45,506 bases of DNA from an uncultured Pelagibacteraceae bacterium (GTDB lineage Bacteria; Pseudomonadota; Alphaproteobacteria; Pelagibacterales; Pelagibacteraceae). The stretch lies in contig CACJZM010000007.1 in assembly GCA_902597895.1 (NCBI GenBank), forward strand, positions 1 through 45,506. The letters are read 5' to 3'. A program made the position numbers and the translations under genes. The notes beneath the pieces were generated by a model. That model saw only the letters and a program-made list of their open reading frames with translations, searched no databases and was not told where the DNA came from. This document shows positions 1 to 45,506 of the stretch, piece after piece. Every line of letters starts with the position of its first letter. Position 1 is the stretch's first letter.

Positions 1-998
1 ATTACATACTCAGGTGTTCCAAATAGCATATTGCGTTTATGTAGGAAGTCGTAGCTTAAAAGATCTAACTTTCCTTTAGTAACAGGTAATTCTTCACCCG
101 GATCCATGTGGTTTCCAAGCCCTCTCCAATGACAAACCCATCTCATATAATTAACCATATGTTCGCCAGCTTTTTCTTTTGCCTCCTCCATTGTATCTGC
201 AACAAACATATCTCTAACTAGCGAAATACCTTCCCCCATCGGAACATTTCTTTTTTCCGCTTCAGATTTTGCATTTTTAAAAGCTTCAAATTTAATTTTT
301 AGAGCCTTAACAGTAGGGATCCACATAATAATATTTAATCCTTGTGCTGCTGCCCATTCAATAGATCTTATTCCATCAACTACCTGATGAATAGCTGGGT
401 AAGGTTTTTGATAAGGCTTTGGAAGTACACTTATATTTTCCATAACATTTGTTTCAAGATTAACCAAATCTTTATTTGGTGGACTCATATCATGCTGCCA
501 AACATAATTTGGTGCAGGATAAGTGTAAAATTCACCTTTATGATTGAAAAATTTTTCTTTCCAAGCTTTTTTTAAGATTGTAAGAGTTTCCTCAAATAAC
601 CTAAAGTTTTTTGCTTGGTCTTTCATATCAGCTTCTTTATTTAAATTAATTGCTTCTCTACCGTAAATTCCTCTTCCTATTCCGATTTCAACTCTACCTT
701 TTGATAACTGATCAAGAAGAGCAATATCTTCAGCCATTCTAATTGGATTGTGAAAAGTAATTACATTACATGCTTGACCAATTCTAATTTTTTTAGTTCT
801 AGCGGCAGCATCAACTCCCATCATCAATGGGTTCGTAAGTGACTCCATTCCTTCATGGTTAAAGTGATGTTCTGTATACCATATTGAATTCCAATTATTT
901 TGGTCACAATATTCTGTAATTTCTCTAGTTTCGTCTAAAAGTTTATCGTAGGGCTTATGGGTCCAATTTGTGGTGTTACAAAAATATCCAAACTTCAT
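1..998 (-). CDS. LLM-class flavin-dependent oxidoreductase (luciferase-like monooxygenase), 3' end cut off by window
   Basis: The reading frame opens at an ATG at 996-998 and stays open to the window edge, giving about 332 residues without a stop. The start is preceded by a good Shine-Dalgarno (AAAGGAGA on the minus strand). The N-terminus (MKFGYF, then YTEHHF near residue 40) and the internal GRVEIGIGRG motif with AEDIALLDQLS are typical of the bacterial luciferase-like (F420/FMN-dependent) TIM-barrel family. These enzymes oxygenate or reduce small organic substrates using reduced flavin supplied by a separate reductase, and no reductase gene is visible here. It lies 107 bp downstream of the 2OG oxygenase on the same strand and may be the last visible gene of that operon, although a GC-richer leader separates them. 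The family call is secure; the substrate is unknown. Confidence 0.85.
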   Translation of the reverse strand, partial: MKFGYFCNTTNWTHKPYDKLLDETREITEYCDQNNWNSIWYTEHHFNHEGMESLTNPLMMGVDAAARTKKIRIGQACNVITFHNPIRMAEDIALLDQLSKGRVEIGIGRGIYGREAINLNKEADMKDQAKNFRLFEETLTILKKAWKEKFFNHKGEFYTYPAPNYVWQHDMSPPNKDLVNLETNVMENISVLPKPYQKPYPAIHQVVDGIRSIEWAAAQGLNIIMWIPTVKALKIKFEAFKNAKSEAEKRNVPMGEGISLVRDMFVADTMEEAKEKAGEHMVNYMRWVCHWRGLGNHMDPGEELPVTKGKLDLLSYDFLHKRNMLFGTPEYV

Positions 999-1105
999 AA
1001 AGTCTCCTTTAAATATTCATTTAAAGACGACCGATCCCGCTTTCGTAAAACATTGAAGTCTAAACGACGAGTTATGTATCGCTTTATGAATCTATATTAT
1101 TATTC
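999..1105 (-). other. Intergenic leader with a GC-richer core, function unknown
   Basis: Between the 2OG oxygenase stop and the flavin monooxygenase start lies 107 bp whose central part (about 1027-1085) is visibly richer in G and C (CGTCG, AAAGCGGGATCGGTCGTC on the minus strand) than other gaps in this window. Only short, weak pairings can be drawn (for example AAGCG with CGTTT, ACGA with TCGT), and it matches no riboswitch consensus that I can recall. The Shine-Dalgarno for the downstream gene is at 1003-1010. It may be a structured leader or simply carry a promoter. Confidence 0.3.
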
Positions 1106-2080
1106 TTATCGTTGATATTCAATAAATTTTTTTAGGGAGTTATTGAGAAATTTTTCATAAATCTCAGCATTATCTTGTTTACTATTTTTATTAGTTAATA
1201 AGTCCTTATTCATTTTAAAGTCAAATGATGGTTCAAAAAAGAAAGGGACGGACATCCTTTCTTTTCTATTCCATAAAACTCTGTGATTTGTAGCTTTAAA
1301 TTTACTTTTACTTAAAAACTCTAATGCTCTACCTGTATTTACAACTAGAGCATTTTTATTAAATGGAACATTATACCATTTCTTATTTTTTCTATTTTGG
1401 ACTTGCAGTCCTCCTCTTTTATCTTGATATAAAACTGTGAAAATTCCACTATCAACATGGGTTTCGCAACCAAGGGCCACACCATCCTGTTTGGATATTT
1501 CAATAGGTTTGCTTTGATTTGAATAATAATTAAATCTCAAAGTGCTTAAAGTTTTAAGTCTTGAAAAAACCACTCTAGATAAAGATGGATCTTTTTTATA
1601 AATTTTTATTATACATTTAAACAAAATCTCACTCAAATTATAAACTCTATCAAAATAATCAGATAAAATTACTATATCCTTTTTATTGAAAGACTTTTTT
1701 AGATCAATGTACTCTATGTACTGATTTTTTATCTTATTAGAAAAATTTTTTGTTACTCTTAAGTCCCCAATATCAAGCCCCTCTTTGCCATTAATATCAT
1801 TTGGAAAATAACCTCTGTAAACATTTTTATTATTTTTGTTCCATTTTTTTGGAGCTAATTTAGTTTTATTTTTATATGTTGATTTAAAAAAATTATTTCC
1901 AACTTTACATAAATTTTTAATTTTTTTTAAACTTATTCCGTGCCCTGTTATTTGAAAAAAACCTATATTTATACAAGCTACTTCTATTTGTTTGATAATA
2001 TTATTTACTTTTTTAGAGTTTAAATTTTTTTTAGTTAAAGGTGAAACATTTATTGTAGGAATAAATCTACTTTTTATCAT
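1106..2080 (-). CDS. 2-oxoglutarate/Fe(II)-dependent dioxygenase, isopenicillin-N-synthase-like family
   Basis: This 324-residue protein has the N-terminal DIOX_N-type segment (about residues 7-110, including the GFFQITGHGI motif) followed by the double-stranded beta-helix domain. The iron-binding facial triad is visible as H208-x-D210 (ETHVDSG) and H266 (TNHRVLW), and the 2OG carboxylate-binding R-x-S appears as R275-M-S. The protein therefore looks catalytically complete. Family members hydroxylate, desaturate or cyclise small molecules; the substrate cannot be read from sequence. Its start overlaps the stop of the upstream transporter gene by 4 bp (ATGA), a strong sign of translational coupling. 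The unusually Lys/Asn-rich composition reflects the AT-rich genome. Confidence 0.85.
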   Translation of the reverse strand: MIKSRFIPTINVSPLTKKNLNSKKVNNIIKQIEVACINIGFFQITGHGISLKKIKNLCKVGNNFFKSTYKNKTKLAPKKWNKNNKNVYRGYFPNDINGKEGLDIGDLRVTKNFSNKIKNQYIEYIDLKKSFNKKDIVILSDYFDRVYNLSEILFKCIIKIYKKDPSLSRVVFSRLKTLSTLRFNYYSNQSKPIEISKQDGVALGCETHVDSGIFTVLYQDKRGGLQVQNRKNKKWYNVPFNKNALVVNTGRALEFLSKSKFKATNHRVLWNRKERMSVPFFFEPSFDFKMNKDLLTNKNSKQDNAEIYEKFLNNSLKKFIEYQR

Positions 2081-3030
2081 CTTCTCACCGGTGTTTCAGT
2101 TGCAATATATTGGTCTTTAATTTTTTCTCTAAGGTAAATATACAATCCTGCACTTATAATAAAACTTACTCCTAACAATGTCCTGGATGAGGGAATTTCA
2201 TTAAATAAAAAATAACCGGGTATCATCGACATTATAATTAAAGAGTATTCAAAAAGTGATACCACAGATGGTGAAGCAATTATGTATGCTGAAAAAATAC
2301 AAACAAAAGCAATTGATGCTGCAAAACCAAAAAATAATAAAAACTTCCAAGTATACTCAAATTCTGTAAACCATTCTCTATATATAAATTGTATCGAAGG
2401 ATTTAAATTTGAGTTATAGAATTGGCCACTACCCATAAATATAAAAATAATTATACATAATAAAATTGCAATTAAATAAAAATAAAACATTTGAGTATAA
2501 ATATTATCTTTATCAGATGTATATTTTGTAATTGTCATTGAAGCTGCATAAAAAAATGCAGAAATCACAGGTAATAAACTTTTATAATCAAAATCTGAAA
2601 AATTTGGATTTAAAACTATTAATACACCAGCAAAACCAAATGCAATAGCAGACCATCTCCGTATACCTACAAATTCTTTTAAAAAGAAAGTTGCAAACAT
2701 AGAAACAAAAAACGGACAAGAAAAAAATAAAGCATTAGCAGTTGCTAATGGCATATATGTCAAAGAAACAAAAAATGCTGAAAACGCTATAAAATGAAAA
2801 AGAACTCTTAAAATTGTTAGGTAAGGATAGTTTGTTCTTAAATTAACTTTAATTTTTCTAATTTTTAAATATCCAAATAGTAAAAATGCAGCAACCACAT
2901 ATCTACTTAAAAAAATTTCATATAATGATGATTTCTCAAATATAAATTTAATAAGAGAATCTTGCATTGCAAACATAGTCATTGCAATAATTGTGAGAAT
3001 AATACCTTTTGATGTCTTATGAAGAACCAT
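2077..3030 (-). CDS. EamA/DMT-family membrane transporter
   Basis: The 317-residue protein is almost entirely hydrophobic, with about ten predicted membrane segments in two homologous halves. The N-terminal stretch (GIILTIIAMTMFAMQDSLIK) and the end of the first half (GFAGVLIVLNP near residues 132-142) are characteristic EamA repeats. Such proteins export or import metabolites such as amino acids, nucleosides or organic cations. It sits between a thioesterase gene (41 bp upstream) and the 2OG oxygenase (4-bp overlap), so it probably moves the substrate or product of that small operon. The family is clear; substrate and direction are not. Confidence 0.88.
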   Translation of the reverse strand: MVLHKTSKGIILTIIAMTMFAMQDSLIKFIFEKSSLYEIFLSRYVVAAFLLFGYLKIRKIKVNLRTNYPYLTILRVLFHFIAFSAFFVSLTYMPLATANALFFSCPFFVSMFATFFLKEFVGIRRWSAIAFGFAGVLIVLNPNFSDFDYKSLLPVISAFFYAASMTITKYTSDKDNIYTQMFYFYLIAILLCIIIFIFMGSGQFYNSNLNPSIQFIYREWFTEFEYTWKFLLFFGFAASIAFVCIFSAYIIASPSVVSLFEYSLIIMSMIPGYFLFNEIPSSRTLLGVSFIISAGLYIYLREKIKDQYIATETPVRR

Positions 3031-3071
3031 TGAGCACCTATATCAAATAAAATTTAAATTTAATATTTAAA

Positions 3072-3536
3072 TTATTTCTTTAATTTTGATGTAAATTTAA
3101 GATCAGAGGTAAATTGAGATTTATTTGTGCTGATAAAATTATCCATTAGTTTCAATTTATCTTTTTCAAATTCAGCAACACGTCTTTCTTTTAGATCAAC
3201 GTATAGAGATATCATTTCAATAGTTGCTGATAGTTTTTGGGTACTTTTTTCAATCATTTCAAGCTTATAATGAAGTCTTTTCTTATCATGATCCAAATAA
3301 GTTAAGAAAACATCTACGTCTTCGTTTTCCTTAACTTCATTATTGTAAGTAGTATGGGTTTCAACAACCATAGTACTTTTATTAGTTTCTTTTGCTGAAG
3401 TTTCACCCATCTGAAATTTTTCAAGCATCACTTCCCAAGCTTTATCAAAAATTAGAACATAATATGCCATGTTTAGGTGATTATTGTAGTCTACCCAATC
3501 TTTAGTAATTTTATATGTCTTAAGAAACTCTGGCAT
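3072..3536 (-). CDS. Hotdog-fold acyl-CoA thioesterase (4HBT-like)
   Basis: This 154-residue single-domain hotdog protein carries the 4-hydroxybenzoyl-CoA-thioesterase-type motif D16-YNNH20-LN-x-x-YY at the N-terminus, where the acidic residue is the usual catalytic group. The length fits stand-alone family members. It probably hydrolyses an acyl-CoA thioester in the cytoplasm. Similar domains occur alone or fused to L-carnitine dehydrogenases in carnitine catabolism, and a gamma-butyrobetaine-hydroxylase-like gene lies 2.4 kb away, but this link is only suggestive. It is the first gene of the minus-strand operon running toward the left edge. Confidence 0.78.
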   Translation of the reverse strand: MPEFLKTYKITKDWVDYNNHLNMAYYVLIFDKAWEVMLEKFQMGETSAKETNKSTMVVETHTTYNNEVKENEDVDVFLTYLDHDKKRLHYKLEMIEKSTQKLSATIEMISLYVDLKERRVAEFEKDKLKLMDNFISTNKSQFTSDLKFTSKLKK

Positions 3537-3668
3537 TTTTGTATAATTTTTACATTATAATTTTCTACTAAGAAATCAATGAAGATGAGTTTGAAAATTA
3601 GTTTTTATGTGGCAACTTGTACCATTTTTGATTGTTGTAAATAAAAAAAAAAATACTAAATAAACTTT

Positions 3669-4100
3669 ATGAAATCATTAAAACTGTTTCTCTCTATAAT
3701 ATTCACAATTGTTGCTACAAATGTATCAGCAGCAGATGTAACACTAGAAATGTTAAATAAGCTGGGTAAAGAAACAATGGTTTTTTCTGAAAAAGTGGTA
3801 AAAATAAATGTCGGTGACACAGTGTTTTGGAAAGCTACTGACAAAGGTCACAATGTCGAATTTATTAAGGGTGGAACTCCAGAAGGGGTTGGGAAGTTCA
3901 AATCAAAATATAATGTTGATACAGAATACAAATTCACAATTCCAGGTATATATGCTTATTGGTGCACACCCCATAAAGGTATGGGAATGATTGGTTTTGT
4001 TGTTGTTGGTGATGACAAATCTAACTTAGATGCAATAAAAGCTATAAGATTTATGGGCAAATCTAAAAAAATTGCTCCAGAACTAATTAATTCACTATAA
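3669..4100 (+). CDS. Pseudoazurin-type blue copper protein (cupredoxin)
   Basis: This 143-residue protein has an N-terminal signal peptide (residues 1 to about 21, cleavage near VSAA), indicating export to the periplasm. The type I copper ligands are all present in the expected order and spacing for pseudoazurin: H61 (KGHNVEF), C99, H102 and M107 (YWCTPHKGMGM). Cupredoxins of this kind shuttle single electrons between periplasmic redox partners, for example from cytochromes or to reductases. No obvious redox partner is encoded beside it; its 3' end overlaps the convergent ABC ATPase gene by 6 bp. Plastocyanin/amicyanin-type proteins are the alternative call, but the C-x2-H-x4-M loop favours pseudoazurin. 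Confidence 0.9.
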   Translation: MKSLKLFLSIIFTIVATNVSAADVTLEMLNKLGKETMVFSEKVVKINVGDTVFWKATDKGHNVEFIKGGTPEGVGKFKSKYNVDTEYKFTIPGIYAYWCTPHKGMGMIGFVVVGDDKSNLDAIKAIRFMGKSKKIAPELINSL

Positions 4101-5108
4101 AGATTTTTGTAGTTCTTTGTCAGTAATATAGCCTTTTATATTTCCTTTTTTATCGACTACCTCAACTATAACATTTCTACCTACTACATTAGGTAAAAAC
4201 TCCTCTAAAAAATCATCCTCATTAACTTTAATTTTATTGGACCCATTCGGCTTAAATTCATTTGCTGGTATCATTATAATTTTTGCTTTAAGAACTTTTG
4301 CTCGATTAACATCTTTTACAAATGCTTTAACGTATTCATCGGCAGGATTCATTACTATATCTTCTGGAGTCCCCACTTGAACAAGTTTGCCAGCATTTAA
4401 TATTCCAATATGATCACCCAATCTTAGGGATTCATCTAAATCATGTGTAATAAAAACTATTGTTTTTTTTAACTCAGCTTGAAGATCAAGTAATTGTTTT
4501 TGCATATCGCTTCTTATTAATGGGTCCAGAGCACTGAATGCTTCGTCCATTAACATGATATCAGTGTTTGTTGCTAAAGCCCTTGCTAATCCAACTCTTT
4601 GTTGCATACCTCCAGATAATTGACTTGGGTATTGATGTTCAAATCCACTTAAACCAACAGATTCTATCTTTTCCATTGATACTTTTACTCTATCCTCATC
4701 TTTTATACCTTGCATTTCAAGACCATAACCAACATTTTGCAGAACAGTTTTGTGTGGAAATAATCCAAATCTTTGAAATACCATACTCATTTTATGTCGT
4801 CTAAATTCAATTAATTTTTCTTGGTTAAGAGATAAAACATTAGTTCCCTCAACTAGTATCTCACCTTCTGTTGGGTCGATTAATCTATTTAAATGTCTAA
4901 TTAATGTTGATTTACCTGAACCTGAAAGACCCATACAGACGAATGTTTCACCTTCTTCAATCTTTAAAGAAACATTATCTAAACCAACTGTATGACCTGT
5001 CTTTTCAAGAATATCCTCTTTGCTAGCTCCATCTTTTACCATTGGAACAATAGATTTTGGATTGTTACCAAAAATTTTGTAGACGTTATTTATTTCAATC
5101 TTTGACAT
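4095..5108 (-). CDS. Glycine betaine/proline-type ABC transporter ATP-binding protein (ProV/OpuAA-like), orphan
   Basis: The 337-residue ATPase has the elongated N-terminus typical of ProV-class proteins, Walker A at 60-68 (GLSGSGKST), Q-loop Q111, signature LSGG at 163-166, Walker B IMLMDE at 183-188 and switch H221. After about residue 270 there is a shortened, CBS-like tail, the part that senses ionic strength or nucleotides in this family. No permease or binding-protein gene adjoins it: the neighbours are a divergent aldolase-like gene and a convergent cupredoxin. It resembles the tmoW product at the other end of the window and is probably a second quaternary-amine ATPase working with permeases encoded elsewhere. 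Confidence 0.88.
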   Translation of the reverse strand: MSKIEINNVYKIFGNNPKSIVPMVKDGASKEDILEKTGHTVGLDNVSLKIEEGETFVCMGLSGSGKSTLIRHLNRLIDPTEGEILVEGTNVLSLNQEKLIEFRRHKMSMVFQRFGLFPHKTVLQNVGYGLEMQGIKDEDRVKVSMEKIESVGLSGFEHQYPSQLSGGMQQRVGLARALATNTDIMLMDEAFSALDPLIRSDMQKQLLDLQAELKKTIVFITHDLDESLRLGDHIGILNAGKLVQVGTPEDIVMNPADEYVKAFVKDVNRAKVLKAKIIMIPANEFKPNGSNKIKVNEDDFLEEFLPNVVGRNVIVEVVDKKGNIKGYITDKELQKSL

Positions 5109-5163
5109 TTTTTAATGTATTTCTAGCAGCAGAACTAAACTCATGCAAAACTTTTAACTTTTT

Positions 5164-5206
5164 AATTCAACTATAAATTGAATTGATATATAGTTTCTTT
5201 TATATA
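5164..5206 (+). promoter_or_regulatory. Candidate promoter and inverted repeat upstream of the aldolase-like gene
   Basis: In the divergent gap 5109-5244, a 7-bp inverted repeat (AATTCAA at 5164-5170, TTGAATT at 5178-5184, 7-bp spacer) overlaps a possible -35 box TTGAAT (5178-5183). This is followed after 17 bp by TATATA (5201-5206). The arrangement would suit a regulated sigma70-type promoter for 5245-7115. In such AT-rich DNA chance matches are common. Confidence 0.35.
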
Positions 5207-5244
5207 AGGATAAGTAAAAATTTTTTTTTATAATAAAGGCCTAA

Positions 5245-5976
5245 ATGTCAAAAAATAATTTAGATGTAAGACAAGAACTTGCAGCACTTTATAGAATACT
5301 AGACATATACGGTATGACCGATTTGGCCAATCAATGTGCAGCTGCAAGATCTTCAGAAAATAAAAATACTTTTTTAGTTCATCAATATGGAATGTTCTAT
5401 GATGAAATTACAGCTTCATCTTTAATAGAAGTAGATAATAACGGCAAACCGTTAGATCCTAAAAGTCCTTGGTTAAATGATGGATGTTTAAATTTATGCA
5501 AATGGATTTTTAATACTAGAGAGGATGTTAATTATTATATTCATGGTCATAGTGAGAATGTTATGGCTGTTGGAGGCACTGAAGAGGGGCTTCAATATTT
5601 TTCACAAGCCGCAGTTTATCTAAGTCATCTAATTGAATATATAGATTATGATTTTACAGAAGATGAGGATTATGGTGAAAAATTTAAAAATATTATAAAA
5701 AAAAAGGATATTCTTATCACACGCAATCATGGATATTATACGCTTGGAAAAACGGCAGCGGAAGCTTTTTTTAGAGCCTACTATTTGGAGCAAGCTTGTT
5801 CAGTCCAAATAAAAAATTTATCTATGAATCTTACTCCAAGACCTATTGATAAACAAAAAGCTGAATATTATTGGCAACATATGTCAAAATCTAATGATTA
5901 TAATTATGATGGAAAAACGGAGTGGGCTGCTTTATTAAGAAGACTAGATAGAGAAAACGCAAATTATAAATTATAA
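5245..5976 (+). CDS. Class II aldolase/adducin-family protein
   Basis: This 243-residue protein has the class II aldolase (AraD/FucA) layout: an N-terminal helix pair followed by the H-x-H zinc-binding segment (IHGHSENVMAV, about residues 98-108) and the downstream ITRNHGYYTLG motif (about 151-161) that supplies the third zinc histidine. Family members cleave or form C-C bonds of hydroxy-keto sugars via a zinc enediolate, but many relatives have unassigned activities, including decarboxylation. The gene lies 5 bp upstream of a gamma-butyrobetaine-hydroxylase-like oxygenase and is surely co-transcribed with it, so its substrate is more likely a betaine- or amino-acid-derived compound than a sugar phosphate (inference). 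Confidence 0.8.
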   Translation: MSKNNLDVRQELAALYRILDIYGMTDLANQCAAARSSENKNTFLVHQYGMFYDEITASSLIEVDNNGKPLDPKSPWLNDGCLNLCKWIFNTREDVNYYIHGHSENVMAVGGTEEGLQYFSQAAVYLSHLIEYIDYDFTEDEDYGEKFKNIIKKKDILITRNHGYYTLGKTAAEAFFRAYYLEQACSVQIKNLSMNLTPRPIDKQKAEYYWQHMSKSNDYNYDGKTEWAALLRRLDRENANYKL

Positions 5977-5981
5977 ATTTT

Positions 5982-7115
5982 ATGCAGGAAAATTATTCAA
6001 TTAAAAATATCAAAAAAAATACTTCCTATCTTGAGGTAGAGTGGAATGATGGTCAAAAAAGTAAATTTAATTATTTATGGTTAAGAGATAATTGTCCGTC
6101 AGCCCATGACAAAAATACAAGACATAGAATGTTTAATATTTTAAAGGTATCTACTGATATAAATGCAAAAAAATATAACATTAACGAACAAGGAAAGTTA
6201 GAGATAGAGTGGAGTGAGGGCGAACACATTAGTTATTATGATTTAAAATGGTTAAGAGAAAACTGTTATACAATAAAAAATAAAAAAAGATATTCTTCAC
6301 CTTATAAATTATGGGACTCTTCGTTACAAAAAAATTTAGATTTGATAAAAATAGATCATGATGAAATTTTAAATTCTGAAAACGGATTAATAAAATGGCT
6401 TGAACTTCTTCATCATCAAGGAATAGCAATTGTAAAAAATGCACCATCAGGTGATAAATCTGCTCTTCCATTATTGAATAGAATAAGTCATACACGTGAG
6501 ACTTTTTTTAAGACACCTTTTGAGGTTATTAATGTACCAAAGCCAAATAATTCCGCATATACAGCTCACGCTTTAAGAAACCATATGGATTTACCTTGGT
6601 TTGAAAATCCTCCAGGTTATCAATTCCTTCATTGTCTAATAAATGAAGCAGAAGGAGGAAACTCTTCAGCAGTAGATGCATTTGCCGTAGCTGATTATTT
6701 AAGAAATAATGAAAAAGAAATTTTTGAAATTTTAGTTAACACTCCTCTAAGGTTCAGAGATAAAGACTATACTCAAGTAGCCCACAGAAGTTTCTATGCT
6801 CCAGCGATAACATTGACAAAAGATGGAGATTATAACGACATAAGATTTAGTGTAGCTACTATGGATGCATTAGACTGTCATCCTGATATTATGGAAAAGG
6901 TTTATAAAGCACACCATAGATTTGGAAATTTGCTACATGATGACAAGTTTCAAATTAAATTTAAATTAGAAAAAGGAGATATATTTTCATTTAATAATAG
7001 AAGGCTTCTGCATGGCAGAACTGCATACAATCCAAATTCGGGTCACAGACATTTACAAGGATATTATATGGATAGAGATGAAATTATTGGAAGGTTAAAT
7101 TTTTTAAAAAAATAA
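5982..7115 (+). CDS. Gamma-butyrobetaine hydroxylase-like 2OG/Fe(II) dioxygenase (TauD/TfdA superfamily)
   Basis: The 377-residue protein has the two-domain plan of gamma-butyrobetaine and trimethyllysine hydroxylases. The N-terminal GBBH-like (DUF971) domain spans about 1-110 with the hallmark WLRDNC, and the C-terminal TauD domain about 120-370. Iron ligands are H201-x-D203 (RNHMDLPW) and H344 (RLLHGRTAY); R356 (GHRHLQGYY) is the likely 2OG-binding arginine. In the animal enzyme the N-terminal zinc is held by C38, C40, C43 and H82; here C38 and H82 remain but the other two positions are S and D, so the zinc site is degenerate. The family reaction makes L-carnitine from gamma-butyrobetaine, but the exact substrate here is uncertain. 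It ends directly against the convergent aldehyde dehydrogenase gene. Confidence 0.85.
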   Translation: MQENYSIKNIKKNTSYLEVEWNDGQKSKFNYLWLRDNCPSAHDKNTRHRMFNILKVSTDINAKKYNINEQGKLEIEWSEGEHISYYDLKWLRENCYTIKNKKRYSSPYKLWDSSLQKNLDLIKIDHDEILNSENGLIKWLELLHHQGIAIVKNAPSGDKSALPLLNRISHTRETFFKTPFEVINVPKPNNSAYTAHALRNHMDLPWFENPPGYQFLHCLINEAEGGNSSAVDAFAVADYLRNNEKEIFEILVNTPLRFRDKDYTQVAHRSFYAPAITLTKDGDYNDIRFSVATMDALDCHPDIMEKVYKAHHRFGNLLHDDKFQIKFKLEKGDIFSFNNRRLLHGRTAYNPNSGHRHLQGYYMDRDEIIGRLNFLKK

Positions 7116-8546
7116 TTACTTCCACCCTGTTACAGTTTTAACTTCAAGATATTCTTCTAAACCCCAAACACCACCCTCTCTTCCATTTCCTGACTGTCTA
7201 TATCCACCAAAAGGTGTTCCAGGGTCAGCACTGTTTCCATTAATATAAACACAACCGGACCTTAATTTTTTTGAAACTCTTTTGGCTTTTTCTTTATCAT
7301 TTGTTTGAAGATAATTACCAAGACCATATGATGTATCATTTACAATATTGATTGCTTCATCTTCTGCTTCAAAAGGTATTATAGAAAGAACAGGTCCAAA
7401 AATTTCCTCTGAAGCTATTTTCATGTCATTTGTTACATCGGTAAATATTGTTGGCTTAATAAAATATCCCTTTTTTAGATGCTCTGGCTTTTCAGGTCCA
7501 CCTGCAGCCAATGTTGCCCCTTCTTCAATTCCTCTTTTAATTAAATTGATAATTTTATCGTATTGTACTTTTGAAACTACAGGACCAATATGTCCACCTT
7601 TTTTAGATGCTAAATCCACTTTTATTTTATTAGCCTCATCAATAGCCTCTTTAACTGACCTCTCATAAATCGATTTTTGTACCAGCATCCTGGTTGGAGC
7701 ATCACATGATTGGCCAGAATTGCTCATTACATTTCTAATTCCATCCCTAACAGCTTCCGGGTAAGCATCTTCAAAAACTATATTTCCACCTTTACCACCA
7801 AGCTCTAAACACACTCTTTTAATTGTATCAGCAGCATTTTTTGAAATTAGCTTTCCTGCTCTTGTGGATCCTGTAAATGATATCATATCGATATTTTTAT
7901 GAGATGAAAAATATGTTCCAACGCCTTTTCCATCCCCGTTTACTAAATTGAAAACTCCTTTTGGAAAACCCGCTTCATGAATCATATCTGCAAAAATCAT
8001 TCCTGATAATGGAGCAATCTCTGAAGGTTTTAAAATCATTGTACACCCTGTTGCAAGAGCAGGAACAACTTTTAGAGCAATTTGATTTATTGGCCAATTC
8101 CATGGAGTAATTAATCCACACACACCAATCGGTTCATAGCAAATATAATTATTTGAATTTGAGTTAAATTGTTTTCCGAATTCGTATTCTTTTAATCTTA
8201 AAATAAAATCTTCCAAATGAGCTTGTCCAGAACTTGTTTGAACTTCAGAAGACCAGTCTATAGGAGCACCCATTTCATCAGAAATAGCTTTTGACATTTC
8301 ATCAAATCTTCTTTTATAAATTTCTAAAAGTTTTTCTAATAAATTTATTCTTTGTTCCTTTGTTGTATTTTTCCATTTTTCAAAAGCAATTTTCGCAGCA
8401 TCAACTGCTTTATCTACATCCTCTTTTGCTCCCAAAGAAATTGCAGCAAACGAATCTTCATTCGATGGATTTATTACATTAAAATCATTTGGTTTGTAAG
8501 GAGATATCCATTCTCCATTAATATAAAATTTTCTTTTATCTAGCAT
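7116..8546 (-). CDS. NAD(P)-dependent aldehyde dehydrogenase (paralogue of 19676-21109)
   Basis: This 476-residue ALDH-superfamily enzyme shows the complete catalytic set: N150 (TPWNWP), K173 (LKPSE), the FTGST cofactor loop, E248 (LELGGKG) and nucleophile C281 (NSGQSCDAPTR). It should oxidise an aldehyde to its acid (or acyl-CoA) in the cytoplasm. It overlaps the upstream beta-hydroxyacid dehydrogenase gene by 1 bp, so the two are translationally coupled, consistent with sequential alcohol and aldehyde oxidation. It is clearly paralogous along its whole length to the second aldehyde dehydrogenase in this window. Being opposite a gamma-butyrobetaine-hydroxylase-like gene, 4-trimethylaminobutyraldehyde is one possible substrate, but that is a guess. 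Confidence 0.9.
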   Translation of the reverse strand: MLDKRKFYINGEWISPYKPNDFNVINPSNEDSFAAISLGAKEDVDKAVDAAKIAFEKWKNTTKEQRINLLEKLLEIYKRRFDEMSKAISDEMGAPIDWSSEVQTSSGQAHLEDFILRLKEYEFGKQFNSNSNNYICYEPIGVCGLITPWNWPINQIALKVVPALATGCTMILKPSEIAPLSGMIFADMIHEAGFPKGVFNLVNGDGKGVGTYFSSHKNIDMISFTGSTRAGKLISKNAADTIKRVCLELGGKGGNIVFEDAYPEAVRDGIRNVMSNSGQSCDAPTRMLVQKSIYERSVKEAIDEANKIKVDLASKKGGHIGPVVSKVQYDKIINLIKRGIEEGATLAAGGPEKPEHLKKGYFIKPTIFTDVTNDMKIASEEIFGPVLSIIPFEAEDEAINIVNDTSYGLGNYLQTNDKEKAKRVSKKLRSGCVYINGNSADPGTPFGGYRQSGNGREGGVWGLEEYLEVKTVTGWK

Positions 8547-9487
8547 TAAATTTCATTTCCTTTTTCTTCAGGCTCGGTATCAATAAGTTCCTCTGGAAAT
8601 CCTTTCTCTCTAAAGTTTATATTATATTTATCTTCTAATCTTTTGACTACCATTGAGGACCAAGCTCTAGATCCAAACTTTTCTTTAGCATCTTTGAAAA
8701 TATTTAAAACGAAAGGAGCGATTTCAAGTTCAATATCTTCATCTTTTGAAAGTTTATTAAATAGAGACATATCTTTTTCTACAAGATCCATAGTAAAATT
8801 TATATTGTAAGAACCATTTAGTATCACTTGGCTCTCTGTTTCATGCACAAATGAATTTCCTGATGAAATTTTAATTCCATCATAAGTTTTTTTTAAATCT
8901 AAATTATTTTTTTTAGCAATAGTCCATGCCTCTCCTAAAGCTGCTAAATTAACAGATGCTAAATAATTTGTTATTACCTTAAGTATAGATGCAGAACCTA
9001 ATTCTCCTACGTGAAGTATTTTTTTCCCCATACAGGTTAAAATTGGAAGAACCATATCAAACGCGGTTCTTTCTCCACCAACAAATATTGCTATATTTCC
9101 AGTCGCAGCTCTATGGCACCCTCCACTTACAGGAGCTTCTAGTGGGGTAGCACCTTTTTCTTTAACTAATTTACCAAATTTAATTATGTCTTTTTGATCA
9201 GTTGTACTCATTTCAATCCAAATTTTACCTTTAGAAATATTTTTTAATATTCCGTTTTCACTTAACATTACATCAGAACAGATTTTTGGAGAAGGCAAAC
9301 AAGTAATAACTACATCAACTTCTTTTACAATCTCACTTATAGAATTTTTAATTTTTATACCTTTTAATTTAAATTTATCAGTTACATTTTTGTCTAAATC
9401 ATAAACTGTTAAATCGAACTTATTTCTAAACAAACTTCCTGCAAGCTTTCCACCTACATTACCAAGTCCTATAAATCCAATTTTCAT
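8546..9487 (-). CDS. 3-hydroxyisobutyrate dehydrogenase-family NAD(P)-dependent oxidoreductase
   Basis: The 313-residue protein has the beta-hydroxyacid dehydrogenase architecture. An N-terminal Rossmann fold carries the GLGNVG dinucleotide motif (7-12), the substrate-binding segment is APVSGG (118-123), and the second domain carries catalytic K170 and N174 (LKVITN). Family members oxidise 3-hydroxyisobutyrate, tartronate semialdehyde, 6-phosphogluconate-like acids or reduce short semialdehydes such as succinic semialdehyde. The 1-bp overlap with the downstream aldehyde dehydrogenase suggests a two-step alcohol-to-acid conversion. The glutamate-rich C-terminal tail (about residues 295-313) looks disordered. 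The exact substrate is undetermined. Confidence 0.87.
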   Translation of the reverse strand: MKIGFIGLGNVGGKLAGSLFRNKFDLTVYDLDKNVTDKFKLKGIKIKNSISEIVKEVDVVITCLPSPKICSDVMLSENGILKNISKGKIWIEMSTTDQKDIIKFGKLVKEKGATPLEAPVSGGCHRAATGNIAIFVGGERTAFDMVLPILTCMGKKILHVGELGSASILKVITNYLASVNLAALGEAWTIAKKNNLDLKKTYDGIKISSGNSFVHETESQVILNGSYNINFTMDLVEKDMSLFNKLSKDEDIELEIAPFVLNIFKDAKEKFGSRAWSSMVVKRLEDKYNINFREKGFPEELIDTEPEEKGNEI

Positions 9488-9559
9488 TAAGTCCTTCGTT
9501 AAATAATTAAATAAATATCATTAATATTAAATTAAATTTGATTGATAGGATAGGTAGAT

Positions 9560-9826
9560 TTATTCTGCCTCAAGAATATCTAGGGCTTGAAACAGAGTTT
9601 CTAATGCTTCGTAGTGTTTTTTATCATCAGGCGCTTCCTCTACTTCCTGATGCATTGCCCAGCCTTTTTCAATTAATGCCTTGGCTTCATCAATTTTTTC
9701 TTGAGGTAATTTACTATTTTGAACCATTTCCAATAACTCAGGATATAAAACTGGACAACTGTTTGATTGAGCCTGCGATGAAGCAAAAAAAGTTAAAATA
9801 AACACTAAAACTATTTTTTTAAACAT
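9560..9826 (-). CDS. Small secreted hypothetical protein
   Basis: This 88-residue protein begins with a clear signal peptide (MFKKIVLVFILTFFASS, cleavage near residues 19-21) and continues as a short acidic helical domain with a single cysteine at 24. The mature part is rich in E, K, A and L (an ALIEKG helix, then EALETLFQALDILEAE), suggesting a small helical periplasmic protein. It is preferred over an overlapping plus-strand frame (9538-9801) because it has a signal peptide and soluble composition. It lies 72 bp upstream of the beta-hydroxyacid dehydrogenase on the same strand. No family recognised. Confidence 0.7.
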   Translation of the reverse strand: MFKKIVLVFILTFFASSQAQSNSCPVLYPELLEMVQNSKLPQEKIDEAKALIEKGWAMHQEVEEAPDDKKHYEALETLFQALDILEAE

Positions 9827-9832
9827 ATTTGA

Positions 9833-9882
9833 AATCTAATTAAGTTTATAAAATTGTCAACAATTGTATTAAAAAATATATT
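9833..9882. promoter_or_regulatory. Overlapping divergent promoter candidates with a palindromic shared -35 region
   Basis: The plus strand carries TTGTCA (9854-9859), 17 bp, then TATATT (9877-9882), suitable for the operon starting at 9913. The minus strand carries a perfect TTGACA (9860-9855), 16 bp, then TAGATT (9838-9833), suitable for the small secreted protein, whose ATG is only about 7 bp further on. Both -35 boxes lie inside a 14-bp palindrome AATTGTCAACAATT (9852-9865). This could be a shared operator; it is read from sequence only. Confidence 0.5.
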
Positions 9883-9912
9883 CATTTATTATTCTTTGTT
9901 GTAAGATATTTA

Positions 9913-10659
9913 ATGAATTCTATAAAAGTAGAACCTAAATACAATTCTAATATTAATCCAAGAATAGGTTTAATTGCATTAGCTAGTGATTTTATAATTG
10001 AAAAAGATTTTCTCAGGATTTTAAAAAACCAGAATATTGATTTTTTTGTTAATCGAATAGAAATATATAATCCATTAACTAGTGAAAATTTAATTAAAAT
10101 GTCAAAAAAAATTACTGATGTCACCAAAGACATCCTCCCTAACCAAAAAATAGATTGTGTAGTTTATGGTTGCACATCAGGAACTATTGCTGCTGGTTAT
10201 AAAGAAATTGAAAAGAAAATTCATCTAGCTAAACCGGAAGCAAAAGTTAGTACACCAAGCACTGCTGCAATTAAAGCTTTAAAAAAATTAAAAATTAAAA
10301 AAATTGCAGTTTTTACTCCTTATGCAAAAGATTTAAATAATGAAGTAATAGAATTTTTTAAAAAAGAAAATTTCAACATCACATCAAATTCATATTTTGA
10401 TATAAAAAATGATACAGATATTGGAAAAGTTGATCCAGAACATTTGTATGAAGTATTGTCTCAAATGAATTTGGAAGAAGCAGATGCACTGTTTGTTTCT
10501 TGTACTGCTCTTCCTGTTTTGCAAATAATAGATAGACTTGAAAAAAAATTCAACAAACCCGTCTTATCAAGTAACCAAGCTTTAATTTGGGATACTCTAG
10601 AAAAGATTGGCAAAAATACTTCTATAAATGGTTTTGGTAAATTATTTTTAATAAATTAA
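9913..10659 (+). CDS. Asp/Glu racemase-superfamily protein, maleate isomerase/arylmalonate decarboxylase type (EutA-like)
   Basis: The 248-residue protein is built of two Asp/Glu-racemase-type half domains. The two active-site cysteines are in the expected places: C87 in VYGCTSGT and C197 in VSCTALP. Members include maleate cis-trans isomerase, arylmalonate decarboxylase and EutA of ectoine-utilisation clusters. Immediately downstream (2 bp) is an M24-family gene resembling ectoine hydrolase (DoeA/EutD), the same pairing found in ectoine-utilisation operons, so EutA-like is the best functional guess; the biochemical role of EutA is itself not well defined. It is the first gene of the long plus-strand run and is preceded by a good promoter candidate. 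Confidence 0.75.
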   Translation: MNSIKVEPKYNSNINPRIGLIALASDFIIEKDFLRILKNQNIDFFVNRIEIYNPLTSENLIKMSKKITDVTKDILPNQKIDCVVYGCTSGTIAAGYKEIEKKIHLAKPEAKVSTPSTAAIKALKKLKIKKIAVFTPYAKDLNNEVIEFFKKENFNITSNSYFDIKNDTDIGKVDPEHLYEVLSQMNLEEADALFVSCTALPVLQIIDRLEKKFNKPVLSSNQALIWDTLEKIGKNTSINGFGKLFLIN

Positions 10660-10661
10660 TT

Positions 10662-11831
10662 ATGTTATTTTCTAAAGATGAATATAAGCAAAGATTAAAA
10701 AAAGTTCAGGCCTCGATGCAGGAGAAAGGCATTGAATTATTGATTTCTCAAGATACAAATAATATGAATTATCTAACAGGATATGATGCATGGTCATTTT
10801 ATTATGCTCAATGTGTAATAGTTCATGTGAATTCAGACGAACCACTTTGTTTTGTTAGAGCACAAGATGCCGGAGGAGCATTTATTAAAACTTATTTAAA
10901 AAAAGAAAATATTATTATTTACGATGAAAAATATATCCATGTATGGCCAATTCATCCATATGACAGATTAGTAGACCTTATAAAGGAAAGAAAATGGGAT
11001 AATCTTTCTATAGGTGTTGAAATGGATAGTCACTATTACACAGCATATTGTCACCAAAAACTTCTTAATGGATTGCCGAATGCTAAAATAAAAGACTCTG
11101 AGAGGCTTGTTAATTGGGTTAGGCTCGTTAAATCCGATGCAGAAATTAAACTAATGAATATTGCATCACAAATAACAGTGTTAGGTATGAAGACCGCATT
11201 TGAAGTTATAAATCCTGGAGTTAGACAATGTGATGCTGTAGCTAAAATTTATTCTACTTTAATTAGTGGAACCAAAAATCATGGTGGAGATTATTCATCT
11301 ATTGTTCCTTTATTACCAACAGGAAAAGGAACTTCAGCATCACATTTAACTTGGTCAGATGATGAATTTGCTCAAGGTGAAGCATCCATTATAGAAATAT
11401 CAGGTGTTTATAAAAAATATCATTGCCCTATGGCACGAACTGTACTTTTGGGTAAGCCGGATCAAAAAAAGATTGATACTATGAAAAAAACTAGGGAAGC
11501 TTTAGAAGCTGGTATTGATGCCACAAAACCTGGAAACACAGCTGATGATGTGGCTCAAGCATTTTGGAAAGTATTAGATAAATATGGAATTGAAAAAAAA
11601 TCTCGAACTGGATATTCTATTGGCATAGGTTATCCTCCAGATTGGGGAGAACATACTTTAAATATCCAAAAGGGAGACAAAACCATTTTAGAAAAAAACG
11701 TGTGTTTTCATATGATTGCAGTTATGCAGTTTGGTGATTGGGGGGTAGAGAGTAGTGAGTCAATAAGAGTTACAGAAAACGGAGCTGAAAATTTTTATAA
11801 ATTTCAATCTGAGCTTCATATTAAGGGTTAA
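10662..11831 (+). CDS. M24-family creatinase/prolidase-fold hydrolase, ectoine hydrolase-like (DoeA/EutD)
   Basis: The 389-residue protein has an N-terminal creatinase-N domain (about 8-150, with NYLTGYDAWSFY) and a C-terminal pita-bread domain. Several signatures recall ectoine hydrolases: EISGVYKKYHCPMARTVLLG (245-264), GYPPDWGEHTL (323-333) and CFHMI...DWGVESSES (348-367). The aspartates that bind metal in true M24 aminopeptidases are not conserved, since that strand reads E-I-S-G and H-C-P, so a metal-independent, creatinase-like hydrolysis of a C-N bond in a small cyclic or guanidino compound is likely. Ectoine or hydroxyectoine is the favoured substrate, but no DoeB-type deacetylase lies beside it. 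It is 2 bp downstream of the EutA-like gene. Confidence 0.75.
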   Translation: MLFSKDEYKQRLKKVQASMQEKGIELLISQDTNNMNYLTGYDAWSFYYAQCVIVHVNSDEPLCFVRAQDAGGAFIKTYLKKENIIIYDEKYIHVWPIHPYDRLVDLIKERKWDNLSIGVEMDSHYYTAYCHQKLLNGLPNAKIKDSERLVNWVRLVKSDAEIKLMNIASQITVLGMKTAFEVINPGVRQCDAVAKIYSTLISGTKNHGGDYSSIVPLLPTGKGTSASHLTWSDDEFAQGEASIIEISGVYKKYHCPMARTVLLGKPDQKKIDTMKKTREALEAGIDATKPGNTADDVAQAFWKVLDKYGIEKKSRTGYSIGIGYPPDWGEHTLNIQKGDKTILEKNVCFHMIAVMQFGDWGVESSESIRVTENGAENFYKFQSELHIKG

Positions 11832-11873
11832 TTAGTCCTTGAATAAACCATTATCAAATGTTTTAAATGCTCA

Positions 11874-12968
11874 ATGTCAGAAAAAGATAGTTTCGTTAAG
11901 TTTGAAAATGTAGACAAAAGTTATGATGGAGAATCTTTAGTAGTAAAAGGTTTAAACTTAGATATTCCCCAAGGTGAATTTTTAACTATGCTTGGACCTT
12001 CTGGTTCAGGAAAAACTACAACACTAATGATGTTAGCAGGATTTGAAACTCCAACTAGTGGAGAAATTTATTTAGAGGGAGAGCCAATCAGCTCAATTCC
12101 TCCTTACAAAAGAGGTATTGGAATGGTATTTCAAAACTATGCACTTTTTCCTCACATGACTGTTAATGAAAATTTAGCATTTCCTTTAGAAGTTAGAAAA
12201 TTAGAGAAATCAGAAGTTGAAGAAAAAGTTCATAAAGCTTTATCGATGGTAGAACTTCAAGACTTTGGAACAAGAATGCCGTTGCAATTGTCAGGCGGAC
12301 AACAACAACGAGTTGCTTTAGCTAGAGCACTAGTATTTGAACCAAGGTTAGTATTAATGGATGAGCCTCTTGGAGCATTAGATAAAAAGTTAAGAGAACA
12401 AATGCAATATGAAATCAAACATATTCACGAAAATATTGGTATCACGGTGGTATATGTAACTCATGACCAGAGTGAAGCTTTAACAATGTCAAATAGAATT
12501 GCAGTATTTAACGATGGAAAAATTCAACAAATATCAACACCTGATGTTCTTTACGAAAAACCTGACAACTCATTTGTTGCTCAGTTTATTGGTGAGAACA
12601 ATCAAATAAAAGGAAAAGTTAAATCTATGAATGGAAAAAATTGTGTTGTTGAAACTGAAAATGGAGATGAAATAGTGTCTTTAAAAATCAATATTAATTC
12701 TGTTGGTGAAACTTCTTTACTATCACTTAGACCTGAAAGAGTTTGGGTTAATGTAAACGAAAAAAATTATGAAAATAATTTTGACGCGAAAGTAGAAGAA
12801 TTAATTTATTTAGGAGATCATGTAAGAACTAGGGTTAAAGTTTGTGGTAATGACCAATTTATAGTAAAAATTCCAAATTCATCAGATCATTCTGATTTAA
12901 AAGAAGGAGCTACTGTAAAATTATCTTGGAAAGCAGATGACACAAGAGCTTTAGATTTTAAAGGCTAA
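11874..12968 (+). CDS. Polyamine/opine-type ABC transporter ATP-binding protein (PotA-like)
   Basis: The 364-residue ATPase has Walker A at 41-49 (GPSGSGKTT), Q-loop FQNYALFPHMTV (86-97), signature LSGGQ (139-143), Walker B VLMDE (160-164) and switch H197. A C-terminal TOBE domain follows (about 240-362; SLLSLRPERVWV near 275-286). This arrangement is typical of PotA, the energising subunit of spermidine/putrescine-class importers. It lies directly upstream of its binding protein and two permeases. The ligand may be a polyamine, but the adjoining DoeA-like and EutA-like genes make an ectoine-like or other nitrogenous solute equally plausible. Confidence 0.9.
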   Translation: MSEKDSFVKFENVDKSYDGESLVVKGLNLDIPQGEFLTMLGPSGSGKTTTLMMLAGFETPTSGEIYLEGEPISSIPPYKRGIGMVFQNYALFPHMTVNENLAFPLEVRKLEKSEVEEKVHKALSMVELQDFGTRMPLQLSGGQQQRVALARALVFEPRLVLMDEPLGALDKKLREQMQYEIKHIHENIGITVVYVTHDQSEALTMSNRIAVFNDGKIQQISTPDVLYEKPDNSFVAQFIGENNQIKGKVKSMNGKNCVVETENGDEIVSLKININSVGETSLLSLRPERVWVNVNEKNYENNFDAKVEELIYLGDHVRTRVKVCGNDQFIVKIPNSSDHSDLKEGATVKLSWKADDTRALDFKG

Positions 12969-13007
12969 ACTCAATATAAATAGCTTACTTTTTTCAGAAA
13001 AAACTCT

Positions 13008-13036
13008 TTGATCTCTATATCTCAATATGCTTTAAT
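13008..13036 (+). promoter_or_regulatory. Candidate internal promoter for the solute-binding protein gene
   Basis: In the 112-bp gap before the binding-protein gene lie TTGATC (13008-13013) and, after 17 bp, TTTAAT (13031-13036), followed by an AT-only stretch and the strong Shine-Dalgarno AAAGGGGAAAAA just before the ATG. A separate promoter here would let the binding protein be made in excess over the rest of the operon. Confidence 0.35.
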
Positions 13037-13080
13037 TTAGCTTTAAAAACTTAAATTAAATTTAATTTAAAGGGGAAAAA

Positions 13081-14136
13081 ATGATAAAAACAATCAAATT
13101 AGCTTTCCTTGGTTTAATCTCAATGGCGTTTGTTGGTTCTGCATATGCAGATATTACTTTCGTATCTTGGGGTGGAGCTTACACAGCCAGCCAACAGAAA
13201 GCTTATATAGATACTTGGAGCAAGGGTTCAGGAGTAACTGTTGAGAACTACAACGGTGGTCTTGGAGAAGTCAAAGCACAAGTAGAAGCAAACAATGTTA
13301 CTTGGGATGTAGTAGACGTACTTCCTGACCAAGCTATCACTGGTTGCGATGAGGGATTATTCCTAAAAGTTGACCAAAGTCATTTTATTGATGACATGGT
13401 TGTAAAACCAGTATCTGAGTGTATTTCACCACAGATCTTTTGGTCTTACGTAGCTTTTTATGATCCAGCAGCATTTCCTGGAAAAAAACCTAAAACTATC
13501 AAAGATTTCTTTGATGTTAAAAAGTTTCCTGGAAAAAGAGGAATTCATACATGGGCAAATGCTTTAATAGAAATGGCATTGGTTGCTGACGGTGTTAAAC
13601 CAAGCAAAGTTTATGATGTAATGAGTTCTGATGGAGGAATTGACAGAGCATTTAAAAAACTTGATACAATTAAAGATCATGTTGTGTTCTGGTCAGCTGG
13701 TTCTAAGCCACTTGAATTAGTATCATCAGGAGAAGTTGTAATGTCTTTAGCTTACAATGGAAGAATTGGTGCTGCTATACTTCAAGAAGGTAAAAACTTT
13801 AATTACATCTGGGACGGACAAGTTCTTGAGCAAGAATATTTAGTTGTTGTTAAAGGTACTAAAAATGAAGCTGAAGCAAGAGAGTTTGTTAAACATGCTT
13901 CAACTGCTGAATCTTTAGCGCTACAAGCAAAATACATTCCTTATGGTCCTATGAGATCATCTAGTATTGATATCATCAAAAAAGGTGAGCCATACTTCAA
14001 TACAGGTGTAGATGTTTTACCTCATATGCCTAATACTCCTAAGAGATTGAGAAGATCTGTTATTGCTGACCCGTTCTGGTGGGCTGATAATGGAGCTGAA
14101 GTTTCTGAAAGATTTGGAGTTTGGAAAGGTAACTAA
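13081..14136 (+). CDS. ABC transporter periplasmic solute-binding protein (PotD-like)
   Basis: This 351-residue protein starts with a signal peptide (residues 1-23, AYA|D) and continues as an extracellular solute-binding protein of the PotD/PotF group. It begins FVSWGGAYTASQQKAY, the family's typical first strand, and has internal VVDVLPDQAI and VVMSLAYNGR segments. It would capture the ligand in the periplasm for the PotA-B-C-like importer. The start is fixed by a strong AAAGGGG Shine-Dalgarno 6 bp upstream. It is set apart from the permeases by a strong hairpin terminator, an arrangement expected for an abundant binding protein. Whether it binds polyamines or another cation cannot be decided from sequence alone. 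Confidence 0.9.
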   Translation: MIKTIKLAFLGLISMAFVGSAYADITFVSWGGAYTASQQKAYIDTWSKGSGVTVENYNGGLGEVKAQVEANNVTWDVVDVLPDQAITGCDEGLFLKVDQSHFIDDMVVKPVSECISPQIFWSYVAFYDPAAFPGKKPKTIKDFFDVKKFPGKRGIHTWANALIEMALVADGVKPSKVYDVMSSDGGIDRAFKKLDTIKDHVVFWSAGSKPLELVSSGEVVMSLAYNGRIGAAILQEGKNFNYIWDGQVLEQEYLVVVKGTKNEAEAREFVKHASTAESLALQAKYIPYGPMRSSSIDIIKKGEPYFNTGVDVLPHMPNTPKRLRRSVIADPFWWADNGAEVSERFGVWKGN

Positions 14137-14151
14137 ACTTTTAATTGATTC

Positions 14152-14186
14152 AAAAAAAGGCGAGATTCTTTCTCGCCTTTTTTTTT
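14152..14186 (+). terminator. Rho-independent terminator between binding protein and permease genes
   Basis: The stem GGCGAGA (14159-14165) pairs with TCTCGCC (14171-14177) around a TTCTT loop and is extended by A7 against the following T9 run (14178-14186). It lies 16 bp after the binding-protein stop, inside the operon, and probably trims transcription of the permease genes. Confidence 0.92.
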
Positions 14187-14210
14187 ATATTAGAGTAAGT
14201 TTAAAATTTT

Positions 14211-15467
14211 ATGAGCAGTGAAACAATATCAGGACCTATACTCACCAGTGATGGAATCCCACTAAAAGTTAGTTTAAGAAAGGCTGAAAAAAGAAACAAA
14301 ATTAGAGCGTTTTTATTGGTTCTGCCACTTTTGGCTTTCATTTTAATTACTTTCATAATTCCAATTGGAGATATGTTAGCCAGGAGCGTAGATGACAGAT
14401 ATATAAATACTGTATTTCCAAAAACTTTCGAAGTTTTCAAAAAATGGGACAAGCAAGATCTTCCACCTGAGGAAGTTTATGAGACAATGTTTTTTGAAAT
14501 AAATGCTGCAGAAGGATACAAAATAGGAAAATCAAGTACCAGGATGAATTATTCAAAATCTGGTTGGAAAAGTTTGATTAAAAAATCACAAAGAAAATTT
14601 AAAAGAATTAAAGAAGGACCATATAAAGAGCAAATGATTAAGATCGATAAGCGATGGGGCGACCCTTTCTATTGGAAAGCTCTTGGAGAGATGGTTGATC
14701 CTACTACCATGGGTTATTATTTAAATGCTGTAGATTTAAAGTATGATTCAAATAAAGAAATAATTGCTCAACCTGAAAATAGAAGAATTTACAATCATAC
14801 ATGGATTAAAACTTTCAAAGTAAGTTTATTAGTTACTCTATTTACATTGATGCTGGGTTACCCTATTGCATATTTATTAGCTACACTCCCTTTAAAATAC
14901 AGTAACTTATTGATGATTTGTGTGCTTTTGCCTTTCTGGACTTCATTGTTAGTAAGGACAGTAGCATGGATGATTATTCTTCAACAAAATGGAGTTTTTA
15001 ACAATTTAATGGTTATAGCTGGGTTGATCGCAGATGAGAATAGGTGGAAGTTAATGTACAACGAAACAGGAACCATTATAGTTATGACGCAAATTCTTTT
15101 GCCATTTATGGTGTTACCTTTATATAGTGTGATGAAAACAATTTCACCAAGTTATATGAAAGCTGCTCTAAACTTAGGCGCTTCACCTTTACATGCATTC
15201 TGGAAAGTTTATATGCCTAATTCACTACCTGGAATTAGTGCGGGTGGACTTTTAGTTTTTATCATAGCAATTGGATATTTTATAACTCCAGAATTGGTTG
15301 GAGGCAAGGATGGTCAAATGATTGGTAATTGGATTGCATACCACTTGAAAACAACTTTAAATTGGGGTCTATGTGCAGCCCTTGGTTCTATTTTGCTAGC
15401 TGTCATGTTAGTTTTTTATTGGGTTTATAACAAAATAATTGGAGTAGAAAATATAAAATTAGGATAA
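14211..15467 (+). CDS. ABC transporter permease with large periplasmic insert (PotB-like)
   Basis: The 418-residue permease has a first membrane helix at about 33-57, then a hydrophilic segment of about 140 residues (60-198), then the remaining five helices and the cytoplasmic coupling (EAA) loop (AALNLGASPLHAFWKVYMP). The insert, rich in K, Y and W, makes the protein well over 100 residues longer than the classic PotB of about 280; such long permeases occur in alphaproteobacterial spermidine/putrescine-class importers. The insert is probably periplasmic and may contact the binding protein. It is followed 2 bp later by the second permease. Confidence 0.9.
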   Translation: MSSETISGPILTSDGIPLKVSLRKAEKRNKIRAFLLVLPLLAFILITFIIPIGDMLARSVDDRYINTVFPKTFEVFKKWDKQDLPPEEVYETMFFEINAAEGYKIGKSSTRMNYSKSGWKSLIKKSQRKFKRIKEGPYKEQMIKIDKRWGDPFYWKALGEMVDPTTMGYYLNAVDLKYDSNKEIIAQPENRRIYNHTWIKTFKVSLLVTLFTLMLGYPIAYLLATLPLKYSNLLMICVLLPFWTSLLVRTVAWMIILQQNGVFNNLMVIAGLIADENRWKLMYNETGTIIVMTQILLPFMVLPLYSVMKTISPSYMKAALNLGASPLHAFWKVYMPNSLPGISAGGLLVFIIAIGYFITPELVGGKDGQMIGNWIAYHLKTTLNWGLCAALGSILLAVMLVFYWVYNKIIGVENIKLG

Positions 15468-15469
15468 TT

Positions 15470-16357
15470 ATGGCTTTACCAGTTTATGCAACAACAGGAC
15501 AGAGAATAGGTTACTATAGTTTTTTAACTTATTGCGGATTTGTTTTTTTCTTTTTGATAGCTCCTATATTTGTTGTTTTGCCGTTATCTTTTAGTTCTTC
15601 ACCTTTCTTTGAATTCACTAGAGAGTTTATGTCTTTTGAGTCAGAGGCCTGGTCTGTAAGGTGGTATAAACAAATGCTAGGTATTTGTGATCCGAATGAA
15701 ATTATTACTACAGTATGTACTGACAAATGGATGAAAGGAACTGTTAATAGTTTTTATATAGGTTTTGTATCAACTTTTTTAGCTACAGCACTTGGGACTA
15801 TTGCTGCTTTAGGTTTAAGCCGACCTCATATGCCTTTTAAAGGATTAATAATGGCAATTTTAATTTCTCCGATGATAGTGCCTTTAATAATAACGGCAGC
15901 TGGTATGTTTTTCTTTTATTCGAAATTAGGTCTTACACATAGTTATACCGGACTAATACTTGCTCACACTGCTTTAGGCACTCCGTTTGTTGTTATAACT
16001 GTAACAGCAACTTTGACTGGATTTGATAATAATCTTATCAGAGCATCACAAAGCTTAGGAGCAGATACAATGCGTACATTTTTTAAAGTAATAATGCCTT
16101 TAATTTTACCAGGAGTGATTTCAGGAGCTTTATTTGCATTTATAACATCATTTGATGAAGTGGTAGTTGTTTTGTTTGTTGGTAGTGTTGAACAGGTTAC
16201 AATTCCAAGACAAATGTGGGCTGGTTTAAGACAGGAAATTAGCCCTGTTATATTATGTATGGCAACTTGTCTCGTTGCTCTATCAATAGCATTACTTACA
16301 ACAGTCGAGTTATTAAGAAGAAGATCTGAAAGATTAAGAGGAATTAAGCACAGATAA
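15470..16357 (+). CDS. ABC transporter permease (PotC-like)
   Basis: This 295-residue inner-membrane protein has six predicted helices and the BPD_transp_1 coupling loop (ASQSLGADTMRTFFKVIMPL, about 206-225), and ends with a basic cytoplasmic tail (RRRSERLRGIKHR). It forms the translocation channel together with the long permease encoded 2 bp upstream and is energised by the PotA-like ATPase. The loop between its first and second helices (about 45-80) contains two cysteines (ICDPN...TVC) that could form a periplasmic disulfide (inference). Confidence 0.9.
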   Translation: MALPVYATTGQRIGYYSFLTYCGFVFFFLIAPIFVVLPLSFSSSPFFEFTREFMSFESEAWSVRWYKQMLGICDPNEIITTVCTDKWMKGTVNSFYIGFVSTFLATALGTIAALGLSRPHMPFKGLIMAILISPMIVPLIITAAGMFFFYSKLGLTHSYTGLILAHTALGTPFVVITVTATLTGFDNNLIRASQSLGADTMRTFFKVIMPLILPGVISGALFAFITSFDEVVVVLFVGSVEQVTIPRQMWAGLRQEISPVILCMATCLVALSIALLTTVELLRRRSERLRGIKHR

Positions 16358-16395
16358 ATTTGAATTTTTTCAAATGATACGTATAAAAATCATCT

Positions 16396-18618
16396 ATGGA
16401 TATTAAAAAAGTTGTAATTATTGGATCAGGCACTATGGGAAGTGGTATAGCGGCACATTTATGTAATGCAAATATTCCAGTTACATTATTAGACTTAAAA
16501 ACAGAAATTTCTGAAAAAGCAAGAGAGAGAATTCATAAATCAAGACCACCTTTATTAATAGATAAATCAAAAATAAATAATATTAACGTGGGAAATATAA
16601 ATGATAATTTTGACTCAGTTAAGGATGCAGATTGGATCGTTGAAGCTGTTGTCGAAAGAATTGATATTAAGCATAATATTTATGAAAAAATATTTAAATC
16701 AAGAAAACAAGGTGCAATTGTTTCGTCTAACACTTCATCAATACCTATTAAGATTTTGTCAGAAAAATTAACTGATGAAGAAAAAAGAGATTTTTGTATA
16801 ACTCATTTCTTTAATCCCGTTCGTTATATGGGTTTATTAGAAATAGTAAAAAATGAAAATAATGACCTTAACAAAATAAATTCATTAAAAAAATTTTGTG
16901 AAAAAGAACTCGGCAAAGGAGCTATTGTTTGTAATGATACACCAGGTTTCCTAGGAAATAGAGTAGGAGTTTTTGCTATGCAGGTAGCAATGACAGAAGC
17001 TTTCAGGATGAAACTCACAATAGAAGAGGCAGATACAGTTTTTGGAAGACCAATGGGTATACCAAAGACAGGTGTATTTGGTCTTTATGATTTAATAGGA
17101 ATAGATTTAATGTCAGATGTTTTAAAGAGTTTTATTAAAGAACTTCCAAAAAATGATCCCTTCCAAGCTGTCGCCATAGAGAACCCACTAATCACAAATT
17201 TAATCAAAAATGGATATACAGGGAGAAAGGGTAAAGGTGGTTTTTATAGAATGAATAAGGGAAACAATCAAAAAATCTTAGAAGCTATTGATCTTCAAAC
17301 AGGAGAGTATGCTCCTTCAAAAAAAATTGATCTTGGCATAGAAACTTTAAATTTAAACTTATTAATCAATAGAAAAGATAAATATGGTGAATACGCTTGG
17401 TCTGTAATTTCAAAAATAATAAAATATGCCTCGTCACTAGTTCCAGGTATAACAGACAAGTTTAATGATATAGATGAGGCTATGCGTCTTGGTTTTAATT
17501 GGGCTTTAGGTCCATTTGAGATGTTAAAATCAATTGGGGTTAAAAATTTCTTTGATCGTATTGATAGTTTTGAAAATAATAAATTTTTAAAAAATTTATC
17601 TGTCACAAAAGATGAAAATTTTTATGGCGAGAGACAACTTTATACAGACATTGAAACATTAGGAAAAATAAAACCTAAAGCAATTAAAGTGGACAAAAAT
17701 AAATCTGCAGAGATTTATAGATTCAAAGATTTTAATATTGTTGAGTTTACAACAAAAGCTTGTGCTTTAGATTATGATTCCATGGATGCTTTGAAAAATG
17801 CAACAGACAAACCTTTGATAATTATAAATGAAAGTATGCAATTTTCTGCGGGTGTTAATTTGTCATATACAATGAACTTTGCAGATAAAGGTGATTTTCA
17901 ATCTATTGAAAAGTTTATTAAATATTTTCAAGAAACTTGTAAGCATTTAAAATATTCAGATTATCCAGTTATTTCAGCTCCATCTGGTTTAGTTTTAGGA
18001 GGAGGTGAAGAAGTGGCTATTCAATCAAATTTTGTTGTATCACACACAAATATCGTAATGGGACTTGTTGAAACAGGAGTAGGTTTGGTACCAGCTGGTG
18101 GTGGCTGTAAAGAAGTTTTATGGAGGTGGTTTCAAACAGATGAAGCTAAAACAGATCCTGATTTCGCACCTCTTAAAGTATTTAATATAATTGGATATGG
18201 AACCACAGCAACTTCAACTGTTGAAGCAGAGCCTTTAAAATTTTTAAGACCAGAAGATAAAAAAGTAATGAATAGAAATAGTCTATTTGAAGTTTCAAAG
18301 AAATTAATACAAGAAAATAGAAATTTTAAACCTCCAAAAGAGTGCTCATTTAATTTGTCAGGAAAAACTCTTAAAGCAAAAATGATAAAAATTTTAGAAA
18401 AACTTTATAATGAAAAGATTATATTAGATCATGGTATGGAAGTTGGATCTGAATTAGCAAATGTTTTAAGTGGAGGAGATACAAATATAAACAAATTGAT
18501 ATCAGAAGATGAAATGTACAATTTAGAATTAGAGTCATTTATGAAATTAATTGAGACAAAGAAGACCCAAGAAAGAATAAAACATACTCTGAATACAGGT
18601 AAACTTTTAGTAAACTAA
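16396..18618 (+). CDS. 3-hydroxyacyl-CoA dehydrogenase/enoyl-CoA hydratase fusion (FadN-like)
   Basis: The 740-residue protein has an N-terminal NAD-binding 3-hydroxyacyl-CoA dehydrogenase domain (GSGTMGSGIAA at 10-20; SSNTSS; THFFNPVRYMGLLE with the catalytic histidine), helical C-terminal domains (NDTPGFLGNRVG; FGRPMGIPKTGVFGLYDLIG), and a second helical repeat around 325-410. A C-terminal crotonase-fold domain holds LVLGGGEEVA and the MGLVETGVGLVPAGGG active-site strand. This dehydrogenase-first order matches FadN rather than FadB, where the hydratase comes first. It would hydrate an enoyl-CoA and oxidise the 3-hydroxyacyl-CoA. No thiolase, acyl-CoA dehydrogenase or CoA ligase is encoded nearby, so it may serve a short, specialised acyl chain derived from the imported solute. 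Confidence 0.87.
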   Translation: MDIKKVVIIGSGTMGSGIAAHLCNANIPVTLLDLKTEISEKARERIHKSRPPLLIDKSKINNINVGNINDNFDSVKDADWIVEAVVERIDIKHNIYEKIFKSRKQGAIVSSNTSSIPIKILSEKLTDEEKRDFCITHFFNPVRYMGLLEIVKNENNDLNKINSLKKFCEKELGKGAIVCNDTPGFLGNRVGVFAMQVAMTEAFRMKLTIEEADTVFGRPMGIPKTGVFGLYDLIGIDLMSDVLKSFIKELPKNDPFQAVAIENPLITNLIKNGYTGRKGKGGFYRMNKGNNQKILEAIDLQTGEYAPSKKIDLGIETLNLNLLINRKDKYGEYAWSVISKIIKYASSLVPGITDKFNDIDEAMRLGFNWALGPFEMLKSIGVKNFFDRIDSFENNKFLKNLSVTKDENFYGERQLYTDIETLGKIKPKAIKVDKNKSAEIYRFKDFNIVEFTTKACALDYDSMDALKNATDKPLIIINESMQFSAGVNLSYTMNFADKGDFQSIEKFIKYFQETCKHLKYSDYPVISAPSGLVLGGGEEVAIQSNFVVSHTNIVMGLVETGVGLVPAGGGCKEVLWRWFQTDEAKTDPDFAPLKVFNIIGYGTTATSTVEAEPLKFLRPEDKKVMNRNSLFEVSKKLIQENRNFKPPKECSFNLSGKTLKAKMIKILEKLYNEKIILDHGMEVGSELANVLSGGDTNINKLISEDEMYNLELESFMKLIETKKTQERIKHTLNTGKLLVN

Positions 18619-18619
18619 A

Positions 18620-19447
18620 ATGGCCAACTTGTCTGATCAACAGATGGATTTCTATAAACAAAATGGTTATGTTTCACCTATTAATATTCTATCACCCCAA
18701 GAAGCAACGGAAGTTAGGGAAGAAATAGAAATTATTGAAAACAAATATCCAGATATTCTTGAGGGTATTGGACGCAATTATGTACATATAATTTCTCCAT
18801 TATTTAATAAAATATGTTTAAACAATAAAATGCTAGATGCTGTAGAAAGTATTATTGGCAAAAATATTCTTATTTGTGGAACAACACTTTTTATTAAAAA
18901 TGCTAATGAAAAAGAATTTGTAAGCTTCCATCAAGATGCTAAATATATTGGATTAGAGCCACATAATTGGGTTACCGCTTGGATAGCTATAACAGATTCT
19001 AATGAAGATAATGGATGTATGAGAATGTGGCCAGGCAGCCATAAGAATAATTTAAGATATCATAATCAAAAATTTGATCAAAATAACCTACTTACAAGAG
19101 GACAAACTGTTGAAGATGTGCCTATAGAGGACACAGTGCCTATAATTTTAAAAGCAGGACAGATGTCATTACACCACCCAACTATAGTTCATGGCTCAGG
19201 TATTAATAAGAGTAAAGATAGAAGGATTGGTTTTGTTGTTCAAAGTTATATTGGTGATAATGTTGATCAAGTTTTGGGTAAAATATATGTACAGATAGCA
19301 AGAGGCGAGGATAGATATAAACTTCATGAGTATTCAAATATTCCAACTGAATTAATGAACAAAAAAGATATAGAATGTAGAAAAAGAGCTAACCATGAAC
19401 TATCAAAAATATTTTACAGTGGTTCAAAAAAAATAGGAAAGTTCTAG
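18620..19447 (+). CDS. Phytanoyl-CoA dioxygenase (PhyH)-family 2OG/Fe(II) oxygenase
   Basis: The 275-residue protein shows the PhyH hallmarks: iron ligands H104-x-D106 (SFHQDAKYIGL) and H191 (IVHGSGINKS), the VTAWIAITDSNEDNGCM strand, PGSHK, and R201/R202 near the 2OG-binding site (DRRIGFVVQSY). It follows the FadN-like gene by 1 bp and is surely in the same operon. Enzymes of this family hydroxylate many compounds in bacteria, including ectoine (EctD), aminophosphonates and peptide-bound residues, so the name does not imply phytanoyl-CoA. With an ectoine-hydrolase-like gene in the same operon a solute-hydroxylating role is attractive but unproven; EctD signature motifs are not evident. Confidence 0.85.
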   Translation: MANLSDQQMDFYKQNGYVSPINILSPQEATEVREEIEIIENKYPDILEGIGRNYVHIISPLFNKICLNNKMLDAVESIIGKNILICGTTLFIKNANEKEFVSFHQDAKYIGLEPHNWVTAWIAITDSNEDNGCMRMWPGSHKNNLRYHNQKFDQNNLLTRGQTVEDVPIEDTVPIILKAGQMSLHHPTIVHGSGINKSKDRRIGFVVQSYIGDNVDQVLGKIYVQIARGEDRYKLHEYSNIPTELMNKKDIECRKRANHELSKIFYSGSKKIGKF

Positions 19448-19468
19448 GAGATATGCTAATATAACTTT

Positions 19469-19654
19469 ATGAAAAATATTAAATATTTATCAATTACACT
19501 TGTCGTTACAATCATGTTTTTTGGTCTATCAAATAATAATGATTACTCCAAATGTATGAATGCCACTAAGCATAACTATATATCCCAAGCAGGGATTGAT
19601 CATATCTCAGCTCAATGTGAAGCTTTTATCAAAAATAAAGTTATGATTAAATAA
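19469..19654 (+). CDS. Small membrane-anchored or secreted hypothetical protein with two cysteines
   Basis: This 61-residue frame starts MKNIKYLSITLVVTIMFFGL, a signal peptide or membrane anchor, followed by about 40 polar residues with C29 and C50, which could form a disulfide in the periplasm. It sits tightly between the PhyH-type gene (21 bp) and the aldehyde dehydrogenase (21 bp) on the same strand. I recognise no family. Signal-like N-terminus and operon position support it being real, but short AT-rich frames can arise by chance. Confidence 0.5.
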   Translation: MKNIKYLSITLVVTIMFFGLSNNNDYSKCMNATKHNYISQAGIDHISAQCEAFIKNKVMIK

Positions 19655-19675
19655 CTTATAAAATAAATTACTAAA

Positions 19676-21109
19676 GTGTTAGAAAAAAAAAATTTTTATA
19701 TTAATGGAAAATGGGTTGGACCAAAAAAACCTAACGATATTATGGTTGTTAATCCTGCTACAGAAAAAAGTTGTGCAGTAATTTCATTAGCTGGAAAAGA
19801 GGATGTAAATGATGCTGTTCTAGCAGCAAAAGAGGCTTTTAAAACTTGGGGATTTTCTAAAAAAGAAGAAAGAATTGAATTACTTGAAACGTTTTATACT
19901 TTATACAAGAAAAGATGGAATGATATAACTGATGCCATAATTCAAGAGATGGGTGCCCCTAAAGATTTTGCATCAAAACTTCAAACGGGCACTGGAGCTA
20001 GCCATACAAAATCATTTATTAGATATTTAAAAGAATTCGAATTTGAAAAACCCTTAGGAGATCATGCAAAAGATCAAAGAATACTTTATGAGCCAAAAGG
20101 TGTTTGTGCATTGATAACTCCTTGGAATTGGCCAATGAACCAAGTCTGCTTAAAAGTAATTCCTGCTTTAGCTGCTGGATGTTCAATGGTTTTAAAGCCT
20201 TCTGAGTTGGCACCTCTTTCTGCGATGATACTTGCGGAGTTAATTGATGAAGCAAAATTTCCAAATGGTGTATTCAATTTAATTAACGGTGATGGTTCTA
20301 TTACAGGAGATGCATTAACAAGTCATCCTGATGTTAATATGATTTCATTTACAGGATCAACAAGGGCGGGTGCTCTAATATCCCAAAATGCTGCTAAGGA
20401 TTTCAAACGTGTGAGCTTAGAATTAGGTGGAAAAGGAGCTAACATAATCTTTAAAGATGCAGATCCTGAAGCAATAGAAAGAGGAGCTTTGAGATGTTTT
20501 AGAAATTCAGGTCAATCATGCAATGCACCAACTAGAATGTTGGTGGAAAAATCCATGTACAACGAGGCCATTGAAAGATTAAAAAAATATGCAACAGAGT
20601 TTAAAGTTGATGATCCTAATAAGGAAGGTGATCATATAGGTCCCGTTATCTCAGAAGCACAATTTAAAAAAATTCAGGTTTTAATTCAAAAAGGAATTGA
20701 TGAAGGGGCAAAATTAGTTGCTGGTGGCATAGGAAAACCAGAAGGCTTAAATGATGGTTATTATATAAAACCCACTGTATTTGCTGATGTTAATAATAAA
20801 ATGGAGATCGCTAAGACAGAAATTTTTGGTCCAGTGCTTTCAGTTATGCCATTTGAAAATGAAGACGAAGCAATAGAAATTGCTAATGACACTCCGTATG
20901 GACTAACAAATTATATTCAAACACAAGACCCAGAAAAAGTTAAAAGGGTTGCTAGAAAATTAAGATCAGGTATGGTTGATGTAAATGGTGCAGGTATAGC
21001 TGTTGACGCTCCATTTGGTGGGTTTAAACACTCTGGCATTGGTAGAGAAGCTGGAAAAGAAGGGTTAATAGAATTTTTAGAAGTTAAATCTGTCGGTGGA
21101 TGGAACTAA
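19676..21109 (+). CDS. NAD(P)-dependent aldehyde dehydrogenase (paralogue of 7116-8546)
   Basis: The 477-residue enzyme begins at a GTG codon; the next residues (LEKKNFYINGKW) align with the N-terminus of its paralogue, which supports this start. The catalytic residues are all present: N151 (TPWNWP), K174 (LKPSE), E249 (LELGGKG) and C282 (NSGQSCNAPTR). It should oxidise an aldehyde to a carboxylate in the cytoplasm. As the last gene of the plus-strand run with the PotABCD-like importer, it probably acts on an aldehyde formed from the imported compound. Aldehyde dehydrogenases act on acetylated diamine semialdehydes in ectoine breakdown (DoeC) and on aminoaldehydes in polyamine breakdown; either would fit. 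Confidence 0.9.
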   Translation: MLEKKNFYINGKWVGPKKPNDIMVVNPATEKSCAVISLAGKEDVNDAVLAAKEAFKTWGFSKKEERIELLETFYTLYKKRWNDITDAIIQEMGAPKDFASKLQTGTGASHTKSFIRYLKEFEFEKPLGDHAKDQRILYEPKGVCALITPWNWPMNQVCLKVIPALAAGCSMVLKPSELAPLSAMILAELIDEAKFPNGVFNLINGDGSITGDALTSHPDVNMISFTGSTRAGALISQNAAKDFKRVSLELGGKGANIIFKDADPEAIERGALRCFRNSGQSCNAPTRMLVEKSMYNEAIERLKKYATEFKVDDPNKEGDHIGPVISEAQFKKIQVLIQKGIDEGAKLVAGGIGKPEGLNDGYYIKPTVFADVNNKMEIAKTEIFGPVLSVMPFENEDEAIEIANDTPYGLTNYIQTQDPEKVKRVARKLRSGMVDVNGAGIAVDAPFGGFKHSGIGREAGKEGLIEFLEVKSVGGWN

Positions 21110-21120
21110 TTTAATTTTTT

Positions 21121-22314
21121 TTAATTTATAGATTTATTTTTGATACCTTCTAAAAATTTTAAACATTTTTTTATTTCTTCAAGTTCTATAAATTCATCAA
21201 TTTTATGAGCTTGTTCAATTGATCCCGGCCCACAAACTGCAGTACTAATACCAATTTCTTGAAACAAACCTGCTTCAGTTCCAAATGACACAACTTCTCT
21301 AGAATTATCTCCTGTTATACTTGATACAAATTCACAAGCTTCAGAATTATCATCACGATCAAACCCAATTATCTCACCAATAATTTCTTTTTTAATAATT
21401 GATTCTGGATATACTTTTTTCATCTCTGGTAATAATTTTTCATTTACATATTTATCCAACTCATTATTAAGAAAAATAGCATCTTCTTTTACTATTGGTC
21501 TTGTCTCCCATTTTACATGACATTTGTCTGCAATAACATTATGAGCAATACCACCAAATATACCCCCAATAGATAATGTTGAATAAGGAGGTGTAAAAAT
21601 AGAACTTTTAGGTTTTCTATCTTTCAACTTTTCTCTCAAATCAATTAATTTGTTAACATATCTCGCTGCATATTCTACAGCACTGACTCCTTTATGCGGT
21701 TGAGAACTATGACCAGCCAATCCTTCAAAATAAGTTGTGTATTCATAAGCTCCTTTATGAGCGTCTATGATTTTCATGTTGGTAGGTTCTCCTACAATAC
21801 ATATACCTTTATTGAATCCTCTATTTTTCAATTCTTTTATTAACAATGGAGCACCTATACATGCGGTTTCTTCATCAAAGGTAAATGAAAAATTTATATC
21901 TCTATCTAAATTACTTTTTGCAAATATTGGAGCATAAGCTAAAGCGCATGCGATAAATCCTTTCATATCACACGAGCCTCTACCATAAAGTTTATCTCCT
22001 TTTATTGTAGCCTTAAAAGGGTCAGAAGACCAACCTTTTGAGACAGGAACTACATCGGTATGACCTGATAATATAATAGGCATCTTACCGTTAGGTTTTT
22101 TTGCTTTTAAAGTTGCAAATAAATTTACTCTTTTTTTGTCTTGATCAAAGGTTTTAAATGACGTGGCACCATTTCTTTTTAAAATTTCATCACAATAATT
22201 TATTAATGAATTATTATCTTCCCCTGATATAGTTTTAAAAGATATTAGATCTGTCAAAATTTCAACAGAATTTTTGTATAAATTATTATTTTCTGTACTC
22301 ATATATAAAATCAA
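21121..22314 (-). CDS. argE: Acetylornithine deacetylase (ArgE-type M20 metallopeptidase)
   Basis: The protein (397 residues from the first ATG, 393 from the more conventional MSTENN start at 22302) has the M20 dimetal site: SGHTDVVPV, the FDEETACIGAP segment with the catalytic glutamate pair, and GEPTN for the next ligand. The KGAYEYTT...GHSSQPHKGVSA dimerisation-domain motif and final AVCGPGSIEQAHKIDEFI are typical of ArgE. It would release acetate from N-acetylornithine in arginine synthesis. No other arg gene is near. Its convergent placement beside an operon with an ectoine-hydrolase-like gene leaves open a role in deacetylating N-acetyl diamino acids. No clear Shine-Dalgarno decides between the two starts. 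Confidence 0.85.
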   Translation of the reverse strand: MILYMSTENNNLYKNSVEILTDLISFKTISGEDNNSLINYCDEILKRNGATSFKTFDQDKKRVNLFATLKAKKPNGKMPIILSGHTDVVPVSKGWSSDPFKATIKGDKLYGRGSCDMKGFIACALAYAPIFAKSNLDRDINFSFTFDEETACIGAPLLIKELKNRGFNKGICIVGEPTNMKIIDAHKGAYEYTTYFEGLAGHSSQPHKGVSAVEYAARYVNKLIDLREKLKDRKPKSSIFTPPYSTLSIGGIFGGIAHNVIADKCHVKWETRPIVKEDAIFLNNELDKYVNEKLLPEMKKVYPESIIKKEIIGEIIGFDRDDNSEACEFVSSITGDNSREVVSFGTEAGLFQEIGISTAVCGPGSIEQAHKIDEFIELEEIKKCLKFLEGIKNKSIN

Positions 22315-22329
22315 TTATATATTAATTAT

Positions 22330-22671
22330 ATGAAAGAACAAATAACCTACGAAACTTTTGATAAGATAGATATTAGACTAGGAACAGTTATTTCTGTGAA
22401 AAAAAATGAAAAAGCAAGAAAGCCTTCATTAGTTATTAAAGTTGATTTTGGTGAAAAAATTGGAATAAAGCAGTCCTCTGCTCAAATTACCCATTTTTAT
22501 AACGAAGAAAATTTAATAGGAAAACAAGTTGTTGGAATTTGTAATTTTCCTGAAAAAAATATAGCAGGTGTAGTTTCGCAAGTTTTAATCCTTGGCTCAA
22601 TTGATAGTGATGGTAAAGTTACTTTATTGCATCCTTCTCAAAAAGCAGAAAACGGTTTGCCAATCGCTTAG
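22330..22671 (+). CDS. csaA: tRNA-binding-domain protein CsaA
   Basis: This 113-residue protein is a single OB-fold EMAPII-like tRNA-binding domain. Diagnostic segments are FDKIDIRLGTVISV near the N-terminus, SSAQITHFY, GKQVVGICNFP and SQVLILG toward the C-terminus, all typical of CsaA. CsaA was described as a secretion-linked chaperone in Bacillus and also binds tRNA; its function in alphaproteobacteria is not settled. The length matches the family. It is divergent from the argE-like gene with only 15 bp between them and is followed 3 bp later by the LysE-like gene. Confidence 0.9.
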   Translation: MKEQITYETFDKIDIRLGTVISVKKNEKARKPSLVIKVDFGEKIGIKQSSAQITHFYNEENLIGKQVVGICNFPEKNIAGVVSQVLILGSIDSDGKVTLLHPSQKAENGLPIA

Positions 22672-22674
22672 TTT

Positions 22675-23262
22675 ATGCATCCAGAATTATTTTTGTTAAT
22701 AGGAATTTCTATTTCAATGGGATTTACACCTGGTCCAAATAATGCTGTAGCTTCTTATTCTGCGTTCAACTTTGGATTTAGAAAAACTTTACCAATTATT
22801 TTAGGTGTTGGATTTGGATATACTGCACTTGTAATTTTACTGATAGTCGTTTTAATTTCTATATTTCAAGAATACCCATTAATTCAAGAAATTATTAGAA
22901 TATTAGGCTCAATATTTTTAATATATCTTGCTTATAAAATTTCATTTTCAAATGGAAAATCAGATGACAAAATAGAAAATCCAGTAAAATTTTATGAAAC
23001 ATTTTTTTTCCAGTTTATAAATCCAAAAGGAGTAATGGCTGCTATTACATTAATATCTAAATTTGTAATACAAGAAGACTATATAAGTTCGTCAATTACT
23101 GTAATCGTTGTTTGTTCGGTTACAGCATTTGTAAGTATCACTTTATGGGCAGGTTTGGGTAAATTTCTCAGAAAATTCGCGACAAATAATGAATTCATTA
23201 AAAGGTTTAATTATGCTATGTCCATCCTTCTTATAGGGTGTGTAGCAAGTTTTTACATATAA
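22675..23262 (+). CDS. LysE/RhtB-family exporter
   Basis: The 195-residue inner-membrane protein has about six hydrophobic segments and the family's N-terminal motif GFTPGPNNAVASYSAFNFG followed by GVGFGYTAL. The segment FFFQFINPKGVMAAIT in the middle is equally diagnostic. LysE/RhtB proteins export amino acids or related metabolites. It lies between csaA and acnA on the same strand with gaps of 3 and 9 bp, which indicates co-transcription but not a shared pathway. Confidence 0.88.
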   Translation: MHPELFLLIGISISMGFTPGPNNAVASYSAFNFGFRKTLPIILGVGFGYTALVILLIVVLISIFQEYPLIQEIIRILGSIFLIYLAYKISFSNGKSDDKIENPVKFYETFFFQFINPKGVMAAITLISKFVIQEDYISSSITVIVVCSVTAFVSITLWAGLGKFLRKFATNNEFIKRFNYAMSILLIGCVASFYI

Positions 23263-23271
23263 TATAAAATT

Positions 23272-25941
23272 ATGAAACCAGGAACAAAAGATTCATTTAA
23301 ATCTTTGAAAGATATTCAAATAAATAATTCAAACTTTAAATATTTTTCATTAAATGAAGCTGAAAAAAATGGATTAAATGGCATATCAAAACTTCCAAAG
23401 TCTATAAAAGTACTTTTGGAAAATTTGTTGAGATATGAAGATGGTTCGTCAGTTAATAAAGATCAAATTCTAGCTATAAAAAATTGGCTTAAAAATAAAA
23501 AATCTGAAACCGAGATAGCCTACAGACCTGCAAGAGTTTTATTACAAGATTATACCGGTATTCCTGCAGTTGCTGATCTTGCAGCAATGAGAGAAGCTGT
23601 CAAAGAAAAAAATAAAGATCCAAATACTATAAATCCTATTTCTTCAGTTGATTTAGTTATCGATCACTCTGTCCAAGTAGATAAATTTGCAAGTAAAAAT
23701 TCATTAAAAGAAAATGTTGATATCGAATTTGATAGAAATGCTGAAAGATACTCTTTTCTTAAATGGGGCCAACAAGCATTTAACAATTTTAGAATAGTTC
23801 CTCCAGGAACAGGAATTTGTCACCAAGTGAATTTAGAATATTTATCCAAAGTAGTATGGACTGAAAAATACAAAGATCAAAATTATATTTTTCCTGATAC
23901 TTTAGTTGGAACAGATAGTCATACAACGATGGTGAATGGATTATCGGTATTAGGATGGGGAGTTGGAGGAATTGAAGCAGAAGCAGGGATGTTAGGACAA
24001 CCTATTTCAATGTTAATTCCTGAAGTAATTGGTTTTGAGATGAAAAATAAATTACCAGAGGGAACTACTGCAACAGATCTAGTTTTAACAGTTGTGAAGA
24101 TGTTAAGAGACAAAGGTGTAGTGGGTAAATTTGTAGAATTTTATGGAGAAGGTCTCAAAAATTTAACTTTAGCGGATCGTGCGACCATAGCCAATATGGC
24201 TCCTGAATATGGAGCTACATGTGGCTTCTTCCCAATTGACGATGAAACTTTAAAATATTTAAAGTTCTCTGGTAGAGATCAAAATGAAGTTAATTTAGTT
24301 AAAATTTATGCTAAAGAGCAAGGACTATGGGCAAACGATGAAATTGAATTCACAGATACACTTTCGTTAGATATGTCTAAAGTTGTTCCAACAATATCAG
24401 GTCCTAAAAGACCTCAAGATAAAGTTTTATTAACTGAAGCATCAATAAATTTTAAAAAAATTTATAAAGAAATAACAAATAGAGATCAACAATCAATATC
24501 TAAAATAGAAAATGAAAATTATGATATAAAAGATGGAGATATTGTTATTGCAGCAATAACATCTTGTACAAACACATCTAATCCAAGTGTTTTAATTGGA
24601 GCAGGACTTCTTGCAAAAAAAGCTATTGAAAAAGGTTTATCAACAAAACCTTGGGTCAAAACATCTCTAGCGCCAGGATCTCAAGTAGTTACTGACTATT
24701 TGGAAAAAGCTGGCTTGAATGTCCATTTAGATAAATTAGGGTTTAATTTGGTTGGATATGGATGCACAACCTGCATTGGTAACTCAGGACCGTTACCAGA
24801 TAAAATTTCAGATGCTATAAAAAATAATAACATTTATGCAGCTTCAGTTCTGTCTGGAAATAGAAACTTTGAGGGTAGAATATCTCCTCTTGTTAAAGCA
24901 AATTACTTAGCATCTCCACCTTTAGTTGTTGCATATGCAATCGCAGGTTCAATGAATGTAGATCTTTATAAGGATCCTCTTGGAAAAAGTAAAAACGGTG
25001 AAAATATATATTTGAAAGACATTTGGCCAACAAATAAAGAAATAGAAGAAACATTAAAAAATTCTCTTAATGCAGAAATGTTTGTTAAAAGATATTCAGA
25101 TGTAACTAAAGGACCAATTCAATGGCAAAATATTAAAACTAAAAAAAGTAGTGTTTATAATTGGGAAGATAATTCTACATATGTTAAGAAGCCACCTTTC
25201 TTTGATAATCTATCCGACGAACCAGAAGGCTTTAAGAAGATCAAAGACGCAAGACCATTATTAATTTTAGGTGATAGTGTTACCACTGATCATATTTCAC
25301 CAGCGGGAACAATTCAGAAAGAGAGCCCTGCAGGTGAATATTTTATGAAGCACCAAATTTTACCAAAGGACTATAATTCTTATGGTTCTAGAAGAGGAAA
25401 CCATGAAGTAATGATGAGAGGAACATTTGCAAATATTAGGATTAAAAATGAAATGGCACCTGGAACTGAAGGTGGATATACCAAACTATATCCTGAAGGA
25501 AAAGTTATGCCAGTATTTGAAGCAGTTGAGGAATATAAAAAAAGAGGAACTGATCTAGTAGTATTTGGGGGAAAAGAATATGGAACAGGTTCGTCAAGAG
25601 ACTGGGCAGCTAAAGGAACAAAATTGCTTGGTATAAAAGTAGTTATAGCTGAAAGCTTCGAGAGAATTCATAGGTCTAATTTAATAGGTATGGGAATTTT
25701 ACCATTACAGTTCAAAGATGGAACAGATAGATTAAATTTAAAACTTAAAGGATCTGAATTGATTAGCATTAACAATATAGAAAAAGGCTTCTTTCCTCAA
25801 GACGAAGTAGAGTTAGAAATTAAATACTTATCTGGAGAAATTAAAAAAATTAAGACTCTATGTAGAATAGATACCAATAATGAACTGGAATATTATAAAA
25901 ATGGTGGAATATTGCAGTACGTTTTAAGAAAAATGATTTAA
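23272..25941 (+). CDS. acnA: Aconitate hydratase A
   Basis: The 889-residue enzyme matches AcnA/IRP1-type aconitases in length and layout. Key parts are GTDSHTTMVNGLSVLGWGVGG near residue 215-235, the [4Fe-4S] cysteines in TSCTNTSNPS and GCTTCIGNSG, the SVTTDHISPAG swivel region and the C-terminal EYGTGSSRDWAAKG and ERIHRSNLIGMG loops holding active-site arginines. It converts citrate to isocitrate in the tricarboxylic acid cycle in the cytoplasm. Gene spacing to the upstream exporter is 9 bp, and it is directly followed, with no gap, by the tetratrico-like membrane protein gene. Confidence 0.97.
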   Translation: MKPGTKDSFKSLKDIQINNSNFKYFSLNEAEKNGLNGISKLPKSIKVLLENLLRYEDGSSVNKDQILAIKNWLKNKKSETEIAYRPARVLLQDYTGIPAVADLAAMREAVKEKNKDPNTINPISSVDLVIDHSVQVDKFASKNSLKENVDIEFDRNAERYSFLKWGQQAFNNFRIVPPGTGICHQVNLEYLSKVVWTEKYKDQNYIFPDTLVGTDSHTTMVNGLSVLGWGVGGIEAEAGMLGQPISMLIPEVIGFEMKNKLPEGTTATDLVLTVVKMLRDKGVVGKFVEFYGEGLKNLTLADRATIANMAPEYGATCGFFPIDDETLKYLKFSGRDQNEVNLVKIYAKEQGLWANDEIEFTDTLSLDMSKVVPTISGPKRPQDKVLLTEASINFKKIYKEITNRDQQSISKIENENYDIKDGDIVIAAITSCTNTSNPSVLIGAGLLAKKAIEKGLSTKPWVKTSLAPGSQVVTDYLEKAGLNVHLDKLGFNLVGYGCTTCIGNSGPLPDKISDAIKNNNIYAASVLSGNRNFEGRISPLVKANYLASPPLVVAYAIAGSMNVDLYKDPLGKSKNGENIYLKDIWPTNKEIEETLKNSLNAEMFVKRYSDVTKGPIQWQNIKTKKSSVYNWEDNSTYVKKPPFFDNLSDEPEGFKKIKDARPLLILGDSVTTDHISPAGTIQKESPAGEYFMKHQILPKDYNSYGSRRGNHEVMMRGTFANIRIKNEMAPGTEGGYTKLYPEGKVMPVFEAVEEYKKRGTDLVVFGGKEYGTGSSRDWAAKGTKLLGIKVVIAESFERIHRSNLIGMGILPLQFKDGTDRLNLKLKGSELISINNIEKGFFPQDEVELEIKYLSGEIKKIKTLCRIDTNNELEYYKNGGILQYVLRKMI

Positions 25942-26583
25942 ATGGACGAAGAAATATCAATAATAAATAACGAAACAAAAAAAGAAAAAGTTTTAAATTT
26001 TTTTAAAAATAATAAAAAAAAATTGTTTTTATTGTTAATTATTTTAATTTTAATTCCATTTAGTATTTTCTCTTACCAGATAATTAAGGATAAAAACAAA
26101 GATAAGTTATCATCAAAATTTAATTTAGCTGTATCAAGTTATGAAAATGGAAACAAATCGGAGATAAAAAGCATAATGAAGGAAATTATTTATAACAAAG
26201 ATAAAACCTATTCTCCACTAGCGTTATATTTTTTAATAGATAATGACATTAAATTGACTAACGAAGAAGTTAATAATTATTTTGATATAATTATAAATGA
26301 AATAAATCTAGATAAAGAAATTAAAAATTTAAATATTTATAAAAAAGGTTTATTTAATTCATCATTTGTATCTGAAAATGAATTATTGTTAATTTTAAAA
26401 CCAGTTATAAATTCTGATAGTCTTTGGAAACCCCATGCTTTAATTTTATTAGGTGAATATTTTCTCGATAAAAATCAAAATCAAAAGGCAAAAGAATTTT
26501 TTAACCAGATTTTAAATATTGAAAATACAAATGAACAATTGAAAATTGAGGCTAAGAAAAGGTTAGTAAATATAAGTGAATAA
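25942..26583 (+). CDS. Membrane-anchored tetratricopeptide-like protein (YfgM-like)
   Basis: The 213-residue protein has a lysine-rich cytoplasmic N-terminus, one membrane helix (about 28-48, LFLLLIILILIPFSIFSY) and a helical periplasmic domain ending in a TPR-like repeat (ALILLGEYFLDKNQNQKAKEFFNQIL). Its position immediately before bamB, with an 8-bp overlap, matches the yfgM-bamB order of many proteobacteria. YfgM is an ancillary protein of the SecYEG translocon and periplasmic chaperone network. Sequence conservation is low, so the assignment rests on topology and synteny. Confidence 0.7.
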   Translation: MDEEISIINNETKKEKVLNFFKNNKKKLFLLLIILILIPFSIFSYQIIKDKNKDKLSSKFNLAVSSYENGNKSEIKSIMKEIIYNKDKTYSPLALYFLIDNDIKLTNEEVNNYFDIIINEINLDKEIKNLNIYKKGLFNSSFVSENELLLILKPVINSDSLWKPHALILLGEYFLDKNQNQKAKEFFNQILNIENTNEQLKIEAKKRLVNISE

Positions 26584-27916
26584 AATATTTTATAAATTAT
26601 TTATAATATTATTGTTATCAAGTTGTTCAGCGCCAGATTGGTTAGATACATCAAGAGGAATATTTGGAACAGGTGAAAAAATAGTTAATCCAAATGATCC
26701 AAACAAAAAAAAAATATTTAGTGATGTAGATATTTTTGAAAAAGAACTTAATGTTAACTTGAAAATTAGTCTAAAAGAAAGCTTTAAAAAGAAAAGTTTT
26801 GTGAATAATTTAACGAATAATAATGGATTAGTAAATTTTAATGGTAAATTGAAAAAAGTTTCGAAATATAAATTTAAAAAAATAGAACAGTTTGAATATA
26901 CACAGCCTGAGTTATATTTTACCGAGTCAAATAGTATAATTTTTTTTGACAATAAAGGATCAATTATAAATTTTAATCAAAAGTCACAAATAATATGGAA
27001 AAAAAATTATTATTCAAAACAAGATAAAAAAAATAATCCCATTTTATTTTTTGCAGGAAACAAAAAAACTTTGATTGTTGCTGATAACGTGGCAAGGTAT
27101 TATGCAATTAATTTATCTGATGGAGAACTTTTATGGGAAAAAAATAATTCTTCACCATTTAATTCGCAAGTAAAAATATTTAAAGATAAATTTTTCGCAG
27201 TTGACTCGGAAAATATTTTGAGGTGTTTTTCTATAAAAAATGGAAAAGAACTTTGGAATTATAAAACTGATAAATCATTTATTAAATCTCCACAAAAATT
27301 ATCCTTAGTTATAAATAATAATAGGGTGATATTCATGAATACTTTAGGTGACGTAAGTTCAGTAGATATTGAAACTGGAAAACTTTTGTGGCAAACACCA
27401 ACCCAAAGTAATCAAATCTATGAAAGCTCTTTTTCATTAAAAAATTCAGATTTAATTTTGGATAAAAAGGGTATTTTCTTTTCCAACAATAAAAATGAAT
27501 TTTATGCTTTAGATGAAACCACAGGAATAGTTTTGTGGAAGCAAAATTTAAATTCAAATTTAAGATCTACATTTATTGAAAATTTAATCTTTAGTGTAAC
27601 TTTAGAGGGATATCTTGCCATTTTAGATGCTCGTAATGGAAATATTTTAAGAATGACTAATATTTTTGAAAGAATTAAAAAATACGAAAAAAAGGGATTA
27701 CTAGCTGACAGAACTACTGTTATTCCAATAGGCTTTATAGTGTCTAATAAAAAGATTTATATAAGCCTAAGCAATGGTAACCTTGTCTCAGTAGATTTAT
27801 TAACTGGCAAATCTTTAGACGTTGTTAAAATTGATGGTGAAAAAATTTCAAGACCCTATATTTTTAATAATGAAATGTTTGTTATTAGAGATAATGCAAT
27901 ACTTAAACTAAATTAA
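26576..27916 (+). CDS. bamB: Outer-membrane assembly lipoprotein BamB (PQQ-like beta-propeller)
   Basis: This 446-residue protein begins at a GTG codon overlapping the previous gene. The N-terminus is a lipoprotein signal with lipobox LLSSC, placing the lipidated cysteine at residue 17. The rest consists of repeated blades with the pyrroloquinoline-quinone-like signature (for example LSDGELLWEKN, IKNGKELWNYKT, IETGKLLWQTP, TTGIVLWKQN), as expected for the eight-bladed BamB propeller. BamB helps the BamA complex fold outer-membrane beta-barrel proteins. It is somewhat longer than the E. coli protein, owing to an N-terminal extension of about 90 residues rich in K and N. Confidence 0.88.
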   Translation: MNKIFYKLFIILLLSSCSAPDWLDTSRGIFGTGEKIVNPNDPNKKKIFSDVDIFEKELNVNLKISLKESFKKKSFVNNLTNNNGLVNFNGKLKKVSKYKFKKIEQFEYTQPELYFTESNSIIFFDNKGSIINFNQKSQIIWKKNYYSKQDKKNNPILFFAGNKKTLIVADNVARYYAINLSDGELLWEKNNSSPFNSQVKIFKDKFFAVDSENILRCFSIKNGKELWNYKTDKSFIKSPQKLSLVINNNRVIFMNTLGDVSSVDIETGKLLWQTPTQSNQIYESSFSLKNSDLILDKKGIFFSNNKNEFYALDETTGIVLWKQNLNSNLRSTFIENLIFSVTLEGYLAILDARNGNILRMTNIFERIKKYEKKGLLADRTTVIPIGFIVSNKKIYISLSNGNLVSVDLLTGKSLDVVKIDGEKISRPYIFNNEMFVIRDNAILKLN

Positions 27917-28348
27917 ATGTTTCTAAAACTTTTAGAATTAATTGGAAGAAAAAAAACTGTTTTAGACAGAGGTCCATCTCATCCTAAGTTTAACAACGCA
28001 AAACCATGGATGAACAGATATTATATATTATTTAGAAACCGTCCAAGGTGGTTCCCGTTCAATATATTAATTCATGAAATGTTAGATAATGACCATGGAG
28101 AAGGAGTACACAATCATTTATGTCCTTATATTACAATCATATTAAGAGATGGATACTGGGAAACAACAAAAATGGGAAAATTTTGGAGACCCCCGGGTTA
28201 TATTGGTTTTAGATCTGCAAATAACTTTCATAGGGTTGATTTAAAGCCTGATACCAAACCACTTACAATTTTTATTTCAGGTCCTTTTGGACTTAGAAAA
28301 GGACCGAGGTCGGAGTATGGTATAGATTTTAAAAAAAAAATTAAATGA
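27917..28348 (+). CDS. Cupin-fold protein of unknown function
   Basis: The 143-residue protein contains a cupin-type metal-binding set: H65-x-H67 (GEGVHNHLCPY), a following strand IILRDGYWE with E82, and H105 (NNFHRVDL) in the second motif. This suggests a small beta-barrel with one bound metal, as in cysteine dioxygenase-like or isomerase cupins. The N-terminus is basic. It starts right after the bamB stop and overlaps yjbQ by 4 bp. I cannot assign a reaction. Confidence 0.7.
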   Translation: MFLKLLELIGRKKTVLDRGPSHPKFNNAKPWMNRYYILFRNRPRWFPFNILIHEMLDNDHGEGVHNHLCPYITIILRDGYWETTKMGKFWRPPGYIGFRSANNFHRVDLKPDTKPLTIFISGPFGLRKGPRSEYGIDFKKKIK

Positions 28349-28767
28349 TTCAAAAATTTTTTGATTTGGAAATTATTACCAATGGCCAGAGATTATATAA
28401 TTTTACAAATGAAACTGAAAAATGGATAAAAAAAAATAATTTTTCAAATGGAATTATTAATTTAAGCATACTTCACACTAGCGCTTCACTTATTGTTCAA
28501 GAAAATGCTGATCCTGATGTTCATGAAGATTTAATTAATTTTTTTGATAAATTAGTGCCTATGAATGATAAATTATACAAACATAATACAGAGGGCAAAG
28601 ATGATATGCCAGCTCATATTAAATCTGCTTTGACTAACAATCAAATTTCCTTAAGTTTAAAAAATAAAAAATTAATTTTAGGAATATGGCAAGGTATATA
28701 TTTATTTGAACATAGATTGGGTTCAGTAAAAAGGATAATAAACCATCATTTCATTGGAGAGAGTTAA
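28345..28767 (+). CDS. yjbQ: YjbQ-family (UPF0047) protein
   Basis: This 140-residue protein is a clear member of UPF0047: LHTSASLIVQENADPDV (43-59) with H44, E53 and N54, then TEGKDDMPAHIKSALT (82-97) with H91, and LGIWQGIYLFEHR (112-124) with the conserved C-terminal His-Arg. Some homologues have weak thiamine-phosphate-synthase activity, but the physiological role is unsettled. It overlaps the cupin gene by 4 bp and ends 3 bp from the convergent neighbour. Confidence 0.93.
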   Translation: MIQKFFDLEIITNGQRLYNFTNETEKWIKKNNFSNGIINLSILHTSASLIVQENADPDVHEDLINFFDKLVPMNDKLYKHNTEGKDDMPAHIKSALTNNQISLSLKNKKLILGIWQGIYLFEHRLGSVKRIINHHFIGES

Positions 28768-28770
28768 AAA

Positions 28771-29217
28771 TTATCTATAAGGATCGTACGCCCATTGTAA
28801 AATTGCTTGTCTTTGTCTTTTTCTACAAGTTAAATTTCCTTTCTCACAATTTTTTTCAATTGCAGTAACATGTCTTCTAAAATTTTTCCATCTCTTTATT
28901 TGAGTTATATCTACTTGTGGCAATCTTCTACCCATTGTATATCTACAATACCATTGAAACCATCCTAGAGGATCTTCTTTAAATATCCATCCTTTTTCTA
29001 ACCAATGTTCTCTTGACAGACCTGCTTTTACTTTAAATCTATTTATACTCACATCAAAAGTTTTACTTAGTTTAGCATTTGTAAACCAGTTTTTTGGAAA
29101 TTCTTTAATATTATTACCAAAGTATGAACCACCAAAAATACCTAATTCTAACATTTTTTTTGGTGTTAATTCTGGTTTAAATATTTTGTAGATTTCTGCA
29201 TCACTTAATTTTTTCAT
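28771..29217 (-). CDS. Conserved-looking uncharacterised protein with a Trp/Arg-rich core
   Basis: The 148-residue protein has no signal peptide or membrane helix. An N-terminal part holds GIFGGSYFG, and a central and C-terminal part is dense in aromatic and basic residues: HWLEKGWIF, DPLGWFQWYCRYTMGRRLP, KRWKNFRRH, then CEKGNLTCRKRQRQAILQWAYDPYR. I recall similar uncharacterised proteins in other alphaproteobacteria and in eukaryotes but no function. Four cysteines (one each in the YCRY, CEKG and TCRK segments) are not in an obvious zinc pattern. It lies 4 bp downstream of the diaminopropionate-ammonia-lyase-like gene on the same strand. The basic, tryptophan-rich surface might bind nucleic acid, but this is speculation. 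Confidence 0.75.
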   Translation of the reverse strand: MKKLSDAEIYKIFKPELTPKKMLELGIFGGSYFGNNIKEFPKNWFTNAKLSKTFDVSINRFKVKAGLSREHWLEKGWIFKEDPLGWFQWYCRYTMGRRLPQVDITQIKRWKNFRRHVTAIEKNCEKGNLTCRKRQRQAILQWAYDPYR

Positions 29218-29221
29218 AAAT

Positions 29222-30361
29222 CTAAATTAACTGTTTTGCACCTTCATTTAATAATTTTTTGTAAAGGTCTTGATCTGCATCACCCTCACAACCCATTAAA
29301 AGAACATTTGAATTTTTATCTAATTCTAAATCTTTTTTAATGTATTCATCCTCACAGGCTGCTATCAGACTGATTACACCAGGTGTTGCACATTCTCCAC
29401 CAATAATTTTTTCGTCACTTAAATGTTTTTTTTCAAGCATAGCAACAGTTTTGGCTATGTTTTCATCTGATATACTAATACAATTGTTTACTGAGTTTTT
29501 TAGTATTCTCCATGGCACAAGTGAAACTTCCCCACAAGACATTCCACCCATAATACTCTCTTTTTTAATATCGATTTTTTTCATTACTCCTGCTTCAACA
29601 CTTTTTAAAACACAGTCAGCAGATTCAGGTTCAACAATAATAATTTTTGGAATTCTTTTAAAATATTTGGCTATACCTGCAATTGATCCTGATGCCATTC
29701 CTCCAACACCAGCTTGTAAAAATACATGAGTAATATATTGATCTGTTTGATCTGAAATCTCTTTTATCATAACAGAATAACCAGCCATTGTTAGTTTTGG
29801 GACCTCTTCATATCCTTCCCATGCAACATCCTGAATAATTTGCCAACCATACTTTTGTGATTGATTTATACATTCTTTTAAAGAGGCTTCATAATTTCCT
29901 TTTATCCTAATAACATCAGCTCCCAGATTTCTCATTACTTCAGCTCGAGCATCACTAACAAACTCACTAATAAATATTTTACAATTTAATCCAAGTCTCT
30001 GGGCTCCCCATGAAACTGAGCGGCCATGGTTTCCAGCTGTGGCTGTTGCAACCGTAACTGATTTATTTCCTTTAGTGACTTTTTCTACTGCATATGCTCC
30101 ACCCAAAGCTTTAAATGATTTTAGATGAAATCTTTTTGACTCATCCTTATAAAAAATATTATTTAAATTTAATTTTTTTGAAAGTTTATTTAATTCTAAA
30201 AGAGGTGTTGAATTATAATTTTCCCAATTAGAAATTAAATTCAATGCATCATCTACGTTATCTTCTCCACAAACACTAAGAATTTGTTTTCTTACAAAAT
30301 CATAGTTAGTATTTTTGATAAATTTTGTAATTTTCCATCCAAACACTTCAGTTTCATCCAT
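29222..30361 (-). CDS. PLP-dependent diaminopropionate ammonia-lyase-like enzyme
   Basis: This 379-residue fold-type II PLP enzyme has the Schiff-base lysine K84 in SFKALGGAYAV, the ATATAGNHGRSV phosphate/substrate loop, the QAGVGGMASG glycine-rich loop and MGGMSCGEVSLVPW. These features, with the length, match diaminopropionate ammonia-lyase (DAPAL/YgeX), which converts 2,3-diaminopropionate to pyruvate and two ammonia. Threonine dehydratase is the related alternative. It is 6 bp downstream of a glutamine-synthetase-like gene, so the pair may belong to one nitrogen pathway. Confidence 0.8.
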   Translation of the reverse strand: MDETEVFGWKITKFIKNTNYDFVRKQILSVCGEDNVDDALNLISNWENYNSTPLLELNKLSKKLNLNNIFYKDESKRFHLKSFKALGGAYAVEKVTKGNKSVTVATATAGNHGRSVSWGAQRLGLNCKIFISEFVSDARAEVMRNLGADVIRIKGNYEASLKECINQSQKYGWQIIQDVAWEGYEEVPKLTMAGYSVMIKEISDQTDQYITHVFLQAGVGGMASGSIAGIAKYFKRIPKIIIVEPESADCVLKSVEAGVMKKIDIKKESIMGGMSCGEVSLVPWRILKNSVNNCISISDENIAKTVAMLEKKHLSDEKIIGGECATPGVISLIAACEDEYIKKDLELDKNSNVLLMGCEGDADQDLYKKLLNEGAKQLI

Positions 30362-30367
30362 TGTTTT

Positions 30368-31693
30368 TTAACAATCTAAAGTGTTTTGTTTTTCCCAATC
30401 CGTAATTGGTCCTTTTTTGTCAAAATTTTCGTTTTGATCAAAATCTTCAATTTCTTTTCTTTTAAGTTTTATATAACTATTAATTACATCGTCGCCAAAA
30501 GATGATCTTATGATTTTATTTTCATCTAGTTCATCTAAGGATTCTTCGATGTCATTTGGCAATCTTTCTAGATTAGGATAATTTTTATAATCTGTGTACA
30601 TGTTACAAGATAGAGGCTCACCAGGATCAACTTTATTATCTAAACCATATAATCCAGCAGCCATTATACCTGCTTGCAACAAATAAGGGTTGGTTGATCC
30701 ATCCATTAATCTTAATTCAAATCTACCTGGGTCTGGAATTCTAATCATATGAGTTCTGTTGTTACCAGTATATGAGATACTGCTTGGAGACCAAGTTGCA
30801 CCTGATTTAGTAGCAGGTGCATTTATTCTTCTATAACTATTAATCGTTGGATTAAAAAAAGATGATAATGACTTTGCATTTTTTAATATTCCCCCAACAA
30901 AATGATATGCCATTTTACTTAATCCATATCTATCTCCTGTATCTAAAAATTTATTGCTTTTTTCATTCCACAAAGAGACATGAGCGTGACAACCGTTGCC
31001 AGTTAAATTTTCAAATGGCTTTGGCATAAATGTTGCTCTTAAACCATGTTTTTCAGCTAAAGATTTAACCATAAATTTAAAGAAAACATGTCTATCAGCC
31101 GTAACTAAAGAGTCGTCGTAATCCCAGTTCATTTCAAATTGTCCATTAGCATCTTCATGATCATTTTGATAGGGGTTCCAACCAAGTTCAATCATGCTAT
31201 CACATATTTCTTTTATCAAGTCATATCTTCTCATTAATGCTGATTGATCATAACAAGGTTTAGACTGATTATCTCTAGAGTCCGCAATATTGGAACCATC
31301 CGGTGTTACTAAAAAATACTCACATTCCACTCCAGATTTCATATTTAAATTTTTCTTATTTAAATGGTGAATTTGATTCTTAAGTATTACTCTCGGAGAA
31401 GCTTTAACTTGTTTGCCATTCATCCACAAATCAGATGCTAACCAACCGACTTCCTTTTTCCAGGGTAATTGTATTAAACTTTCAGGGTCAGGAATCGCAA
31501 ACATATCAGAGTCAGCTGGTGTCATATCTAACCAAGTAGCAAAACCAGCAAAACCCGCTCCATTTTTTTGCATATCATTTATAGCCTGGGATGGAACTAA
31601 TTTTGATCTTAATACTCCAAAAAAATCTACAAAACTAATTAAAAAATATTTTATTTTTTTTTGCTTAGCAATTTTAGATAAATTTTTAGCCAT
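30368..31693 (-). CDS. Glutamine synthetase-family ligase (GlnT/GmaS-like)
   Basis: The 441-residue protein has a glutamine-synthetase beta-grasp N-terminus and catalytic domain: GVECEYFL with the metal glutamate, NDHEDANGQFEMNW, GNGCHAHVSLW, INSYRRINAP and IPDPGRFELRLMDGSTNPYL. It should form an amide between a carboxylate (probably glutamate) and an amine using ATP. The length fits gamma-glutamylmethylamide synthetase/GlnT-type enzymes better than classic GlnA (about 470). A second member of the superfamily lies in the mgs cluster at 37310-38779, so the two may use different amines. Whether this or the other copy is the true GmaS is undecided. Confidence 0.82.
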   Translation of the reverse strand: MAKNLSKIAKQKKIKYFLISFVDFFGVLRSKLVPSQAINDMQKNGAGFAGFATWLDMTPADSDMFAIPDPESLIQLPWKKEVGWLASDLWMNGKQVKASPRVILKNQIHHLNKKNLNMKSGVECEYFLVTPDGSNIADSRDNQSKPCYDQSALMRRYDLIKEICDSMIELGWNPYQNDHEDANGQFEMNWDYDDSLVTADRHVFFKFMVKSLAEKHGLRATFMPKPFENLTGNGCHAHVSLWNEKSNKFLDTGDRYGLSKMAYHFVGGILKNAKSLSSFFNPTINSYRRINAPATKSGATWSPSSISYTGNNRTHMIRIPDPGRFELRLMDGSTNPYLLQAGIMAAGLYGLDNKVDPGEPLSCNMYTDYKNYPNLERLPNDIEESLDELDENKIIRSSFGDDVINSYIKLKRKEIEDFDQNENFDKKGPITDWEKQNTLDC

Positions 31694-31712
31694 AAATTAT
31701 CTTAACACAATT

Positions 31713-31874
31713 TTATTTAAAAAGTGATAAAAAGAAATCTTTATAATAAATAGCATTAACAATTATTATTAATATAATTGCTAAAATAACACCATACTTA
31801 GCTTTAGGCCATGCAAGCCTAGCCATTTTTGATGGTGTTTTATTTTGATTGTTATCTGAATTTTGTTCTGTCAT
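31713..31874 (-). CDS. Small single-span membrane protein (53 residues)
   Basis: An open frame from ATG 31872-31874 to TAA 31713-31715 encodes 53 residues: a hydrophilic Asn/Gln-rich N-terminus (MTEQNSDNNQNK), a basic stretch (KMARLAWPKAKYG) and one strong membrane helix (about 29-43, VILAIILIIIVNAIY). The composition (positive side before the helix) suggests the N-terminus faces the cytoplasm. It follows a terminator of the Amt/small-protein operon and precedes the glutamine-synthetase-like gene by 19 bp on the same strand. I recognise no family. Confidence 0.6.
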   Translation of the reverse strand: MTEQNSDNNQNKTPSKMARLAWPKAKYGVILAIILIIIVNAIYYKDFFLSLFK

Positions 31875-31875
31875 A

Positions 31876-31905
31876 ATAAAAAGGGCGCAGATAAACTGCG
31901 CCCTT
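31876..31905 (-). terminator. Rho-independent terminator after the Amt/small-protein operon
   Basis: A perfect 10-bp stem AAGGGCGCAG/CTGCGCCCTT (31881-31890 with 31896-31905, 5-base loop) is followed on the minus strand by a T-rich tail (TTTTTATT, from the last stem bases down to 31875). It starts 10 bp beyond the stop of the 73-residue protein. Confidence 0.9.
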
Positions 31906-31914
31906 AATTTTTAA

Positions 31915-32136
31915 TTACCCATCGGTAACATTATTCTTCCAGTCGTTAGCACCTGGTCTTCGTCTAGCAAGTTCTGAAAGTTTTTCACTTTCTTGTCTTG
32001 CAGCAAGAACATGCCAACCAATCCAAATGATAAATCCTAAAATAACCAGGATACCTTCAGATCCTACTCCGGGATATATAGCACCTTGCACTTCTTCAGC
32101 ACTTAGATGTTCAATCCAATTTGTAACTGTTGCCAT
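31915..32136 (-). CDS. Small single-span membrane protein co-transcribed with the Amt transporter
   Basis: The 73-residue protein has a polar N-terminus (MATVTNWIEHLSAEEVQGAIYPG), one membrane helix (about 28-45, ILVILGFIIWIGWHVLAA) and a charged tail (RQESEKLSELARRRPGANDW). Its ATG is preceded by the very strong Shine-Dalgarno AAAGGAGG and it lies 11 bp after the amt stop, before the terminator, so it is made together with Amt and probably at high level. I know no function; a regulatory or stabilising partner of Amt is a reasonable hypothesis. Confidence 0.78.
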   Translation of the reverse strand: MATVTNWIEHLSAEEVQGAIYPGVGSEGILVILGFIIWIGWHVLAARQESEKLSELARRRPGANDWKNNVTDG

Positions 32137-32147
32137 ATTATCCTCCT

Positions 32148-33551
32148 TTACCTACTACTGGCAGCGACAGATTTTTCATCTTCTTTCGCAGCTTCCATTA
32201 TTTCATAGTCTAGACCTGCCAACTCAGCTTCTCTAGGAATTCTAAGTTTACCCATTCCATGAAGAATCTTAGCAATTATATATCCAGGAATCATACCGAG
32301 TACAAAAAACATTATTATTGCACCAATAAACATTCCTAGTGGATTGATAGCAGCATAAGTGTTTCCATCCCACATAGCTCCAACACTGTATCCAGATGAT
32401 GGATAACCATTTAAGACAAAACCACAAATTATTAAACCAACAAATCCTGCATAACCATGCACAGCAACTGCACCAACCGCATCATCTATTTTGAACTTAC
32501 GTTCAACCCAGTAATGCATTTTATAAGCTATAACTACTCCAATCATTCCAATAATCATTGATTGAATTGGATGATATAAATCGTTACCTGCTGAAGCACA
32601 AATTATTCCTGCTAGTCCTGATGAATATGTCCAGAAAGGATCTCCTTTAGATACAATATATCCAGCTAACAAACCTCCTGATAATGACATCAAAAAGTTA
32701 AATGTAATTCCACTAAGTGTTGTAGGTGTTACATAAATGTTAGTAGCTGTGAAAAATACTTTTCCTAAAGCATAATCTCCTTCACCTCCGACATCATAAA
32801 TTGGTATATTACATGCAGCATAAAAACCCCAGAAACCAGTATAAATTAGAAATAATCCAATTGTAACTAACCAAGGATTTCTTGGTCCTATGTTTCTCGG
32901 TTCACCGCTCGATGAAAATTTACCTATTCTTGGACCTAAAACTACTAAAATACCCAGTGCAAATCCTCCCGCAATTGCGTGTATTACACCAGATGCATAT
33001 GCATCATGATATCCAAGTATTTTTAACATCCATCCGTCAAAGTGCCATCCCCATGCAGCATCAATTGTCCAAAAAACTGAGCCAATTGCTATTGCTAATA
33101 TTCCAAATGCAAAAGTTGTTATTCTTTCAATTACTGCACCTGAAACAATAGAAGCTGCTGTCCATGAAAATAATAAAAATGCAGCCCAAAAAACTCCACT
33201 TATATGATCACCCAAGTTTACTGCCATTAGTTCACTTGTTGGAACATAGTAAGCGGCACTAAAAGCAGAGTCATCTGTTATAAGTGCTGCACTTCCATTC
33301 ATTATTGAAGGTGCTAGACCAGGTCCTGTTGGAAATGCCCAATATATCCACCAACCAAATAAAAACCACGTTACTGTTACCAAAGGTATTAGCATTGTGT
33401 TTTTCATTAATGTATGTTGATGATGTTTGTATCGGGAAGCTCCAACTTCGTACATACAGAAACCCACGTGAATTAAAAACATGAGAACTACTGTTATCCA
33501 GTAGTAAAATTCTGTAAATATGGTCGTCAATGCACCAAGTTCGTCAGTCAT
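32148..33551 (-). CDS. amt: Ammonium/methylammonium transporter (Amt family)
   Basis: The 467-residue integral membrane protein has about eleven membrane helices and Amt signatures: the pore histidine segments YASGVIHAIAGGFALG and VAVHGYAGFVGL, the DAAWGWHFDGW segment, and GLFLIYTGFWGFYA. It conducts ammonium across the inner membrane. No glnK (PII) gene accompanies it, unlike many amtB loci; instead a small membrane protein gene follows. It lies in a block with methylamine-assimilation genes, so methylammonium is a plausible additional substrate. A GGAGG Shine-Dalgarno and a palindrome TTTGTTTAAACAAA precede the start. Confidence 0.92.
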   Translation of the reverse strand: MTDELGALTTIFTEFYYWITVVLMFLIHVGFCMYEVGASRYKHHQHTLMKNTMLIPLVTVTWFLFGWWIYWAFPTGPGLAPSIMNGSAALITDDSAFSAAYYVPTSELMAVNLGDHISGVFWAAFLLFSWTAASIVSGAVIERITTFAFGILAIAIGSVFWTIDAAWGWHFDGWMLKILGYHDAYASGVIHAIAGGFALGILVVLGPRIGKFSSSGEPRNIGPRNPWLVTIGLFLIYTGFWGFYAACNIPIYDVGGEGDYALGKVFFTATNIYVTPTTLSGITFNFLMSLSGGLLAGYIVSKGDPFWTYSSGLAGIICASAGNDLYHPIQSMIIGMIGVVIAYKMHYWVERKFKIDDAVGAVAVHGYAGFVGLIICGFVLNGYPSSGYSVGAMWDGNTYAAINPLGMFIGAIIMFFVLGMIPGYIIAKILHGMGKLRIPREAELAGLDYEIMEAAKEDEKSVAASSR

Positions 33552-33561
33552 TTAACCTCCA

Positions 33562-33642
33562 TTTGTTTAAACAAAACAATCGAATATTATTTTACAGATA
33601 AGTTTCTACAATCATTAATAATCTTTTAAAATTGCAGATAAT
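33562..33642 (-). promoter_or_regulatory. amt upstream region: palindrome and repeated CAGATAA motif
   Basis: The 132-bp gap before amt contains a perfect 14-bp palindrome TTTGTTTAAACAAA (33562-33575) just upstream of the Shine-Dalgarno. It also holds two direct repeats (plus strand) TTTACAGATAAG (33591-33602) and ATTGCAGATAAT (33631-33642) 40 bp apart. They may be operator sites; no convincing sigma54 or sigma70 promoter could be fixed. Confidence 0.3.
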
Positions 33643-33683
33643 TTAAAACTGACAACCTATGGTAGATTATTTTTTTAGAGATT

Positions 33684-34097
33684 CTAAAATTTTCTATAAG
33701 CTTTTTTTAGATCAACTAACGGATGATTTGGAGACATTTGAAATTTAACCAATAATTCTCTAGCAATCATGTCCCTATCTTGTTGATTATTTGGTAGTTT
33801 TATTTTTTTTGGTATGGTCACCCATCCATTTGCGTTTCTGTCAAATACTGCTGGTCTATCTTCTTCATACCCCATATGAACATCTTCAAGCCAGTTAAGG
33901 TCGTCCCAGCCCATTGCTTCAATGTATTTTTTTAAAAAAGGAGTAAGTCTTGAGTAATCTGGTAATAGATTTACATCGTACCTATAACCGATTGTTTGGC
34001 CAATCATTTTTTCTCTAGCTGTTTCCTTTTTTTTTCCTAATTGACCCTTAACGTCTTTTTTTATTTTTTTATTTTTTTTATTCTTCTTTTTAACCAT
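33684..34097 (-). CDS. Hypothetical protein with Lys-rich N-terminus, last gene of the mgs operon
   Basis: This 137-residue protein starts with about 25 residues dominated by lysine (MVKKKNKKNKKIKKDVKGQ) and continues as a soluble domain with GYRYDVNLLPDYSRLTPFLKKY, WDDLNWLEDVHMGYEEDRP and NGWVTIPKKIKLPNNQQDRD. It follows mgsC by 4 bp and therefore belongs to the mgs transcript. No family recognised; the basic N-terminus could be disordered or bind nucleic acid or the synthase complex. Confidence 0.7.
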   Translation of the reverse strand: MVKKKNKKNKKIKKDVKGQLGKKKETAREKMIGQTIGYRYDVNLLPDYSRLTPFLKKYIEAMGWDDLNWLEDVHMGYEEDRPAVFDRNANGWVTIPKKIKLPNNQQDRDMIARELLVKFQMSPNHPLVDLKKAYRKF

Positions 34098-34101
34098 AAA
34101 T

Positions 34102-35505
34102 TTATATTTTGTGGAAGTCGTCTACTCCAACTGTATGATTTGTACCAGAAAGAGGTACTTTTGCTAAAGCCGATGCCTCCATAGTTAACGCAGCCATATC
34201 TTCAGGTTCCAAAGAATGAATATTTGTTTTACCACATGCTCTTGCTAATAGTTGGGCTTCCAATGTCATAGCATGCAAATAGTTATATACTCTTAAAGCT
34301 GCATCGTCTGGATTTAATCTTTTTCTTAATTTCGGATCTTGAGTAGCAACACCAACTGGACATCTTCCAGTATGACAGTGATAACAATGCCCTGCCGGAA
34401 CACCCATTTCTTTTTCAAAATTTGACTCAGGTATTTCTTTATTACAGTTTAAAGCCACCATTGCTCCTGTACCTATTGCAATTGCATCGGCACCTAAAGC
34501 AAGAGCTTTAGCCATGTCTGCACCATCTCTTACTCCACCAGCATAAATTAAAGTAACTTTTCCTGTTTTACCCACGTCATCAATTGCTCTTCTAGCTTCT
34601 CTTATTGCGGCTATTCCCGGAATACCTGTATTTGCAGCTGCTATATGAGGTCCTGCTCCAGTTGAACCTTCCATTCCATCAAGATAAATTGAGTCAGGGT
34701 CACATTTTGCAGCCATTCGCACATCATCATAAACTTTTGCTGCTCCAAGTTTTAACTGTATTGGTACTTTATTTTTAGTTAATTCTCTTAGTTCTGCTAC
34801 TTTTAATGCTAAATCATCTGGCCCTAGCCAGTCGGGATGTCTTGCAGGAGACCTTTGATCAATACCTGCCGGTAAAGATCTCATTTCTGCAACTTGGTCG
34901 GTTACTTTTTGGCCCATCAAGTGTCCACCCATACCAACTTTTTGACCTTGACCAATAAAAACTTCTATTCCATCTGCCAGTTGAGCATGATGTGGGTTAA
35001 AACCATATCTAGATTGAATACATTGATAATACCATTTTTCAGAATATCTTCTTTCATCAGGAATCATTCCTCCTTCACCAGAACAAGTGGCACTGCCAGC
35101 CATAGTTGCTCCTCGTGCTAAGGCAGTTTTAGCTTCATATGAAAGCGCACCAAAACTCATACCAGTGATATAAACAGGAATATCTAATTCAATTGGATTT
35201 TCACATCTTGGACCTATTATAGTTTTTGTTTCACATTTTTCTCTATAACCTTCAATAACAAATCTTGTTAGCGTACCTGGTAAAAAAACTAAATCATCAA
35301 AAGTTGGAATTTTTTTCATTAATGCCATTCCACGCATTCTATATCTTCCTAATTGTGCTTTAATGTGAATATCATCTATTACTTCTGGAGTAAAAATTGA
35401 GTTGTAACCAAGTAAGCTTTTATTTCTTTTTGCAAATTCTGTTTTTCCATTACCATTTCCGTTTGAATGAACTTTTGATTTACCATTTTTCTTTTTTTTT
35501 GCCAT
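34102..35505 (-). CDS. mgsC: N-methylglutamate synthase subunit C-like, FMN-binding glutamate synthase domain
   Basis: The 467-residue protein is the FMN/Fe-S (GltB-type) synthase domain made as a separate subunit: ITGMSFGALSYEAKTALARGA, GEGGMIPDERRY, QLKLGAAKV and GADAIAIGTGAM line the FMN-binding TIM barrel, and C374, C377, C382 (CYHCHTGRCP) supply the 3Fe-4S cluster. The Lys/Asn/Gly-rich first 25 residues look disordered. In the MgsABC complex this subunit forms N-methylglutamate from gamma-glutamylmethylamide or methylamine and glutamate-derived carbon. GlxD of rhizobia is the same family, so Glx function is the alternative. It overlaps the mgsB-like gene by 1 bp. Confidence 0.83.
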   Translation of the reverse strand: MAKKKKNGKSKVHSNGNGNGKTEFAKRNKSLLGYNSIFTPEVIDDIHIKAQLGRYRMRGMALMKKIPTFDDLVFLPGTLTRFVIEGYREKCETKTIIGPRCENPIELDIPVYITGMSFGALSYEAKTALARGATMAGSATCSGEGGMIPDERRYSEKWYYQCIQSRYGFNPHHAQLADGIEVFIGQGQKVGMGGHLMGQKVTDQVAEMRSLPAGIDQRSPARHPDWLGPDDLALKVAELRELTKNKVPIQLKLGAAKVYDDVRMAAKCDPDSIYLDGMEGSTGAGPHIAAANTGIPGIAAIREARRAIDDVGKTGKVTLIYAGGVRDGADMAKALALGADAIAIGTGAMVALNCNKEIPESNFEKEMGVPAGHCYHCHTGRCPVGVATQDPKLRKRLNPDDAALRVYNYLHAMTLEAQLLARACGKTNIHSLEPEDMAALTMEASALAKVPLSGTNHTVGVDDFHKI

Positions 35506-36359
35506 TATATAGCTCCTTTTTTTTCAGTTGGTTCTAACGCATCATAGTTCCACAATTTTTTACCCGAAACTACTTTAGTCATTTTAGAGACATCATAGTT
35601 CTCTCCAATTTCAGCTACTTTAAGTTTTCTTTTAAGCCAATCTATATCACTTTTTGTCATAGGTGACTCCACCGCATCACTACCAAATGATCCAATTTTT
35701 CCTCCTATATATAAAGTTCCATCATACATCGAATCTCCAAGATTTATTCCAACGTCACCTAAAATTACTATTCTACCTCTTTGCATCATAAATCCAGTAA
35801 AGGCACCTGCGTCTCCACCAACAATTATAGTACCACCTTTTTGATCAATTCCAGTTCTAGCTCCAACACTTCCTTTACAAATTAAATCACCACCTCTAAT
35901 TGCTGCTCCAAAACAAGATCCAGCATTTTTTTCTATTACTACTTTACCTGCCATCATATTTTCTGCACATGACCAGCCAACTCTTCCATTAATTCTAACT
36001 GTTGGTCCATCTATTGAACCAACTCCAAAATATCCTAAACTTCCCTCAAAAATTAAATTTAATTTATTTAGTATTCCAACTCCTAAACTATGTTTTCCTT
36101 GAGGGTTTTTAATAACAATAGTTCCATAACCTTGACTCATTAATTCATCTATTTTCCTGTTTGCTTCCTTGCAATCTAAATCCTTAACATCTAAGTCAAT
36201 TCTTTTATTAAAATCAACATCATAAGTTCCCCAATAAAAAAAATTTTCTGCTTCATCAGGATTAAAGAATTTTTGTTGTGTTTTACCTGTAAGGACCTCA
36301 GTATGAAGACCCATTGATTGGGCTTTAGTTTTTTTTTCTGATGTTTTTAAATTTGCCAT
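35505..36359 (-). CDS. mgsB: N-methylglutamate synthase subunit B-like (GXGXG beta-helix domain)
   Basis: The 284-residue protein corresponds to the C-terminal GXGXG domain of glutamate synthase as a stand-alone subunit. Its middle part is a right-handed beta-helix of glycine-rich turns (GYFGVGSIDG, GRVGWSCAENM, GGDLICKGSVGARTG, GGDAGAFTG, GKIGSFGSDA). It is a structural, probably substrate-channelling, partner of the FMN subunit. It overlaps mgsA by 13 bp and mgsC by 1 bp, as expected for coupled subunits of one complex. Confidence 0.85.
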   Translation of the reverse strand: MANLKTSEKKTKAQSMGLHTEVLTGKTQQKFFNPDEAENFFYWGTYDVDFNKRIDLDVKDLDCKEANRKIDELMSQGYGTIVIKNPQGKHSLGVGILNKLNLIFEGSLGYFGVGSIDGPTVRINGRVGWSCAENMMAGKVVIEKNAGSCFGAAIRGGDLICKGSVGARTGIDQKGGTIIVGGDAGAFTGFMMQRGRIVILGDVGINLGDSMYDGTLYIGGKIGSFGSDAVESPMTKSDIDWLKRKLKVAEIGENYDVSKMTKVVSGKKLWNYDALEPTEKKGAI

Positions 36360-37291
36360 ACTTTTACCTCTCCATCAAAAGGATCGTAAGTGTCTATTTC
36401 TTGTGGTAGCAAAGATCTTATAGCTATTTCTTCGGATCCCATTGCAACTAAATCATCTGACTCGTATAGTACCAAAGGTTTAGCTGCCATTGTATCTTTA
36501 GCCATTCCCAAAGAGTCTTTTGTTGCAACAAAATAAGTAAACACACCATCTAAACCACTTAAAGAGTCTTTCATTCCTTCCTCCAAACTAGCTCCGTTTC
36601 TCATTTTTTCTGCAAGGTAAACAGCTATTAATTCAGAGTCACACTCTGACATAAATCTCATACCTTTATTTTCTAGAATTCTTCTATTATTCCAGTAGTT
36701 GGTTAATTGACCGTTATGAACAACCGATACATCGCTAAAAGGATATCCCCAAAACGGATGAGCTGATTTGATATCTACTCCTGACTCTGTTGCCATTCTA
36801 GCGTGTCCAATTGCATGTGTTCCAACAACTTTATCTAAATTATATCTATCACAAACCATTTTTGCATTACCAAGATCTTTTATTACTTCTAAAGATTTAC
36901 CCATAGAAAGAATTTCTACGCCTTCAATACTTTCTATTTTTTGAGAAAAATTCAATAAATCGTCTTTGTTATATTCAATTTCATATCTTAATGAGTATGG
37001 TAAAACTCGGTCTGCTTTAATAATTTTAGCACCCATTTCTGATAGACAGCTTTCAACAACTTTTTTTCTTTCATCGTATACAGATATATCTTCAGCTACA
37101 GAAGAACTTCCTTCTCCAACATTTTCACCAATTTTAACTCTCATGATAAAATTTTTTCCTTCAGTATCACCATACAAAGCATATCCCGTAGAGTCTTCAC
37201 CTCTATGTTTTAAAGCTTGTAACATTCCTTGAAGTTCATGACCAACTTTTGAAGATTTTCCTCTATGTATGAGTCCTGCAATTCCGCACAT
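36347..37291 (-). CDS. mgsA: N-methylglutamate synthase subunit A-like (class II glutamine amidotransferase)
   Basis: The 314-residue protein begins MCGIAGLIHRG, so after removal of the initiator Met the nucleophile Cys2 is N-terminal, as in class II (Ntn-type) amidotransferases. Further motifs are IGHARMATESG and FSDVSVVHNGQLTNY (oxyanion-hole Asn-Gly) and SECDSELIAVYLAE. It would release the amine from gamma-glutamylmethylamide (or ammonia from glutamine) and pass it to the FMN subunit. It is 18 bp downstream of a glutamine-synthetase-family gene, the usual gmaS-mgsABC order. Confidence 0.86.
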   Translation of the reverse strand: MCGIAGLIHRGKSSKVGHELQGMLQALKHRGEDSTGYALYGDTEGKNFIMRVKIGENVGEGSSSVAEDISVYDERKKVVESCLSEMGAKIIKADRVLPYSLRYEIEYNKDDLLNFSQKIESIEGVEILSMGKSLEVIKDLGNAKMVCDRYNLDKVVGTHAIGHARMATESGVDIKSAHPFWGYPFSDVSVVHNGQLTNYWNNRRILENKGMRFMSECDSELIAVYLAEKMRNGASLEEGMKDSLSGLDGVFTYFVATKDSLGMAKDTMAAKPLVLYESDDLVAMGSEEIAIRSLLPQEIDTYDPFDGEVKVWQI

Positions 37292-37309
37292 ATATTTCCT
37301 TTTTATTTA

Positions 37310-38779
37310 CTATGGCAAACAATCTAAATAGGTATCAAGATCCCATTGAGTAGTTGCACCTAAGAATCTTTCCCACTCATCATTTTTATACCAATGAAAA
37401 ACTTTATACATTTCATCTGGCATTGCTGATTTAATTACTTCATCTTCTGCAAGCCTATCAAGAGCTTCACCTAAACTTAAAGGTAGTTTCTTAACGTCTT
37501 TTCCAGCTTTTTGAGCTTCATAAATATTTCTAGACTCTGGTTTTGCTGGTACCATCTTTTTAGATATACCTTCGTCACAAGCTTTTAATAATGCTGCTCC
37601 TAGTAAGTAAGGATTATGCATTGAGTCTACCGATCTATATTCAAATCTTCCGGGAGCAGAAACTCTTAAACCACAAGTTCTATTTTGGTATCCCCAGTCA
37701 GCATAAACAGGCGCCCAAAAACCTTGATCCCATAATCTTCTATAAGAATTTACAGTTGACGACCCTAGTGCTGTCAAAGCTGGTAAATGTTTCATTATTC
37801 CAGCAATTGACTGTAATCCGATTTTTCCTGGCAACTGCATATCTTTTGTATCAGGCATAAATGTATTTTTTCCTCCAGAAACGTAGCTGAATACCTCTTC
37901 AACACCTGGCAGTGATTTGTGTCCAAGTTTATTTACAGAAATTTTACCCTCTGTCCATAAAGACATATTTGTATGACAACCACTTGCTGAAACACCCATA
38001 AATGGTTTAGTCATGAAACATGCAATTAATCCATGTTCTCTTGCAACTTGAGCACATATTTGTCTATAAGTTGATAGTCTATCAGCATTTCTTAAAACAT
38101 TATCATATGTCCAATTTAATTCTAATTGACCTGGAGCATCTTCATGATCTCCTTGTATCATATCCAAACCCATGGCCTTTGAGTACTCTATAACTTTCAT
38201 AAATACAGGTCTTAATGACTCAAATTGATCAATATGATAACAGAATGGTTTGGAAAAACCTTTTCCAGTTGGAGTTCCATCAGGGTTTTTAGTTAACCAC
38301 ATCATTTCAGGTTCTGTTCCAACTCTTAATTCTAACCCGTGTTTTTTTTGAAATTCATCCATAAATATTCTTAGATTTCCTCTGCAGTCAGATGTTAAAT
38401 GGCCACCTGGATTTTTTCTTTCTTCTCTATTCCTAAAACACGTGCAATAAACTCTTCCTACTCTTTTATCCCACGGTAATTGTACGAAAGTTTCCGGATC
38501 AGGAATACCAACTAGTTCCATTGCTTCTGGTCCATATCCAATGTAGTTATTATGACGATCTAAAAATAAGTTTGCAGTTGATCCGTATACTAATTGAAAC
38601 CCTTTTTCAGCAGTTCTTTCCCAATGATCAGAAGGTATACCTTTACCAACAACTCTTCCTGTTACTGAAATAAATTGAAAATAAATATATGTAATTCCTA
38701 ATTCTTTAATTTTTTCTCTTACTCTTTTTACTAATTTTGCTCTGCCTGGTTGATTAACATGTTTTTCTAGATCAGTCAT
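37310..38779 (-). CDS. gmaS: Gamma-glutamylmethylamide synthetase-like (glutamine synthetase family)
   Basis: The 489-residue ligase has the GS catalytic domain: GTEPEMMW, QGDHEDAPGQLELNW, SASGCHTNMSLW, VNSYRRLWDQGFWAP and SAPGRFEYRSVDSMHNPY. As the first gene of the operon leading into mgsABC it most likely makes gamma-glutamylmethylamide from glutamate, methylamine and ATP, the first step of the N-methylglutamate pathway. The start has a good Shine-Dalgarno (AGAGGGAG). It is longer than reported GmaS proteins as I recall them (about 440-445 residues), so a GlnT-type glutamine synthetase is the alternative. Confidence 0.7.
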   Translation of the reverse strand: MTDLEKHVNQPGRAKLVKRVREKIKELGITYIYFQFISVTGRVVGKGIPSDHWERTAEKGFQLVYGSTANLFLDRHNNYIGYGPEAMELVGIPDPETFVQLPWDKRVGRVYCTCFRNREERKNPGGHLTSDCRGNLRIFMDEFQKKHGLELRVGTEPEMMWLTKNPDGTPTGKGFSKPFCYHIDQFESLRPVFMKVIEYSKAMGLDMIQGDHEDAPGQLELNWTYDNVLRNADRLSTYRQICAQVAREHGLIACFMTKPFMGVSASGCHTNMSLWTEGKISVNKLGHKSLPGVEEVFSYVSGGKNTFMPDTKDMQLPGKIGLQSIAGIMKHLPALTALGSSTVNSYRRLWDQGFWAPVYADWGYQNRTCGLRVSAPGRFEYRSVDSMHNPYLLGAALLKACDEGISKKMVPAKPESRNIYEAQKAGKDVKKLPLSLGEALDRLAEDEVIKSAMPDEMYKVFHWYKNDEWERFLGATTQWDLDTYLDCLP

Positions 38780-38815
38780 ATTCTCCCTCTTAATTTTAAG
38801 TATTGAAAGTTAACT

Positions 38816-38843
38816 GAAAAAAAAACATCTGTCTACTCAGATG
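38816..38843 (-). terminator. Rho-independent terminator between the flavoprotein and gmaS-like genes
   Basis: The 6-bp stem CATCTG/CAGATG (38826-38831 with 38838-38843, loop TCTACT) is followed on the minus strand by a run of nine T. It begins 2 bp beyond the flavoprotein stop codon, so the gmaS-mgs operon probably has its own promoter or depends on readthrough. Confidence 0.88.
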
Positions 38844-38845
38844 AA

Positions 38846-40171
38846 TTAACTCCAAGGAAACGGACTGTTCGAAGTGGGATGTAGTTCACCCTTCGCGTAT
38901 CGATTGAATCTAAACGGTTTTAAAAGTTCACTCTCAGTTCCTAAAATTTCTTGTGCAACAAGGTGTCCAACACCTATCATTTTATAACCATGATTAGCAT
39001 CTGCTATCATATAAACATTTTCAAAAAATCTATCAAAGATTGGGAATGAATCTGGAGTTAAACATCCAAGACCTCCAGACGGTCCTTTTCTGTATAATTT
39101 TGATTTTCCTACAAATCTTTTTTGACAATGAGCTAATGCAGAAGTCCACATATCAGCAAATTTATCTGTTGTTTGATATTCTGGAGACTCTACTCCATAT
39201 GGGTCTACATTTACCTTATCAAAATGTTTTTCAACAATATAAGGCGATGTTCCCCCTTGAACTCCTAATCCTTCAATATCAGGTTTGTAATATATTCCCC
39301 AAAGCTCATCAGTAATTAATTTTCCAGTTGTATCAGAATGCAAAGGAGCATCAGTATCAACATGAATTACAGGTGGTTGCTTACCCTCATTTGTTCTTAA
39401 GTAATCAGATTCAACTCCTAAAATTCCCTCTTGCAGAAACCAGTATTTCCACATTTCAACTTCATGCTTTTTACCATCTTGACCCTTAATCTCAGTTGTC
39501 TTTGGAAGCTCTAACATATTCCAGAAATCTCTAACCCATGGACCTGCTCCAACAACAACTTGGTCGCAATTAATTGTTCCCATATCTGTAATGACTCCAG
39601 TAACAGAATTACTATTACTTCCTCTTTTAAATCCTGTCACTTTTACACCCTTATGAACGTTAACACCGTTTGAGTTTGCCTTGTTTTCTAATGCTTTAAT
39701 AGAATCTTTGTTAAAAGCATAACCACCTTTTTTTTCATGAAGAACAGATGTGATACCTTGTGCTTGCCAGTCATCAAATATACCTTTCATGTATTTTGTA
39801 CAATCTTTTTCACCTTCGATAAAAACTGATTCATATCCAATTGCTTTTTGTTGTTTATAAATACTTGAAACGTCTTCGTGCATCACTTCAGGAGAAATTT
39901 GCATGTAGCCAACTGGATTATACCTGAAAGCTTTTGGGTCGCTTTCCCAAATTTCAACAGAATGAGCCATTAATTCTCTCATTGCAGGTTGAAAATAATT
40001 ATTTCTTACAACGCCACAGGCAATTCCACTAGCACCAGCAGCGGTATCTTTTTTTTCTAAAACAACAATGTCTCCTGGATTTTTATATGTCTCTGAAAGT
40101 TTCCAGGCAGTACTTAGTCCGTGGATACCTCCACCAATTATAACTACCTTAGCTTTTGTCGGTAATGACAT
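38846..40171 (-). CDS. FAD-dependent oxidoreductase, sarcosine oxidase beta/dimethylglycine dehydrogenase-like
   Basis: The 441-residue protein has an N-terminal GGGIHG dinucleotide motif (13-18) followed by VVLEKKDTAAGASGIACGVVRN, a GPWVRDFWNML segment and the C-terminal IADANHGYKMIGVGHLVAQE typical of DAO/SoxB flavoproteins. Such enzymes remove an N-methyl or N-alkyl group oxidatively; N-methylglutamate dehydrogenase subunit MgdA belongs to this group. The other Mgd/Sox subunits (alpha, gamma, delta) are not in the window, so it may be a single-subunit enzyme or depend on genes elsewhere. It has its own terminator. Confidence 0.82.
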   Translation of the reverse strand: MSLPTKAKVVIIGGGIHGLSTAWKLSETYKNPGDIVVLEKKDTAAGASGIACGVVRNNYFQPAMRELMAHSVEIWESDPKAFRYNPVGYMQISPEVMHEDVSSIYKQQKAIGYESVFIEGEKDCTKYMKGIFDDWQAQGITSVLHEKKGGYAFNKDSIKALENKANSNGVNVHKGVKVTGFKRGSNSNSVTGVITDMGTINCDQVVVGAGPWVRDFWNMLELPKTTEIKGQDGKKHEVEMWKYWFLQEGILGVESDYLRTNEGKQPPVIHVDTDAPLHSDTTGKLITDELWGIYYKPDIEGLGVQGGTSPYIVEKHFDKVNVDPYGVESPEYQTTDKFADMWTSALAHCQKRFVGKSKLYRKGPSGGLGCLTPDSFPIFDRFFENVYMIADANHGYKMIGVGHLVAQEILGTESELLKPFRFNRYAKGELHPTSNSPFPWS

Positions 40172-40263
40172 ATTGAAAACATTATTTTTTGTGTGACAAA
40201 TGTATATTATTATTTTTATATATAAAAATTATAAGTAAATCGAGCTTCACCTGAGGTTTTGCC

Positions 40264-40614
40264 TCAAAAACTAAGATTTTTTAATGTTTTTAAATATTCA
40301 TTAAATTCTTTAATAAATGCTTCAGATGGTTTTATGTATTTTTTTCTTTGATCTTTTGATGTTTTTTCTAAGAAGAAAAAACCCTTTTCACAAGCTTCAT
40401 TAATAATTAAAGCAGATTTAGGACGAGAAGTTTTAAATAATCTAGTTTTTAGTTCCTCAACCGATAAATTTTGGTTAAGTTTGTATGCACTCATTACTAA
40501 TAACATCATGTGGTAGTGAGATGGTGATTTTCTAAAAAAATAGTTGCTAGATGTATGAGAGAGTCTCATTTGTTCTTCCCAAAATTCAAGAAGATCTTTA
40601 GTAGCTTTATTCAT
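40264..40614 (-). CDS. Small winged-helix-like (MarR-like) regulator candidate
   Basis: The 116-residue protein is small, basic and helical: HTSSNYFFRKSPSHYHMMLLVMSAYKL, then LSVEELKTRLFKTSRPKSALIINEACEKGFFFLEKTSKDQRKKYIKPS, which resembles a winged helix with a recognition helix (about 60-75) and a KKYIKPSE wing as in MarR-type regulators. It lies 8 bp downstream of tdm on the same strand and may sense methylamines or nitrogen status. The fold prediction is from inspection only. A small hairpin (40252-40266) overlaps its stop codon. Confidence 0.55.
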   Translation of the reverse strand: MNKATKDLLEFWEEQMRLSHTSSNYFFRKSPSHYHMMLLVMSAYKLNQNLSVEELKTRLFKTSRPKSALIINEACEKGFFFLEKTSKDQRKKYIKPSEAFIKEFNEYLKTLKNLSF

Positions 40615-40622
40615 ATTTAAAA

Positions 40623-42984
40623 TTATGATCTAACTCTTGTTTTTTTAGGATCATAATGAGGGAAGGGTACTACTTTTGCAGAAATTCTTTTTTGGTGTCC
40701 ATCAATTTTACCGACTTCAACTTCTGTATCTAAATCAGCGTGACCTATATCTATTCTACATAATGCAATATTTTTATTTAAAGTAGGAGATACACATCCA
40801 CTAGTTATTACCCCAACTTGAGCTCTTCCTATATGAACACAATCTCCATGATTAGCCTTTTCTTTGCCTATAAGTTCTAATCCAACTAATTTTTTTTGTG
40901 GATTTTCTTTTCTTTTTAATAATTCTTTTTTTCCAATAAAATCATCTGTTTTTGTTTTAAGTGGAACAGTGAATCCAACACCTGCTTCAAACGGATCTAT
41001 TTGTCCATCAAATTCATTTCCAAACAGTATCAGACCTGCTTCAATTCTTAATAAATCAAGTGCTCCAAATCCAGCTGGAATTAACCCATGTGCCTTTCCT
41101 ACTCCCATAACTTTATCCCAAACTTTAGGTGCATCAGATGGGTGACACCATATTTCATATCCAAGCTCACCAGTGTAACCTGTTCTAGATACAATTAAAG
41201 GAATTCCATTTAAATTTTCAATTCTACAAATTGTAAACCTAAACCATTCAAGCTCAGAAATTTTTGGTTGAGTGGGTGGAGTAAAAATTAATTTTTCCAA
41301 GATTTTTCGACTATTTGGACCTTGTAATGAAATATTATTTATTTGATCTGTTGAATTTTTTATAAGTACTTTAAAATTTTTTTTCTTTGCCTGTTCTTTT
41401 AACCACTCACCCGCATATTCATCTCCACATATCCATCTAAATCCATGATCACTCATTTTCAATAGAGTTCCATCATCAAACATTAATCCGTTTTCATAAC
41501 ACATTGAAGAATAAACAACTTGACCCACAGATAATTTTTTAACATTTCTTGTTAAAGTGTAATTCATTAATTCTTCAGCATCTGGACCTAATATTTCAAA
41601 TTTTCTTAAAGAAGATAAATCAATTATAACCGCTTTTTCACGACAAGCAGTGTATTCATTCATTATTCCGTGCTTGGTATAATCGTTCGGTAACCAGAAC
41701 CCTCTTGCATCTACAAAATTTCTGGTAAGCTTCGAAGTTCTCTCATAGAAACCAGTATTTCTTGTCAATTTTGTTTCTGAGTCTGTTTTCATCCTAAATG
41801 CAAAAGATTTAGTAAATTCTTTTTTTTTATCATATGTTCTAACAAAAATATCAGTTGGATTCCATGAATTACATGCATCTATATCGCTAGGACAAGCTGT
41901 AGTACCACATGTTAAATCTTTAAGAGCTCTAAAAGTTACATAATCGCCAGGTCTAGCAAATGATTCATCTGATAACACCGAGTTTAATCCACCAGCAGAA
42001 GTATTAAAGAAAAGATTAATAGCATGCCAACCCTTCTTCTTTTCAACACCATATTTTTCCATTGATTTATTTAAATTGTCAGAACAGTTTGGATGACCAA
42101 AATAACCTGCATCTTCATAATATTTTGAAGTACAAGCGAGGTTAAAGGTATCATGCCTTCCAACAGTATCTCTAATAACCTCAACCAAAGGTTCATGATC
42201 GGTATCATAAAATTTAGAAAATAAACCTGGACCAGGAAAAGTACTACCCATAAAAGTTCTTGTTGTTTGCCAGTCCAAACCTTTTTCAATTCTTTTATCT
42301 AGTTTTGTAGTATCAAAAGCTACAAAATCAGAACACTGTCTCCCTGTTGGTGAAATAACCTGAATGTAATCACCTTCTTTGACTTGAAAAGAAATTGCTG
42401 ATGCTCGATCAATATTTGTCTCACTAAGTGGATCAAACATAGGATCAGGTATTACATGATGCTCTTTATCTTCTGTAATTTTAGATCTTTTAACAAAAAT
42501 AGTTAAATCAGTTGGAGGATTCTGTTCATGAACTAACATTTCGGCACCTGGAGCTGCAAAAATACAATAACATTTATCTTTTGATTTTATTTTTATTCTT
42601 TCGCCCCAATTTGTATCTTTATCAAAAACAATTGAAGATTTGGATTTTGAAATATCTAAATTTCTTTTTTTAAGCTGACGAAGCGCTATTAGAGAACTTT
42701 CATCTTTTTTTTGAAAGAATTGATTTAATTTCTGACGCTTCTTTATTTTCTTTTAAGTTAAGAATCGACGGTTCTGATTTACCTTCTTTGTTAAAAACAG
42801 AAATTTCACAAATTTGATTTCCTTCATTATTTAAAATTTCTATCTCGTCGTCTGGAAGAATTTGAATTCCTGTTAGACCACCTCCATTTACAACGTATCT
42901 TTCAACTCCAGGTGGTAAGACATTTAGTCCAGGCTCTTTTATATTTGCACTACTAGTTAACATTTTTATACCAACATCGAACAT
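40623..42984 (-). CDS. tdm: TMAO demethylase Tdm, interrupted by a one-base frameshift
   Basis: Two minus-strand frames together match one Tdm: an N-terminal part (42984-42700) and the main body, whose first conventional start is ATG at 42539 but whose open frame runs back to 42752. Deleting one A from the A8 run at 42705-42712 joins them into about 786 residues. The body has a DUF1989 domain with cysteines at 136, 152, 211, 216 and 223 counted from the ATG at 42539 (NLACTSK, HPNCSDN, CGTTACPSD), fitting the three-cysteine zinc site reported for Tdm. A C-terminal GcvT-like domain that should bind tetrahydrofolate follows (GYTGELGYEIW). Tdm converts TMAO to dimethylamine and formaldehyde. The locus is divergent from tmoX. 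Whether a full protein is made depends on the frameshift being an error or corrected by slippage. Confidence 0.82.
42700..42984 (-). CDS. tdm: N-terminal fragment of the frameshifted tdm
   Basis: This 94-residue frame contains PGVERYVVNGGG and IQILPDDEIEILNNEGNQ, a small beta-rich domain, and ends at a TGA created just after the A8 run (SILSKKR-stop). Read with seven A it continues SILSKKDESSLIALRQLK into the tdm body. Two starts are possible, ATG 42984 or ATG 42963 (MLTSSANIK); a TATAAT at 42990-42985 on the minus strand would put the transcript start near 42978, favouring 42963. If the frameshift is real, this is a truncated, non-functional piece. Confidence 0.75.
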   Translation of the reverse strand: MFDVGIKMLTSSANIKEPGLNVLPPGVERYVVNGGGLTGIQILPDDEIEILNNEGNQICEISVFNKEGKSEPSILNLKENKEASEIKSILSKKR

Positions 42985-43001
42985 ATTATATCTAAAGGTA
43001 G

Positions 43002-43030
43002 TTGACTATACATTTAATTAAGCAGATAAT
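43002..43030 (+). promoter_or_regulatory. Promoter of the tmo transport operon
   Basis: TTGACT (43002-43007), exactly 17 bp, then GATAAT (43025-43030), about 30 bp before the tmoX ATG, with the strong Shine-Dalgarno AAAGGGG between. The box positions rule out the upstream TTG at 43002 as the tmoX start. The tdm 5' end is immediately on the other side. Confidence 0.7.
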
Positions 43031-43061
43031 AATTATACTTAATATTAAGAAAGGGGAAAAA

Positions 43062-44006
43062 ATGAGAAAAATTATAACATTGATTTCTTCACTCTTAATT
43101 GCAGCTAGTTTTTCATTCACAAACGCAGTTGCAGATAAAAGTGGAGTAGTTAAAATTCCTACTCACAACTGGTCAAGTCAACTTGTTGGGGCAGAAGTAG
43201 TAGGTGAATTACTAAAAATGGTTGGGGAAAAGGTCGAGTATATAAATATGGACTCCCAAGCTGTTTATCAAGCTATGGCCGATGGTGATATAGACTTAGT
43301 ACACGAAATTTGGGAAGGAGCATTTGGTGCTTCTTATGAAAAAGCAAAATCAGGTGGGGGAATTGAGGAAATTCTTACTCATGATGCTGTAACTAGGGAA
43401 GACTGGTGGTATCCAAATCATGTTGAAAAACTTTGTCCAGGTTTGCCAGACTGGAAAGCACTTGATAAATGTGCTGACAAATTTGCTAGAGCTGACTCAG
43501 GCGGAAAAGGAGTTTTCGTTGGAGGACCAGTTGACTGGCTAAAACATGATGCTGAAAAAGTAGAGGCATTAGGTATGAACTTTATGGTTAAAAATGCAGG
43601 TTCAGCAGACGCAATATGGGCAGAGTTAGATGCTGGTGTTTCTCAAAATAAAGCTGTGGTGATATTTAATTGGTCTCCTAACTTTATTGGAGCAAAATAT
43701 CCAGGAAAATTCGTTGAGTTTCCAAAACATGATCCAAAATGTACTACAGATCCTTCATGGGGCATAAATAAAAATGCACTTTATGATTGTGGAAATCCAG
43801 CAGAAGGATATTTGAAACTTGCAGTAAATGCTGATTTCAAAAAAAATCATCCAAAAGGTTATAAAGTTTTAAAACAAATGAACTTTACTACATCAGATAT
43901 CGATAAAATGGCAAACTACAAAGATACTGATGGACTTGAAGTTTCAGCAGCAGCAGCAAAATGGCTGGAAGAACATAAGTCTAAGTGGAGTAATTGGGTT
44001 AAATAA
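43062..44006 (+). CDS. tmoX: TMAO/quaternary-amine ABC transporter substrate-binding protein TmoX
   Basis: The 314-residue protein starts at ATG 43062, chosen because a signal peptide (1-24, AVA|D) begins there and AAAGGGGAAAAA precedes it. The mature part is an OpuAC/ProX-type binding protein with tryptophan-rich ligand-box segments: THNWSSQLVGAEVV, EIWEGAFG, REDWWYPNHV and IFNWSPNF, suited to binding a trimethylammonium group. Divergence from tdm and the downstream ATPase and permease genes identify it as TmoX; glycine betaine is the alternative or additional ligand. A strong terminator follows, so it is probably made in excess over the membrane components. Confidence 0.88.
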   Translation: MRKIITLISSLLIAASFSFTNAVADKSGVVKIPTHNWSSQLVGAEVVGELLKMVGEKVEYINMDSQAVYQAMADGDIDLVHEIWEGAFGASYEKAKSGGGIEEILTHDAVTREDWWYPNHVEKLCPGLPDWKALDKCADKFARADSGGKGVFVGGPVDWLKHDAEKVEALGMNFMVKNAGSADAIWAELDAGVSQNKAVVIFNWSPNFIGAKYPGKFVEFPKHDPKCTTDPSWGINKNALYDCGNPAEGYLKLAVNADFKKNHPKGYKVLKQMNFTTSDIDKMANYKDTDGLEVSAAAAKWLEEHKSKWSNWVK

Positions 44007-44023
44007 ACATAGATTACTATATT

Positions 44024-44062
44024 AACGAACCGACTTAATTTAAAGTCGGTTCGTTTTTTTTT
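44024..44062 (+). terminator. Rho-independent terminator after tmoX
   Basis: A perfect 13-bp stem (AACGAACCGACTT at 44024-44036 with AAGTCGGTTCGTT at 44043-44055, 6-base loop) is followed by an unbroken T run (44054-44062). It lies within the tmo operon, 18 bp after the tmoX stop. Confidence 0.95.
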
Positions 44063-44088
44063 ATTTTATGATAAATTAAAAATTAAGC

Positions 44089-45117
44089 ATGAAGAATGAA
44101 GCGAAAATATCCTGCAAAAATATCTGGAAGTTATATGGTGAAGCTCCAGAAAAGTTTCTAAAGAATACAAATAATAATCCTACAACAGAAGAGATTAAAA
44201 AAAATAATTATATACCTGCTGTAAGAGACGCATCAATAGATGTTAATACAGGTGAAATACTAGTTATTATGGGACTAAGTGGTTCAGGAAAATCAACATT
44301 GCTTAGATGTATGTCAAAATTAATTGAACCAACTCACGGCCAGGTATTTTTTGAGGGAAATGATTTGTTAAAAGCTTCTGAAAAAGAATTAATAGATATA
44401 AGACGGCATAAGATGGGTATGGTATTTCAACACTTTGCACTTTTACCTCACCGAACAGTTTTGCAAAATGTTGCATTTCCACTTGAGGTTCAAGGACAAG
44501 AAATTCAAAAAAGAGAGGAAAGAGCAAAAGATGTAATAAAGCTAGTAGGTTTAGAAGGAAGAGAAAAATATTATCCAAGGGAATTATCGGGAGGACAACA
44601 ACAAAGAGTTGGTCTTGCGAGATCTTTAGCAGTTGAACCAGATGTTTGGTTTTTAGATGAACCTTTTTCTGCATTAGATCCATTAATAAGAAAAGAAATG
44701 CAAAACGAGTTTTTAAGACTTCAAAGTATGTTAAAGAAAACGATTGTTTTTATTACCCATGATTTTGACGAGGCAATTAGATTAGCAGATAGGATAGCAA
44801 TAATGTATGAGGGATTAATTGTCCAAGTAGGAACCCCCGAAGAATTGATTACAAAACCAGCTACTGATTATGTTGCAGAATTTACAAAAGATATACCAAG
44901 ATCAAAATTATTAAATGCAGAAAGTATTATGAATGAAAAAGATAAAAAACCTTACGAAAACACAGTTAATTATAGTGATAAAATTGAAAAAATTGCATCA
45001 AAAGTTTTAAAGTCAGAAAGTATTTTTTCTGTAGTTGATGACAACAAAGAGGTTATAGGTTCAGTGAGTAAAAAAGAATTAATTAAAGCTTTATTTGCTG
45101 AAGACAAAAATGAATAA
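44089..45117 (+). CDS. tmoW: TMAO ABC transporter ATP-binding protein TmoW
   Basis: The 342-residue ProV-class ATPase has Walker A GLSGSGKST (62-70), Q-loop FQHFALLPHRTV (113-124), signature LSGGQ (166-170), Walker B VWFLDE (186-191) and switch H224, plus a C-terminal CBS-like tail (about 275-340, ending SVVDDNKEVIGSVSKKELIKAL). Its N-terminal extension ahead of Walker A is typical of betaine transporter ATPases. It energises TMAO import with TmoX and the permease, whose start codon overlaps its last codons by 8 bp. It resembles the orphan ATPase at 4095-5108. Confidence 0.88.
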   Translation: MKNEAKISCKNIWKLYGEAPEKFLKNTNNNPTTEEIKKNNYIPAVRDASIDVNTGEILVIMGLSGSGKSTLLRCMSKLIEPTHGQVFFEGNDLLKASEKELIDIRRHKMGMVFQHFALLPHRTVLQNVAFPLEVQGQEIQKREERAKDVIKLVGLEGREKYYPRELSGGQQQRVGLARSLAVEPDVWFLDEPFSALDPLIRKEMQNEFLRLQSMLKKTIVFITHDFDEAIRLADRIAIMYEGLIVQVGTPEELITKPATDYVAEFTKDIPRSKLLNAESIMNEKDKKPYENTVNYSDKIEKIASKVLKSESIFSVVDDNKEVIGSVSKKELIKALFAEDKNE

Positions 45118-45506
45118 AATTAAAACCATTTTAAGGGGAAATTTTTTTTTTATATTTGGGCCTTTCATTTTCTTGTGGCTCTTACGTTATATTATTCCAA
45201 ATTATACTATTTCATCTAAAACACCTCATTGGGCTTACATTCCACCAAAAAGTTGCTTAGGTGGTTGTGGATCAATAGATGGACTTATACCTTTTGTTGA
45301 TTGGACTAATGCATTAATTCAATTTCTAAGAAAGTACGAAATATTCGGTTTATTTACTTTTAGAGATTTTACAAGAGGCATCGCTAATTATGTTGATAAA
45401 TTTTTAGATTTTACAGAAGCAGTTTTACATAAAGGTTTTCCAAGTTATGATATAGGACCTTTGCCTTGGGTATTTATTTTAACTCTTACAATTATATTGG
45501 GGTTTT
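45110..45506 (+). CDS. tmoV: TMAO ABC transporter permease TmoV, N-terminal part cut by window edge
   Basis: An open frame from ATG 45110 runs to the window end (132 codons, no stop). It starts with one hydrophobic helix (about 10-28, NFFFIFGPFIFLWLLRY), then a long extramembrane stretch with two nearby cysteines (SCLGGCGS) and a PFVDWTNALIQFL segment typical of ProW/OpuAB permeases, and begins a second helix (PLPWVFILTLTIILGF). It overlaps tmoW by 8 bp, indicating coupled translation. Confidence 0.82.
   Translation, partial: MNKIKTILRGNFFFIFGPFIFLWLLRYIIPNYTISSKTPHWAYIPPKSCLGGCGSIDGLIPFVDWTNALIQFLRKYEIFGLFTFRDFTRGIANYVDKFLDFTEAVLHKGFPSYDIGPLPWVFILTLTIILGF

Follow-up and report, generated by a model that had tools for sequence, protein, structure and literature searches.

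A private one-base expansion of an A run near the start of tdm in an uncultured Pelagibacteraceae genome, probably an error or a very recent mutation

The tdm locus and its reading frames

The window, by which we mean the whole stretch of 45,506 nucleotides that was analysed, carries on its minus strand a tdm gene in two reading frames that part at a run of eight A near the start of the gene. The host genome, of SAR11/Pelagibacter type, comprises 1,009,563 bases in 29 contigs, with a completeness of 83.12 and 29.1% GC in the DNA sampled. The features of the locus are as follows.

42705..42712, minus strand: A8 run with the extra base; A7 in the same context in the nearest relatives, L032-L036
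42700..42984, minus strand: N-terminal tdm frame, starting at ATG 42984 (94 aa) or, more likely, at ATG 42963 (87 aa), and ending at TGA 42702-42700
40623..42752, minus strand: main tdm frame, 709 aa lacking the gene's start, with DUF1989, GCV_T and GCV_T_C; predicted TMAO demethylase
40623..42539, minus strand: main frame as read from its first ATG (638 aa); N-terminal domain absent, all three Pfam domains retained

The main frame is predicted to be the TMAO demethylase Tdm (SAR11/Pelagibacter), as a sequence-only reading of this DNA had proposed. It matches NCBIfam NF053776 (Tdm) with 1066.4 bits over profile positions 74-763 of 763, chain residues 96-787 of PDB entry 9q59 (further Tdm structures being 9q5l and 9q5a), and the Pfam domains DUF1989, GCV_T and GCV_T_C. 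Both catalytic domains, DUF1989 and GCV_T, are thus matched and Tdm models are the best match; the score lies below the NF053776 cut-off of 1100 bits, the main frame having been scored alone, without the N-terminal part.

The A8 run holds the extra base and divides the start of tdm from the remainder by frame. Across the run the N-terminal frame reads TCA AAA AAA AGA TGA, which confirms the sequence-only reading in placing a TGA at A8 where the main frame is open, with the refinement that an AGA codon, whose first base is the final A of the run, stands between the two. The main frame follows a stop at 42755-42753, and the ATG at 42539 is its first ATG, GTG or TTG. With ATG 42984 as the start, the joined protein would have 786 aa, the length that had been proposed, although 779 aa is more likely, since the L032 frame begins only three codons ahead of the Met equivalent to ATG 42963. 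The A8 run itself is ordinary: A8 matches number 72 in the window (both strands, overlapping) against a shuffle mean of 54.46, and 9/100 shuffles reach 72. It is the frame break that goes beyond chance, given its occurrence at one of the 110 loci compared below.

Adjoining tdm at 43062-44006 on the plus strand is a TMAO-type substrate-binding gene of a divergent type, with 47-48% identity to those adjoining near-identical tdm genes. The divergent type is found at 88-93% identity in 11 other genomes of 399, each time adjoining tdm by coordinates. Relaxed selection on tdm owing to the divergent type of this uptake gene was considered and rejected, as tdm is without internal stops in those 11 genomes. 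Downstream of tdm (32148-40171, minus strand) there are open genes for an FAD oxidoreductase, a glutamine-synthetase-like protein, three glutamate-synthase-like proteins and an ammonium transporter, a set whose predicted products would suit the use of methylated amines. We take the glutamine-synthetase-like gene to be gmaS-like and the three glutamate-synthase-like genes to be mgsABC-like. These pathway names derive partly from the available portion of PMC8918994. The TMAO-pocket residues given there (PMC8918994) are apparently retained in the divergent binding gene, where they were matched by motif rather than by alignment to HTCC1062.

tdm in related genomes

We compared 110 loci, of which 30 were fetched by DNA (the window's own, L001, included) and 80 are Pelagibacteraceae loci found by protein; some genomes occur twice among them. 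Both parts of tdm lie in one frame at 106/110 loci and three lack the N-terminal part (L020, L043 and L056), which leaves the window's own locus as the only one with a split gene. The loci nearest at the N-terminal end of tdm, L032-L036, read TCAAAAAAAGATGA with A7. The alignment of relatives for which the sequence-only reading had called therefore upholds its central claim that one extra base splits tdm. The 134 near-full copies (window included) reduce to 105 distinct ones, which were aligned with the window's two frames joined. In 79 of these the longest stretch of A at this position measures 1-6 bases, in 19 it measures 7, in one 8 and in six 9, with the window counted as joined, in the 7-A class. 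Tract length thus differs among the other copies examined while their frame stays intact. Exact A8 and A7 patterns had no match in the viral contigs searched.

Selective constraint on the window's tdm resembles that on intact copies. Compared with 11 near copies, the gene has a dN/dS of 0.042-0.057 (0.024-0.059 among the copies themselves), ratios that average two histories because the gene is a recombinant mosaic: codons 1-240 are nearest to L032/L034 (90-98% DNA identity) and codons 271-780 to L031 (89-99%), with the switch at 42153-42245 on the minus strand, approximately 450-550 bases downstream of A8. The mosaic could have arisen by homologous recombination or be an assembly chimera. The alignment holds 240 columns that are invariant across all 105 copies, and at otherwise invariant columns the window has no private change (mean 0.31 per copy). 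Metal-site residues, taken from the available portion of PMC12560246 and matched by alignment spacing, are present in 105/105 copies. These results agree with the earlier statement that nothing else in tdm looks degraded, and a search of the window's tdm for the further disabling lesions that would indicate an old pseudogene found none. Since the gene is otherwise constrained, any inactivation of tdm would be either very recent or not real.

Across the genus, tdm was found in 248/399 genomes (E up to 1e-100) and in 41/57 of the more complete ones, with 98 genomes outside the best matches listed searched again. Damaged copies were recognised in the window and in G216, G242 and G022. That of G216 has one internal TGA; in L051, which is probably the same genome (L051:3511-3513, plus strand), and in L122, a TGA occupies the position of the relatives' Trp codon in a tdm that otherwise aligns over its length. 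The G242 copy (L157; G242:C10:15700-18700) has three frame changes, each at or adjoining a homopolymer, a pattern that is expected with a homopolymer-error assembly. In G022, tdm changes frame at about position 1781 of L158 (G022:C4), with 434 bases of the contig remaining, and loses about 26 residues; this damage is probably an assembly fault. Stop marks in G168, G300 and G314 fall at or past the ends of tdm, and the G024 gene is a single open frame of 775 aa. As for short copies, the 15 that were checked are at contig ends, and the remainder lie at most 10 bases from a contig end by coordinates or, in G039 and G043, by locus length.

Origin of the extra base

We put at roughly 0.9 the probability that the split is a private A7-to-A8 expansion of an unremarkable homopolymer close to where tdm starts, arising either from an in-vitro or assembly error or from a very recent mutation. 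The extra A would have come from polymerase slippage or from a consensus error at the run. Artefact and fresh mutation have, in our judgement, near-equal odds, and these two of the three causes advanced in the sequence-only reading both stand.

In the case of an error, to which we give an even chance, the cell has A7 and an A was added while its DNA was amplified or sequenced, or when the consensus was called. The genus does offer examples of homopolymer errors, such as the G242 copy, and the window's tdm is without decay. However, G242 has three such changes whereas the window's event is single. To place it in its genome, we sampled 320 kb of the host genome in addition to the window (365.5 kb, 36% of the genome) and marked changes of coding frame with a codon-position model. 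The model marked 72 changes, 67 of which are short gene overlaps or gaps with a start near the previous stop; four of the other five join genes of different Pfam families, and the fifth is in tdm. An alternative filter, requiring that the new frame lack an upstream start codon, left two changes: that in tdm and another, in L145, where the new start adjoins the old stop. No frameshift other than that in tdm was recognised in the 365.5 kb by a detector with a sensitivity of 57-66%.

These sensitivities were obtained by simulating indels at runs of 6-9 A within long genes: the model saw 187/202 insertions and 187/198 deletions and would have classed 115/202 and 131/198, respectively, as non-canonical; with the alternative filter, 218/240 insertions were seen and 115/240 passed. 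A few frameshifts may therefore hide among the 67 overlaps. Applied to sister loci (609 kb), the alternative filter left 1/53 changes, located in L035. This change (L035:1531, minus strand) is at the apparent end of tmoX. As far as seen, the tdm event is solitary, unlike the damage in G242, and a generally error-ridden assembly was rejected because tdm holds the sole recognised frameshift of the sample.

Somewhat short of even odds is our judgement for a real and very recent loss-of-function mutation, produced by replication slippage in the cell or its lineage. The patchy occurrence of tdm in the genus suggests that its loss is tolerated, and in a second copy (L051/G216) a Trp codon is replaced by an internal TGA. 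Among the genomes examined, the split nevertheless occurs in one alone, and the neighbouring pathway genes are open.

The third cause advanced earlier fares far worse. Here the A8 run would be a slippery site at which RNA-polymerase or ribosome slippage, or reversible change between A7 and A8, sets the amount of Tdm, and we regard this as very improbable. Ribosome slippage can proceed by a tRNA re-pairing one base on, and the lysine tRNA on AAA at this run could do so because the following base is also A. Bypass of such lesions has precedents: indels at an 8A repeat of M.HaeIII, insertions among them, are bypassed in E. coli with some functional protein left (PMC3812077, available portion), and poly-A frameshifts in the insect symbiont Blochmannia may be corrected by transcriptional slippage (excerpts of PMC3017870). 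To restore the frame here, however, a +1 shift or the loss of one base from the transcript would be required; transcriptional insertions exceed deletions in A/T runs according to the available parts of two studies (PMC5574713, PMC6260861), so that the direction is unfavourable. The split is confined to the window among the genomes examined, and a long A run is not conserved at the site, given the 79/105 copies with at most six A. Programmed ribosomal frameshifting was rejected on this lack of conservation together with the absence of any stimulator at the tdm run, whether RNA structure or rare codon: AGA, which directly precedes the stop, is more frequent than any other Arg codon (2005/2423 in long genes), and the RNA after the run folds with a z of -0.41, 69/200 shuffles folding as well. 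Rfam models at gathering thresholds had no matches within the window, and a promoter and terminator scan gave nothing remarkable.

By comparison with endosymbiont-type slippage, the window does have a single A-tract indel in a gene otherwise under purifying selection, but the frameshift is not maintained in relatives, 1/110 loci being split against 106 in one frame and three without the N-terminal part. As to phase variation, the run belongs to a set of 278 sense A8 runs found in the coding DNA of the 365.5 kb sample, which holds 495 A or T runs of at least eight bases (coding as called by the model). The slippery or reversible switch of the sequence-only reading is the part that gained no support, the split being private and the site unconserved as a run, of a common kind and without a recognised stimulator.

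Consequence for the enzyme and comparison with known systems

If A8 is real, translation from the proper start would terminate at about residue 87, leaving rare slippage or a restart at ATG 42539 as the only ways to reach the catalytic domains. Full-length TMAO demethylase should therefore be scarce or absent in the cell, with a small leak possible by analogy with the bypassed repeats above. The available portion of PMC12560246 reports that a DUF1989-like N-terminal domain, placed in the first 150 residues, is ubiquitous in Tdm homologues, and that when Tdm is severed between its N-terminal and GCV_T halves, neither half is active. The N-terminal product of the window's tdm would end within these first 150 residues.

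A two-piece enzyme, in which a restart at ATG 42539 yields a 638-aa product that functions by itself or together with the short N-terminal peptide, is still less credible than a slippery run. The ATG does precede the DUF1989 domain, and the corresponding Met142 is found in 104/105 copies; this residue is conserved in intact copies too and therefore has no bearing on restart. We rejected this arrangement because residues ~87-141 would be absent from both pieces and because, although cut elsewhere, the enzyme halves described in the available portion of PMC12560246 are inactive and the N-terminal domain that the 638-aa product lacks is ubiquitous in Tdm homologues. An old pseudogene undergoing decay, for which the frame break in tdm would speak, was rejected as scarcely conceivable, since no further lesion accompanies that break in a stop-free main frame of 709 aa whose low dN/dS is that of intact copies and which has no private change at an invariant column.

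As things stand, the split matters chiefly for annotation: automatic gene calling would probably yield two fragments, and TMAO demethylase could be recorded as absent from the genome. We give only a very slight chance to A8 being a standing low-expression allele in this SAR11 species, from which slippage would give a little full-length Tdm while replication slippage between A7 and A8 tuned TMAO breakdown in the population. Were such an allele real and common, homopolymer slippage would be tuning a pathway of marine nitrogen and carbon in a free-living, streamlined bacterium. SAR11 was unmentioned among the matches listed in the literature on homopolymer frameshift, pseudogenes and phase variation.

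Compared with known Tdm (NF053776; 9q59, 9q5l and 9q5a), the window's gene shares the DUF1989 and GCV_T domains and the metal-site residues, and differs in that its N-terminal part sits in another frame and its main frame scores below the cut-off. The frameshifts of Blochmannia, as described in excerpts of PMC3017870, are likewise single poly-A indels in otherwise intact genes of an AT-rich genome; that source stresses tracts of at least nine bases and frameshifts that are shared across genomes, whereas the window's A8 is private and known from DNA alone. The 8A repeat of M.HaeIII, according to the available portion of PMC3812077, concerns another gene on a laboratory plasmid, read by the polymerase and ribosome of E. 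coli rather than those of SAR11, but it presents the same kind of lesion, a frame-shifting indel in a run of similar length.
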